A stretch of 55,553 bases of DNA from Clostridiaceae bacterium (GTDB taxonomy: Bacteria; Bacillota; Clostridia; DSM-8532), in the NCBI GenBank assembly GCA_012523705.1, contig JAAYTU010000013.1, positions 1 to 55,553 of the forward strand, written 5' to 3'. Positions 1 to 55,553 of this stretch are shown here, piece after piece. A program made the translations under genes and the position numbers. The notes under the pieces were generated by a model, which was given only the letters and a program-made list of their open reading frames with translations, was not told where the DNA came from and searched no databases. Numbering within the stretch: the first letter of the stretch is position 1; each line of letters opens with the position of its first letter.

Positions 1-16
1 AAATAATATTAACCAC
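1..16 (-). CDS. Possible first codons of a gene running off the left edge
   Basis: Downstream of lysS on the minus strand there is a well-formed ribosome binding site (GGAGGGG, about positions 22-28) followed by a GTG codon at 16-14 and an open frame to the window edge. Only five codons are visible, so no product can be named. The frame is also open upstream of the GTG back into the end of lysS, so the exact start is uncertain. Confidence 0.3.
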
Positions 17-111
17 TAAAACCCCTCCACTTTCATCGTTTTGGTCAGTATGTTCAAGCTTTAATACTTCCTCGAGAATGATCTTGGAATATCTCTTGTA
101 AACGGCTGGTA

Positions 112-1695
<1,584 letters not shown>

Positions 1696-1724
1696 TTAAA
1701 GCAAAAGTACAAACAAGATTTACT

Positions 1725-2201
1725 TTATTTATAGATACTTAAAATCTTGTACTTTATCTTGCCTCCTGGCGCATCTATAACCACTTCGTCTCCGACCTTG
1801 TTTCCTAAAATAGCTTTTCCGACAGGAGATTCATTTGATATTTTGCCAGCTATGGGGTTAGCTTCTGCTGATCCGACTATCTGGTAGTCGAATTCCTCTT
1901 TTTCTTTTATATTCCGAATCTTAACTTTTGCACCTAAGCTTACTACTGCGGTATCGACCTCATCTTCATCGATAATTATAGCGGCCTTAAGCATATTTTC
2001 CAATTCAGAAATACGTTTTTCGTTTTGAGCCTGTTCAAGCTTTGCCTCGTCGTATTCGGAATTCTCTGAGATATCTCCGAAGGCCAGGGCTGCTTTTATT
2101 CTGTCTGCAATTTCTTTTCTGTTTTCGCCTTTTAGAAATTCAAGCTCTTGCTCTAATTTTTTAAGGCCCTCATAAGTGAGAAGGACTTCCTTTTTGCTCA
2201 T
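1725..2201 (-). CDS. greA: Transcription elongation factor GreA
   Basis: Rescues backtracked RNA polymerase by stimulating cleavage of the nascent RNA 3' end through the secondary channel. The N-terminal half (to about residue 75) is the antiparallel coiled coil, and its tip carries the acidic stretch [12 protein letters not shown] with the two functional acidic residues. The C-terminal half is the FKBP-like domain with the family motif SPVGKAILG near residue 125. The length of 158 residues is typical. It sits upstream of lysS, a common pairing in Firmicutes. RBS: AAAGGGG upstream of the ATG. Confidence 0.96.
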
Positions 2202-2311
2202 TCTTTTCTCCCCTTTAAATGTAACTAATTGCTTAAATGCAAAATTAGCTTATACCATTCGATATATTAAAAGTATTATAGAGTAGGACCTTAGGGATGT
2301 CAAGAGGGACA

Positions 2312-3142
2312 TCATGATGCAAAGGTTATTCTGGTCCCAAGTCTTATTGAGGCTTCAATCTCGTTAATATCATAGAAGCATGCGTAGGTTGCTATTACAA
2401 AACCCTCCAGCTCCCCCTTTTTCCATGTTCTTAATAACTTTTGCCCTAGTTTTCTCCTTATTACTTCTGAAAATTCAATATTAATATTGTATATTTTTTC
2501 TATCCTTGTATCAATAATTTTAAGCTCCTCAAAATCAACTATTGTACCTTTATACTCCTGGGGTAGATCATCAAAGCTATGGTGATCACGGGGAAACCTT
2601 AGCCAAACCCGGTTTCTTTTTAATATATCCTTGTCATTAGTTATATGTACTGGAATTCCTGTTTCCCAAAAAGCTCTCTCTGCCTCAACGGGCTCTTCCA
2701 TACCCTCAGGTATTAGTATATTAATTGTTTTTACTTTTGTGATTAGCTTTTCTATAGCATGCTCCAAATAACAGGGTAATCCCGTTATAAGTATTTCCAT
2801 ATTGCTTAAGTGCCCAAGACCTCTGAGGCTTTTGAGAACCTCATAAAAACGATTGACCACTATTTTTCTTATTACTATTTGAGTAAAACTAAGATCGTTC
2901 TGATATAATCCAAATAATTCAGGATGCTCTAAAACAGGCCATGCCGAATGTTTTTCAAATATCCTGTCAACCCTGGCCTTGCTTCTTTTGATATTGCCCA
3001 AATGAAAAAAGTCTTTGATATGGTTGCACGGAAACAGACATACAACAAAACTAAGACTATCTGATACTTCTACTTTATAGGTTTTAAGTGAGACAGGCCT
3101 CCACCATTTTTTCTTAACAGGTAAAAGAAGACCAATATTCAT
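2312..3142 (-). CDS. Uncharacterised 276-residue protein between guaB and greA
   Basis: I do not recognise a family. The protein is soluble, without signal peptide or membrane segment. A middle section (about residues 110-185) alternates hydrophobic strands and helices (MEILITGLPCYLEHAI, then INILIPEGME) in a way that suggests a Rossmann-like fold, but no nucleotide-binding motif is clear. The C-terminal part contains a basic helix (IRRKLGQKLLRTWKKG) and ends in a conserved-looking hydrophobic segment. The start ATG at 3142 has RBS GGGGAG 6 bases upstream. Both RBS and start codon lie inside one arm of a perfect 11-bp inverted repeat (see 3140-3196), so translation may be controlled by structure. 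Its neighbours are housekeeping genes and give no specific hint. Confidence 0.8.
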   Translation of the reverse strand: MNIGLLLPVKKKWWRPVSLKTYKVEVSDSLSFVVCLFPCNHIKDFFHLGNIKRSKARVDRIFEKHSAWPVLEHPELFGLYQNDLSFTQIVIRKIVVNRFYEVLKSLRGLGHLSNMEILITGLPCYLEHAIEKLITKVKTINILIPEGMEEPVEAERAFWETGIPVHITNDKDILKRNRVWLRFPRDHHSFDDLPQEYKGTIVDFEELKIIDTRIEKIYNINIEFSEVIRRKLGQKLLRTWKKGELEGFVIATYACFYDINEIEASIRLGTRITFAS

Positions 3143-3196
3143 TATGGCTCCCCTAATATTATTCTTCTACAATAATACTTTGGTCGAGCCATAATG
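3140..3196 (-). promoter_or_regulatory. Inverted repeat enclosing the RBS and start of the 276-residue gene
   Basis: CATTATGGCTC at 3140-3150 is the exact reverse complement of GAGCCATAATG at 3186-3196. In the minus-strand mRNA the downstream arm contains the end of the ribosome binding site (GGGGAG) and the ATG of the gene at 2312-3142. Pairing of the two 11-base arms across a 35-base loop would hide the start codon. It lies between the guaB stop and this gene, so it could also be an intercistronic terminator-like structure, but no U-tract follows. Confidence 0.55.
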
Positions 3197-3214
3197 ATAA
3201 CTAAAAATTTTTTA

Positions 3215-4711
<1,497 letters not shown>

Positions 4712-4752
4712 TTAATTTTCAGAAATATATTCTTCCCAAAATCTTAATAACC

Positions 4753-4781
4753 ATTATACTTTATAGGCTTGTAAAAATCAA
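4753..4781 (-). promoter_or_regulatory. Sigma-A-type promoter for guaB
   Basis: On the minus strand TTGATT (4781-4776) and a perfect TATAAT (4758-4753) are separated by 17 bases, about 80 bases upstream of the guaB ATG. No purine riboswitch consensus was seen in the leader. Confidence 0.65.
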
Positions 4782-4868
4782 TTAAGATTGGGCCAATGGC
4801 GGATTTGTAGAAATGCCTAAAAATAATGGGAAATCAACTCTAATATTTATTTTATTTTACCAATGTGA

Positions 4869-4969
4869 TATAATTATTTTCAATGCGTAAAGTGGGCATC
4901 TTGTTTGACATCTTTTTTGTGTCATTTCTTAAGACTTATTTTTGAATTCATGCATATGTTTACTATTAT
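4869..4969 (+). promoter_or_regulatory. Promoter region of the TPR-GGDEF gene
   Basis: The gap between guaB and the TPR-GGDEF gene holds two plausible plus-strand promoters: an extended -10 (TGATATAAT ending at 4874) with a poor -35, and TTGAAT (4942-4947) with TATTAT (4964-4969) at 16-base spacing. Between them lies a short dyad TGACA...TGTCA around 4917-4935. No small gene was found in the gap. Confidence 0.4.
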
Positions 4970-5029
4970 ACGAACTAATATGTAAGGCAAAAAGCAATAC
5001 AATACTTTAGTAGGATATGGTGATAATGT

Positions 5030-6574
5030 ATGAAAAATCAGAGGGCCCGTGTCGATGCACTAATCGCTGAATGTGATGATAATCCCGGTCAAAGCACCGA
5101 CGAGAATCTAGAACGCGCAAAAGAAGCTTTGGAGCTTTCCACATCTATTCAATATGACCTAGGAATATTTGAAGGCCACTTCAGAATAGCCCGTTGTATG
5201 ATGTCAAAGGGGGAAAACGAAGAGGCAATACAACATCTGGACATATGCTATTCAATTGCTATTACCCTCGATGACAAGGTCCGTATTGCCAGAACTGAGA
5301 ATTTCTTTGGTATCGCATATTATAATCTGGGGGTTACTTCAAAAAGCTTAGAGCATCTGCTTCAGGCTCTTGACATTTCTAAGTCTGATAATTATCCCGA
5401 AATTGAATGCTGGGTATATAATAATATCTGCAGTATTCTTGCTGAGCTTGGAGACTATGAGACTGCCCTCAGCTATCTGTATACTCTGCTTGAAATAGTT
5501 TTAAAAAACCCTGATTCACAATTTCCGCTCTGCGTTGTCTATAGAAATCTTGCGTTTACTCTTCATTGCATGAATGAGATTACCGAGGCCGAATCATATG
5601 CAATTAATTCATTAGAGCTTGCATTAAAGAATGAAAATGTTCAGATTGTATGTGAAAGCTATTATATTTTAGGAGAAATCCGCTTCGGTCAGAATAATAA
5701 AACCGAGGCCAATGATTATTATCTGAAAGCCTTGTCCATTGCCGAGCATGTTTCTAATAATTATTACATAGCACTAATCTACAGTAAATTAAGCAAGCTT
5801 TACTGTGCTATGGGCTCCCATGACACTGCCTTTGACACAGCTTTGTATGCATACAATTATGTTATGAAGCTGGATTATCCAATTCTGAAAAGAAATATAG
5901 CCCTTATCCTGGCAGAGATATGCAGAATAAAGAATAATACAAAAATGCTTATTGAATCCCTTATGGCTTACAAAGGAATTACACAAACGCTGGAGAATGA
6001 GAATCTTCATCGTCAGCAGACCTTTATCAAGGCACAGTTAATGCTCTTTAATCTTCAGAAGGATAATGAAAGGCTAAGAATCGAAATCGAGCGTGATCCT
6101 CTTACAGGTTGCTTAAGCGGCCGAACCTTCCCAGACCGCATCACAAAGGCTCTATCGGTGTGTGGAAATAAAGGGGCACTCATCTTTTTGGATGTTGATA
6201 ATCTGAAAAATGTAAATGACTCCTATGGTCACGATGCAGGTGATGATTTGTTAAAAGGATTTGCTAAGGATTTAATGGATTCTCTTCCAAAGGAGGCACT
6301 AAAAATACGTTTGTCTGGTGATGAGTTTATTGTCTTTTTACCTAAAGCCGGAAAAGCTGAAGCCACAAGGAATCTTGATAAGCTCATGACCTCTCTCTCA
6401 CGCCCCCATAAAATAGGAGGATTGTTTCTGCCCATAACAGTAAGTGCCGGTGTTGCACTTTGTCCTGATCACTCAACTGATATAAGAAGACTTAAAAAGA
6501 TGGCTGATGAAGCAATGTATGTGGCTAAACAATCAGGCCGCGGAGGATACAAAGTTTATAATATGTCCTCCTGA
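5030..6574 (+). CDS. TPR-repeat protein with C-terminal GGDEF domain (putative diguanylate cyclase)
   Basis: Residues about 10-340 are helix-turn-helix tetratricopeptide-like repeats, for example the segments around HFRIARCMMSKGENEEAI and NFFGIAYYNLGVTSKSLEHL. They are followed by a short coiled linker and a GGDEF domain from about residue 355 (RDPLTGCLSGR) to the end. The signature is SGDEF at about residues 428-432, a variant known in active cyclases. The upstream product-inhibition RxxD site is absent (EALK instead). There is no signal peptide or membrane span, so it is probably a cytosolic c-di-GMP synthase controlled by protein or peptide binding to the TPR superhelix. The gene stands alone on the plus strand, and its stop codon abuts the stop of pth with no base between. 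Confidence 0.9.
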   Translation: MKNQRARVDALIAECDDNPGQSTDENLERAKEALELSTSIQYDLGIFEGHFRIARCMMSKGENEEAIQHLDICYSIAITLDDKVRIARTENFFGIAYYNLGVTSKSLEHLLQALDISKSDNYPEIECWVYNNICSILAELGDYETALSYLYTLLEIVLKNPDSQFPLCVVYRNLAFTLHCMNEITEAESYAINSLELALKNENVQIVCESYYILGEIRFGQNNKTEANDYYLKALSIAEHVSNNYYIALIYSKLSKLYCAMGSHDTAFDTALYAYNYVMKLDYPILKRNIALILAEICRIKNNTKMLIESLMAYKGITQTLENENLHRQQTFIKAQLMLFNLQKDNERLRIEIERDPLTGCLSGRTFPDRITKALSVCGNKGALIFLDVDNLKNVNDSYGHDAGDDLLKGFAKDLMDSLPKEALKIRLSGDEFIVFLPKAGKAEATRNLDKLMTSLSRPHKIGGLFLPITVSAGVALCPDHSTDIRRLKKMADEAMYVAKQSGRGGYKVYNMSS

Positions 6575-7138
6575 TTATTGGCCGTTATATTTGCTCATTG
6601 CTATTTCAACCGAGGCACAAAGAATTGTTGCCACTGCAAGGGATACATTCTCAATAGCAGCATTAATTTTTGTCCTCTCCTCATCTGAGAATTTGCTTGT
6701 GACATAGGCGGCCAAATCCATTCTTTCAGGGGCTTTGCCTATACCTATGCGTATTCGGGGAAAATCCTCGGTTTTGATATGACTCAAAATAGAGCGCATT
6801 CCATTGTGAGTACCCGCTCCCCCCTTGGATCTAATCCTCAAATAGCCAGGATCCAGATCTATATCATCATATATTACAATAAGATTCTGAGAAGGAATCT
6901 TATAATAGGACAGTATTTCCCCTATGGCCTCTCCGCTGTTGTTCATATATGTTTGAGGCTTTACAAGCATAACCTTTTGTCCCTGAATAATGCCTTCGGC
7001 CACAAGGGATTTATGCTTCGTTTTAAAACTATTGATTCTATATTGTGCTGCCAGATAGTCAACAGCATCAAACCCGACGTTGTGTCGGGTTCGTTCATAC
7101 TTTGGTCCCATATTTCCCAGGCCAGCAATAACATACAT
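6575..7138 (-). CDS. pth: Peptidyl-tRNA hydrolase
   Basis: Cleaves peptidyl-tRNA released by stalled ribosomes. The active-site set is present: Asn9 in GLGNMG, the catalytic His19 in TRHN, Asn in TYMNNSG, Asp in IYDDIDLDPG and Asn in THNGMRS. The first of these motifs has Met where Pro is usual. The start is the ATG at 7138 with AGAGG upstream; the longer open frame to 7234 would run into prs and lacks conserved sequence. The length of 187 residues is normal. It lies just downstream of prs, the order common in Firmicutes (spoVG-glmU-prs-pth), and converges with the TPR-GGDEF gene with no intergenic base. Confidence 0.96.
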   Translation of the reverse strand: MYVIAGLGNMGPKYERTRHNVGFDAVDYLAAQYRINSFKTKHKSLVAEGIIQGQKVMLVKPQTYMNNSGEAIGEILSYYKIPSQNLIVIYDDIDLDPGYLRIRSKGGAGTHNGMRSILSHIKTEDFPRIRIGIGKAPERMDLAAYVTSKFSDEERTKINAAIENVSLAVATILCASVEIAMSKYNGQ

Positions 7139-7163
7139 AGAAAAACCTCTTATACTAACACAA

Positions 7164-8126
7164 TTACTGTTGTGTAAATATTGTAGAGATTGAAATATCT
7201 CCGTAAATTCTTTCGATAGCCTCAGCAAACACATCTGCTACCGACAGTTTAGTTATTTTACTTATGCTCTTCTCCTTGGTAAGGGGCACTGTATTAAGCA
7301 TTACCATTTCCTTTATTGCAGATGTACGGATTCTGTCAATAGCTGGCCCTGAAAGAACTCCATGGGTACAGCAGGCGTAAACCTCTTTTGCTCCCATATC
7401 GTGTAAAGCATTAGCGGCATTTACAATGGTACCGGCTGTATCAATTACGTCATCAACAAGCACAACCCGTCTTCCTTTAACATCTCCAATAATATTCATA
7501 ACCTCGCATACATTAGCCTTAGGTCTTCTTTTATCAATTATGGCCAGAGGAGCATCCAGCCTCTCTGCAAATTTTCTGGATCTTCCCACGCTTCCCACAT
7601 CAGGCGATACCACAACAAAATCATCCATATCCCCTGCAAACTTCTTGTAAAAATACTGTGCCAATATGGGGGTTCCTAACAGATGGTCCACCGGAATATC
7701 AAAAAAGCCTTGTAGTTGCGGTGCGTGCAAATCCATGGTCAGGATACGATCAGCCCCTGCAACAGTCAAAATATTGGCCACAAGCTTTGCTGAAATGGGG
7801 TCCCTGGCCTTTGCCTTCCTGTCCTGTCTAGCATAACCGAAATAAGGCATAACAGCAGTTATGCGACCTGCCGATGCACGTTTCAGCGCATCGATTAAAA
7901 TTAGTAACTCAACAAGATTTTCGTTTACTGGCGGGCAGGTGGATTGAATAATAAACACGTCCGAGCCTCTTACAACCTCGTTAATACTGATTGCGATTTC
8001 TCCGTCCGAGAACCTAGAAACCACGGCCTCTCCAAGAGGCAACCCTACCTTTAGTGCAATCTCATCTGCCAGCTCCCTATTAGAGTTCCCAGCAAAAATC
8101 TTAATGTCCTTACCGTGAAGATTCAT
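7164..8126 (-). CDS. prs: Ribose-phosphate pyrophosphokinase (PRPP synthase)
   Basis: Makes PRPP from ribose 5-phosphate and ATP for purine, pyrimidine, His, Trp and NAD synthesis. Class I motifs are intact: [19 protein letters not shown], the metal-binding region [13 protein letters not shown] and the PRPP loop [13 protein letters not shown] near residue 220. The chosen ATG at 8126 gives 320 residues and begins with the expected [16 protein letters not shown] lies 12 bases upstream, and the in-frame TTG codons nearer to it (8138, 8135) are too close. It lies between glmU and pth, all likely co-transcribed. Confidence 0.97.
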
Positions 8127-8160
8127 AAGATACAACAACCTCCAATAAGAAATTCCTATT

Positions 8161-9438
8161 CTATTTTTTATCTAAGCCTTTTTTCCTAACCCAATCTGCT
8201 ATGATTGTCTGAGAACTCCTGGCTATAGCAAGGGAATACTCAGGCACTTCCTTGGTAATTGTTGAGCCTGCCCCAACAAATGCATTATGTTTAACTACTA
8301 CCGGCGAAACAAGGTTAACATTGCATCCAATAAAGGCATCATCTTCAACAACGGTTCTATGCTTCTGTCTGCCATCATAGTTTACTGTAATTGAACCACA
8401 ACCTATATTAACACCTTTTCCGATATCAGAATCACCAATATAAGAAAGATGGGGTACCTTAGAATTATCGCCAATAACTGAATTCTTTATTTCAACAAAA
8501 TCACCGATTTTAATGTGGTCTCCAATTTTCGAACCGGGTCTTATGTAAGCAAAGGGACCAATGTTTGTACTGTCACCAACCTGAGATTGTAAAATTACAG
8601 CATTTAACGCACTAACATTATTACCTAAAATGCTTTCCTCAATCATGGTATTAGGCCCGATAGTACATCCGGTGCCAATTTTGGTTTCACCTTTAATAAC
8701 TGTGCCCTGATAAATCTCAGTGTCCATTCCTATTTTAGCTTTAGGATGAATCATACATGTAGCAGGAAAATGAAATGTTACTCCATTTTCCATATGCCTG
8801 TTAATTATACGAGTTTGAATAACCTGCTCAGCCTCACAAAGACTTTGTCTGTTATTTACCACTATAAGCTCTTCGGGCTGGGAAGTAATATAATTAAATA
8901 GCTTCAAGCCTTTCTTAAAATAAATCTTCAGTATATCACTGGTGTATAGCTCATTAATGTCCTCCCCTATAAATTCAGAATCAAATAGCTTTAGAATAGC
9001 TTTTGTATTAATAAAACAAATATCCGAAAGACTGCCTTCAGGGGTAGAAAATACAGTAACCATATTTTCCTTAGCAATATGAAAGTCATAAGCAGCCTTT
9101 ATGGTTTCATCTTTAATAGCCGGGCAATTCCCGGGTAAAAGAAGGACCGTGCCATCAATGTTTTTTTCTATATCACTTCTTAAAAGGGAAAGGGCATTTC
9201 CCACAGATTCTGCTTCGCCTTGGTTGACAATAATGCTGCTATCAGGTAAAAGTGATTCTATATCATAGTTGCTATTATTTAAAGCCACTACAAGAGAGCC
9301 TGAACCGGCTCGTAATCCAACCTCTGTAACATAAGATATCATAGCCTGGCCGCAAATCTCATGTGTGTATAAAGGCTTAGCTGATTTCATATCAGCTCCT
9401 TTACTCGATGCGAGGATTATTGTTGTAAGTTCCTGCAT
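8161..9438 (-). CDS. glmU: GlmU homologue: intact acetyltransferase half, degenerate uridyltransferase half
   Basis: In normal GlmU the C-terminal left-handed beta-helix acetylates glucosamine 1-phosphate and the N-terminal domain adds UMP to give UDP-GlcNAc. Here the hexapeptide-repeat half (about residues 235-425) is well kept, with AYIRPG, FVEIKNS, the catalytic His at about 330 in [11 protein letters not shown], and NYDG. The N-terminal half is not. The LAAGxGTRMKS loop reads [11 protein letters not shown], losing two glycines and the catalytic Arg. The GTAHA uridine motif reads VGNAL. The metal Asp of GDxP is Asn104 (GNCP). The GYGRI...KDA stretch is deleted. The protein is 425 residues against about 455. 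The frame is open throughout. The operon position (spoVG-glmU-prs) is standard. It probably still acetylates, and UMP transfer is likely lost. Confidence 0.88.
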
Positions 9439-9472
9439 GAGCACCAAAACCTCCTAAATATAAATTGAAAAT

Positions 9473-9496
9473 ATTTCCCATATTTACTGGGGAAAT
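9473..9496 (-). terminator. Hairpin just upstream of glmU
   Basis: ATTTCCC and GGGGAAAT arms flank a short loop, followed on the minus strand by ATTTTCAATTT. It lies about 35-60 bases before the glmU start and behind the spoVG terminator. It may be a second terminator or an attenuator. Confidence 0.4.
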
Positions 9497-9582
9497 AGTA
9501 ATTATTTTTGCCACATGTTTATTCTCTCATTTTTATTATAGTAATGCAATTGACAAAATACATATTTTAATCAAATAAAATA

Positions 9583-9606
9583 GACACTTCTTAATAATGA
9601 AGTGCC
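9583..9606 (-). terminator. Terminator downstream of spoVG
   Basis: The minus-strand sequence GGCACTTC-loop-GAAGTGTC is followed by TATTTTATTT, about 24 bases after the spoVG stop. A typical intrinsic terminator that would partly insulate glmU from spoVG transcription. Confidence 0.6.
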
Positions 9607-9629
9607 TAATATCATGTCATTTTAGAAAC

Positions 9630-9920
9630 CTATTCGTTACTTAGTGCGCCTGCGGCTTCTTCTTCTGCCAACATTGATTGATACTTCTCCAATATGGCAT
9701 TTTGAACTTTCTGTCTAGCATCTGCGTTGATAGGATGTGCTATATCGCGAAATTCACCAGTCGGGGTTTTGCGACTGGGCATTGCAATAAACATTCCGCT
9801 CTGACTCTCAATTATTTTGATGTCATGAATTACAAATTCATTGTCAAAAGTAACTGATACTACAGCTCTCATCTTTCCTTCTGCATCAACTTTACGAATT
9901 CTAATATCTGTAATTTCCAT
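9630..9920 (-). CDS. spoVG: Septation/sporulation regulator SpoVG
   Basis: A small nucleic-acid-binding protein that affects asymmetric septation and sporulation in Bacilli and Clostridia. It begins [12 protein letters not shown] and contains the family stretch [20 protein letters not shown]. The start is the ATG at 9920, 12 bases after GGAGG, giving 96 residues against 97 in B. subtilis; the GTG at 9932 is too near the RBS. The C-terminal tail after residue 80 is acidic (EEEAAGAL). A near-perfect sigma-H promoter precedes it at 9977-10005. Confidence 0.95.
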
Positions 9921-9976
9921 CTTAGCAGCCACCCTCCGTTAAACAAAAGTAGTTTTTATTTTATAGCTGATAATAC

Positions 9977-10005
9977 AAATTCGCCAAAACTTCCAGAAAT
10001 CCTCT
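9977..10005 (-). promoter_or_regulatory. Sigma-H promoter of spoVG
   Basis: Reading the minus strand, AGAGGATTT (10005-9997) matches the sigma-H -35 consensus RnAGGAwWW at every position. After 11 bases, GGCGAATTT (9985-9977) matches the -10 consensus RnnGAATwW at every position. spoVG is a classical sigma-H gene, so the call rests on both sequence and known regulation. Confidence 0.8.
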
Positions 10006-10170
10006 TTTTTTTATTAAATATTTTTAAAAATTTCCATTAAGCATTATGATGACCCTTGCAAAATGTGATTTTATAACGAATTGAGCAATTATTCAAATTA
10101 TGTATTAAATTTAAAATTAAAGGTAAAAATTTATAATTATTATATACATATTAATCACTAAAGCAAATTC

Positions 10171-10200
10171 TTGTACAAGGGCTTGTATTTGATATATAAT
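10171..10200 (+). promoter_or_regulatory. Sigma-A-type promoter for murC
   Basis: TTGTAC at 10171-10176 and TATAAT at 10195-10200 are separated by 18 bases, with the murC ATG 32 bases downstream. The remainder of the murC-spoVG divergent region (about 9921-10170) is AT-rich and holds the sigma-H promoter; no further gene is seen. Confidence 0.65.
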
Positions 10201-10231
10201 TTTATCTGTATTTATTACTTGGGAGTGTATT

Positions 10232-11635
10232 ATGGGAACCAACAAATTATATTTATCTGATAATAATATGACTGTTCATATGATAGGAATAGGCGGTATA
10301 AGCATGAGCGGGCTTGCCGAGATTCTGATGAACAAGAATGTAAAGATCACTGGTTCAGATTGCACAGAGTCTGAAATAACAAAAAGGTTGTCTGAAATGG
10401 GGGCAATTATTTCCCTTGGTCACAGCGCCTCAAATATTTCAGGACAGGACCTGGTAGTTTATACAGCGGCTATTTCGCAGGATAATCCTGAGCTTATGGA
10501 AGCAAAGAGGCAGGGAATTCCCACAATTGAGCGCTCAGAGCTTTTAGGGGCTATTATGGACCAATATGAAAACAGCATTGCAATCTCAGGAACCCACGGT
10601 AAAACCACAACCACCTCCATGATCTCCTCAATTGCATTAGAGGCAGGCTTAGATCCTACAATTCATGTCGGAGGACTTTTGGATATAATAGGTGGAAATA
10701 CCCGGGTTGGAGAAAGTCAGTACTTTATTGCAGAAGCCTGTGAATATAAAAACAGCTTTCTGCACTTTAGGCCTTCTATTGCAATTGTCCTGAACATTGA
10801 TGCAGACCATTTGGATTTTTTCAAGGATATAGATGATATTCGAAAATCCTTTGAAGCATTTATCTCCAATGTACGGCCTTCAGGCGGAGTTGTGCTCAAC
10901 ATTGATGATCCCCAGGTCAGAAACCTGTCAAAGGTATTGACAAGACCATATGCAACCTTCGGAATCACCTCTCCAAACGCCGATTGGTCCTGTGAGTATA
11001 CCTTTAAAGACGGATACGCAAATCTTGATGTTTACTATAAAAAAGCATTTTGGGCAAATATTAAGCTGCCGGTGCCTGGGATGCATAATATTTCAAATGC
11101 ACTAGCGGCCATTGCTACTTGCCACAGCCTGGGTATACAAAAAAACTCCATAGTTTCAGGGCTGGAGAAATTTAAGAATCCCCACAGAAGGCTTGAGGAT
11201 AAGGGAATGTTTTATGGAATAAGGGTTATGGACGACTATGCCCACCACCCGACAGAAATACAGGCCAGTTTAAACGCTGCAAGGATATTAACAACCAACA
11301 AGCTTTTCTGTGTATTTCAGCCCCATACCTATACACGCACATATGAGCTTCTGGATGACTTCTCCAAATCCTTCGCCCAGGCCGACACAGTAATTGTTAC
11401 CGATATCTATGCTGCTAGAGAAAAGGATACCGGCATAATTAACTCCCGCATGTTAAGCGACAGAATCAACATGATTACAGGAAATTCTGTCTATATATCT
11501 GAATTTGATGATATTATCAAATACTTAACTGAGAATGCCTCCTCAGGTGATTTAATCATCACAATGGGTGCGGGAAATATTAATAAGCTTAGCCACCAGC
11601 TTGTAAAGGAGACGAAGATTTCTCCTTCACCTTGA
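10232..11635 (+). CDS. murC: UDP-N-acetylmuramate--L-alanine ligase
   Basis: Adds L-alanine to UDP-MurNAc with ATP, the first cytoplasmic step of peptidoglycan stem-peptide synthesis. The N-terminal Rossmann-like UDP-binding domain has GIGGISMSGLAEIL. The central domain has the ATP loop GTHGKTTTTS at about residues 115-124 and the conserved NIDADHLDFF. The C-terminal domain has the family motif DDYAHHPTEI. The 467 residues are normal. RBS GGGAG 6 bases before the ATG. It is a single gene converging with spoIIE, and a palindromic repeat fills the 55-base gap between them. Confidence 0.96.
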   Translation: MGTNKLYLSDNNMTVHMIGIGGISMSGLAEILMNKNVKITGSDCTESEITKRLSEMGAIISLGHSASNISGQDLVVYTAAISQDNPELMEAKRQGIPTIERSELLGAIMDQYENSIAISGTHGKTTTTSMISSIALEAGLDPTIHVGGLLDIIGGNTRVGESQYFIAEACEYKNSFLHFRPSIAIVLNIDADHLDFFKDIDDIRKSFEAFISNVRPSGGVVLNIDDPQVRNLSKVLTRPYATFGITSPNADWSCEYTFKDGYANLDVYYKKAFWANIKLPVPGMHNISNALAAIATCHSLGIQKNSIVSGLEKFKNPHRRLEDKGMFYGIRVMDDYAHHPTEIQASLNAARILTTNKLFCVFQPHTYTRTYELLDDFSKSFAQADTVIVTDIYAAREKDTGIINSRMLSDRINMITGNSVYISEFDDIIKYLTENASSGDLIITMGAGNINKLSHQLVKETKISPSP

Positions 11636-11663
11636 ATAACTGACGGGATTACAGATTCCCTAG

Positions 11664-11690
11664 TAGGACAAAGAACAGTCCCCTGTCTTA
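11664..11690. repeat. Copy of the GGGGACGGTTC palindromic repeat family
   Basis: The stretch AGGACA...CAGTCCCCTGTCTTA fits the dispersed repeat (arms GACAG/CTGTC around a GGGGACGGTTC-like core) and ends directly at the spoIIE stop codon. It sits between two convergent genes. Confidence 0.6.
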
Positions 11691-14042
11691 CTACCACAGC
11701 TTTGTTACCAAAACTGTCATATCATCATGCATAGACTCTGACCTAGCTATAGCCTCATTTAAGATTACATCTGCCATGACTTGAGGGTTGATAGTATCAA
11801 GTTTTTCAACGAATTGCTGAAGATTATCAGTATCCTTTTTGGCCAAAAAAGCCTCTAAAACTCCATCTGAGAGCATGATAAGAATATCGCCCCCCGTCAT
11901 TCGTATTGATTTATAATGAGAGTAACCTATGGCGTTTGGATTGTCATTCAACTCATCCATTTCTATAATCGCAGTTTCATGCCTCTTCTTAACAACCGAG
12001 GGCGAAGCATCATATTTAAAAAAGGAAGCCTCTCCATTATAAAGATCTATCGCACAGATATCCAGAGTGGCTAAGCGATCCTCGTTACCTCGCATATTTA
12101 AGTATAAATTAATAAATCTTACAGTCAGGTTAATGTCGATCCCGTCTTCAAGAAGACTTTCTAAAATTTGAATAGCTGTCCTGCTATACTTTTCGGCCTG
12201 CCTGCCGCTGCCTGTTCCGTCACTGATAGCACTTACATGAAATCCACTGCTCGGTATGAAAAACGCGAAGGTGTCACCCGAAACACTGCTTTCATCCTTA
12301 CTGACTCTTGCCACGCCTGTAACTGTTTTATACCTGGGCTTTTTCATATACTTTATAACCGAGTAACCCATCAAATCCCTTCTACACTCACCTATCCGAA
12401 TAAAATTATTCTGAACATTTTCACGGACAATTTCATCTAAATCATCAGCATCAATCTTGTTCTTTGCTTCAAAAACCACCTCTAAGAAAGGCTTTGATTC
12501 TTTGCCATGATGGAAACGAAATCCCGATACAGGCACTCCTTTGCTCTCTGCTGCACAAAGGAGTCTGAATTCTGTTTCAGTATCCCTGTCAGACAGATTG
12601 TTCATATTTCGGGCCAGGCTCATTATCCCTGCAGAAATAACCACTGATTGCTGACTAAGAAGCATCCTGCTTTCATTTAATCTTTCACGCCAGACCTTAT
12701 CTGCCTTATAAATTGAGTGAGCCATACTCAACGAATCGAAGAACTTATCCGGATTTTTACATACAGTTCTAAACCATTGGGGTATCTCAACCCGCCCCCT
12801 TTCATCCACCTTTAAATCAGATAGGGAATCCTCTACCATTTTATAGGTCTTATATAAATATGTATTCCAGCATCTGTTACACATACTACACCTACTGCAA
12901 ACCCTTTCTGCTACCGCCTCTATTATCCAACGGACTGTGGAGCTGTCTTCATCCTCAGAATCAATTAAGCCTTCATCAATGCTTCTTGATACCCTCATAA
13001 GAGATTTCCCGAGGACGAACAGTCTGTCGGCAGCCTCATGTGTAATACCTAAATCATAATGCTCTGATCTTTCGGCTCTTTTTATTCCTGCCAGTTCATC
13101 CCCTAAAAAGCCAGCTAGTGAATTAGGAATAATCAAAAAGATTAGACCTGCAGCAAGGGATTCATAGTATTTTACTATTAGTACCCCATCTAAAATTGAA
13201 AGAGCAGAAAAGACTATAATGGCTAGGAGCCATAGCATACCACCTGTCCTTCGCTTTTTAGTTGATATTCCGGCGGCGGCACCTGCTAAAGCAAACATCC
13301 CCGGCACCTGAAGGGTTCCCGGAAAATCCATCAGGGCTACAACAATTCCTAATCCGGCACCTATCATGGCGCCCATAGCACTGCCCTTTCTGCCCGCAAT
13401 GATTAACACCGCAAGGCCTGCCAGTATAGTAGCTAATTGACAATTCCATAATAGAACCTTTGAGAAGCTTATAATTACAATGCTAAGAAAAATCGACTTT
13501 GCAATGAGAGTTTTTTTATCAAAAATATTGATGCTTCTTTTTGAACTAAAACTTATGGCTGCAGGGGCTAAGGTAATAGACAGTGTAAGTACAAGCAGTG
13601 AATTTAGTAATGAGACTACTACATCGTATAGCTGGAGACCTTGAACCAAACCCCTTAATATCCCGCTAAAGACTACTATGAACGACATCAGTATTGCCCT
13701 GGAGTTTATAGTCTCCTTTTTGCTGCCTGTTACAAACACTACATATGACAGAAGCTCAAAAAGCACCAGGACTAATAATTGTCTAACAGTTTCATAGAAA
13801 TCTGTGTAGATAGCGTTTCCAAGAGTGATTACAAGAATGGAAATTATTCTTGATGCGCCATTTAGGCTTAATGACACATAAAATGCCGTGGGAAAGGGGC
13901 GTATCACACCAAACAGGCTGCCCCTCGAAAAAATAAATACGAATAGGAATGCTGCAAGCTGCGGCAGTTTAACATCCGAAATCTGACTTAGCAGATTACC
14001 AAAGGGTTTCCTTCGCTCCCTAAGTACACTTACACTTTCCAT
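11691..14042 (-). CDS. spoIIE: Stage II sporulation protein E (PP2C-type phosphatase)
   Basis: A membrane phosphatase that dephosphorylates SpoIIAA and so activates sigma-F in the forespore; it also interacts with the division machinery. About ten hydrophobic segments occupy residues 25-320. A central regulatory region follows with a Cys-rich patch (VCSRCSMCNRCW, about 395-406). The PP2M/PP2C phosphatase domain runs from about 560 to the end. Metal-binding aspartates are present in AISDGTGSG and LSDGVLEAF. The first of these motifs is usually DGMG, so the Thr is a small departure. The 783 residues are close to the family size. RBS GGAGG before the ATG at 14042. Confidence 0.95.
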   Translation of the reverse strand: MESVSVLRERRKPFGNLLSQISDVKLPQLAAFLFVFIFSRGSLFGVIRPFPTAFYVSLSLNGASRIISILVITLGNAIYTDFYETVRQLLVLVLFELLSYVVFVTGSKKETINSRAILMSFIVVFSGILRGLVQGLQLYDVVVSLLNSLLVLTLSITLAPAAISFSSKRSINIFDKKTLIAKSIFLSIVIISFSKVLLWNCQLATILAGLAVLIIAGRKGSAMGAMIGAGLGIVVALMDFPGTLQVPGMFALAGAAAGISTKKRRTGGMLWLLAIIVFSALSILDGVLIVKYYESLAAGLIFLIIPNSLAGFLGDELAGIKRAERSEHYDLGITHEAADRLFVLGKSLMRVSRSIDEGLIDSEDEDSSTVRWIIEAVAERVCSRCSMCNRCWNTYLYKTYKMVEDSLSDLKVDERGRVEIPQWFRTVCKNPDKFFDSLSMAHSIYKADKVWRERLNESRMLLSQQSVVISAGIMSLARNMNNLSDRDTETEFRLLCAAESKGVPVSGFRFHHGKESKPFLEVVFEAKNKIDADDLDEIVRENVQNNFIRIGECRRDLMGYSVIKYMKKPRYKTVTGVARVSKDESSVSGDTFAFFIPSSGFHVSAISDGTGSGRQAEKYSRTAIQILESLLEDGIDINLTVRFINLYLNMRGNEDRLATLDICAIDLYNGEASFFKYDASPSVVKKRHETAIIEMDELNDNPNAIGYSHYKSIRMTGGDILIMLSDGVLEAFLAKKDTDNLQQFVEKLDTINPQVMADVILNEAIARSESMHDDMTVLVTKLW

Positions 14043-14150
14043 GTATGTTCCTCCGTTTTTTCTTTAGTACAGTATTAGATTATATGAGAGGAACAACAAA
14101 AATAGTATAAATTCCCTGTATTGCGGGAAATAGCGAAATATGAGAGGAGT

Positions 14151-14180
14151 GAGATAGGGGACGGTTCCGTGTCCTGTATC
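14151..14180. repeat. Copy of the GGGGACGGTTC palindromic repeat family
   Basis: GAGATAGGGGACGGTTCCGT followed by GTCCTGTATC matches the core and both arms. It overlaps the stop codon of the response regulator gene (14179-14181), so the repeat lies exactly at a gene end. Confidence 0.75.
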
Positions 14181-14796
14181 ACATGTTCTTGTACCAAAAA
14201 ATTGCCAGCTGGGTTCTGTCTCTCAAGTTTAGCTTTTCAAGTATTACGCTTATGTAGTTGCGTACAGTACCCTCGCTGAGAAATAGGGTTTCTGCAATTT
14301 CCTTGTTCGATAACCCGTTTGCCACTTTAGAAATGATTTCAATCTCCTTTTCAGTCAGATTGTAAGAATTAATACTTGTTTTAGGATTGTTTATAAGACT
14401 CGGGATTTTTGTAATAATTTCGTCCCCAAACACCCTTTGCCCCATAAAAACAGCTTTTACAGCGGCATTGATGCTGGCGAAATCCTGTTTCAAAATATAA
14501 CCTTTAGCGCCAATACGAAAGGCCGTAATAATATATTCATCATCCTGAAATGTGGTCAAAAACAAAATTTTAGCATCACTATGTTCATTAAGAATGGATT
14601 CTGCCGCCTGCAGCCCGGTCATGCCCTCCATTCTGATATCCATGAGCAAAACATCAGGATTTAGAGATTGGTATAATTCAATAGCTTCTTTCCCGCTATA
14701 ACCCTTAGCAACCACCTCTATATCCTTATCAGCCTCTAATATGGTTTTCAAAGATTCTACCACCAGTCTATCATCATCAATAATTACTATTCTCAT
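14179..14796 (-). CDS. NarL/LuxR-family response regulator (LnrK-like)
   Basis: A receiver domain (residues 1-118) with acidic pocket DDDR and phosphorylatable Asp in LLMDIRMEGM (about residue 53) is joined to a LuxR-type helix-turn-helix (LTEKEIEIISKVANGLSNKE, then TVRNYISVIL). The length of 205 residues is typical. The start overlaps the end of the sensor kinase gene by 4 bases, so the two are translationally coupled. With the upstream exporter genes this matches the organisation of B. subtilis lnrLMN-lnrJK. It most likely activates the ABC transporter promoter, where a dyad is seen at 19274-19285. Confidence 0.92.
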   Translation of the reverse strand: MRIVIIDDDRLVVESLKTILEADKDIEVVAKGYSGKEAIELYQSLNPDVLLMDIRMEGMTGLQAAESILNEHSDAKILFLTTFQDDEYIITAFRIGAKGYILKQDFASINAAVKAVFMGQRVFGDEIITKIPSLINNPKTSINSYNLTEKEIEIISKVANGLSNKEIAETLFLSEGTVRNYISVILEKLNLRDRTQLAIFWYKNM

Positions 14797-15875
14797 GAAG
14801 TTTGCAGCTCCTTTGGAATTGAAATGAATAATTCAAAGCCATTTTCAGTTGCTATGTTTATATTACCATTAAGAGAATTCACTCTGTCAGCCATGTTTTG
14901 AAGTCCTAATCCCTGGTCAGGCTGAAAGCTCTTAACATTCCCGTTATCCCTGATTACCAGCTGATAAAGGGCCGGATGCTCTGAGAGTATCACATGGGCC
15001 TCTGTTGCGTCAGAATGCTTGATAATATTTGTCAAAGCTTCTTTTATTATGGCCACGAAGGCATATTTAAGTTTTTTATCCGGATTGTTTGTGATATTAT
15101 ATCTATAATTAATCTCACAGAAGCTAAAGTCTTTAATAATCTCTCTGATGCTGGAGTCCAAGTCTATTGACTCGTCATACAGTCCATGTACACTTTTCCG
15201 TATGCTATTCATGGCTTTGGTCAGCGTCTCATTCAGGGTATTGATATTTTCGTCAATTCTCGAATCTTTGTTTAGAATCTTAAGCGCTCCTGCCTGTAAT
15301 ATCGAGCTGGAGAGCAAATGTCCGACATTATCATGAATTTCTCGTGCAATACGGTTTCGTTCATTTAGTGCAGCGGCATAGGCCTCACTGTCCTGTTTTT
15401 CTACAAGATCCCTGTTTTGCTTCTCCAGCTTAAACGACATTTCCCTCAATGCATCAATAAGCATGTTATGGTTTCCGTTCATCTTTATAATAAGCCCGGA
15501 GCGACTGGCAATTAATATAGACAGAATAAATATAGCAAATACTATTACAGCGGTCTGATATTTCCCTTCAATAGCTGATTTAATAAGGGGTATGATGGCA
15601 AGGAGGCTTGCGTATTTATACTTATCCAGAATTAGATCAAATACATACAACGGCAAAAAGAAAATAAGCCCGGGTATTACTACTGCTGAGATTATTAAGC
15701 ATAGAGCCAATACCGCTTTGAATCTGGAATTATCAGCATAGCTTAACAGGCAGCCTGCAATGAAGCTGATAAGCATAATAATTATGCTGGCTTCAATGCC
15801 CGGCTGAAAAGAGTATGCAGCCAGGCAGCAAAAATAAATAATTAATTTGTCATACAAACCGACTACTCTTTTCAT
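14793..15875 (-). CDS. Sensor histidine kinase, HisKA_3 (DesK/LnrJ-like)
   Basis: Five or six membrane segments in the first 130 residues have almost no extracytoplasmic domain, so it is probably an intramembrane-sensing kinase. A coiled stretch leads to the dimerisation/phosphoacceptor helix with His in IAREIHDNVGHLL (about residue 182). The ATPase domain has the N box (IIKEALTNIIKHS) and G box (DQGLGLQNMADRV). It is coupled to the downstream response regulator by a 4-base overlap. The context suggests that it senses membrane stress or a membrane-active compound exported by the ABC system; the ligand is not known. Confidence 0.9.
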   Translation of the reverse strand: MKRVVGLYDKLIIYFCCLAAYSFQPGIEASIIIMLISFIAGCLLSYADNSRFKAVLALCLIISAVVIPGLIFFLPLYVFDLILDKYKYASLLAIIPLIKSAIEGKYQTAVIVFAIFILSILIASRSGLIIKMNGNHNMLIDALREMSFKLEKQNRDLVEKQDSEAYAAALNERNRIAREIHDNVGHLLSSSILQAGALKILNKDSRIDENINTLNETLTKAMNSIRKSVHGLYDESIDLDSSIREIIKDFSFCEINYRYNITNNPDKKLKYAFVAIIKEALTNIIKHSDATEAHVILSEHPALYQLVIRDNGNVKSFQPDQGLGLQNMADRVNSLNGNINIATENGFELFISIPKELQTS

Positions 15876-15961
15876 TAATACTTACTTTTCCGTTTCCAAG
15901 TATTCAGCTCAATGTAAATCTTATCATTTTTACAGGTGTAGTACAACGAAGTTCAAGGTTT

Positions 15962-17122
15962 TCAACTGTATCTTCTTTCCTTTCTTATAACCATGGCAAG
16001 GGAAAAGAATGCTGCAGCAAACAGCATGACCACCGCCATATCAGAAAACACGGGCTTTAAAGTATCAAAGTTGAACTGTGTGAGCCGGGCTATCTGGTTA
16101 TTTGCATTCACGTACCAGTAAGAAGGGGTAAAGCTGCCAATCCTTAAGGTAACACTTCCCAACAGTTCAGTCGGGACAAAGACACCACTTATAAAACAGC
16201 TACCTAAAACCACAACATTGGTAAGCGCAGTTACAGCCTGAGTCCCCTTTGCAAGACTCCCGATCAAAAAGGCCAGGCCAGTTCCGCAAATAGTAAAGAT
16301 GAAGGAATTCAGAACATAGTAGAATGTGCTGGAATTAATATTATTCGAGTCTACAAGAAGACAAAAAGCAACCATTAAACCCCAAACCACAAAAGCATAT
16401 GTCAAATTTGCCAGCGAAAACTGTATATTAATAGCTGTATTACTTAGTGGTGAACAATTCACTCTCTTTTTGATATCAGTGTTATTAAAGGAGATCAAAA
16501 GCGCAGACATCCCGTAAATTAATATTGAGAGCAAAGGATAAACCATATAATTAAAGTAAATGCTGCTATAACTAGATGCTGAATTTTCAGGGCCTGCCAA
16601 AATGTCCACATGACCTTCTTCAGATAAATCCCTTTCTAAATACCTAACAAGCTCCCCCTGGGAAATTCCCTCCATATTCTGCACATATATTTTAGCCGTG
16701 TTCAGGTATTTGTTTACCAGTAAATCGATATAGGCACTGCTTGCCGAAGCCGGAACTATGGTCTTTTCAAGGTTTACATTTTGGCGATCCATAAAACTTC
16801 CGGTGAACCCTTCGGGGACACGAAGGATATATTTTACCCGCCCAAAGAACAGTGCGTCCTGCAGTGCTTCGGTTTCATCAGGAAGCTCGATAAAGTTTGC
16901 TACCTTGGATAGCTCAGCCTTTAGCCCTTCCACCAGGACACTCTCTTCCTCATTAATAAATGCAATATCGGTCTTTATATAGGAGAAATCCTCCAGCTCT
17001 TTCTGTGTGTTTGAAGCCGATGTGGCCATAATCGCAGAAAAAAGTAAAAAGATGAAAAAATATATAAGTAAGGTGGATATATTCTTTTTAAAGATTTTTA
17101 TACAAAGCTTATAAACGGGCAT
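15962..17122 (-). CDS. ABC-2 type permease, LnrN-like
   Basis: One N-terminal membrane helix (about residues 14-34), a large extracytoplasmic region (about 35-185) and then five or six membrane helices is the layout of ABC2_membrane_3 permeases. The protein has 386 residues. Its start lies inside the end of the first permease gene (14-base overlap) with GGAGG upstream. The two permeases probably form a heterodimeric membrane unit with the ATPase at 18257-19189. The family includes drug, polyene and bacteriocin exporters, and the substrate here cannot be read from sequence. Confidence 0.88.
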   Translation of the reverse strand: MPVYKLCIKIFKKNISTLLIYFFIFLLFSAIMATSASNTQKELEDFSYIKTDIAFINEEESVLVEGLKAELSKVANFIELPDETEALQDALFFGRVKYILRVPEGFTGSFMDRQNVNLEKTIVPASASSAYIDLLVNKYLNTAKIYVQNMEGISQGELVRYLERDLSEEGHVDILAGPENSASSYSSIYFNYMVYPLLSILIYGMSALLISFNNTDIKKRVNCSPLSNTAINIQFSLANLTYAFVVWGLMVAFCLLVDSNNINSSTFYYVLNSFIFTICGTGLAFLIGSLAKGTQAVTALTNVVVLGSCFISGVFVPTELLGSVTLRIGSFTPSYWYVNANNQIARLTQFNFDTLKPVFSDMAVVMLFAAAFFSLAMVIRKERRYS

Positions 17123-18245
17123 ATTTTCTCCTCCTAACTATCAGGTGAGTCCCCAATCCGAATATCAGAATATAGGCTGCCAATATAGCCATATTGGTGA
17201 AGTATCGGGAGAGACTGTCGTAATAATAAAGACTGTATAATGCATCTGTAAGAAGATTGATCGGATTTATATAAGATAATGCAGGAAGGTTTTGGGCAAC
17301 AATATACTTCATCTCTCCTACCATCATGCCGGCCAGAAATGACCCGCCCATAGTAACAGCAAGCAATATTGCAACCTTCATTGCCTCAGATTTTTTTACC
17401 ATGGCACTGATTAATGCACCCATAAATACACCGGCCACAGATCCTAAAATTGTAGTCAATAATACATACCCTGTTTTTGAGCCGAAGTCAATATTCAGAA
17501 CATACCGCAAAAAGGCCAGGAGTGTAAATGTCTCGACTATATGAATTAATAGTGCTGCGCTCATGCTATAAATAAAGGTTTTTATTTTGTGAACAGGCGC
17601 AACATTTATTCTTGCAGCCAGAGAACTGATATCGGCTTGTGTGTCATTAATAACCCTAAGCCCTAAAAACCCTCCATAAAAGCATGCCATTGCAATTAAG
17701 GAATAGAAAAAGTTCAGCACCACATCGGGCTCTGAGGCTGTAGCCGATACTTCTTTAATATAGTTTTCGCGGTGGGCTATGCTGTTTAAAACCTCCTGCG
17801 CCTTTTCAGGATTGCTGCTGATTATTGTCTTTACTGCTGATACTGTTTGGGTATAGGTATCGATAAAGCTTTTAATTATGCTTTGACTCAGCCCCGATTC
17901 CATTATTACGAGATTTATAGAGGAGCCGGCTTCTATATATCCTTTAATCGCACCATCTTCAAGGAGCTTTTTTGCTTCATCCTCAGATACGACCTTGAGA
18001 TTGAATAATCTGTCTTCGCCCTTTGACGCCTCCTCCAGAGTCATGGAAAAGCTCTGATCTTCCCTGTATTGGACATTGTCTATGACAGCGATGTCTATTG
18101 GCTCAAAGGAATCCGCTTTTCCAAGATTGGAAAGTGCCAGATGAAAAAACACCGCTAGGATAATCGGAAACATTATTGTCCAGAAGATAGTTGTCCTGTC
18201 TCTTAATAGACTTTTAAGCCTGTATGTGAAAATATGTCTGAACAT
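17109..18245 (-). CDS. ABC-2 type permease, LnrM-like
   Basis: A 378-residue permease with the same plan as its neighbour: a TM helix at about residues 20-40 (TIFWTIMFPIILAVFF), a large outer domain, then five or six TM helices from about 190 onward. The start ATG at 18245 has AGGGGGGAG upstream and lies 11 bases after the ATPase stop. Sequence similarity to the second permease is low but the topology is shared. It is part of the exporter operon with the two-component system downstream. Confidence 0.88.
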   Translation of the reverse strand: MFRHIFTYRLKSLLRDRTTIFWTIMFPIILAVFFHLALSNLGKADSFEPIDIAVIDNVQYREDQSFSMTLEEASKGEDRLFNLKVVSEDEAKKLLEDGAIKGYIEAGSSINLVIMESGLSQSIIKSFIDTYTQTVSAVKTIISSNPEKAQEVLNSIAHRENYIKEVSATASEPDVVLNFFYSLIAMACFYGGFLGLRVINDTQADISSLAARINVAPVHKIKTFIYSMSAALLIHIVETFTLLAFLRYVLNIDFGSKTGYVLLTTILGSVAGVFMGALISAMVKKSEAMKVAILLAVTMGGSFLAGMMVGEMKYIVAQNLPALSYINPINLLTDALYSLYYYDSLSRYFTNMAILAAYILIFGLGTHLIVRRRKYARL

Positions 18246-18256
18246 AATACTCCCCC

Positions 18257-19189
18257 CTAATCTCTTAATTCCTTGCCGGTAATTTCAAGGAAAACATCAT
18301 TTAATGTAGGGAGCTCAGAATATATATTCGCAAACTGAATATTCTCGTTTTTGATAAACTCCAGAACACTCTCCAGATTATTTTTCCCCTTGAGGGCCTT
18401 AATTTTAAGAATTGATTCTTTATACTCTACTGATGAAATGTTGGGTAAATCCCTCAGACTGTTAATTGATTTCTCAGGGACACCATAGGCTTCAATTGTG
18501 ATTTTTTCGCCTAGTGTGATCATTTCCTTGAGCTCTTCCTTTGTGCCTGTTGCAACGGCTTTACCCTTGTCAATGATGAGAATTCTGCTGCATATTTGCT
18601 CTACCTCCTCCATATAATGAGAAGTATAGATAACAGTTGCCCCTTGCCGGTTCATCTCTTCAATACCCTCCAGTATTTTGTTCCGGCTTTGGGGATCAAC
18701 TGCAACTGTAGGCTCATCAAGAATTATCAATTTAGGCTTATGAGCTATACCACATGCGATATTAAGCCTTCTTAACAATCCCCCGCTCAGCTTTTTGGGA
18801 GTAAACTTTTTATAGTCCTCCAAGCCCACGAATTTGATTGCGTCCTCCACGTAGTCCTTTCTCAGAATCTTATCATTAATATACAGACCACAAAAATAAT
18901 CTATATTCTCGTAAACTGTTAATTCTTCATAAACAGCCACATTCTGCATGACAATACCGATGTCACGCTTAATGTCATAAGCTGTCGGTGACATGGGCTT
19001 ATTGAATATCTCAATCTCGCCTTTATCATACTTCAGAAGGGAAAGGATACAATTTATGGCCGTAGTTTTGCCCGAACCATTTGGGCCTAACAGACCGAAA
19101 ACCTCCCCCTCTTTTACCGAGAAGGAGAGATGATCTAACGCAATTAAATCATCATATCGTTTCACAAGTTTCTTCACATTTACTACCAT
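18257..19189 (-). CDS. ABC transporter ATP-binding protein, LnrL/drug-export type
   Basis: An ATPase of 310 residues. Walker A is GPNGSGKTT (about residues 36-44), the Q-loop is in GIVMQNVAVYEE, the signature is LSGGLLRRL (the usual fifth residue Met/Gln is Leu), Walker B is LIILDEPTVAVDP, and the switch His is in YTSHYMEE. The C-terminal 80 residues form the extra domain found in DrrA/LnrL-type ATPases. It is the first gene of the operon: ATPase, two permeases, kinase, regulator. RBS GGAGG 8 bases before the ATG. A promoter and dyad operator lie upstream. Confidence 0.92.
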   Translation of the reverse strand: MVVNVKKLVKRYDDLIALDHLSFSVKEGEVFGLLGPNGSGKTTAINCILSLLKYDKGEIEIFNKPMSPTAYDIKRDIGIVMQNVAVYEELTVYENIDYFCGLYINDKILRKDYVEDAIKFVGLEDYKKFTPKKLSGGLLRRLNIACGIAHKPKLIILDEPTVAVDPQSRNKILEGIEEMNRQGATVIYTSHYMEEVEQICSRILIIDKGKAVATGTKEELKEMITLGEKITIEAYGVPEKSINSLRDLPNISSVEYKESILKIKALKGKNNLESVLEFIKNENIQFANIYSELPTLNDVFLEITGKELRD

Positions 19190-19242
19190 CTATGTTACCT
19201 CCAAATTTCCGTCTACATAAATGATAGCTAAATGACTCGTAT

Positions 19243-19285
19243 ATTATAAGTGTTATGAATCACTTTGAGGTGATGACAAATGTCA
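19243..19285 (-). promoter_or_regulatory. Exporter promoter with a dyad at about -42
   Basis: TATAAT (19248-19243, minus strand) is a perfect -10 with no good -35 sequence. Upstream, TGACA-AA-TGTCA (19274-19285) is a perfect 5-bp dyad inside a longer GTGA...TCAC context, centred about 43 bases before the expected start point. A weak -35 plus a dyad at that distance is the usual arrangement for activation by a NarL-family regulator. Confidence 0.5.
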
Positions 19286-19288
19286 CTG

Positions 19289-19317
19289 AAAACGCAAAAC
19301 AACCGTCCCCCTGTGTT
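19289..19317. repeat. Copy of the GGGGACGGTTC palindromic repeat family
   Basis: AACAACCGTCCCCCTGTGTT carries the reverse-complement core and one arm. It ends at the stop codon of the AAA protein gene (19317-19319). Confidence 0.6.
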
Positions 19318-20417
19318 TAGCGCATGAGCTCGCTTAAATCAATTTTATCCATATCCTCTACTGTGATTGTGGCGAGATCCTCGTCACTTACCGTTTCAGA
19401 GGGGGCGAGTCTGTCTGCCTGAATTGTCAGAAGTTTTTCAAACAGGTTTCGAACTGTACGTGCATTCGCAAAACTATCCGAACGGGTTTCATGAAGGAAA
19501 CCCATCATTTGCTCAACCTTTTCTTCGGCTTCAGAGGTAGTTTTGTAGCCGTTTTTATTGCACATAAGCCTGAAGATATCTAATAATTCCTCAGGGGAAT
19601 AGTCATCAAAGTTAATATATTTATTGAATCTGGATTGGAGCCCAGGATTTGAATCTAAAAACTCTTCCATCTTGTCGGGATAGCCTGCAACAATGACAAT
19701 TAAATCATCACGGTTATCCTCCATCGCTTTTAAGAGTGTTTCCACTGCCTCATGCCCGAAGTCATTTTCTCCACGGCGTGAAACTAAGGAATAGGCCTCA
19801 TCTATAAACAGGACCCCTCCCATGGCTCTTTCCACAACCTCCATTACTAGAGGGGCTGTTTGACCAACATATTTGGCAACGAGTCCTGATCTGTCTACCT
19901 CAACCAGATGCCCCTTTGAAAGAACGCCGATTTCTCTGTAGATCCCGGCAAGCAGCCTTGCCACAGTCGTTTTACCCGTTCCCGGATTTCCAGTAAAGAC
20001 AAGATGAAGGGACATCTCCACTTCGGGAAGCCCTCTTTCTTTGCGAAGCTTCATTATCTTTACCATATTGGTAAGGGATTTTACATCTTCCTTGACCTTA
20101 GTTAAGCCCACAAGGCTGTTTAATTCCTCCATGAGCTCCTCAAGGCTCTTCTGAGGCTCTTCGGGCTCAACGGGTTGGTCAGAAAAGGGGTTGTCTCCGG
20201 GATCAAACTGGGCGCCTTCAGAATCACCAAAATCCCTAGCATCAGCAGAATAATTATCCTTTTTATCATCAATTATTGGAAGTCTGCTGGTAAACAGATC
20301 GTCATACACATTTCGCAAAGGATTTCTCCTTAATAATGAATCCATTTCATCCAACAGGTTGTTAAGCTCATCATTATTCTTTTTTGAATTATTTAATGGA
20401 TTGTTATGATTATCCAT
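19317..20417 (-). CDS. CbbX/SpoVK-like AAA+ ATPase
   Basis: The first 90 residues are polar and probably disordered. They are followed by one AAA+ module with Walker A GNPGTGKTTVARLLAG (about residues 143-158), Walker B GVLFIDEAYSL, sensor 1 region VIVAGYPDKM and the Arg-finger region LQSRFNKYINF. These features place it with CbbX and the sporulation protein SpoVK rather than with proteases. No substrate domain is evident. The start lies 3 bases after the HAD gene stop, with GGGAG inside the end of that gene, so the two are coupled. It may be a protein-remodelling factor, and a role in sporulation is possible but not shown. Confidence 0.88.
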   Translation of the reverse strand: MDNHNNPLNNSKKNNDELNNLLDEMDSLLRRNPLRNVYDDLFTSRLPIIDDKKDNYSADARDFGDSEGAQFDPGDNPFSDQPVEPEEPQKSLEELMEELNSLVGLTKVKEDVKSLTNMVKIMKLRKERGLPEVEMSLHLVFTGNPGTGKTTVARLLAGIYREIGVLSKGHLVEVDRSGLVAKYVGQTAPLVMEVVERAMGGVLFIDEAYSLVSRRGENDFGHEAVETLLKAMEDNRDDLIVIVAGYPDKMEEFLDSNPGLQSRFNKYINFDDYSPEELLDIFRLMCNKNGYKTTSEAEEKVEQMMGFLHETRSDSFANARTVRNLFEKLLTIQADRLAPSETVSDEDLATITVEDMDKIDLSELMR

Positions 20418-20420
20418 AGA

Positions 20421-21077
20421 TTACTCCCATGTTTTTTGAATTATATCCAAATCTATTTCTTTTATTGATGATACCACATATTCAGCAAATGAAATATCCA
20501 GGTCCCCGGAATTTAGATTTTTAAAGCCTATACATTTCATTCCTGCAGATTGAGCCGCCTGTATTCCAAGGGGAGCATCCTCTATTGCAATACATTCTTC
20601 GGGCAAAACCCGCAGTTGTTCAGCAGCCGTAAGATAAATTTCGGGATCGGGCTTGCTCCTTGATATATGGTCAGCTGTAATTAATTTATCAAAAAACACC
20701 TTTAACCCGATACGGTTTAATATAAATTTCGCAAAATGCAATGGTGATGAGGTTGCAAGGGCTATTTTCAAACCCTTTCGTTTTGCCGCTCTCAACAAAT
20801 CCTTAATTCCGTCAATTGGTTCAAGTTCCTCGTTCATAAACCTTTGCATTTTATAGGATTTTTGCTTGTTCATGAGGCTCTCAACTGTTTCCGGGATGTT
20901 ATAACGCTTAATCAGAATATCCCACATTTCCTCGCTGCGAACCCCGATAAACTCGTAGTTCTCGCTTTCGGCAATAGTAATACCCATATCCTGCAATAGC
21001 TTGGTGTTAACTTCGATATGAATTGGTTCACTGTCAATTATTACCCCATCCATATCAAAAATCAATGCTTTTAACAT
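20421..21077 (-). CDS. HAD-superfamily hydrolase, beta-phosphoglucomutase/phosphatase subfamily
   Basis: The four HAD motifs are present: nucleophile DMDGVIID (residues 8-15), ATSSP (motif II, about 109-113), the Lys of SKPDPEIY (about 145) and the acidic motif IEDAPLGIQAA (about 170). A helical cap domain sits between motifs I and II. The 218 residues fit sugar-phosphate phosphatases or beta-phosphoglucomutase. The substrate cannot be deduced. It lies between pcrA (21 bases upstream) and the AAA gene (3 bases downstream), probably one transcript. Confidence 0.9.
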   Translation of the reverse strand: MLKALIFDMDGVIIDSEPIHIEVNTKLLQDMGITIAESENYEFIGVRSEEMWDILIKRYNIPETVESLMNKQKSYKMQRFMNEELEPIDGIKDLLRAAKRKGLKIALATSSPLHFAKFILNRIGLKVFFDKLITADHISRSKPDPEIYLTAAEQLRVLPEECIAIEDAPLGIQAAQSAGMKCIGFKNLNSGDLDISFAEYVVSSIKEIDLDIIQKTWE

Positions 21078-21098
21078 AAAAATCTCCTGTGAAAATGA

Positions 21099-23312
21099 TT
21101 AAAGTCTTTTTAATTTTGCATAGCTTTCCATAAGCCGTTTCATCCCGTAATCTTTAAACTCTATGTCTAGTCTGTAGTCTCCACCTTCATTGACTCTTGC
21201 TTTGATTATTCCTTCTCCAAATTTTTTATGCATTACCCTGTCACCGGTACTGACCTCAGAGCCGGGGGTGAGCTGATTAATCTCCTTAATTCTCGCCTTA
21301 AGATCTGACAAGTCCACTACCTTGCCATAATTCTTGAAGCCTGTCCCTCGATTCTCGTATGTATTTCCTCTGGTCTGCTTCACGCTATCCTCACTCATAT
21401 TGATAAGGTTACCCGGAATCTCTCCTATAAAACGGGACTCCCTGTTATATGAAGTGCTTCCAAACAACATACGACATTTCGCATTTGTAATATAAAGCTC
21501 CTCCTGAGCCCTTGTAATACCAACATAACACAAACGACGTTCTTCTTCTAGAGAGGCTTCCTCTGAAATAGACCTATAGCTTGGGAAAATACCCTCTTCC
21601 ATTCCGGCTATAAATACTATTGGAAACTCCAGGCCTTTGGCTGAATGGAGTGTCATCAATACAATTCTGTCACCGACCTCCTCAGTATCATCTATATCAG
21701 CAACCAAGGAAATATGTGCAAGGAAATTCTCTAGAGTAGGCTCCTCCTCTGTTGTTATCTCGAACTCCCGGGCAACAGAAACAAACTCCTTAATATTTTC
21801 TATTCTGCTTTGGTTCTCTATGCTTCCATCTTTCTCAAGTTCTTTAACGATACCGCTTTTGTCAATCAGCAATTCTATAAACTCGACCAATTCAGTATTA
21901 GCCGATAATTCCTTCATTTTTTCCACAAAGCTGAAGAAATCATTAAGGCTGGTCACCGTCCTGGAAAGGTCAGGATAATTAGAGGCCATGGAAATTATCT
22001 TATACATGCTCACATCTTCCCTAAGGGAATATCCCTCTATCCTGTCCAGAGTGGTCTTGCCTACGCCTCTTTTGGGAACATTTATGATTCTTTTCAGGCT
22101 TACATCATCATTGGCATTCTGAATAATTCTCAGCCATGCAATTACATCCTTAATCTCTTTTCTTTCGTAGAATTTCAGCCCACCATATATTTTATATGGG
22201 ACGCCCTGCTTCATGAGCATATCCTCAATAACACGGGATTGGGCATTCATCCTGTACAGAACGGCCATATCATTATACTTTCTGCCTCCCTGCCTCAAAG
22301 CCTTCATAGTTTTTACAATGTAATAGGCTTCATCCCGCTCATCCAATGCTTCGTGTCTGGTTAGCAGTGCTCCCTCGTTGTTGTCGGTCCAAAGCTCCTT
22401 TTCCTTTCTGGCATCATTATTTTTAATAACATGGTTGGCAGCCTTAAGAATAGTTTGAGTTGACCGATAATTCTGTTCAAGCTTGATTACCATGCACTCA
22501 GGAAAATCCCTCTCGAATCCTAAAATGTTATTGATATCAGCACCTCTCCAGCTGTATATCATCTGGTCATCATCCCCCACAACACAGAGGTTACGGTGTT
22601 TGGATGCCAGCTTTTTGATAAGCTCATACTGAGCTTTATTGGTATCCTGATACTCATCAACCAGAATATAGCGAAATTTGCTAGAATAGTAGTCTAATAC
22701 CTCTTCATGCTCTGAAAGAAGCTTGTTTGTAAGCATGATGATATCGTCAAAATCCAATGCATTATTTGCCTTAAGCTTTTTTTGATAAAGAGTATATAGT
22801 TCAGCTATCTTGCTTCTTCTGTAATCCCCCTGGTTTTGTAGCATATAGGTCTGGGCATCAATCAATTCATCCTTTGCCCTGCTGATTTCATTTAAAACAG
22901 ATTGGGGGGGATAGTTTTTGTCATTTATATTAAGCTGGTTTAAACAAGTTTTTATTAAGGTTTTCTGGTCGTCAGAATCATATATTACAAAGCTTTTATC
23001 ATAATCGATCCTGTCAATTTCTCTGCGCAAAATTCTTACACAGATGGCGTGGAATGTGCCCACCCAAATATTATTGGCTTCAGGCCCTATAAGCTTTTCC
23101 ATGCGTGCTTTCATTTCTCTTGCGGCTTTGTTGGTAAAGGTAAAGGCAAGGATGTTCCATGAACGCTCCAGTTTTTCCTCAATTAAATATGCTATTCTAT
23201 GTGTCAAAACTCTGGTCTTCCCCGATCCTGCGCCTGCAAGAACAAGCAGCGGACCCTCTGTATGAGTAACGGCTTGTAATTGTTGATTATTCAAGCCTTT
23301 CAATATTTCCAT
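21099..23312 (-). CDS. pcrA: ATP-dependent DNA helicase PcrA (UvrD/Rep family)
   Basis: A 3'-to-5' SF1A helicase for repair and replication-fork clearance. Motifs in order: Q motif LNNQQLQAV, Walker A AGAGSGKT (about 28-35), Ia FTFTNKAAREM, II VDEYQDTN (about 222-229), III GDDDQMIYSWRGAD (Met where Ser is usual), IV EQNYRST, V TLHSAKGLEF and VI YVGITRAQEEL. The C-terminal end has a Tudor-like domain (about 680-737) that binds RNA polymerase in Bacilli. The 737 residues are typical. RBS: GGAGG before the ATG. Confidence 0.96.
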   Translation of the reverse strand: MEILKGLNNQQLQAVTHTEGPLLVLAGAGSGKTRVLTHRIAYLIEEKLERSWNILAFTFTNKAAREMKARMEKLIGPEANNIWVGTFHAICVRILRREIDRIDYDKSFVIYDSDDQKTLIKTCLNQLNINDKNYPPQSVLNEISRAKDELIDAQTYMLQNQGDYRRSKIAELYTLYQKKLKANNALDFDDIIMLTNKLLSEHEEVLDYYSSKFRYILVDEYQDTNKAQYELIKKLASKHRNLCVVGDDDQMIYSWRGADINNILGFERDFPECMVIKLEQNYRSTQTILKAANHVIKNNDARKEKELWTDNNEGALLTRHEALDERDEAYYIVKTMKALRQGGRKYNDMAVLYRMNAQSRVIEDMLMKQGVPYKIYGGLKFYERKEIKDVIAWLRIIQNANDDVSLKRIINVPKRGVGKTTLDRIEGYSLREDVSMYKIISMASNYPDLSRTVTSLNDFFSFVEKMKELSANTELVEFIELLIDKSGIVKELEKDGSIENQSRIENIKEFVSVAREFEITTEEEPTLENFLAHISLVADIDDTEEVGDRIVLMTLHSAKGLEFPIVFIAGMEEGIFPSYRSISEEASLEEERRLCYVGITRAQEELYITNAKCRMLFGSTSYNRESRFIGEIPGNLINMSEDSVKQTRGNTYENRGTGFKNYGKVVDLSDLKARIKEINQLTPGSEVSTGDRVMHKKFGEGIIKARVNEGGDYRLDIEFKDYGMKRLMESYAKLKRL

Positions 23313-23399
23313 ATAAGCCTCCGATTTTAGATATATTATGACTTAGGTAATTTGCTTAACAATTATATTATATAATAGCGAAACACTCAATTCAAACAA

Positions 23400-23700
23400 A
23401 TGTTCGAAAAAGAGTGCCGAGAGACTGGGGGTTGGACCATAGAGATTGGATGTTTGAAGTTGAATGTTGGATATTGGATGTTGGATTCTAGAAGCTAGAT
23501 GTTGGGCGTTGGATGTTGGATGTCTGAAGCCTGCAGTGTGGAGTCGGAGCCTGAAATTGAAGTTGGATGATTGAGATTTGAGTTGGACGTTGGATGTTAG
23601 AGATCTGAAGTGTGTTGACGAAGTATGTCTAAAGTCTGATGTTGGATGTGAGGTGTGAGAGGTCGGAATACAGGCTCCAACCTCTTACCTCTAACTTCCG
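23400..23700. repeat. Degenerate GT-rich tandem array (unit near GTTGGATG)
   Basis: The gap between pcrA and spoVT has no convincing gene. About 23430-23660 is filled with imperfect copies of GTTGGATG or TTGGATGTTGGA, with variants such as AGTTGGACG and ATTGGATG. The plus strand is strikingly poor in C. At the end (about 23640-23700) the motif returns in the opposite orientation (TCCAACCTC, ACCTCTAAC), so that end can fold into a long imperfect hairpin just after spoVT. This has no CRISPR-like regular spacing. Confidence 0.75.
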
Positions 23701-23705
23701 GATTG

Positions 23706-24260
23706 TTATTGCTCCATGTGACGGCCAAGAAATCCTGCCGCAGATTGAACTAATTTAGTCTCAACATCCCCCATTTTTGTGTTCGGGTCTGTTGAAAGCA
23801 TAAGAACTGCTCCTATGGCATCTCCCTCGGATATAATTGGAGAAATGACCTGGCCAGTATACTTGGTGCTGCCTTTCTCTTCAGTTATAACCGGTATCCT
23901 TTGGGAATCAGCAGATGAAGCCACAAACATATCGCGATTCTCCATTACTCTTACAATATCCTCGCTTAATGATTTTTCAAGTAATTCCTTCTTCGAGCCA
24001 CCAGATACAGCTATTATTGAGTCTCTGTCTGCCACTGCAATAATATGGCCACTTGTATTATGAAGCGATTCTGCATAAGACTCGGCAAAATCACCCAATT
24101 CACCTATGGGAGAATACTTTTTAAGTATTACTTCCCCTTCCCGGTCTGTATAGATTTCAAGAGGATCCCCTTCTCTTATCCTCAATGTTCTTCTGATTTC
24201 CTTTGGAATAACTACTCTTCCAAGATCATCAATTCGTCGTACAATACCAGTTGCTTTCAA
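23706..24260 (-). CDS. spoVT: Stage V sporulation regulator SpoVT
   Basis: A forespore transcription factor. The N-terminal 50 residues are an AbrB swapped-hairpin DNA-binding domain (GIVRRIDDLGRVVIPKEIRR). Residues about 55-184 are a GAF-like sensor domain (SGHIIAVADRDSIIAVSGGS). It has 184 residues against 178 in B. subtilis. The start codon is TTG at 24260, fixed by AGGAGG 8 bases upstream and by the MKATGIVRR start of the family. A sigma-G-like promoter precedes it. Confidence 0.95.
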   Translation of the reverse strand: MKATGIVRRIDDLGRVVIPKEIRRTLRIREGDPLEIYTDREGEVILKKYSPIGELGDFAESYAESLHNTSGHIIAVADRDSIIAVSGGSKKELLEKSLSEDIVRVMENRDMFVASSADSQRIPVITEEKGSTKYTGQVISPIISEGDAIGAVLMLSTDPNTKMGDVETKLVQSAAGFLGRHMEQ

Positions 24261-24309
24261 AAATCTTACCTCCTCTCAAAGACCCTTTTTGAAAATTTTA
24301 TTTCATGTT

Positions 24310-24339
24310 TAGTATTGGATTTATTCCTTTATTTATGCA
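24310..24339 (-). promoter_or_regulatory. Sigma-G-like promoter of spoVT
   Basis: On the minus strand TGCATA (24339-24334) fits the -35 TGmATA and AATACTA (24316-24310) fits the -10 CATwmTA in six of seven positions, with 17 bases between. spoVT is a forespore sigma-G gene in Bacillus, so this is expected. Confidence 0.6.
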
Positions 24340-24433
24340 GATTAAACTACTGATACAGACATAGTTTTTAGAGAATTAGTAATAATTTATCCAAGCAACC
24401 AGATTTGACACATTGAAATTTAAGGTAAAAAAA

Positions 24434-24452
24434 GGGGGATATTTAATCCCCC
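24434..24452 (-). terminator. Intrinsic terminator of the aspS-gatCAB operon
   Basis: GGGGGAT-loop-ATCCCCC is followed on the minus strand by seven Ts. It lies 9 bases after the gatB stop and is the strongest terminator in the window. Confidence 0.9.
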
Positions 24453-24460
24453 GAAATCTT

Positions 24461-25903
24461 TTATATCTTATATTTATCAAGCTCTTCCACAAGGATTTCC
24501 CTTACCGTATTAGGATCGGCTTTGCCCTGTGTCTCACGCATTATTTTACCCATGAAGAAACCCACAACCTTTTGGTTACCTTCTTTATACTCGATAATAG
24601 ACTTCTCGTTTTCGTTGATTACCTTATTAACTATATCCTTCAAAAATCCTGTATCGGCAATCATACCAAGCTTATGCTCCCGGGCATATTCTTCAGGATC
24701 AACATTGTTCGTATATATCTCCTGAAGAATCTTCTTGCCGATAGTTCTGTTGACGGTCTTCTTTTCAACCATCTTAATCAGCTTACCGAGCTTTTCGTAA
24801 TCAATATCTATCTCATCAAAGGGTTTATTATCTTCATTCACGATGCTTGATAGATCCCCTAAAATCCAATTGGCTACTTCCTTCGGGTTATCTACATATT
24901 TTAAAGTGCCATCAAATATGTCAGCTATTTTCCTGCTTCCTGTAAGAAGCTTACTGTCATAATCCGATAACCCATACTCCTCAGTTAGCCGTTTATACTT
25001 TTCTTCGGCAAGCTCTGGAATAGTGGTTTTTACTTCGGCAATCCACTCATCGCTAATGTAAACAGGCATTATATCAGGGTTAGGGAAGTAGCGATAGTCA
25101 TTTGCATCTTCCTTATCGCGCATTGCATAGCTTTCACCAATATTATCATCCCAGCGTCTTGTTTCCTGTACGATTTCCTCGCATCCTGTTTCCACAGCTG
25201 TGATCTGACGCTCGGATTCATATTCAATAGCCCGTGCAATAGCCTTAAAAGAGTTTAGATTCTTCATTTCAGTCCGTGTTCCTAATTCGCTTGAACCGGC
25301 CTCTCTTACCGAAATATTTACATCACATCTCATAGAGCCTTCCTGCATCTTGCAATCAGAAACATCTGCAAAGGTGAACAGCGATTGAATCTTTTCAAGG
25401 TATGCCACAACCTCTTCAGCACTACGAAAATCTGGCTCACTTACAATCTCGATAAGAGGTACACTAGCGCGATTGTAGTCTACCAAGGATGCATCTGTCC
25501 TGTAATCGTGGACAAGTTTCCCTGCGTCCTCTTCAAGATGGATCTGTTTTATACGTATTTTCTTCTTGCCTGATTCTGTTTCAATTTCAACATAACCATT
25601 TCTGCAAATAGGCGCATATAATTGTGTATTCTGATGGCCCGTAGGTAAATCAGGATAAAAATAATTCTTTTTATCAAAGGTAATCCTGGGCGTTATCTCA
25701 CAATTTGTAACCAAGCCGGCTATTATACCAAGCTCCACAGCTCTTTTGTTTAGCGCAGGCACAAATCCAGGCATTCCCGAGCATGAAGGACATACATTCT
25801 CATTTGCTTCAGATCCAAATTTAGCCGAGCATGAGCAAAAAAGCTTCGACTCGGTTGCAAGCTCAACATGAACTTCAAGACCCATTACTACTTCATATTT
25901 CAT
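24461..25903 (-). CDS. gatB: Asp/Glu-tRNA amidotransferase subunit B
   Basis: GatB phosphorylates the misacylated Asp-tRNA(Asn) or Glu-tRNA(Gln) and completes amidation with ammonia delivered from GatA. Kinase-site motifs are kept: MGLEVHVEL, KKNYFYPD, HLEEDAGK (about residue 122) and the zinc ligands CSCS and CPSC. The tail and YqeY-like domain (about 330-480) is complete. It has 480 residues, normal. The sequence PTGHQNTQL departs from the usual YQI(S/T)Q at that place. The start ATG lies 2 bases after the gatA stop, and its RBS (GGAGG) encodes the last residues of GatA. GatB looks functional although its ammonia-supplying partner does not. Confidence 0.93.
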   Translation of the reverse strand: MKYEVVMGLEVHVELATESKLFCSCSAKFGSEANENVCPSCSGMPGFVPALNKRAVELGIIAGLVTNCEITPRITFDKKNYFYPDLPTGHQNTQLYAPICRNGYVEIETESGKKKIRIKQIHLEEDAGKLVHDYRTDASLVDYNRASVPLIEIVSEPDFRSAEEVVAYLEKIQSLFTFADVSDCKMQEGSMRCDVNISVREAGSSELGTRTEMKNLNSFKAIARAIEYESERQITAVETGCEEIVQETRRWDDNIGESYAMRDKEDANDYRYFPNPDIMPVYISDEWIAEVKTTIPELAEEKYKRLTEEYGLSDYDSKLLTGSRKIADIFDGTLKYVDNPKEVANWILGDLSSIVNEDNKPFDEIDIDYEKLGKLIKMVEKKTVNRTIGKKILQEIYTNNVDPEEYAREHKLGMIADTGFLKDIVNKVINENEKSIIEYKEGNQKVVGFFMGKIMRETQGKADPNTVREILVEELDKYKI

Positions 25904-25905
25904 GC

Positions 25906-27042
25906 TTACCTGCCTCCTTTACAAATATCAAACAATACGTTCTCATTCATGGCTTGAGAAATCAGCTGTACACCGTTATTTGAGCCAAGAGGCACAGATA
26001 ATGAGGGCAATCCACAAAGAGGAGCCAACGCATATAGTGCAAGATTGACATAGGGATCCTGACTGTCTAGTGTAAGTGGCATAGCTATTGCATCAAAGCC
26101 TTTAAACAGCTCATCGCATTGTTCCTTAATCTGACGGCGGATTTTCATTGCCTTCAAATAGAATTTTTCATAGTTTCCACTGGACAATACCATGGCTCCT
26201 ATAATGGAAGTCAGCTTCATATTAAGGCCAAATCCCTCTGTTCTTGAATTGGTATATAAATCTTTAAGGCCCTCATAGTTTTCACTGCGGTAGCCAAATT
26301 TTACTCCGTCATACCGTGAAGTATTATTGCCGATCTCGGCACTGCTTAATATATACATTACCTGTGATAGGACCTCGAAGTGTTCAAGTTCGAATTCCTC
26401 TGTATGGTATTTGGACGCCAACTCCTTAATAGCCTCTTTGCTCTTCTCATCTGTCTTATTCATTACATTTACAGGAATACCGATTGTATATTTTCCTTCC
26501 TTTAAAGGGCCTTTTGAATTCAGCGCAAGAGAACCGTCCCCTTGTGTAGTACTGTCGTTTTCATCATGACCGGCAATTACAGACAGGGTTTCAATGCCCT
26601 CATCCAAATCTCCACATACAATGCCTATCTGATCCATTGAGGATACTGTCTGAACAAGACCGAATCTGGACACAGTGCCGTAGGTGGGACGAATGTAGTA
26701 CAGGCAATTTTCTGCTGCCTGTCTGCGGACCTTTCCGAAAACGTCGTTGCACAAAGCAATCCTACAGGTTTTGTCCAAAACAGCCCCAACCACTCCCGAC
26801 AATTCATTATTATCACCTGAAACTCCCATTACAGCGAATTCATCAAGCTTGGTTTTACCTGCAAGCTCCATGCCTTTATCCAGAAGCTTTCTGACCACTG
26901 TTGCATCTATGGGCGAAATATAATTATGGAGCATCTTTGAGCCTGCTGTTGTAAGCCCGTCTTTGACCATAATATTATCTTCCAATGCAAAGGCATTATC
27001 AGCTTTCACATCGTATTTTGTAACATAATATTGATTCTTCAA
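25906..27042 (-). CDS. gatA: GatA-like protein lacking the amidase catalytic triad
   Basis: GatA normally hydrolyses glutamine with a Lys-cisSer-Ser triad and passes ammonia to GatB. The fold is recognisable here: LTTAGSKMLHNYISPIDATVV, GKTKLDEFA, RPTYGTVSRFGLV and SSMDQIG match the family. The triad is gone: the Lys of IKDN is Glu21 (LEDN), the GGSSGGS loop with the cis-Ser is replaced (VSGDNNELSGVV), and the nucleophile position of SDTGGSIRQP is Lys104 (NDVFGKVRRQ). About 70 N-terminal residues are also missing. The length is 378 against about 485. The start is taken as TTG at 27042, 8 bases after AGGGGGG. The frame is open throughout. It probably serves as a structural subunit, or this complex uses free ammonia. 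Confidence 0.85.
   Translation of the reverse strand: MKNQYYVTKYDVKADNAFALEDNIMVKDGLTTAGSKMLHNYISPIDATVVRKLLDKGMELAGKTKLDEFAVMGVSGDNNELSGVVGAVLDKTCRIALCNDVFGKVRRQAAENCLYYIRPTYGTVSRFGLVQTVSSMDQIGIVCGDLDEGIETLSVIAGHDENDSTTQGDGSLALNSKGPLKEGKYTIGIPVNVMNKTDEKSKEAIKELASKYHTEEFELEHFEVLSQVMYILSSAEIGNNTSRYDGVKFGYRSENYEGLKDLYTNSRTEGFGLNMKLTSIIGAMVLSSGNYEKFYLKAMKIRRQIKEQCDELFKGFDAIAMPLTLDSQDPYVNLALYALAPLCGLPSLSVPLGSNNGVQLISQAMNENVLFDICKGGR
26526..26556. repeat. Repeat-family copy inside the gatA coding region
   Basis: On the minus strand ACAAGGGGACGGTTCTCTTG matches the dispersed family core with short arms CAAG/CTTG. It encodes residues TQGDGSLA of the GatA-like protein, in frame, in a surface segment after DST. 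Confidence 0.6.
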
Positions 27043-27055
27043 TGAAACATCCCCC

Positions 27056-27337
27056 CTATTCAATAGTCTTTGGGACAAGGAAATAGCCATCGTATTGCTC
27101 AGGCGAATTAGCAAGTATTTCATCCCTGGAAAATGTTTTATGGGCCACATCTTCCCTAAGTGGATTTTGCACCTCTATGGGCGAAATCAATGGCTCTGTT
27201 TTGTCTGTGTCAATGCCTGATAATGCTTCGAAGCTTTTTTCAAGCATATTTGCCTGCTCAATAATCCATTCCCGTTCTGACTCAGGCAGGTCAAATTTCA
27301 CCATTTTTTCATATTGCAAAAGGTCTTTTATATCCAT
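27056..27337 (-). CDS. gatC: Asp/Glu-tRNA amidotransferase subunit C
   Basis: A small 93-residue subunit that wraps around and stabilises the GatA-GatB interface. It has the family's N-terminal helix pair (KFDLPESEREWIIEQANML) and the C-terminal segment NPLREDVAHKTFSRDEIL with the nearly invariant LREDV. RBS GGGAGG before the ATG. It is the first of the gatCAB genes after aspS, and the GatA-like start follows its stop by 13 bases. It looks intact, which argues that the complex is still assembled. Confidence 0.94.
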   Translation of the reverse strand: MDIKDLLQYEKMVKFDLPESEREWIIEQANMLEKSFEALSGIDTDKTEPLISPIEVQNPLREDVAHKTFSRDEILANSPEQYDGYFLVPKTIE

Positions 27338-27450
27338 ATAGATATCCTCCCTTTTTACTTTTCTACTTAAACCTTATTCAGCTTAGATTTCCGGTTTCCC
27401 GGGTTCAGTCTCAGCAAGGGCATGCATCATGGGCATGAAAGCCTTACTGA

Positions 27451-29190
27451 TTATCTAATCTTTATGTGAACCTCCCTAAGCTGCTGCTCTGTAACAGCAC
27501 CCGGTGCCCCCAGCAGTAAATCCTGTGCATTGCTGTTCATTGGGAAGGCCACTACCTCTCTTATGCTGTCCTGCTCTGTGAGCAGCATTACAATTCTGTC
27601 AAGACCGGGGGCCATACCTGCGTGGGGAGGAGCTCCATAATGGAAAGCATTATACAATGCTGAGAATTTCTCCTCTATCTCATTCTTGCTATAGCCTGCA
27701 ATTTCAAAGGCTTTTACCATGACCTCGGGCTTGTGATTACGTACTGCTCCCGATGAAAGCTCAACCCCGTTACAAACAATATCATATTGGTAAGCCTTTA
27801 TATCTAAAGGATTCATGTTTTCTAAAGCTTCCATTTCACCCTGGGGCATTGAAAAGGGATTGTGTGTAAACTCTATTTTATTGGTTTCTTCGCTAATTCC
27901 GAACATCGGGAAATCTACTATAAAGCACATCTCGTATCTGGATTTGTCTATCAGCTCGAGACGATTTCCGAGCTCTGTACGAATCTGCCCTGCCAATTTA
28001 TCAACCAACTTTGGAACATCGGATATGAAGAACAAGGTATCATTTTCTTTTAAAGAGAGCATTTCAATCAGCTCTTTTTGCTTTTCTTCAGAAAGGAACT
28101 TAACAATAGGGCCTTTAAGCTCCATTCCGCTTAATATTGAAATATATCCTAATCCCTTCATTCCAATCTCAGTCGCAAAGGCCAACATCTTTTCAAAGAA
28201 TGATTTAGGTCTGGTAGCACATTGAGGAGCTACAATTCCTCTGACAGGCTTATTCTTAAAGGGCATGAAATCAACATCTTTAAAGAAGTCACTTAAATCT
28301 TCAATTATAAGGGGATTTCTTAAATCCGGCTTATCAGTGCCATATTTCAGCATGCTCTCAGCGTAAGTAATCCGTTTAAAGGGGGCAGGACTTACATATT
28401 TATCGGAGAAATGAGCAAATGTGTCATATAAAACCTTCTCCGCAACCTCAAGAACATCCTCTTGGGTAGCAAAAGCCATTTCAAAGTCTAGCTGATAAAA
28501 TTCACCTGGAGATCTGTCGGCTCTGGCATCCTCATCACGGAAACAAGGAGCTATCTGAAAATACTTGTCGAAGCCTGATACCATCAACAACTGTTTAAAC
28601 TGCTGTGGCGCCTGAGGCAGAGCATAAAACATACCCTTATGCTTTCTGCTGGGAACAAGATAGTCCCGGGCACCTTCAGGAGAGGAGGATGTTAGTATAG
28701 GTGTCTGTATTTCGAGAAAACCCAGCTCCTCCATCTTTGTTCTTAAAAAACTGGTTATTTTAGAACGCATTACAATATTATTATGCACCTTGGGATTTCT
28801 AAGGTCCAAAAATCTATATTTCAGACGTACATCCTCCCTGGTCTGCTCCGAAGAGTCCACCTCAAAGGGGAGCTGACGAATAGAGCGGCCAAGGACTTGC
28901 ATACTCTCAACCTTAACCTCAATTTCACCCGTGGCTATTTTAGGGTTGATGGTTTCTTCATCCCTTTGATGCAAAACTCCTTCAACTGAAATAACAGTTT
29001 CACGACCAAGGTTATCAATAAGCTCTGAGTTATCAAATACAATTTGAGTTACGCCGTAGTGATCCCGTAAATCTACAAAAATTACTCCGCCATGATCCCG
29101 TATAGTATCAATCCAGCCTGATAATCTTACTTTCTGGTTCAAATGAATCTTTCTCAGTTCTCCACAATTATGTGTTCTGTAAATGTTCAT
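27451..29190 (-). CDS. aspS: Aspartyl-tRNA synthetase, bacterial type
   Basis: Charges tRNA(Asp), and in organisms without AsnRS also tRNA(Asn), with aspartate. An N-terminal OB fold (residues 1-105) is followed by class II motifs: motif 2 region CFRDEDARADRSPGEFYQLD, the bacterial-type GAD insertion (about 280-420) and motif 3 GLDRIVMLLT near the end. It has 579 residues, normal. The gene heads the aspS-gatC-gatA-gatB operon and is preceded by a T-box leader. Co-transcription with gatCAB suggests a non-discriminating enzyme feeding Asp-tRNA(Asn) to the amidotransferase. Whether an AsnRS exists elsewhere is not visible here. Confidence 0.95.
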   Translation of the reverse strand: MNIYRTHNCGELRKIHLNQKVRLSGWIDTIRDHGGVIFVDLRDHYGVTQIVFDNSELIDNLGRETVISVEGVLHQRDEETINPKIATGEIEVKVESMQVLGRSIRQLPFEVDSSEQTREDVRLKYRFLDLRNPKVHNNIVMRSKITSFLRTKMEELGFLEIQTPILTSSSPEGARDYLVPSRKHKGMFYALPQAPQQFKQLLMVSGFDKYFQIAPCFRDEDARADRSPGEFYQLDFEMAFATQEDVLEVAEKVLYDTFAHFSDKYVSPAPFKRITYAESMLKYGTDKPDLRNPLIIEDLSDFFKDVDFMPFKNKPVRGIVAPQCATRPKSFFEKMLAFATEIGMKGLGYISILSGMELKGPIVKFLSEEKQKELIEMLSLKENDTLFFISDVPKLVDKLAGQIRTELGNRLELIDKSRYEMCFIVDFPMFGISEETNKIEFTHNPFSMPQGEMEALENMNPLDIKAYQYDIVCNGVELSSGAVRNHKPEVMVKAFEIAGYSKNEIEEKFSALYNAFHYGAPPHAGMAPGLDRIVMLLTEQDSIREVVAFPMNSNAQDLLLGAPGAVTEQQLREVHIKIR

Positions 29191-29221
29191 ACCTTATCAC
29201 CTTTCGTGGTTATTTAAAAAA

Positions 29222-29253
29222 GCCCCTCAAAAACAAATATGTTTCTGAGGGGC
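29222..29253 (-). terminator. T-box-controlled terminator of aspS-gatCAB
   Basis: A 12-bp stem built on CCCCTCA/TGAGGGG is followed by a run of six Ts on the minus strand, 32 bases before the aspS ATG. Confidence 0.88.
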
Positions 29254-29494
29254 GAGATTTTTTCCCGCGGTGCCACCCACATTGGTGTTAATAATTCATC
29301 TATTAATAACACCCACTTATTTATTAATCTGTAAACATATCAAATAGTGTTCCCAAAACCTACTACTCACCCAAGCAAAACTTACAGCCTGTGATTTTGC
29401 CTCTCTGTTGGACTTTCCAAAAAGGTCGAGTCTATTTGATCCATCCTGCCTTGTCTCATGGCTTAAGCGCATTTCACACTATCCGGCAAGATTA
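29222..29494 (-). promoter_or_regulatory. T-box leader of aspS-gatCAB with GAAC in the specifier region
   Basis: On the minus strand the T-box sequence GGGTGGCACCGCGG (29278-29265) can pair as antiterminator. A strong terminator follows (29253-29222: CCCCTCAGAAAC / GTTTTTGAGGGG, then TTTTTT). Stem I is closed by ATCAAATAG (29440-29432) with CTATTTGAT (29347-29339). AGAGAG and the distal hairpin GCAAAA/TTTTGC lie inside it. On the 3' side the specifier region reads GGGAACAC (29354-29347): AAC (Asn) is followed by the expected purine, and GAA (Glu) overlaps it by one base shift. Aspartate GAC is not seen at this place. Uncharged tRNA would allow read-through into the operon. Confidence 0.88.
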
Positions 29495-29500
29495 TAAATA

Positions 29501-29529
29501 ATATTATAATATACAAAATATTTTGTCAA
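29501..29529 (-). promoter_or_regulatory. Sigma-A promoter of the T-box operon
   Basis: A perfect TTGACA (29529-29524) and TAATAT (29506-29501) are spaced by 17 bases on the minus strand. The -35 box starts 2 bases after the efp stop codon. Confidence 0.8.
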
Positions 29530-29531
29530 TA

Positions 29532-30089
29532 TTATGCTCTTTCGAGGTATTCTCCGGTACGAGTGTCAATACGAATAATCTCGCCCTGTTCAATGAACAA
29601 AGGAACCTTAACCTGTGCACCCGTCTCGACCGTTGCAGGCTTGGTTGCACCTTGAGCGGTATCTCCCTTGAAGCCCGGCTCAGTATCTGTTACCTCAAGC
29701 TCAACAAACATTGGAGGCTCTATTCCGAAAACATTGTCCTTGTAAGAAAGAACCTTGCATACCATGTTCTCTTTTACAAAAACCAGTGCATCACTTATGG
29801 AAGACATATTTAGAGGAATCTGCTCATAGGTCTCTGTATCCATAAAATATGCTAAATCACCATCATTATAGAGATATTCCATATCTCTTCTTACTATTTG
29901 AGCCTTCTCAAATTTATCAGAAGGATTAAAGGTACGCTCTACGGTAGCTCCTGTAATAACATTTTTAATCTTTGTTCTTACAAATGCCGCACCTTTTCCT
30001 GGCTTCACATGTTGGAATTCAACAATCTGATATACCTGTCCATCCATCTCAAAGGTTGTACCATTCTTAAAATCTCCTGCTACTACCAT
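29532..30089 (-). CDS. efp: Elongation factor P
   Basis: Relieves ribosome stalling at proline stretches. It has three beta-barrel domains in 185 residues: the KOW-like N-domain begins [17 protein letters not shown], the loop [16 protein letters not shown] carries the residue that is modified in some species, and the C-terminal OB domains end RTGEYLERA. The start is the ATG at 30089, with GAGGG upstream, and not the GTG at 30116 inside the RBS region. It is the last gene of aroQ-papA-efp, the usual Firmicute order. The window encodes several proline-rich linkers (35841-39567) that would need it. Confidence 0.96.
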
Positions 30090-30218
30090 ATCCAAAAACC
30101 CTCTCTTTATATTCACAAATTCTTAATCATTCTTCTTAATATTACGGCATTGAAGCCTTGTATGCAAGAAAAAAATGCAAAATCATTGTTTACAGGGAAC
30201 CCTGTAAGTCATGTTCCC

Positions 30219-31292
30219 TTAAATAATTATTAAATCCTTGGAGCTGGTTGTGAAATTCCGCAGTTTTCCGTCCATCAGCATAACCATGTCCTCAATTCTT
30301 ACACCACCAAGGCCGTCCACATATATACCCGGCTCTACAGAAAACACCATGCCCTCTTCCAAAACATCCATGCTGATGGCTGATAATCTCGGATTCTCAT
30401 GTATTTCTATTCCTATACCATGTCCAAGGCTATGGCCGAAGGCCTCTCCATAACCTGCTTCGGTAATAATATCCCTTGCGATTTTGTCTGCTTCAATTCC
30501 GCTCATACCCGGAATAATACCATCAAGAGCCGCCCTCTGAGCTTTTAATACAATATTGTATATTTCCTTAAGCTCCTCCCCCGGATCCCCTATAAATATT
30601 GTGCGCGTCATATCGGAGCAATAATTCCGGTAAACTACACCAAAATCCAGAACAAGGGCATCACCCTTTTTCAGAACATTATCTGTTGCTGTTCCGTGAC
30701 ACATTGCAGATCTGTGCCCGGAAGCAACAATTGTCTCAAAGGAAGGTCCCTTTGCACCCAGCTTTTTCATTGTATACTCAAGCTCGGTGGAAATATCTGT
30801 CTCCTTCATCCCAGGCTTGATAAAATCAAGGATGTGGGAGAAGACCTTGTCCCCTATCAGAGCTGCTTCCTGAAGAATTTCGGCCTCGTCGCTGTCCTTA
30901 ATCTGACGAATTCTATCAATGTCATTGTCTAGACCAACAAATTCCTTAACCCTTGAAACCCTTTCCTTAAGCTTGATATATTCGGAATAGGGAAGCACCC
31001 TTCCTTCAAAGCCTATGTTCCTGACAGGATTTCTTTTTAGGATATCATTTATAGCAGAGTAGAAGGTGTCCTTGCTTTCAATAACCGTTATTCCTTCAAA
31101 GACCTGTTTTTTTGCCTGAATAGTATATCTGAAATCAACTATCAGCCAGGCCTTATCCATTCCAACCAGCAAAAAAGAGGTTGTACCTGTAAAGCCTGAA
31201 AAATATATTGTATTCGGCCTGCCTGATATAATACAGGCATCGATATTATTAGTGTTTAATACAGTTCTGAGCTTTTCCAGTCTAGAATTCAT
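30219..31292 (-). CDS. papA: M24 Xaa-Pro aminopeptidase
   Basis: A cytosolic metallopeptidase that removes the residue before proline. The N-terminal creatinase-like domain (1-125) is followed by the pita-bread domain. All five metal ligands can be read: Asp in LDFGVVYRNY and Asp in SDMTRT, His in GHSLGHGIG, Glu in SVEPGIY and Glu in RIEDMV. It has 357 residues. The ATG overlaps the aroQ stop by 4 bases. A short palindrome (TTACAGGG/CCCTGTAA, 30190-30207) lies between this gene and efp but has no immediate U-run. Confidence 0.94.
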   Translation of the reverse strand: MNSRLEKLRTVLNTNNIDACIISGRPNTIYFSGFTGTTSFLLVGMDKAWLIVDFRYTIQAKKQVFEGITVIESKDTFYSAINDILKRNPVRNIGFEGRVLPYSEYIKLKERVSRVKEFVGLDNDIDRIRQIKDSDEAEILQEAALIGDKVFSHILDFIKPGMKETDISTELEYTMKKLGAKGPSFETIVASGHRSAMCHGTATDNVLKKGDALVLDFGVVYRNYCSDMTRTIFIGDPGEELKEIYNIVLKAQRAALDGIIPGMSGIEADKIARDIITEAGYGEAFGHSLGHGIGIEIHENPRLSAISMDVLEEGMVFSVEPGIYVDGLGGVRIEDMVMLMDGKLRNFTTSSKDLIII

Positions 31293-31753
31293 TGTAGTCC
31301 CCCTTCTGATGTATCACCGCTAAAACCAATGGCTAATGCAAAAAGGGCGGCTGAATAGGAGTCAGCTCCAAGACCACTGATCTGGCCGGCGCAAACAGGT
31401 GCAATCACTGATTTTGAGCGAAATTCCTCCCTGGAATAAACATTTGACAAATGCACTTCGATGGTTGGAATCATTACGCTGCTTATGGCATCACGGATAG
31501 CATAGCTGTAATGTGTAAATGCTCCCGGATTTATGATAATGCCATCATATTTATTTTTGTAAGCCTCATGAATCTTTTCTATAATATCGCCCTCATGGTT
31601 GGATTGATAAAAATCTAATTCAATATTATAGCCTTTAGCCTCATCTTCAAGCCTGTTACGAATATCCTGCAGGCTTAGTTTCCCGTATATTCCGGGCTCT
31701 CTGACGCCTAACAAATCAAGATTCGGCCCGTTTATTACACTTACCTTCCTCAT
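31289..31753 (-). CDS. aroQ: 3-Dehydroquinate dehydratase, type II
   Basis: The third step of the shikimate pathway. It has the family start INGPNLDLLGVREPGIYG with the catalytic Tyr and Arg loop, the catalytic His in IEVHLSN, and the C-terminal VCAGQISGLG. 154 residues, as usual for the dodecameric enzyme. Coupled to papA by a 4-base overlap. The sequence gives no sign of change in active-site residues. Confidence 0.96.
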   Translation of the reverse strand: MRKVSVINGPNLDLLGVREPGIYGKLSLQDIRNRLEDEAKGYNIELDFYQSNHEGDIIEKIHEAYKNKYDGIIINPGAFTHYSYAIRDAISSVMIPTIEVHLSNVYSREEFRSKSVIAPVCAGQISGLGADSYSAALFALAIGFSGDTSEGGLQ

Positions 31754-31836
31754 TATCCATTCATCCCCCTTAAGTGCAGAAATACACCATTTAATTACAG
31801 TATCTTAATTGTATCTAATTTACACCAAGACGTAAA

Positions 31837-31922
31837 GACAGGAAGAGAGGACGGAACTTCGGACGGTTATGTGTCCTAAAGAAGTCAGAAGCTAGGCTCT
31901 GTCTAGCCAGCGTCCCCCTGGG
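31837..31922. repeat. Two decayed copies of the GGGGACGGTTC repeat family
   Basis: GACAGGAAGAGAGGACGG followed by GGACGGTTATGTGTCCTA (31837-31878), and GTCTAGCCAGCGTCCCCCTG (31901-31920), keep pieces of the core and arms. They fill the gap between aroQ and the TIM-barrel gene. Confidence 0.45.
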
Positions 31923-31955
31923 AGATCAGAGGCCGGAATGTGTGTACCAGCCTTT

Positions 31956-31985
31956 GTCAGGACAGGGAGCCGTCCCCTGTTTCGT
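31956..31985. repeat. Repeat-family copy providing the C-terminus of the TIM-barrel gene
   Basis: CAGGACAGGGAGCCGTCCCC then TGTTTCGTC fits the family with one arm extended. The stop codon of the endonuclease IV-like gene (31957-31959) and its last codons (ETGDGSLS) lie inside the repeat. Confidence 0.7.
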
Positions 31986-32856
31986 CTATCTCGCCGCACC
32001 CTGTCTTGCGAAGTATCTTTGTGTATATGCCTTTTAGTGTCAAGGCATCCTCTGCCATAGTACCACGAGATTCACATATTATTACTGGCTCTATATCAAG
32101 AGCAATAATTGCCTCGGCAAGAGGATCAAAGTCAGGACCATATTTGGTATCTGCATAGGTCCAGTGCTTTTTCTCTCCGCCTTTTCCGAACTCAACCCTA
32201 CTGAAATGAATATGGCATTTCCTCATTCTTTCCTTGCCTAAATGATCCTCAACAGTCGTGAAAACCCGTATGAAATCGTTCACAGTGCGCATTCCGCCCT
32301 GCGTCAGAGAATGCAAATGAGCAAAATCCAGGCATGGAATCAGGTTTTCATCCAGACTGCATAATTCCATGACCTCTTTCAGATTGCCCAATTGATTGCT
32401 TTTCCCCAAAACCTCGGGGCAGATGGTGATATGAGATAAGCCATTTCCTTCTCTTTCTTCAAGAGCCTTATATAATGTTGCCTTGGCTATTTCTACTGCT
32501 GTTTGGCGCGATGTACCCTTTACATATCCGGGGTGCACAACTATACGACTGGCGCCCATTAAGTCTGCCACTCTTAAAGTATCCAAAATATACTTAACTG
32601 AGTTCACTCTTTTTTCTTCTTCAGTGCTGGAAAGGTTTACATAATAAGGAGCATGAACACTAAGGCGGATCCCCGATTCCTTTGCCTCATCCCCTATTTT
32701 ACGGGCCGTCTCATCCTTAAGATTAATTCCCTTATTACACTGATACTCATAAGCATTTAGCCCCTTCTCTGAAAGCCATTTCGGCATTTGCCAAGAGTGG
32801 GCCAATCCTTGGTTGTAAAAACTTTCTGAATTACCTGCCGGACCAAACCAAATCAT
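31957..32856 (-). CDS. Endonuclease IV-like TIM-barrel protein
   Basis: An AP endonuclease family 2 / xylose isomerase-like barrel of 299 residues. Metal-site candidates occur in order: His in LSVHAPYY, His in IVVHPGYV, Glu in ICPEVLGKSNQLG, Asp and His in CLDFAHLH, His in CHIHFSRVEF and KKHW, and Glu in VIICESRG. The DRH triplet of classical Nfo reads KKH, so it belongs to a divergent subfamily found in Clostridia and archaea, and DNA-repair activity is only an inference. The last residues derive from an inserted palindromic repeat. RBS GAGG before the ATG at 32856. Confidence 0.8.
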   Translation of the reverse strand: MIWFGPAGNSESFYNQGLAHSWQMPKWLSEKGLNAYEYQCNKGINLKDETARKIGDEAKESGIRLSVHAPYYVNLSSTEEEKRVNSVKYILDTLRVADLMGASRIVVHPGYVKGTSRQTAVEIAKATLYKALEEREGNGLSHITICPEVLGKSNQLGNLKEVMELCSLDENLIPCLDFAHLHSLTQGGMRTVNDFIRVFTTVEDHLGKERMRKCHIHFSRVEFGKGGEKKHWTYADTKYGPDFDPLAEAIIALDIEPVIICESRGTMAEDALTLKGIYTKILRKTGCGEIDETGDGSLS

Positions 32857-32933
32857 ATTCTTGATACCTCAATAATTAGTTCTATCTTATCATTCCACTT
32901 TTCAAAAATAATAACACAGGGTAGCTATCCTAT

Positions 32934-33224
32934 TTAGGGTAATTCAATCATTTTCTTTGCTTTTGATTCCTTATATAAAACAAATTTATTGCCTATAACA
33001 GAAACAATCTCAGCATTGATGGCCTGAGCTATTTCCTCACAGGCCTCCCTGGCAGTGTAAAGAGAGTTCTTCAGAACTCTTACTTTAACAAGCTCCTTAG
33101 CCTCGAGAGCATCGCGAAATTGTTGAATCACATTTTCGTCAATCCCGTTCTTACCTATCTGAAAGAGTGCGGGAACTTCATTTGCTAGGCTTCTTAAATA
33201 GCTTCTTTGTTTTCCAGTTAACAT
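32934..33224 (-). CDS. yhbY: YhbY-family RNA-binding protein (CRM domain)
   Basis: A 96-residue single CRM domain associated with large ribosomal subunit precursors. It starts MLTGKQRSYLRSLANEVPAL and carries the GxxG-like loop QIGKNGIDENV; the rest forms the alternate helix-strand pattern of the family. It follows obgE, the usual ribosome-assembly neighbourhood. RBS: AGGAG before the ATG at 33224. Confidence 0.93.
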   Translation of the reverse strand: MLTGKQRSYLRSLANEVPALFQIGKNGIDENVIQQFRDALEAKELVKVRVLKNSLYTAREACEEIAQAINAEIVSVIGNKFVLYKESKAKKMIELP

Positions 33225-33253
33225 TATATATCCTCTCCTAAAAAACAGGGAAT

Positions 33254-33277
33254 GGCAGGACGTCCCCCTTTGTCTTA
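33254..33277. repeat. Repeat-family copy, obgE-yhbY gap (1 of 3)
   Basis: GGCAGGACGTCCCCCTTTGT then CTTA resembles the family with a shortened core. It is the first of three tandem copies in this gap. Confidence 0.6.
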
Positions 33278-33285
33278 CACTATAG

Positions 33286-33313
33286 TGGAACGTGGAACCG
33301 TCCTCTGTCTTGC
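33286..33313. repeat. Repeat-family copy, obgE-yhbY gap (2 of 3)
   Basis: GTGGAACCGTCCTCTGTCTT keeps the GAACCGTCC core and the CTGTCTT arm with one internal change. Confidence 0.6.
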
Positions 33314-33332
33314 GATTGTGTTACAAAGAATG

Positions 33333-33361
33333 GCAGGACAGAAGAACCGTCCCCTGTCTTA
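33333..33361. repeat. Repeat-family copy, obgE-yhbY gap (3 of 3)
   Basis: GCAGGACAGAAGAACCGTCC then CCTGTCTTA is one of the best conserved copies, 8 bases from the obgE stop. Confidence 0.75.
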
Positions 33362-33368
33362 TGTCTTA

Positions 33369-34682
<1,314 letters not shown>

Positions 34683-34721
34683 TTATTATACCCCTGCTTC
34701 CAAACCCTGTAAAGTAGACAA

Positions 34722-34744
34722 AAGGGACGATAGCCTCGTCCCTT
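34722..34744 (-). terminator. Terminator downstream of rpmA
   Basis: AAGGGACGA/TCGTCCCTT forms a 9-bp stem with a 5-base loop, followed on the minus strand by TTTGTCT. It would end or reduce the rplU-prp-rpmA transcript before obgE. Confidence 0.65.
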
Positions 34745-34767
34745 ACCATAATAAGTATAACCTGTAA

Positions 34768-35046
34768 TTAAGCAGGATAAACGCTTACCTTTTTTCTTTT
34801 CTTATCGAGTCTCTCAAACTTCACCTTTCCATTAATGAGAGCATACAGTGTATCATCACTGCCTATCCCAACATTAGTACCGGGATGAATTTTGGTGCCT
34901 CTCTGCCTTACCAGGATATTCCCAGCCAATACAGGCTGACCGTCACCTTTTTTAGTGCCTAATCTCTTAGACTCACTATCACGGCCGTTCTTTGTACTAC
35001 CCATTCCCTTTTTGTGGGCGAATAGCTGCAGATTAATTCTGATCAT
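34768..35046 (-). CDS. rpmA: 50S ribosomal protein L27 with cleavable N-terminal extension
   Basis: A 92-residue L27 whose N-terminus reads [17 protein letters not shown]. The Firmicute-type leader ending in LQLF is removed by the Prp protease to expose AHKKG, which reaches into the peptidyl-transferase centre. The protease gene prp lies 2 bases upstream. The L27 core ([20 protein letters not shown]) is normal. Confidence 0.97.
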
Positions 35047-35048
35047 GG

Positions 35049-35381
35049 CTACACCTCCTTAAAGCTAACTTGTATATGTTTCGAGTATTGATTTTCAATT
35101 TGTTTAAGACCAATTACCATAGTCTTAAGAATAATTTGAGCCGTTTTCATGGCTTTAATGGTCATATCCATCGGTAAATCCATTGAGAGCCTTCCGTCGG
35201 ACTCTATATAGGTATTGAGTTTACAAAGCTCATCCAAGCCTCCAAGAGCTGTATAGCCTATAGCAGATATCGCGGCACATATCATGTCGTACTCTCCGCC
35301 TGTTTTGGCTCCTGCATGCCCTTTTATATCAAATCCTATAATATCTCCATTGCTCAAACATTTAAATATTGCTTTTGTCAT
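35049..35381 (-). CDS. prp: Ribosomal-processing cysteine protease Prp
   Basis: Cleaves the N-terminal leader of L27. A 110-residue protein with the catalytic His in [10 protein letters not shown] (about residue 22) and Cys in [13 protein letters not shown] (about residue 34), the spacing seen in YsxB/Prp. Placed between rplU and rpmA as in other Firmicutes, 5 bases after rplU. Confidence 0.93.
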
Positions 35382-35386
35382 TTTAA

Positions 35387-35695
35387 TTATGCGTTAATCT
35401 TTTCGATCTGTACCTTGGTGTATGGCTGTCTGTGTCCTTGCTTTCTGCGGTAACCTTTTTTAGGCTTGTACTTGAAGACAATAATCTTCTTTTGCTTGCC
35501 CTGGCCTAGCACTTTAGCAGAAACGGATGCTCCGTTGACAGAATCACCTGTCAGGAACTCGCCATCCTTGGACACTGCAAGTACCTTATCAAAGGTAAAA
35601 TCCTCTCCTTCGGAAACTGAAAGTTTCTCAATGAAGACAACATCGCCTTCTTGAACTCTGTACTGCTTGCCGCCTGTCTCAATGACTGCGTACAT
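35387..35695 (-). CDS. rplU: 50S ribosomal protein L21
   Basis: A 102-residue L21 beginning [18 protein letters not shown] and ending with the basic [19 protein letters not shown] region that contacts 23S rRNA. The start is the ATG at 35695 with GGAGG upstream; the longer open frame to 35821 covers the untranslated leader and promoter. First gene of rplU-prp-rpmA. Confidence 0.97.
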
Positions 35696-35788
35696 AAATT
35701 GCACCTCCTCCAACCAATCTCGCCTATCAGGGACAGCATGCCAGTTGCATGACTGATTTGAAACCCTTTCCAGTGCGGTTGCCGTTAT
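35696..35788 (-). promoter_or_regulatory. Structured 5' leader of rplU (L21 leader candidate)
   Basis: Between the promoter and the ATG there is about 90 bases of leader. It folds into a hairpin closed by ATCAG/CTGAT and capped by CATGC-AACTG-GCATG (35726-35757). Many Firmicutes have an autoregulatory L21 leader here. The match to that RNA family has not been tested. Confidence 0.5.
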
Positions 35789-35817
35789 ATTGTAGCACAG
35801 CCGATAACCCATGTCAA
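35789..35817 (-). promoter_or_regulatory. Sigma-A promoter of rplU-prp-rpmA
   Basis: Perfect TTGACA (35817-35812), 17-base spacer and TACAAT (35794-35789) on the minus strand. One of the best promoters in the window. Confidence 0.8.
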
Positions 35818-35840
35818 ACAAGAATTTTAAGGTGTTCTTA

Positions 35841-37652
35841 TTACTTAATTCTTACACCAAAAATCTTCTGTGCATAGGAGCCCACCACTGCGATATCATC
35901 ATAGACCGAAGGTGAACTTTCAACATTTGCGCCTAATGAAATGGAATCCAGGTCTTCTCCGGTCATAGGGTCAAACAAATGCATATGACCGTCATATCCG
36001 CAGAATAATCCATAGGTTTTTCCGTCATCACTCAATATATCAACCGGTGAGCTCCAGCTGTAAAGGGGAAGCTCACGAACCCAGATTTCCTCACCTGTCT
36101 TTTTGTCCAGGGCTATCAGTTTGCCATCCATTTGGCTGCCTGTAAAACAAACAGGGAAAATAATCATATTTGAAATATCATCTTTGCCCATCAACGGAGT
36201 ACCCAACACCCCTCCATTAATACCCGAGCGATAATAACAGGTATAATCCTTCTGCCAGATTAGCTCTCCTGTAAGAGCGTTAAATTTGCGGATGTTACAA
36301 TCGGCTTTGTTTGCTTTTCCGCCGGTGCATCTTTTGTCCACTTCATTAGCTGTATAGATGAAAACCCCATCCTCTGTTTCCTCCAGAACAATGGTGCTGT
36401 CGGTATCATCCTTCGTATCATACATCCAAATAGGTTCAAGCTTATTAATATCGGTGCACAGAAGTGTGCCTCCATTATCAACCGTAAACATAAGGTTACG
36501 ATATATTGCAGGAGAATTCTCTATTCCATAATCACTTGCAGCCTCATTATATGAGGATTTGTATTGTAATTTCGTGACTTGGGGGGATATAGATATAGTT
36601 CCGCTTATAGGATCATATTTAGTATTAAGCTTTGTTTTGTATATCAGACCGTTTTCTCCCACATTGATGAGGGTATCGGTCTCTTTATTCAAAACAGCAG
36701 ATGAGTCAAATGCTCCCCAGCTGCCCCTGTATGAGAGGCTGTCCCTGCCCATAATGCTGAATATCTCACTCTGATCAATCAAGCTGTAGATTCTGTATTT
36801 AAAGTCAGTATATCTGCCATTGTTTTCATTTAGGCCCATACCGGTATAGAACAACGGGTATCCCCTGGGATCCACCATGCCTGTTCCTTTAATGGAAAAT
36901 CCGAGATTAATCTTGTTTCGCGTTGGCGTACCGGTTTGTAAATCCAAAAAGTAAATCTTACCGTCCAAAATAGGATATATTACCTCGGTTAAATCCTTGT
37001 TTTTGAACTGATCACTGACATTCATAACATTTGTTGTTTCCTTTGGCCAGTTTATTATTATTGGCTGACCTGTCCAGCCTGAACCCGGCCAGTAGCTGTT
37101 GTGTGCACTTATGGCACCAGTACCGTGCTCCCATATTATCTCAAGCTTCTTTTCCTTAATATCACGAGTTCCATATGAAGCTGTATTTCTATAATTATTT
37201 CCCCTGAAGGTGGTTACTCCCGCCTGCTCTGTATATGCCTTGTCAGAGGGGAATGCCAATACATATTCAGGCTTGTAATCAACCTTTTTATTATTCTGGT
37301 ATACAGAATATGTAATGGTCCCCCCATCACTGAATTTTTTCTGGTAGGTTCCCTCAGAAACAGTAGTCTTGCTGACCAAGGAGGGTGGATCCTGTATTTC
37401 AAGAACAAGCAGCTCAGGATCAGTAATCTCAGGTGTCGGTGTCGGCTCCGGAGTAGGGGTGGGCTCGGGAGTTGTATCCACAGGAGTTGCCCCAGGGCTT
37501 TGAGACACATTCCCTGATGGGGTTGGTGATGTATTGGCTAATCCGTTTCCGAATCCTCCCTGCATCAGAAGAAGAGCTGTCAAGGCAATCAATGTAACTG
37601 CCAATAAAACAACTACAGTTATTAGTTTGTTTGATTTATTTGCTTTACTCAT
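35841..37652 (-). CDS. Membrane-anchored PQQ-type beta-propeller protein, copy A
   Basis: An N-terminal signal anchor (about residues 10-32, [20 protein letters not shown]) and a Ser/Thr/Pro linker of EPTPTP units (to about residue 76) hold a large extracellular domain. From about residue 155 the domain has repeated beta-propeller blades of the PQQ/WD-like type: [54 protein letters not shown] and [13 protein letters not shown]. No enzyme motif is evident, so it is likely a binding or scaffold protein at the cell surface. The start ATG at 37652 has GGAGG 7 bases upstream (603 residues). A paralogue lies immediately upstream; a repeat-family palindrome separates them. Confidence 0.85.
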
Positions 37653-37669
37653 ACAAATTCCTCCGTCAA

Positions 37670-37703
37670 GCAAGACAGGGGACGGTTCTGTGTCCTGTCT
37701 TGC
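37670..37703. repeat. Best conserved copy of the GGGGACGGTTC palindromic repeat
   Basis: The 34-base element begins GCAAGACAGGGGACGGTTC and ends TGTCCTGTCTTGC. The outer arms GCAAGACAG and CTGTCTTGC are exactly complementary. It lies between the two beta-propeller paralogues. Confidence 0.85.
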
Positions 37704-37710
37704 ATCTGTC

Positions 37711-39567
37711 TTACTTTATTCTGATACCAAATATTTTTCTGGCATAGGAGCCTACAACAATCATGTCGTCATATACCGCCGGTGATGATTCGATATTTCC
37801 TCCCAAGCTCACGCGATGAAGATCCTGACCTGTTTTAGGGTCAAATAAATGCAGCCAGCCGTAATAGTCAGTAAAAATTCCATAGGTCTTACCCTCCGAG
37901 CTTTTTATAGCCACCGGTGAACCCCAGCTGTATGCATCTAATTGTCTTTTCCAAACCTCCTGGCCGGTTTTCTTGTCCAATGCAACCATTATGCCGTCCT
38001 GGGCAGAGCCGGTAAAGCATACGGTAAATATAATTATATCATTTATATCATCTTTTCCCAGCAACGGTGTGCCCAATGCTCCACCATTGATATAGTAATT
38101 ATATACACATGAATAGTCCTTCTGCCATATAAGCTCTCCTGTAAGGGCATTAAATTTTCTGATATTACAGTTTTCGCGGCTCTTACTCAGCTGACTTCTC
38201 TTATCAACCTGATTTGCCGTGTAAACAAATACCCCCTCTGCAGTTTCTTCAACTACAGGGGTTGAGTCAGTATCATCCCCCACATCATAGACCCAGACTG
38301 GTTTTAAGGTATTCAGATCCAGGCACTGAAATATCCCGCCGTTATCACAAAAATACATATAGTTCTTGTAGTAGGCCGGTGAATTTTCTATTCCAAGCTC
38401 AATATTGGTTGAATCCTTATAACGATATTTTGTAAGCTGTGGGGAAATATCTATAGTCCCTACTTCCCTGTCAAATCTTGTGTTAAGCTTAACCCTGTAA
38501 ACTAAGCCGTTTTCCCCCGCTTCAATCAGCGTATCGGTATTCTTGTCCACCACGGCAGTGGAATCAAAGGCCCCCCATTTCCTGAAGGCGGCAGGGTCTC
38601 TGCCAAATATATCGTATAACGGAGTTTGATCAATAAGATTGAATATCTTGTATTTGTATTCTGTAAGTGTATTTTCGTTTTCATTTATGCCCATGCCGGC
38701 ATATAGGATGGGATAACCCCTCGGGTCTATCATTCCGGTTCCCTTAAAGGAAAAGCCGACTTTTATTTTGTCCCTTGTGGGATTACCCGTTTCCATGTCA
38801 AGAAAATAAATATTTCCGTCAAGTGTCGGATAGATTACCTCAACGAGGTCCTTTTGCTTCATTTCGGGTTTTATGTTCATCATATTCCGAACATCACTGT
38901 CCCAATTTATTAATAAGGGCTGCCCGGTCCAGCCGGTGCCGGGCCAGTAGCCTCCGCTTCTTGGACTGATTGCCCCTATATCATAGGACCAGACTATTTC
39001 CAACTTTTTTTCTTCGACTTTACGGGTCCCATAAGCGGCAGAATCTCTGTAATGATTGCCCCTGAAGGTACTTACTCCTCTTACATCAGCATATTGCTCG
39101 GGCAAGCCAAAGTTTATCTGATCCTTAGGCTCATAAGCTACAGGGACATTATTCTCAAACACCCAATAATCAAGGGTGGTTCCATCAGGTTTATTAAATG
39201 TGTTTTTCTTATCGGGATAGGCCATTTCACCTGTGAAAACAGCCGGATCCTCCCAGGATACCTTCAGTACCGCCGGGTCAGTGCTTTCGGCGGGCATAGG
39301 CTCAGGGGTAGGCCAGGGAGTGGCAACAGGTGTGGATGTTGGTTCAGGAGTATCAACACCGGTATCTGCAGGATCAGAAGATGAGCCTCCTGTTACAGGT
39401 GGACTTGTGGGTGTTATATTACTCTGGGAATTAAAAAGATCATTGATAAATGGGATCTTACCATTTATCAATAGTACTGTTGCTGTAATAAGAACAGATA
39501 ACACAATCAGGAAGGATACAAACTTTTTTATATTTAATCTGCGTCTTCTACGATAGGGCTTGTTCAT
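37711..39567 (-). CDS. Membrane-anchored PQQ-type beta-propeller protein, copy B
   Basis: A 618-residue paralogue of the gene at 35841-37652. A strongly basic N-terminus (KPYRRRRRLNIKK) and a membrane anchor (about 15-34) are followed by a Pro/Thr linker (PEPTSTPVATPWPTPEP) and the same propeller ([51 protein letters not shown]). It ends in the same YARKIFGIRIK as copy A ([11 protein letters not shown]). Blade order and lengths agree throughout, so the pair arose by tandem duplication. Function unknown; possible roles are cell-wall assembly or ligand binding at the surface. Confidence 0.85.
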   Translation of the reverse strand: MNKPYRRRRRLNIKKFVSFLIVLSVLITATVLLINGKIPFINDLFNSQSNITPTSPPVTGGSSSDPADTGVDTPEPTSTPVATPWPTPEPMPAESTDPAVLKVSWEDPAVFTGEMAYPDKKNTFNKPDGTTLDYWVFENNVPVAYEPKDQINFGLPEQYADVRGVSTFRGNHYRDSAAYGTRKVEEKKLEIVWSYDIGAISPRSGGYWPGTGWTGQPLLINWDSDVRNMMNIKPEMKQKDLVEVIYPTLDGNIYFLDMETGNPTRDKIKVGFSFKGTGMIDPRGYPILYAGMGINENENTLTEYKYKIFNLIDQTPLYDIFGRDPAAFRKWGAFDSTAVVDKNTDTLIEAGENGLVYRVKLNTRFDREVGTIDISPQLTKYRYKDSTNIELGIENSPAYYKNYMYFCDNGGIFQCLDLNTLKPVWVYDVGDDTDSTPVVEETAEGVFVYTANQVDKRSQLSKSRENCNIRKFNALTGELIWQKDYSCVYNYYINGGALGTPLLGKDDINDIIIFTVCFTGSAQDGIMVALDKKTGQEVWKRQLDAYSWGSPVAIKSSEGKTYGIFTDYYGWLHLFDPKTGQDLHRVSLGGNIESSPAVYDDMIVVGSYARKIFGIRIK

Positions 39568-39733
39568 TTTATCAATACCTCGTATTTATTTATTGGCATA
39601 TGCCTCTTCACCATCTGAATCTTCTTATTTTTTCTCAAACCTAATTATACTCAACAGTATATTCAATGTCTACTCGAGCGTATCGTCAATGCTTCAAGTA
39701 CTAATAAAAGGCACTGAGCTACTTTGTTGGATG

Positions 39734-40702
39734 TTAGTTTTGCCAATGTTTTAATGCTTCATGTGCTAATAGAAGTCCTATGTATTTTGCATTGTCCCAG
39801 ACTAGGGTGTCAAACATCTTATTGTCATGTGGTATATCGGAATCATTATAAGGAGTAAGTTCTATGCAGAAGGCCGGGCGCCGAAACTCCCGGCGGAACC
39901 AGTTTTCATAGCCCGCCGCATACACCTCGGGCCTTTCCGATACAGGCATCAATTTATATTTGGTGAGTCTCGAAAGCCTGCAGGCTATCTTTTTTGCTTC
40001 TGGTATTAAATCAACAGTAGCCCTGTCAGCCCAAAATATCATGTTTCCCTTGGTATGGAATGAGGCAGCTATAATGAAATCATTTTTCCACGATAATTCC
40101 ATCATAGCCCTTACCTCAGGCTCGGTTGCACTAGCCTCCCCTTTAAAACTCTCCGATGCAGGCCTGCCAATTTCATCATACTTCATTTCCCACTGGGCAG
40201 GGTATTGACGGTTCAAATCCACTCCGTTGATATTGGCCTTCCACTCCTTATGTATTGTTTTTACCATAGTCATAGCTTCTACGGCCTTCTTATCAGTAAC
40301 TGAATCTATGCCGTTGATGACCAGATTAACTCCATCAGGATTTACCATGGGGATAATATACATGGTTATTTGCTTCAGCAGATTCTTTACATTATAATTC
40401 CCATAATTATTCTGTCCCTTTTGTTCCGAATATATTTTTGCATATTGCTCGGTCTTCTTCATTAGATAGGCACTTGTAATATACTCTCGTGCATGATGTG
40501 AACCGCAAAGGATAATTTTCTTTTCTCCTCTGCCGAGCTTAATGAGCGACAGGTCCCTTCCTTCCACAGAATGTCCGATCGTGTCCAGCTGTATTATATC
40601 CGGGTATCTGTTACATAGCTTCAGAGCATCCTCTTTCATATGCTCATACGAATACGGAACATAGGGATTTACAATGGGTTTATGTTTCATAGATTCTTCC
40701 AT
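39734..40702 (-). CDS. M14-family zinc carboxypeptidase-like protein
   Basis: A 322-residue peptidase of the carboxypeptidase A clan. Zinc ligands are His and Glu of GSHHAREYI (HxxE, about residues 69-72) and His of AASFHTKGN (about 216). The catalytic Glu is in CIELTPYND (about 288). Arg of DLNRQYP is the substrate-carboxylate region. It resembles gamma-D-glutamyl-diamino-acid peptidases of the YqgT type, which trim peptidoglycan peptides. No signal peptide is present, so it should be cytosolic and may act in wall-peptide recycling. RBS AGGAG before the ATG. It follows purL behind a terminator. Confidence 0.88.
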   Translation of the reverse strand: MEESMKHKPIVNPYVPYSYEHMKEDALKLCNRYPDIIQLDTIGHSVEGRDLSLIKLGRGEKKIILCGSHHAREYITSAYLMKKTEQYAKIYSEQKGQNNYGNYNVKNLLKQITMYIIPMVNPDGVNLVINGIDSVTDKKAVEAMTMVKTIHKEWKANINGVDLNRQYPAQWEMKYDEIGRPASESFKGEASATEPEVRAMMELSWKNDFIIAASFHTKGNMIFWADRATVDLIPEAKKIACRLSRLTKYKLMPVSERPEVYAAGYENWFRREFRRPAFCIELTPYNDSDIPHDNKMFDTLVWDNAKYIGLLLAHEALKHWQN

Positions 40703-40741
40703 ATAACGACTCCTGACTTAATATTACGGACAAAAAAGCAA

Positions 40742-40805
40742 CAGCATATAGACAAGGCATTTTCACAATTATGCATGTATTTGTCCTCAACTACACTATA
40801 TGCTG
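40742..40805 (-). terminator. Large hairpin terminator of purL
   Basis: CAGCATATAG (40742-40751) and CTATATGCTG (40796-40805) are a perfect 10-bp pair closing a 44-base loop, which itself can pair through GACAA/TTGTC. On the minus strand the stem is followed by TTGCTTTTTT. Larger than an ordinary terminator. Confidence 0.6.
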
Positions 40806-40853
40806 CTGCGTATTTTTATTAGAAGCGACAATATTAAAGTAAAGCCCGATTTA

Positions 40854-43800
40854 TTACAAGAAATACTCTACTCCAGCCTCGAATATTTTCTGATCCTTCT
40901 TGCCAGGAATGTTTGTCAGGGTATTGGCTGTATAACGCTCATCATGAGCCATCTTGCCAAATATTCTGCCCTCCGGGCTTGAAATTGACTCTATTGCCAT
41001 AACAGATCCAGCCGGGTTATAGCGGATATCCATAGTAGGATTGCCAACAAGATCCACATACTGTGTGGCAATTTGTCCAGCAGCTTCAAGCTCAGCCAAT
41101 AGTTCAGGGCTAGCCACAAATCTTCCCTCTCCATTTGAAAATGCCAGAGTGAATACATCTCCAACCTGAACCTTTGAAAGCCATGGAGACAGATTTGATG
41201 TCACCTTTGTTCTAACCATGGAAGAAGCATGGCGGCCTATTGTATTAAATGTAAGTGCCGGACTGTCTGCGTTAACAGGTCTTATCTCACCATAGGGTAA
41301 AAGTCCTAATCTAACAAGAGCCTGGAAGCCATCGCCGATTCCCAGCATCAGACCATCCCTAGTGCTCACCAGATTCATTACAGCCTCGGTTAGAGAGGGA
41401 GTCCTGAACACATTTGCAATGAATTTAGCCGAACCGTCAGGCTCTGATCCGACACTCATTCCGCCAGGAAGCATTATAATATTACATTCATCAATGTAGT
41501 CCTTCATTTTGGATATAGACTCTTCTATTTCCCGAGGGGTAAGATTTCTAAACACAAAGCTGTCAACAATTGCACCGGCTTGCTCAAATTTACGCTTTAC
41601 ATCATACTCGCAGTTAGTGCCCGGGAATATTGGCATGAATACCCTCGGTCTTGCTATTTTTGCGGAAGCCTTTATTTTCTTGCCCGCTGTGAAGCTAATA
41701 CTTCTGACATTGCTTGTATCTTCATCTGTTTCTGTGGGGAATACCTTTTCCAAGGTTCCCTCCCAGCATATCTTAAGATCATCCAGGGCAAGACTCCCAT
41801 CTACTGTTTCGATAACAGGATCACTGATTGTCTGACCAACCAGTACATAATCAACACCCTCCAGTAAATGTCCTAGATCTGCTGACGCATCAACCTCTAC
41901 AAGAATTGAGCCGTAATCAAGACTAAAGAGTCTGTCGAAACTTAAGCTCTCAAGCTTAACTCCGATTCGGTTACCAAAGGCCATTTTGGCTATTGCTTCG
42001 GCTAAGCCTCCGGCCTTCAGTGTTGAGGCTGACACAATTTCTTTATTCCAGATTGCGCTGGTTATCATTTCAAAGGAGGCCTTCAAGCTTTCAAAATCAG
42101 GAAGTGAAAGCTCGTCCTTCTTAAATGTAATAAGCACTACTTTATTTCCCGATTTCTTAAACTCTGGAGAAACCACCTTTGTTACATCTGTAGGGGCAAG
42201 CGCAAAGGATACCAATGTAGGGGGAACATTTATGTCGTTGAAAGTTCCGGACATGCTGTCCTTGCCTCCAATCGAAGCCACTCTCAATTTGTCCTGTGCA
42301 TAGAAGGCACCAAGTAGGGCTGAAAAAGGTTTAGCCCATTTTTCGGGATCTGTTCCCAGTTTTTCAAAATATTCCTGGAAGGTCAGCCTTGCCTGTTTGT
42401 AATCTCCGCCTATAGCAACTAATCGGGCAAGGGATTCAACAACAGCATAGATAGCTCCATGGAAAGGGCTCCATTTGGATATGACCGGATTGTAACCATA
42501 TGTCATTATAGTGCCGGTGGTGGTTTCGCCGCTTTCTACAGGAAGCTTTGCTACCATTCCCTCGATAGGAGTCATCTGGTATTCTCCACCCACGGGCACT
42601 TGAACTGTCCCGGCTCCAACTGTACTGTCAAATCGGCTTATTATACCCTTTTGGCTGCACACATTAAGTCTGGCCATATTCTTTTTCCAGGCCTCTAGAG
42701 GATTACTCCTGTACTGTTCTACCTCTGAATCAATTTCGGTTATAGCATTGTTTGAAAAATCTGCTCCGGTTACCTTAATAGATGTTGTTTGTTTAACTCC
42801 ATTGGTATTTAAAAAGTCCCTGCTCAAATCAACAATTGTTTTCCCACGCCATCTCATGGTCAAACGGCCAGAATCGTTAACCAGGGCCACCATAGTAGCT
42901 TCGAGGTTCTCTTCTCTTGCTTCAGCAACAAATTTTTCTGCATTTTCAGGAGCGACTACTACTGCCATTCTCTCCTGAGATTCAGAAATTGCCAGTTCTG
43001 TCCCGTCAAGGCCTTCGTATTTCTTCGGTACAGCGTCAAGATTTATTTCAATTCCGTCAGCAAGCTCGCCTATAGCGACAGATACTCCACCTGCACCAAA
43101 GTCATTACACCTTTTGATCATTCTGCTCACTGCGGGTTTTCTAAAGAGACGCTGAATATTTCTTTCGGTGGGAGCATCGCCCTTTTGGACCTCTGCTCCA
43201 CATGAGGTTAAAGATTCCTCAGTGTGTTCCTTAGATGACCCGGTTGCTCCACCGCAACCATCACGGCCTGTTCGTCCACCAAGGAGTATAATTATATCCC
43301 CTGATTCAGGAGTTTTTCTCACAACATTAGCCTTAGGAGCCGCTCCTACTAAAGCACCAAGTTCCATTCTCTTTGCCACATAATCATCATGATATATTTC
43401 GGATAAAAATCCACTGGCAAGTCCTATCTGATTGCCGTAGGAGCTATAACCCTGAGCGGCTCTAGTGGTTATAACACGTTGTGGAAGCTTTCCTGCCAGG
43501 GTTTCTTCAACTGTTCTGGTCGGATCTGCTGCACCTGTAATACGCATAGCTTGATACACATAGGCTCGTCCAGACAATGGATCTCTTATAGCTCCACCTA
43601 AGCAGGTTGCCGCTCCGCCAAAGGGTTCAACCTCGGTAGGGTGATTATGGGTTTCATTCTTAAACATAATCAACCAATCCTCAGGTTTATCATCCACAAT
43701 TGCTTTCACAACAATGCTGCAGGCATTTATTTCCTCAGACTCGTCAAGATTATCCAGCTCGCCGGTCTTTTTTAAATATTTCATAGCAATGGTGGCCAAA

Positions 43801-44624
43801 TCCATAAGGGAGATATCCTTATTCCTGTCTCCATAGACCTCTTTCCTTACTTCTATATATCTGTCATATACATTGTTAATTTTCTGAGCGACTTGATTTG
43901 AGGAAAAATCCACGTCCTCAATTATTGTCTGAAAGGTAGTATGTCTGCAGTGGTCAGACCAGTAGGTATCTATCATGCGAAGCTCTGTGATTGTTGGATT
44001 TCGTTCTTCTACATCCTTGAAATATTCCTGACAGAATTTTAGGTCCTCCCAGGACATTGCAAATCCCATTTCATCCATGTAAGCTTTCAGCTCTTCATCT
44101 GACATGGCTGCAAAGCTTTCAACAACCTCTACATCCTCTGGAACAGGGTATTCATCCTTTAATGATTCAGGTATCTCCATGGATGCTAAACGCATTTCAA
44201 TAGGGTTTACTATATAGTCTCGTATCTTCTGATAATCAGAATCGGAAATGTCTCCTGATAAAACAATGATTTTAGCGACCTTTACATTAGGTCTCTCACT
44301 ATGAGTTATTAATTGAATACACTTGGCAGCAGAATCAGCTCTTTGATTATACTGTCCCGGGAGAAACTCGATAGGTATTAAGCGGTCATTATTAGCTATT
44401 TTTAGCCTTTCCCCGTAAACTATATCGGTAGACGGGTCGGAAAAAACCAACGCCTTTGCCTTTTCATAATCCTCATCGGTTAACCCTTCGACATCATACC
44501 TCTGTAGAATCCTTACCTTATCAAGTTGGCTAATCAGCAGGTTTTCTTTAATATCAGCATATAAATTAGATGCCTCTACATCAAAACCAGGCCTTTTTTC
44601 AACATAAACTCTTCTTACTGCCAT
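40854..44624 (-). CDS. purL: Single-chain FGAM synthase (PurL) with a defective glutaminase domain
   Basis: Converts FGAR to FGAM, the fourth step of purine synthesis. The synthetase part is intact: TYWSDHCRHTTF, FKNETHNHPTEVEPFGG, GGRTGRDGCGGATGSS, NDFGAGGVS and GGKDSMSGT. The C-terminal class I glutaminase domain begins near residue 985 (FMPIFPGTNCEYDV). Its nucleophile motif LGICNGFQ reads LGIGDGFQ, so the catalytic Cys is Gly1097 (codon 41336-41334). The usual SHGEG reads SNGEG and YNPNGS reads YNPAGS. The His and Glu of the final motif survive (AHDER). The length of 1256 residues from ATG 44624 is normal. It should need free ammonia. The 5' region up to 44836 shows no purine riboswitch. 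Confidence 0.93.
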   Translation of the reverse strand: MAVRRVYVEKRPGFDVEASNLYADIKENLLISQLDKVRILQRYDVEGLTDEDYEKAKALVFSDPSTDIVYGERLKIANNDRLIPIEFLPGQYNQRADSAAKCIQLITHSERPNVKVAKIIVLSGDISDSDYQKIRDYIVNPIEMRLASMEIPESLKDEYPVPEDVEVVESFAAMSDEELKAYMDEMGFAMSWEDLKFCQEYFKDVEERNPTITELRMIDTYWSDHCRHTTFQTIIEDVDFSSNQVAQKINNVYDRYIEVRKEVYGDRNKDISLMDLATIAMKYLKKTGELDNLDESEEINACSIVVKAIVDDKPEDWLIMFKNETHNHPTEVEPFGGAATCLGGAIRDPLSGRAYVYQAMRITGAADPTRTVEETLAGKLPQRVITTRAAQGYSSYGNQIGLASGFLSEIYHDDYVAKRMELGALVGAAPKANVVRKTPESGDIIILLGGRTGRDGCGGATGSSKEHTEESLTSCGAEVQKGDAPTERNIQRLFRKPAVSRMIKRCNDFGAGGVSVAIGELADGIEINLDAVPKKYEGLDGTELAISESQERMAVVVAPENAEKFVAEAREENLEATMVALVNDSGRLTMRWRGKTIVDLSRDFLNTNGVKQTTSIKVTGADFSNNAITEIDSEVEQYRSNPLEAWKKNMARLNVCSQKGIISRFDSTVGAGTVQVPVGGEYQMTPIEGMVAKLPVESGETTTGTIMTYGYNPVISKWSPFHGAIYAVVESLARLVAIGGDYKQARLTFQEYFEKLGTDPEKWAKPFSALLGAFYAQDKLRVASIGGKDSMSGTFNDINVPPTLVSFALAPTDVTKVVSPEFKKSGNKVVLITFKKDELSLPDFESLKASFEMITSAIWNKEIVSASTLKAGGLAEAIAKMAFGNRIGVKLESLSFDRLFSLDYGSILVEVDASADLGHLLEGVDYVLVGQTISDPVIETVDGSLALDDLKICWEGTLEKVFPTETDEDTSNVRSISFTAGKKIKASAKIARPRVFMPIFPGTNCEYDVKRKFEQAGAIVDSFVFRNLTPREIEESISKMKDYIDECNIIMLPGGMSVGSEPDGSAKFIANVFRTPSLTEAVMNLVSTRDGLMLGIGDGFQALVRLGLLPYGEIRPVNADSPALTFNTIGRHASSMVRTKVTSNLSPWLSKVQVGDVFTLAFSNGEGRFVASPELLAELEAAGQIATQYVDLVGNPTMDIRYNPAGSVMAIESISSPEGRIFGKMAHDERYTANTLTNIPGKKDQKIFEAGVEYFL

Positions 44625-44836
44625 TTTGTAGTCCATCCCTCTCTGTTCATAAAGTATATTTAAACATCTATTCATTCATTATAATGCATTATTGATATAA
44701 AAAAAAGAAGCTATGTAACAACAAATTTTTATTAATATACTCTTACATTTTGTTTATTTTTTATTAGTAATATGAATCCTGATTTCTGAATAAACTATAG
44801 GGCGTAATTACATTAAGAAATAAATGAGGTTTTTTT

Positions 44837-45925
44837 ATGATAGAGGAAAAATCCAGACACATGTTTCCGGGTGGCAATACACCCCTAGGTTTTTATAGCT
44901 ATTATGACTATATTATTGATAAAACCACTGCAAACAGACTGTTCATACTAAAAGGCGGCCCCGGTACAGGCAAAAGCACTTTAATGAAAAAAATCGGTTA
45001 TGAGCTTGCGTCCAAGGGCTATGATATCGAGTTTATGCATTGCTCCAGTGATAATGACAGCCTAGATGGTATTGTTGCTCCGAAATTATCATTTGCCATT
45101 ATTGACGGCACAAGTCCCCATATAACTGATCCTGTTTATCCGGGCGTGGTTGATGAGATAGTTAATCTCGGACAATTCTGGGATCAAAAAGGTCTGATGA
45201 AGCACAGAGATGATATTATTATTGCCAGTAAAAGAAAAAAAGCCAGCTTTGAAAGGGCCTACAGGTATCTGAAAGCAGCATCTTTTCTATTGGATGATAC
45301 CGAAAAAATATATAAAGATGCGCTGGATAAAGGCGCTAAATTAGCCTTTACCCATGAGATTAAGGAATTGCTTTTCGGAAATAAAAAACCATCCAAAGTT
45401 CCGGGTAAGCAGCGTCGTCTTTTTGCAAGCGCAATTACCCCAAAGGGGTATGTGAACTATTTAGATAGCTTATGTGTCAATCATAGTATTATAAGATTAA
45501 GTGCTCAGGCAGGGATGAATACGGGCCATATCATGGAAATCTTAAATGATGAGGCTTTATATAAAGGTTTTAATACCGAAACCTATTATTGCCCAATGGT
45601 GCCGGATAAAATTGAGCATGTCGTAATTCCTGATCTGAAGCTTTCTATAATTACAGTAAACGAATATTACGATATTACAGACATTAATATTGATAATTGT
45701 AAAACATATAACATGGAACAATTCTACAAGGATGAGACAATACAATACTATAGCGATCAGCTGAAATTCAACCGTCTGTACGCAGATACTATTATCCAAA
45801 AGGCTGTGGAGTCCATAGCCCTAGCAAAAAGCTATCATACCCAAATGGAAAAATACTATATTAAAAATATGGACTTTAAGGGTCTGTCGGAGCTGAAGGA
45901 TATATTAATGCAGCGTATCATGTGA
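44837..45925 (+). CDS. Duplicated P-loop NTPase-like protein with a degenerate second P-loop
   Basis: The first half has a clear P-loop (LKGGPGTGKSTLMKK, about residues 38-52), then HCSSDNDSLDG and AIIDGTSPH. The second half repeats the plan (YYCPMVPDKIEHVVIPDL mirrors HCSS...VAPKL), but its P-loop position reads AGMNTGHIM in place of GxxGTGKST, so the Lys and Ser/Thr are lost. The family is a conserved Bacilli/Clostridia group of unknown function that I recall as PRK06851. 362 residues, cytosolic. The gene is divergent from purL. TGAATA at 44787-44792 may be a forespore-type -35, but no good -10 is at the right distance. Its stop overlaps the tail of the kinase gene on the other strand. Confidence 0.82.
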   Translation: MIEEKSRHMFPGGNTPLGFYSYYDYIIDKTTANRLFILKGGPGTGKSTLMKKIGYELASKGYDIEFMHCSSDNDSLDGIVAPKLSFAIIDGTSPHITDPVYPGVVDEIVNLGQFWDQKGLMKHRDDIIIASKRKKASFERAYRYLKAASFLLDDTEKIYKDALDKGAKLAFTHEIKELLFGNKKPSKVPGKQRRLFASAITPKGYVNYLDSLCVNHSIIRLSAQAGMNTGHIMEILNDEALYKGFNTETYYCPMVPDKIEHVVIPDLKLSIITVNEYYDITDINIDNCKTYNMEQFYKDETIQYYSDQLKFNRLYADTIIQKAVESIALAKSYHTQMEKYYIKNMDFKGLSELKDILMQRIM

Positions 45926-46804
45926 GACAGGGGACGGTTCCGTGTCTCGCTGGGAAACTGCCATTACAATTGTAAGATGGTACAGACCTTTTTCTTTACG
46001 CACCATTACATTGCCGCTATATTTTTTTACAGCTCTCTTTATACTTTTTAGGCCAAACCCATGAAGCTGAGTTTTGAACCCTGAGCTAGCCAACTTTTTG
46101 CGTTTCTTAGATTCTTTTCGATCATATGTATTTGCAATAGCAATCACAACATATGGATTTTTATAGTCCATTGACAGGGTAATTGCCTTTTTCTTTTTTT
46201 TACCAGTGATTCTTTCACATGCTTCAATTGCATTATCTAAAGAATTCCCCAAAATAGCACAAAAATCTATATAATCAATTTTAATATCAGCAGGCAAACT
46301 TAATTCCCACTCAATTTCTATATCCTTCCTCTTAGCTAAGCTTATCTTTTCACTTATCAGTGCATCAATAACTGGATTTCCGGTATCTAAAATGTTTCCA
46401 GTACTGGATACCTCCAGCAGCTTTTCTATATAATCGGTCAGCTCATCTCTATTATTGTGTTTATGCAGGTAATGCATGCAATAGAGATGGTTTTTAAAAT
46501 CGTGAACGGCTTCGAAAAATTGGGCACGTTTTTCTTCTAACTTTTTGTAATGTTCTAATTGACAATTTAGTTGTTTTTCTATCAGTTTATATTTGCTTTC
46601 AGCATCGAGCAGCTTTACAAAAAAGGAATAAGTTACTGTAGAACTCACTATTATAAAGGATAGCCCCAATAAAAGAATAGCAACTGAAACATCAAGGTTA
46701 ATATTATACTTTATAATAATATGCAGCAGAGTAATTCCAATACTACCATTGATTATTGGAAGGCTCAAAAGCAGTATGTAGGGTCTCTTTATTTTTCTTC
46801 TCAT
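45905..46804 (-). CDS. GHKL sensor histidine kinase (AgrC-like, short)
   Basis: Two membrane helices (about residues 8-30 and 39-62), a coiled coil, then phosphoacceptor His in VHDFKNHLYCMHYL (about residue 105) and an HATPase_c_5 domain with N box GNSLDNAIEACE and G box LHGFGLKSIKRAV. It is much shorter in its membrane part than AgrC. The start is the ATG at 46804, 2 bases after the regulator stop and 8 bases after AAAGG. The last 15 residues (SQRDTEPSPVSHDTLH) are encoded by an inserted palindromic repeat. The neighbouring LytTR regulator is its partner. No agrB or agrD gene is near. Confidence 0.88.
   Translation of the reverse strand: MRRKIKRPYILLLSLPIINGSIGITLLHIIIKYNINLDVSVAILLLGLSFIIVSSTVTYSFFVKLLDAESKYKLIEKQLNCQLEHYKKLEEKRAQFFEAVHDFKNHLYCMHYLHKHNNRDELTDYIEKLLEVSSTGNILDTGNPVIDALISEKISLAKRKDIEIEWELSLPADIKIDYIDFCAILGNSLDNAIEACERITGKKKKKAITLSMDYKNPYVVIAIANTYDRKESKKRKKLASSGFKTQLHGFGLKSIKRAVKKYSGNVMVRKEKGLYHLTIVMAVSQRDTEPSPVSHDTLH
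45922..45951. repeat. Repeat-family copy in the overlap of two convergent genes
   Basis: GTGAGACAGGGGACGGTTCC then GTGTCTCGCT matches core and arms. It contains the stop of the plus-strand NTPase gene (45923-45925) and encodes the C-terminal tail of the minus-strand kinase. Confidence 0.8.
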
Positions 46805-46806
46805 AT

Positions 46807-47526
46807 TCAGCACCTTTCAAGAAAGCTGGTAAACGAATCAAAGACCGCCTTTCGCCTGCGTTCACTCAATGGAATGCTTTTATTATTTTTAAGAATAATG
46901 CTGCCTTTATTTATTCTTTTTATATATGCCATATTAACCAGGTAAGCCTTATGACTTCTAACAAAATTATGATTCTTTAGTTTCTGTTCCTCTTCCTTTA
47001 ATGTCGCATAATATGAGAAGCTTTGCGTATTGGTGTAAATATTGATCTTTCTCAGGCAGCTTTCCAAATACATTATCTTATTGATTTCAAGGCTGATAAT
47101 GCCTGCATCCCTTGTATAAAAGGAATGGTTCTTCCCCTTTGTTCCTATAATATATGCGACGGCCTTCATAATGACATGTTTAAATCTTTCATTAGTCACA
47201 GGCTTAATAAGAAACCAGAAGGGCTGATATTCGAAGCTATTGTAAATATAGTCCTTTAATGAAGTGATGAAAATTATAAGTGTGTCGTCATTATATTGCC
47301 TTATTATTTTGGCAACATCAAAACCGCTAAGATCCTTCATTTTTATATCCAGAATAATGATGTCGTATTCTTTTCCCGCGTCATAAGCTGTAATCAGCTC
47401 TTCTCCAGAGGAATAGCAATCTATAATAACTTCATAATTTTTATCTTGCATGGCAATAAGCCTTTTAATTTGGTTGAGATAAAGATCTAAATAAACCTTC
47501 TCATCATCACAAACAGCTATCTGCAT
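46807..47526 (-). CDS. LytTR-family response regulator (AgrA/LytR-like)
   Basis: A receiver domain (1-120) with CDDEK acidic residues and the phosphorylation Asp in IIILDIKMKDLSGF (about residue 57), followed by a LytTR DNA-binding domain (about 135-239) with YLESCLRKINIYT and FVRSHKAYLVNMAYIKRI. The start is the ATG at 47526 with GGGGG 5 bases upstream; GTG-like extensions upstream are less likely. Co-transcribed with the kinase 2 bases downstream. Targets are not visible in the window. Confidence 0.91.
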   Translation of the reverse strand: MQIAVCDDEKVYLDLYLNQIKRLIAMQDKNYEVIIDCYSSGEELITAYDAGKEYDIIILDIKMKDLSGFDVAKIIRQYNDDTLIIFITSLKDYIYNSFEYQPFWFLIKPVTNERFKHVIMKAVAYIIGTKGKNHSFYTRDAGIISLEINKIMYLESCLRKINIYTNTQSFSYYATLKEEEQKLKNHNFVRSHKAYLVNMAYIKRINKGSIILKNNKSIPLSERRRKAVFDSFTSFLERC

Positions 47527-47538
47527 TATAGCCCCCAA

Positions 47539-47924
47539 ATTACATTATTTGAAATATAAGTAATAACTAGCATGTCCATTACATCATACAGAAAAATGAA
47601 TGTTAGTTCAATGAATATACTACTAGTAAATCTATTAAATACCATTAATTAAGAAATTTACATATACAGGAGATGAGCCTTAATGTCTGATATTTAAGAG
47701 ATTAAGACTATTATTTATATACAATAACTGGGGGGGAATTGTATGATAAATTAGCCTTATCTCTTAATATCAAACATGTTTAGCCAATATAAAAGAAATT
47801 ATAAGTCTGATAATTTCTTTCTTGTATAAATATACTACATTATAAAAATACTTGTTGTTTAATGTAACAAACGACGCTTTAAATGTAATGAATGCACAAA
47901 AGAAATGAAAATATTGAAAAAAGT
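47539..47924. other. Non-coding AT-rich gap with a long imperfect hairpin
   Basis: No supported gene between the LytTR regulator and the htrA terminator. The main structure is an inverted repeat: GATATTTAAGAGATTAAG (47689-47706) against CTTATCTCTTAATATC (47756-47771). Its loop contains GGGGGGG followed by AATTGTATG. Very short frames start near it but stop after three to five codons. A 17-codon frame ends at the regulator start but has no RBS. Confidence 0.5.
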
Positions 47925-47926
47925 TG

Positions 47927-47956
47927 CAAGGACTGCCTTTTATTGTGCAGTCCTTG
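47927..47956 (-). terminator. Terminator of the regulator-kinase-htrA operon
   Basis: CAAGGACTGC and GCAGTCCTTG form a perfect 10-bp stem with a 10-base loop, followed on the minus strand by CAACTTTTTTC. It lies 13 bases after the htrA stop. Confidence 0.85.
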
Positions 47957-47968
47957 TATAAATTTATC

Positions 47969-49345
47969 CTATCCTTTTCGCTCACCAAGAGTCAATTCGA
48001 TGGTGTGATATTGCCCCTCACTGGGCAAACCCTCCTTAGGCAACCGGTAAAGTAGAATCTCCACCTTATCTCCAGCTTTATACTTATTTTTCTCTGTTTC
48101 CAGCTCTTCAAAGGTCTTTATTTCAACACCATTAAATTTGGTAATTATGTCCCCTGACTGAATACCTGCCATATATGCCGCACTGAGAGGCTCAACCTCG
48201 TGTACTAGTATTCCTTCGGGAACCCCGTTCTTTTCTGCGATTTCGGAATTAAAGTTTCTGTTTACTACAATACCGATTTGCGGTCTGCCTTGCACATAGC
48301 CACTCTGAATGAGGTTATCAGCTATTTCCACCGCATTGTTCGATGGTATAGCAAATCCTAATCCCTCGAAATCTACTCCGCCAATTTTTGATGTGTTTAT
48401 TCCTATTACCTCTCCCTGGGAATTTAATAGTGCACCACCACTATTTCCGGGGTTTATTGCCGCGTCAGTTTGAATCAGTCTTAAGGTAGTACCGTCATCA
48501 AACTCAATTTGACGGTTAAGTCCGCTTATAACACCTGATGTAACTGATCCCATAAATTCAAGTCCAGCGGGATTACCTATTGCTATGGCCTTTTGTCCAA
48601 TCTTAATTTTTTCTGAATCACCGAATTGAGCAGCAGGAAGATTTGAAGCGTTAATCTTTAATACTGCCAGATCGGTCTCCACATCCCTTCCTATAACAAC
48701 TGCCTCATATGGTGTGTCAACCTGATTTGGCAAAATAACCTCTATGCTTGCATTTGGTAGTATTTTACTGGCGCTTGACATTGCACCTTCAATTACATGG
48801 TTATTAGTAAGTATATATCCATCGCTATCATAAATAATCCCGGAGCCAGACCCCACATTCTCCGTATCTCCGAAGATCCAGTTGCTGTATATATACTTAA
48901 CCCTGATTCCGACAATTGACGGGCTGACCTTTTCGGCCACAACTGTTTCAGCAGATGTGGTTTCATCAATTATCCGAACCTGCTTTAATTCGGTGTTTTC
49001 TAAATCCGGGGCACCTGATTTTTCCCGGTTGTTTAAAACCTCAGGAAAACCATAGGTAAAATATGAAACCACTATCCCGCCTGTTAATAGCGAGCTTAAT
49101 AATGCAACAATAATAATGGGTGCAATAATACTCTTAAATCTCCCTTTGGAAGGTTTTTTATGACTTTCCTTATAAAATGATGATGTCTTAAGGTCATCAT
49201 CATTTCTGTTATGAGAATCTGGGTTTTGATTTTGATTTTGATATGAATAATAGTAATCCTTTTGTGGAGAAATGTTATACTGTACTTTTTCTTCTTCATT
49301 ATTATGACTTAAAGAATTATTTTCATAATTATTGTATTTATCCAT
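47969..49345 (-). CDS. htrA: HtrA-like membrane-anchored serine protease (S1C) with PDZ domain
   Basis: A cell-surface quality-control protease. A long polar, Asn-rich cytoplasmic N-terminus (about 75 residues), one membrane helix (about 83-105), then the trypsin-like domain with His in ILTNNHVIEG, Asp in ETDLAVLKI and Ser in NPGNSGGALLNS, and a C-terminal PDZ domain (about 360-458). The start is the ATG at 49345, 9 bases after AGGGG. The OmpR-type regulator and kinase genes directly upstream point to envelope-stress control, as for htrA genes in other Firmicutes. Confidence 0.93.
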   Translation of the reverse strand: MDKYNNYENNSLSHNNEEEKVQYNISPQKDYYYSYQNQNQNPDSHNRNDDDLKTSSFYKESHKKPSKGRFKSIIAPIIIVALLSSLLTGGIVVSYFTYGFPEVLNNREKSGAPDLENTELKQVRIIDETTSAETVVAEKVSPSIVGIRVKYIYSNWIFGDTENVGSGSGIIYDSDGYILTNNHVIEGAMSSASKILPNASIEVILPNQVDTPYEAVVIGRDVETDLAVLKINASNLPAAQFGDSEKIKIGQKAIAIGNPAGLEFMGSVTSGVISGLNRQIEFDDGTTLRLIQTDAAINPGNSGGALLNSQGEVIGINTSKIGGVDFEGLGFAIPSNNAVEIADNLIQSGYVQGRPQIGIVVNRNFNSEIAEKNGVPEGILVHEVEPLSAAYMAGIQSGDIITKFNGVEIKTFEELETEKNKYKAGDKVEILLYRLPKEGLPSEGQYHTIELTLGERKG

Positions 49346-49439
49346 GATTGACATCCCCTTTCTAATGTAATTATTCTGTCTAACAAGTATTTTAGCCATG
49401 AATTGTGTCATTGATATGAACAAAATGTTAACTTTAGTA

Positions 49440-50912
49440 TTACACAGGCTCAGGAGCTTTACTCAGGGTAAAAATGAACCTCGTTCCATGTCCTTCTTGG
49501 CTTTCTACTTTAATAGTTTCATCATGCTTATTAATGATGTTTCTTACAATGGCTAAACCAAGGCCCACACCTGTCCGGTCCTCGCTCCTCGACTTATCGG
49601 TTTTGTAGAATCTTTCGAAAATGCCAGGCAGATCCTCCTTCGGAATTCCTCTGCCGGAATCCTCTATAGATATTACAACCTTATTTTTTTCATAATATGT
49701 TTTTGCAGCAATCACTCCATTTTCAGGGGTAAATTTAATTGCATTATGAAGTAGGTTGATGATGACTCTTTGAATAGAATCCAAATCAGCCCTTACAAAC
49801 ATTCTCTCTGTCTCAAATAGGGCATTGAACTCAAGGTTCTTTTCCAAAAACATCTGCTGGAGACTAATAACGCTTCTTCTTATTAGTTCATTAATATCAA
49901 AAATGCTATACTCCAGAGCCACTTCTCCCCCCTGCAATTTTGCAAGACTGAGTAAATCATTCACTAAATCCTGCATCCTGGACGTTTCATCCCTTACAAT
50001 CCTAAGGTAGTATTCGTGTTTTTCAGGCGGGATAACACCGTCTATAATCCCATCAACAAATCCCTTAATTGAGGTTAATGGCGTTCTCAATTCATGACTC
50101 ACATTTCCTATGAAATCCCTACGCATTTTTTCAAGGTTCTCAAGCTCAGTAATCATTTCATTAAAGCTTTTTGAAAGCTCCGAAAGCTCATCCTTGCCCT
50201 TAACATTTATTCTGCCAGTAAACTCCCCCGATGCCACCTTCTTTGCCACAGCCTTCATCTGGTTCATGGGCTTTGTAATATGTTTAGTTAATAAAGCCAC
50301 AAATATTAAAGCAATTATTCCCCCAATCACACCTGCAGCTACAAATACTAAAAAAATAGAGTGTTTAAGCTGGTATATGGAGGGTATCCTGGAATGAATG
50401 AGAATCATTCCCCTGGCCTCTAAACTATATGGGGGTATGTTTCTTATAACAAAGGGCTTATTATACGTAACCCAGTCTATGCCTGTGCCTTTAAAGAGAC
50501 CAAAATAATCTCCCACCTCATATTCCGAAGGTTGCTTTATATACTGTCGTTCATCGGGAAGCTTAAACAAACCCTCTTGGGATTCTGTAAGATTATACTG
50601 TATATTTTCCGGAATCTCCGAGTAATAAATAATGGTACCATCCTCTGATACTATCCAGATAAGTGAATCAGCATTTGCTGCCAGTGTTTGAATATAATTA
50701 ATGAATAAATACGGATCCTTTATTGCCTCATTTTTAATAACTGTATCGAGGGCTGTAATAACCTTTTCAGAAACCGTTTCAAGCTGGTTTGCAAGCTGAT
50801 CTGTTACCATTTTATTCAGAACGGCATTCATGATAATACCCGTTAAGGTAAAGCTAATGATAAGCAATGCTATAACCAGTATAAGAATCTTACCAAACAT
50901 TGTTCTTACCAT
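49440..50912 (-). CDS. Sensor histidine kinase with HAMP domain (PhoR/WalK type)
   Basis: Two membrane helices (about residues 8-30 and 165-187) flank an extracellular sensor domain of about 135 residues. HAMP (about 190-240), phosphoacceptor His in GNVSHELRTPLTSIKG (about 265), N box NLLHNAIKFTPENG, G1 DSGRGIPKEDL and G2 TGVGLGLAIVRNII follow. The start is the ATG at 50912 with GAGG 7 bases upstream, inside the end of the regulator gene; the GTG at 50918 is the alternative. It is operonic with the regulator upstream and htrA downstream. Confidence 0.93.
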   Translation of the reverse strand: MVRTMFGKILILVIALLIISFTLTGIIMNAVLNKMVTDQLANQLETVSEKVITALDTVIKNEAIKDPYLFINYIQTLAANADSLIWIVSEDGTIIYYSEIPENIQYNLTESQEGLFKLPDERQYIKQPSEYEVGDYFGLFKGTGIDWVTYNKPFVIRNIPPYSLEARGMILIHSRIPSIYQLKHSIFLVFVAAGVIGGIIALIFVALLTKHITKPMNQMKAVAKKVASGEFTGRINVKGKDELSELSKSFNEMITELENLEKMRRDFIGNVSHELRTPLTSIKGFVDGIIDGVIPPEKHEYYLRIVRDETSRMQDLVNDLLSLAKLQGGEVALEYSIFDINELIRRSVISLQQMFLEKNLEFNALFETERMFVRADLDSIQRVIINLLHNAIKFTPENGVIAAKTYYEKNKVVISIEDSGRGIPKEDLPGIFERFYKTDKSRSEDRTGVGLGLAIVRNIINKHDETIKVESQEGHGTRFIFTLSKAPEPV

Positions 50913-50914
50913 TA

Positions 50915-51601
50915 TCACACCTCAAATTTATACCCTACACCCCACACAGTTTTTATCTTCCACTTATTCTCATCCGATTCTATCTTCTCTCTGATTCTTT
51001 TTACATGAACATCAACTGTTCGGGTGTCACCATAATAATCAAAATCCCAGACATTTTCTAAAAGCTGTTCTCTTGTAAACACCTTGTTGGGACTTGCCGC
51101 CAAGAAATATAACAATTCTAATTCCTTAGGAGGCATGTCTATATCCTTCCCATTTATTTTGACTGTATAATTTGATAGGCTGATTACAATCCCAGGATGA
51201 ACCACTTGTAAATTGTCTTCCCCTTGTTTTTTATATCTTCTTAAGACAGCTCTGATTCTTGCGATAAGTTCCTTTGGCTCAAAGGGCTTAACCATATAAT
51301 CATCCGCTCCAAGCTCCAGGCCCAGAACCTTGTTAAAGGTCTCATCCTTTGCTGAAAGCATAATGATGGGAATTGCACTTACTTTTCTGATTTCACGGCA
51401 AACCTCCCAGCCATCCATTCCCGGCAGCATAATATCCAGTATGACAATATCAGGTGCAGTGTCTTTGAAAATCTCCACAGCTTTCTTGCCATCATGACAT
51501 AGTGTGACTTTAAAATTTTCTTTTTCAAGGTAAAGCTTTTGCAGTTCGCAAATATTAATATCGTCATCAACCACCATTACATGCGCTTTTGCACTCATCA
51601 T
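50915..51601 (-). CDS. OmpR/PhoB-family response regulator
   Basis: A receiver domain (1-122) with VVDDD acidic pocket and phosphorylation Asp in IVILDIMLPGMDG (about residue 56), and a winged-helix domain (about 135-228) with MPPKELELLYFLA and TRTVDVHVKRIREK. 228 residues, like WalR/PhoP. It is the first gene of regulator-kinase-htrA, with RBS AAGGTG just before tandem ATG codons. Confidence 0.94.
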   Translation of the reverse strand: MMSAKAHVMVVDDDINICELQKLYLEKENFKVTLCHDGKKAVEIFKDTAPDIVILDIMLPGMDGWEVCREIRKVSAIPIIMLSAKDETFNKVLGLELGADDYMVKPFEPKELIARIRAVLRRYKKQGEDNLQVVHPGIVISLSNYTVKINGKDIDMPPKELELLYFLAASPNKVFTREQLLENVWDFDYYGDTRTVDVHVKRIREKIESDENKWKIKTVWGVGYKFEV

Positions 51602-51795
51602 TACACCTTCTTTGTATTTTCTTTTGATGCCTTCATTTCTGTCGCTGGTTTTTCGAGCATATATATTATTTTATCTTATGTTCTTATAATCAGTCCACTT
51701 TCGACCTTTATTATTACTAAATCCAGTAAATAATTCAAGCTGCATAAAATGAACGGTCTGTAAACTTTTTATGAACATAAATAAGATTTAATAAA

Positions 51796-51822
51796 GGCTG
51801 CCCTGTATTTCACAGAGCAGCC
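51796..51822 (-). terminator. Terminator of the purine permease gene
   Basis: GGCTGCTCTGT and ACAGGGCAGCC pair (one G-T step) around a 5-base loop, followed by TTTATTAAAT on the minus strand, about 40 bases after the permease stop. Confidence 0.75.
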
Positions 51823-51859
51823 CCTTATCAGACTCTTCTTATATATATTATATGTCTCT

Positions 51860-53209
51860 TTAGCCAAGCGCAGTTAAAACAAAATTAGCTAGGAACAACA
51901 GTACTACAATATACATGATAGGGTGTATCTTTTTATATTCACCTTTAAACAGTTTAACGAGAACATAGAAGATAAATCCAGCTGCGATACCGTTTGTGAT
52001 TCCACCAGCAAATGGCATAACAACTGCAGTGAAGAAAGCAGGAAGAGCTTCGTCGAAGTCATCCCATTCTATTTTACCGAATGAACCCATCATGAGAACG
52101 CCAACAACTATAAGGGCAGGAGCTGTGGCGGCACCAGGAACTACACCAGCTATAGGTGCAAAGATAAGGCAGAGCAGGAACAGAATTGCTGTAAATACAG
52201 ATGTCAGACCTGTTTTTCCACCAGCACCGATTCCGGCTGCACTCTCTACATAAGTAGTTGTGTTGGATGTACCTAAAAGAGCGCCTATTGATGTAGCTGT
52301 AGCATCTGCGAAAAGGGCCTTATCCATTTTAGATTTAAAGCCTCTGCTGCTGAATAGCGCCTCTTCGTCTTTATCATCGAAAATACCACTTTTTCTTCCG
52401 GTTCCGATAAAGGTTCCAATGGTATCAAATGTATCTGAAAGGCTGAATGCAAATATAGTGGTAATTACAAATAGAATTTTCGCAGGATCTTTAAACAGTC
52501 CGGCAATATCTAATGCTAAGAATGTCTCGGAAATATCTGATACCTGGTATGCTGAGCCGGCTACCCAAGAGGTTAACCCCATAGGTATACCTATCAAGGT
52601 TGTAAGGATAATACCAATCAGGATAGCTCCTTTAACCTTTAGAACCATAAGGGCTATAATAATAACCAGACCGATTAATGCTAATAATGAATGCGGATCA
52701 GCAAATGCAGATAGTGTTTGTCCGCCTTCATAGAATACAATAAACCCGGCATTTTTAAATCCAATATAGGCAATGAACAATCCAATACCTCCACCAATAG
52801 CGTATTGAAGTGACTGAGGAATAGCCTTTATTATTGCTTTTCTAATTTGGGTTACAGTAATAATAATGTTTATAATTCCACAAATAAATACAATTGCAAG
52901 AGTTTGCTGCCAAGTAAAACCATTTTCCATGGTTACAATGGAAACAAACAGTGCATTAAGTCCCATTCCTGGAGCCTGAGCATAAGGCACATTGGCTACA
53001 AGACCCATAATTAGAGTACCAATAACCGCAGCTAGAATAGTAGCAACATACACACCACCAGCAGGCATGCCATTAGCGGCACTTAATATTTGCGGATTTA
53101 CAAAGATAATATAGGCCATGGTTACAAATGTTGTAATACCCGCAATAGCCTCTGTTCTCACATTAGTTCCATTCTCTTTCAGATGAAACTTTTTTTCAAG
53201 AAATCCCAT
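51860..53209 (-). CDS. NCS2-family (AzgA/PbuG-like) guanine/hypoxanthine permease
   Basis: A proton-coupled nucleobase transporter with 12-14 membrane helices over 449 residues. Family signatures are FVTMAYIIFVNPQIL near the N-terminus, APGMGLNALF, the substrate-site FAFSLSDTFDTIGTFIG (about 260-275) and GTSNTTTYVESAAGI. These place it in the AzgA-like (xanthine/guanine/hypoxanthine) rather than the UraA-like clade. The start is the ATG at 53209 with AGGAGGG 7 bases upstream. The 5' region shows no purine riboswitch consensus, although this gene class often carries one. Confidence 0.92.
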   Translation of the reverse strand: MGFLEKKFHLKENGTNVRTEAIAGITTFVTMAYIIFVNPQILSAANGMPAGGVYVATILAAVIGTLIMGLVANVPYAQAPGMGLNALFVSIVTMENGFTWQQTLAIVFICGIINIIITVTQIRKAIIKAIPQSLQYAIGGGIGLFIAYIGFKNAGFIVFYEGGQTLSAFADPHSLLALIGLVIIIALMVLKVKGAILIGIILTTLIGIPMGLTSWVAGSAYQVSDISETFLALDIAGLFKDPAKILFVITTIFAFSLSDTFDTIGTFIGTGRKSGIFDDKDEEALFSSRGFKSKMDKALFADATATSIGALLGTSNTTTYVESAAGIGAGGKTGLTSVFTAILFLLCLIFAPIAGVVPGAATAPALIVVGVLMMGSFGKIEWDDFDEALPAFFTAVVMPFAGGITNGIAAGFIFYVLVKLFKGEYKKIHPIMYIVVLLFLANFVLTALG

Positions 53210-53595
53210 TTCTTTTCCCTCCTGCATATTAAATTAATCCTTATCAACACCCTAGTTCACAAAAATCAACGATACAGCAATCTTCATAATAATAAATTAA
53301 GCGCTGCGCACACCTGATTTATAAGCGAATATTGTCATCCGTATATCTTTTTTACAAAGCTAACGGCGTAATAAGGAAAAATATCAAGGATTAAATCGAG
53401 AATTATAGGATTATTTTATCACACCAAGATATAGAATCAAGCCTTATTCGGTGTTTTTGCATATTTATTATTCTGTGAAAAATAAATTGATATATTAGCC
53501 AACAATTTATCAATTGGTTAATATTGACATTATGTTATAATAATGGTATTCTGTAAATATTATTAACATAGAATATTTTTTGGGAGATGGATGCA
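53210..53595. promoter_or_regulatory. Divergent intergenic region of the permease and SLH genes
   Basis: About 385 AT-rich bases without a supported gene. Plus-strand TTGACA (53524-53529) with TATTCT (53547-53552) at 17 bases is a likely promoter of the SLH gene; a TATAAT at 53536-53541 is an alternative -10. A small GC palindrome (GCGCTGCGC, near 53301) stands out. No promoter of comparable quality was found for the permease. Confidence 0.4.
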
Positions 53596-54756
53596 ATGAG
53601 GAAGTTTACAGTCTCTTCAACACTGATTCTCTTAATTCTCGCAATTTTATCTACCACCACCTTTCAGGTCTCAGCCTTGACTCCCCATGAGGAAATAGAA
53701 GCTCTACGAAAGAATATTCGATATACGGAGGATATAGATACCGAAATATTCAACCGTCTCGAAGCTGCCGTATTAAAGAAATACACTGATGTAGAAAAAG
53801 AAGGTTGGTATATGAGTGTAATGGTCAAGCTTGTTGGGTTGGGGGCTTTGGATGGCTCTTTGGAGAATACACTTGACCCTGAAGGGACTGTAACAAAGGC
53901 CATGTTTATAAAAATGCTGGTTCGTGCAATTTATGGGCCAGATGGACTTAATAATATAACACCCACCTTTGATCACTGGGCAGCAAGGGATGTGGAAAAG
54001 GCTATTTTGACCAATCTGCTGTCCCGTGGGGAGATTACCGTTGATAATTTGTCAGAACCGATTACAAGAGTTGAAATGGCCAAGATTATTGTCAGAGCTT
54101 ATCGAAAACTCGAGCTGCATCCACTTACAGCTGAGGAATGTGAGCATCTGATTGATAAAATTGGTGATTATTCGACAATGAATAAAGTCCAAAAGGAAAG
54201 TGCCCTTATAGCTTATGGCGCCGGAATCATCTCAGGATATACAAACGGGAACTTTGGTCCCTATGACCTGGCCAACAGGGCACAGGCATCAGCATTTATA
54301 ATAAGAGTACTTGATAAAAATGAACGGGCTAAGGTAGAGTTTCCCCCTGTTGAGCCACCCAGAGAACCTATGATTCTAAAATATGATGATCCAGACAGGC
54401 CCATGGCTATTGAAGGGGACACATTTATAAAGCCTGATGGTACCAGTGTGGTATTAAAGGTTGGCCCTTCAGGGGTATTAGGCGAGGGCCAGGGCTGTGC
54501 AACCGAAATCGGAAGACGCGACAGGGGCGGCATTATACAGGAAGGTGACCTGGGCACAGACGAAGGCGTGATGGGGCAGCCCTATCTTGTATGTAAAAAA
54601 ACAGGCGAGGGTCATTATATAAGGGAATGGCACTTAATTGCAGAATCCCAGGGAGACGAGGCCTTCAAAAAGTATGGTCATACCGAAGAAGGCACTACTT
54701 ACGGACCTTGGCTTGTATATTTGCACGGTTCTTGGAGTTGGACCGGCCCCCTATGA
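53596..54756 (+). CDS. Exported protein with SLH domains and an uncharacterised C-terminal domain
   Basis: A signal peptide (residues 1-28, ending FQVSA) is followed by S-layer homology segments: WYMSVMVKLVGLGALDGSLEN with VTKAMFIKMLVRAI, then ITRVEMAKIIVRAY, and ESALIAYGAGIISGYTNGNF with ANRAQASAFIIRVL. These bind secondary wall polymers and fix the protein to the wall. After a Pro-rich linker (EFPPVEPPREP) the last 120 residues form a compact domain rich in Gly and Trp, ending LVYLHGSWSWTGPL, that I do not recognise. The start ATG at 53596 has GGGAG 9 bases upstream; the ATG at 53587 touches the RBS. 386 residues. Confidence 0.85.
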   Translation: MRKFTVSSTLILLILAILSTTTFQVSALTPHEEIEALRKNIRYTEDIDTEIFNRLEAAVLKKYTDVEKEGWYMSVMVKLVGLGALDGSLENTLDPEGTVTKAMFIKMLVRAIYGPDGLNNITPTFDHWAARDVEKAILTNLLSRGEITVDNLSEPITRVEMAKIIVRAYRKLELHPLTAEECEHLIDKIGDYSTMNKVQKESALIAYGAGIISGYTNGNFGPYDLANRAQASAFIIRVLDKNERAKVEFPPVEPPREPMILKYDDPDRPMAIEGDTFIKPDGTSVVLKVGPSGVLGEGQGCATEIGRRDRGGIIQEGDLGTDEGVMGQPYLVCKKTGEGHYIREWHLIAESQGDEAFKKYGHTEEGTTYGPWLVYLHGSWSWTGPL

Positions 54757-54983
54757 CAGGTGCCTCTGTAGTTCCGCTATTATTTCGCATGTTTTTATAA
54801 TTAAATAGCATGCCTGAATTTGCATATCCAAACTTATTATATTGTTGCTTCCTGTCCCGCATCGGTATTTTATCTGAAAACGGGTAAGGTTTTTTTGGTC
54901 ATGCTTCAATTTGTAGTTGTTTGAAAGCATAGGTTTTGTTAATGAAGGGATGGTGAGTCCCTTCTTGTCAGGAGATAATTATT
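54757..54983 (+). promoter_or_regulatory. Leader with two hairpins before the last gene
   Basis: Two stem-loops lie in line upstream of the final ATG: ATGCTTCAA/TTGAAAGCAT (54901-54930) and GAAGGGA/TCCCTTC (54944-54964). The second ends 6 bases before the ribosome binding site AGGAG. They may form a regulatory leader, or the second may end the SLH transcript. No known riboswitch consensus was matched. Confidence 0.4.
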
Positions 54984-55553
54984 ATGAATAAAAAGATTCG
55001 CTTTGTTTTATTAATTATGACAATTGTATATATGCTTTTTATACCCCTTGATGTTTTTGCTGGTAATAATGATAGCCTTCCCTCTTACGGATTTGTAGGA
55101 GAGGGTGATGAGCTTTGGAAGTACAATCGTCTTCATTCTGCCTTGAGAATATCGATATACTGGGCACCCTCTCATAGTGATTTTGAGTTAGGAACAGATG
55201 AAGTGATCCAGGTTGGAGATACGGTAGATGTGTCAAAAACAGGTCCTTGGTATAAAGTGGAATCCTATACAAAGCGAACAATTTATTGGTATATGAATAA
55301 TGACCGCAAAGGTAACGGAATGAGTTATAGAAAAAAGGATTCTTCTGTTTCTGAACCGTATTATTGGGCAGGGCCAGAAGAAATTTTCAACTCCCTGGGG
55401 CAGGACATTGTAGAACTAATGCCTGATGTATGGGATGGCACAAAGGAAGAATGGGACAATTGGTTCGAGGGCCCCATAATAAACGGCGAAAAGATGTACC
55501 GGAACATTCCTGAAATAGCCCGTCTCTGCAATGCCAGTATTTCATCTGAGAAT
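54984..55553 (+). CDS. Exported protein, truncated by the window edge
   Basis: The frame is open from ATG 54984 (RBS AGGAG 9 bases upstream) for 190 codons to the end of the window. It starts with a signal peptide (KKIRFVLLIMTIVYMLFIPL, cut near VFAGN). The mature part is rich in aromatic residues (TIYWYMNND, PYYWAGPEE, EEWDNWFEGP) and shows no family I know. It follows the SLH-domain gene in the same direction, so both may be surface proteins of one cluster. Confidence 0.8.
   Translation, partial: MNKKIRFVLLIMTIVYMLFIPLDVFAGNNDSLPSYGFVGEGDELWKYNRLHSALRISIYWAPSHSDFELGTDEVIQVGDTVDVSKTGPWYKVESYTKRTIYWYMNNDRKGNGMSYRKKDSSVSEPYYWAGPEEIFNSLGQDIVELMPDVWDGTKEEWDNWFEGPIINGEKMYRNIPEIARLCNASISSEN

Follow-up and report, generated by a model that had tools for sequence, protein, structure and literature searches.

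A GatCAB operon with a glutaminase-less GatA, a second aspartyl-tRNA synthetase and an asparagine-type T-box leader: a probable ammonia-dependent amidotransferase in Clostridia

By definition, GatCAB is regarded as an enzyme that depends on glutamine, and where its genes occur, annotation pipelines and pathway models assume amidation driven by glutamine. What is the biological role of a GatCAB whose GatA subunit has lost its glutaminase residues? Such an operon is located in the window, a 55,553-nucleotide stretch of DNA that makes up an entire contig in a 1.94 Mb clostridial draft genome (completeness 99.7%). The window encodes all three subunits, GatC, GatA and GatB, together, and the gene order on the minus strand is aspS2, gatC, gatA*, gatB, separated by 113, 13 and 2 nt, where the asterisk marks the pseudo-glutaminase GatA and its partner GatB. 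We propose that the operon specifies an Asp-tRNA(Asn) amidotransferase system that would use ammonia as the amide donor and GatA* as a scaffold, a reading to which we assign a probability of roughly 0.7. The locus contains the following features.

24461..25903, minus strand: gatB*, with an intact ATP/Mg site (NF004012, 628 bits; residue tables)
25906..27042, minus strand: gatA*, pseudo-glutaminase GatA of 378 aa with a TTG start (PF01425; TIGR00132)
27056..27337, minus strand: gatC (TIGR00135, 68.7 bits, above cut-off)
27451..29190, minus strand: aspS2, a second AspRS of apparently non-discriminating type, with RDHGGVIF (NF001750/TIGR00459; His where E. coli has Leu30)
29216..29252, minus strand: putative intrinsic terminator, CCCCTCAGAAAC...GTTTTTGAGGGGCTTTTTT (read in the sequence)
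29245..29452, minus strand: T-box leader RNA (tRNA-sensing) between efp and aspS2 (RF00230, 50.3 bits, E 2.6e-10)
29265..29278, minus strand: T-box motif GGGTGGCACCGCGG, which pairs with the tRNA acceptor end (perfect motif)
29349..29351, minus strand: AAC (Asn) specifier, with a purine and then a basal stem of 9 bp after it, ATCAAATAG/CTATTTGAT (stem and alignment)
29503..29529, minus strand: putative sigma-A-like promoter ahead of the T-box leader, TTGACA-15-TATAAT (read in the sequence; its position suits the leader)

Catalytic residues and fold of GatA*

The gatA* frame is open over 378 codons and starts with TTG behind a clear ribosome-binding site. Inspection of the reading frame thus bears out the preliminary description, which had reported an uninterrupted gatA* flanked by intact and closely coupled gatC and gatB genes. 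In an alignment with S. aureus GatA (2df4), Lys79 is replaced by Glu21 and Ser178 by Lys104, and the GGSSGGS loop that carries cis-Ser154 (2df4 numbering) is deleted, confirming the loss of all three catalytic residues that had been claimed. Arg358 and Asp425 (2df4 numbering) are likewise gone; the equivalent yeast residues, R334 and D418, bind glutamine as substrate (PMC4027206). All five residues (K79, S154, S178, R358 and D425) are lost in each of the nine pseudo-GatA members that were aligned. The N-terminal truncation, first put at about 70 residues, amounts instead to about 51-58 residues, given that Aquifex residue 69 corresponds to residue 18 of GatA* and S. aureus residue 77 to residue 19.

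GatA* matches PF01425 at 169.5 bits and the GatA equivalog model TIGR00132 at 250 bits, below the curated cut-off of 481.1. The best PDB matches of its AlphaFold2 model (pLDDT 74, pTM 0.80) in Foldseek are GatA chains, with a TM-score of about 0.84 over the query, and on this model GatA* is predicted still to have the GatA, amidase-signature fold. Searches of the window genome with three different queries retrieved GatA* as the only amidase-signature protein and found no second GatCAB with an intact triad, a possibility that the preliminary description had raised. A literature search for a glutaminase-dead GatA found none.

Asparagine signals and asparagine supply

The T-box leader matches RF00230 over the full model, and its 50.3 bits lie below the Rfam gathering score of 93, whereas the leaders of relatives with an intact GatA score 102-107 bits. 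An Rfam search of the window at the gathering threshold returned no T-box, but a sensitive search of the aspS2 leader found one; the negative at the gathering threshold is misleading. The T-box motif is present in all 11 aligned leaders (the window and ten relatives), as is an invariant AAC, an asparagine codon, with a purine after it. A crude stem-scoring script ranked AAC first in 4 of 17 leaders, the window's among them, and the specifier assignment is drawn from the basal stem of the window and the fact that AAC never varies across the aligned leaders. In a survey of T-boxes, the specifier always agrees with the amino acid of the ligase (PMC2494555), and an aspartyl synthetase under an Asn specifier is expected if AspRS2 charges tRNA(Asn). 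An aspS2 with an Asn-type T-box leader is also found in G013 without gatCAB behind it (L140:4684-6549, minus strand).

AspRS2 contains RDHGGVIF, as in known non-discriminating AspRS enzymes, whereas the housekeeping AspRS1 contains RRRDLGALIF, as in the discriminating E. coli enzyme. At the position of E. coli Leu30, AspRS2 has His, as do the non-discriminating enzymes of P. aeruginosa and M. tuberculosis. The second determinant, at E. coli Lys81, is Glu or Asp in AspRS2; this matches neither the Lys of the discriminating enzyme nor the Gly of known non-discriminating enzymes and so gives no information on the type. From these motifs, AspRS2 appears to be of the non-discriminating type and would charge tRNA(Asn) with aspartate. 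In four operons of a second pseudo-GatA clade (see below), AspRS2 is fused to GatC, the same joining as in the bifunctional AspRS-GatC of NF009460 / PRK12820; in the window the two are separate genes, and the NCBIfam model is silent on the state of GatA. GatCAB requires the tRNA pair U1-A72 (PMC4206432). This pair is present in a tRNA-Asn(GTT) gene that stands next to one second-clade aspS2-gatC-gatA-gatB operon in divergent orientation (L221:380-455, minus strand); the operon itself lacks a T-box motif of the standard form.

What other sources of asparagine does the organism have? The genes asnS and glnS, to which the preliminary description had pointed, are both present in the window genome, which by sequence encodes AsnRS, GlnRS and GluRS. 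AsnA was not found there by searches whose loose first filter, used for all gene absences reported here, is able to miss genes. In the sole AsnB homologue, Ser replaces Cys1 and SGGLDS reads SGGLYS; AsnB was rejected as a rival asparagine source, since this homologue is a degenerate paralogue family-wide. With no AsnA and only a broken AsnB, AspRS2 and GatCA*B would provide the only recognizable asparagine route unless the organism is an auxotroph. The gene for the AsnB-like protein, on contig C62 (L141:2882-4711, minus strand), has ispG and a spoIIGA-like gene as neighbours; across about 18 family genomes the protein has Ser, Ala or Pro at Cys1 and a broken SGGLDS motif, and it seems to be a conserved pseudo-asparagine synthetase. 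Among other GatA* genomes, G004 has AsnA, G011 has AsnA and a true AsnB, and G019 and G020 have a true AsnB, so that the operon is not the only asparagine route of these relatives. Neither GluRS nor GlnRS was detected in G019 and G020, an implausible result that deprives the GlnRS absence there of any weight. In G029 (99% complete), neither GatA nor GlnRS was found, which reflects either a search miss or Gln-tRNA made in another way.

GatB* and the source of the amide group

GatB* retains Glu10, His12, Glu124, Glu125 and Glu150 (S. aureus numbering), the ATP/Mg residues that were checked, and also Lys79. Lys88, which is usually taken, from S. aureus and H. pylori work, to be part of the ammonia tunnel at its GatB end, is replaced by Thr, Ala or Cys in all 20 GatB* copies from both pseudo-GatA clades (Thr in the window). 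The same 20 copies share the changes Arg78 to Lys, Ser93 to Thr, Arg120 to Gln and Gly145 to Ser (S. aureus numbering). Lys88, Arg78, Arg120 and Gly145 are kept in S. aureus and in 13 canonical GatBs of the window's bacterial family, one of which also has Thr93; two outlying canonical rows have Arg88 (L211) and Ser88 (L139). In the GatB tree, each pseudo-GatA clade is monophyletic (98/97 and 99/97) and the branch that joins them has moderate support (87/69). That both clades share these substitutions speaks for their common origin.

Under the proposed mechanism, accumulation of uncharged tRNA(Asn) would cause the T-box to let transcription proceed, and the non-discriminating AspRS2 would load aspartate onto tRNA(Asn). 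GatB* would then phosphorylate the aspartyl group with ATP and amidate it with free ammonia. The amidase fold of GatA* would be kept solely as a scaffold that maintains, together with GatC, the shape of GatB* in a predicted GatCA*B complex. Ammonia use is the best-supported reading because an Asn T-box and a non-discriminating-type AspRS2 occur together with a GatB that keeps its catalytic residues and has lost Lys88, in a genome with no other recognizable asparagine synthetase. The earlier suggestion of selection for a structural subunit, or for a GatCAB that uses free ammonia, thus stands as the best explanation, with ammonia being the donor that we infer. Two precedents fit this reading. 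In yeast GatFAB, disturbance of the glutaminase site lowers the Gln-dependent activity and raises the NH4Cl-dependent activity (PMC4027206). CPS1 has lost the glutaminase Cys and part of the ancestral tunnel and uses external free ammonia (PMC4655335); its glutaminase domain without a nucleophile is kept as structure, as proposed for GatA*, although its fold (a class I amidotransferase domain) and pathway are unrelated, so that the analogy is one of working and not of kinship.

The operon resembles the bacterial systems of GatCAB and non-discriminating AspRS in S. aureus, P. aeruginosa and Bdellovibrio in its gatC, gatA and gatB genes, its AspRS type and its GatB kinase/amidase site. In Bdellovibrio, AspRS and GatCAB with a normal GatA form an asparagine route, and this tRNA-dependent formation exists beside AsnRS and GlnRS, as in the window genome (PMC4206432). 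Unlike canonical GatCAB, the window system lacks the GatA triad, the cis-Ser loop, the glutamine-binding residues and GatB Lys88, and its donor is presumably ammonia. AsnA likewise forms the asparagine amide from ammonia, but its substrate is free aspartate and it involves neither tRNA nor GatA, GatB or GatC. In the summary of Saad et al. (2012) that is given in PMC4206432, Clostridium acetobutylicum also has an extra AspRS, an extra GatCAB and T-box control of tRNA-dependent amidation, along with a split, apparently non-functional AsnB that recalls the broken AsnB-like protein here. In our analysis, however, the related operons with aspS2 and an intact GatA (G009, G015, G026, G027 and G030) form a separate GatB branch in which Lys88 is kept.

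Could the ammonia be delivered to GatB* in trans by a glutaminase or asparaginase, with GatA* as a scaffold and an indirect dependence on an amide donor? Separate glutaminase subunits occur in other amidotransferases, and the loss of Lys88 suggests that the ammonia entry path was rebuilt. However, the operons share no extra gene, their neighbours vary among genomes, and in seven of the nine first-clade genomes checked, the window genome included, no amidase-family protein other than GatA* was found (an intact GatA is additionally present in G011 and in the L136 genome). We therefore consider delivery in trans unlikely.

The loss of Lys88 could also be read as a loss of amidation itself. GatCA*B would then bind or phosphorylate Asp-tRNA(Asn) for quality control, or hold AspRS2 in a complex; the combined loss of the glutaminase and of Lys88 fits this idea, as does the presence of AsnRS for direct charging. 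Against it, the complete GatB ATP/Mg site is conserved, and the window genome has no other recognizable asparagine synthetase. Moreover, the operon responds to uncharged tRNA(Asn), and a misacylating AspRS under asparagine starvation is sensible only if its product is amidated. A non-amidating complex is accordingly quite improbable in our estimate.

If ammonia-dependent amidation is correct, the two half-reactions would have come apart naturally in a lineage without glutaminase, with a remodelled GatB and Asn T-box control. Such a lineage would make ammonia entry into GatB directly testable, would parallel the evolution of CPS1, and would tie the asparagine supply of gut and digester bacteria to the ammonia around them.

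Spread of GatA* and other glutaminase losses

The same pseudo-GatA is found in ten further genomes, mostly at 42-68% identity. Four belong to the window's family and carry it in the same operon; GatA* of G004 and G011 is 67-68% identical to that of the window, and GatA* of G019 and G020, from another genus, 48-49%. Named relatives (35-47% identity) are labelled Lachnospiraceae, Oscillospiraceae or Bacillota. Each member genome is at draft stage, and those with names were all binned from metagenomes. A class-wide survey of 391 Clostridia genomes added two more (G342 and G083) and revealed a second clade of GatAs of about 396 aa in ten genomes from six families, in which Lys79 is replaced by Asp or Glu, the loop is gone, and Thr, Ala, Ser or Phe occupies the Ser178 position. 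The second clade is related to the first and distributed across Clostridia. Neither this spread nor the Asn-type T-box ahead of the whole operon was part of the preliminary description. Every pseudo-GatA but one is located behind an aspS2. The exception, from a termite gut (L137:3983-5116), contains recurring stretches of NDKGQMTNDKGQ that look like in-frame insertions of a short repeat element, and the gatC there has no adjacent aspS2.

The dN/dS of gatA* in two independent pairs of relatives is 0.109 (G004-G011) and 0.130 (G019-G020) by NG86, and 0.150 and 0.147, respectively, by YN00; gatB of the same pairs gives 0.05-0.06. These values, together with orthologues that share the losses and gene order across genera and families, show selection rather than decay, in line with the earlier view. 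Relatives carry a similarly degenerate GatA at this locus, and the intact copies lie in other operons, which is not the pattern of intact relatives and a neutrally drifting window gene that would speak against selection. Sequencing error and pseudogene status are ruled out by identical losses in independent genomes and the low dN/dS. Slow decay of a relic in organisms with both AsnRS and GlnRS, to which the repeat-like inserts and missing aspS2 of the termite-gut copy might be added, has next to no credibility. Conservation has largely refuted it: dN/dS values are 0.11-0.15, the frames stay open at 42-68% identity in different genera and families, the gene order does not change, and clade-specific residues are conserved in both GatA* and GatB*. 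The operon family is a widespread variant of GatCAB transamidation that is regulated by asparagine tRNA and probably dependent on ammonia.

In addition to the GatA* lineage, catalytic residues are missing from full-length GatAs at ordinary gatCAB loci of the window's family, namely L019 (G024), L022 (G025), L023 (G010), L026 (G023) and L029 (G006). The changes include Lys79 to Asn with Ser178 to Asp, Ser178 to Glu, Ser178 to Gly, and Lys79 to Ala or Ser, and apparently represent independent glutaminase losses. The GatBs checked alongside altered ordinary GatAs (G006, G010, G014, G023, G024 and G025) keep Lys88. In G023 and G025, GluRS was found and GlnRS was not detected by the loose-filter search; if GlnRS is truly absent there, the glutaminase-dead GatCAB must make Gln-tRNA, which we regard as a lead. 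Taken further, glutaminase-free tRNA amidation may be widespread and recurrent in anaerobic Clostridia, comprising an ancient lineage of Asn-T-box AspRS2-GatCA*B operons whose GatB tunnel was rebuilt, together with repeated point losses in ordinary GatA, including species without detectable GlnRS. We advance this broader picture tentatively, at clearly less than even odds. If it is true, protein Gln and Asn would be made on tRNA from environmental ammonia.

Two further loci show partial changes. A Solobacterium GatA behind an aspS-like gene (L139:2158-3609) keeps its Ser residues, has Glu for Lys79 and is paired with a GatB that is also altered (Ser88), which may mark a further stage on the way to losing the glutaminase. 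In one genus (G014, G015 and G016), gatA-gatB copies occur in tandem (L048:2626-8999), and one GatA has lost Lys79 (Ser or Asn) while the other is intact.
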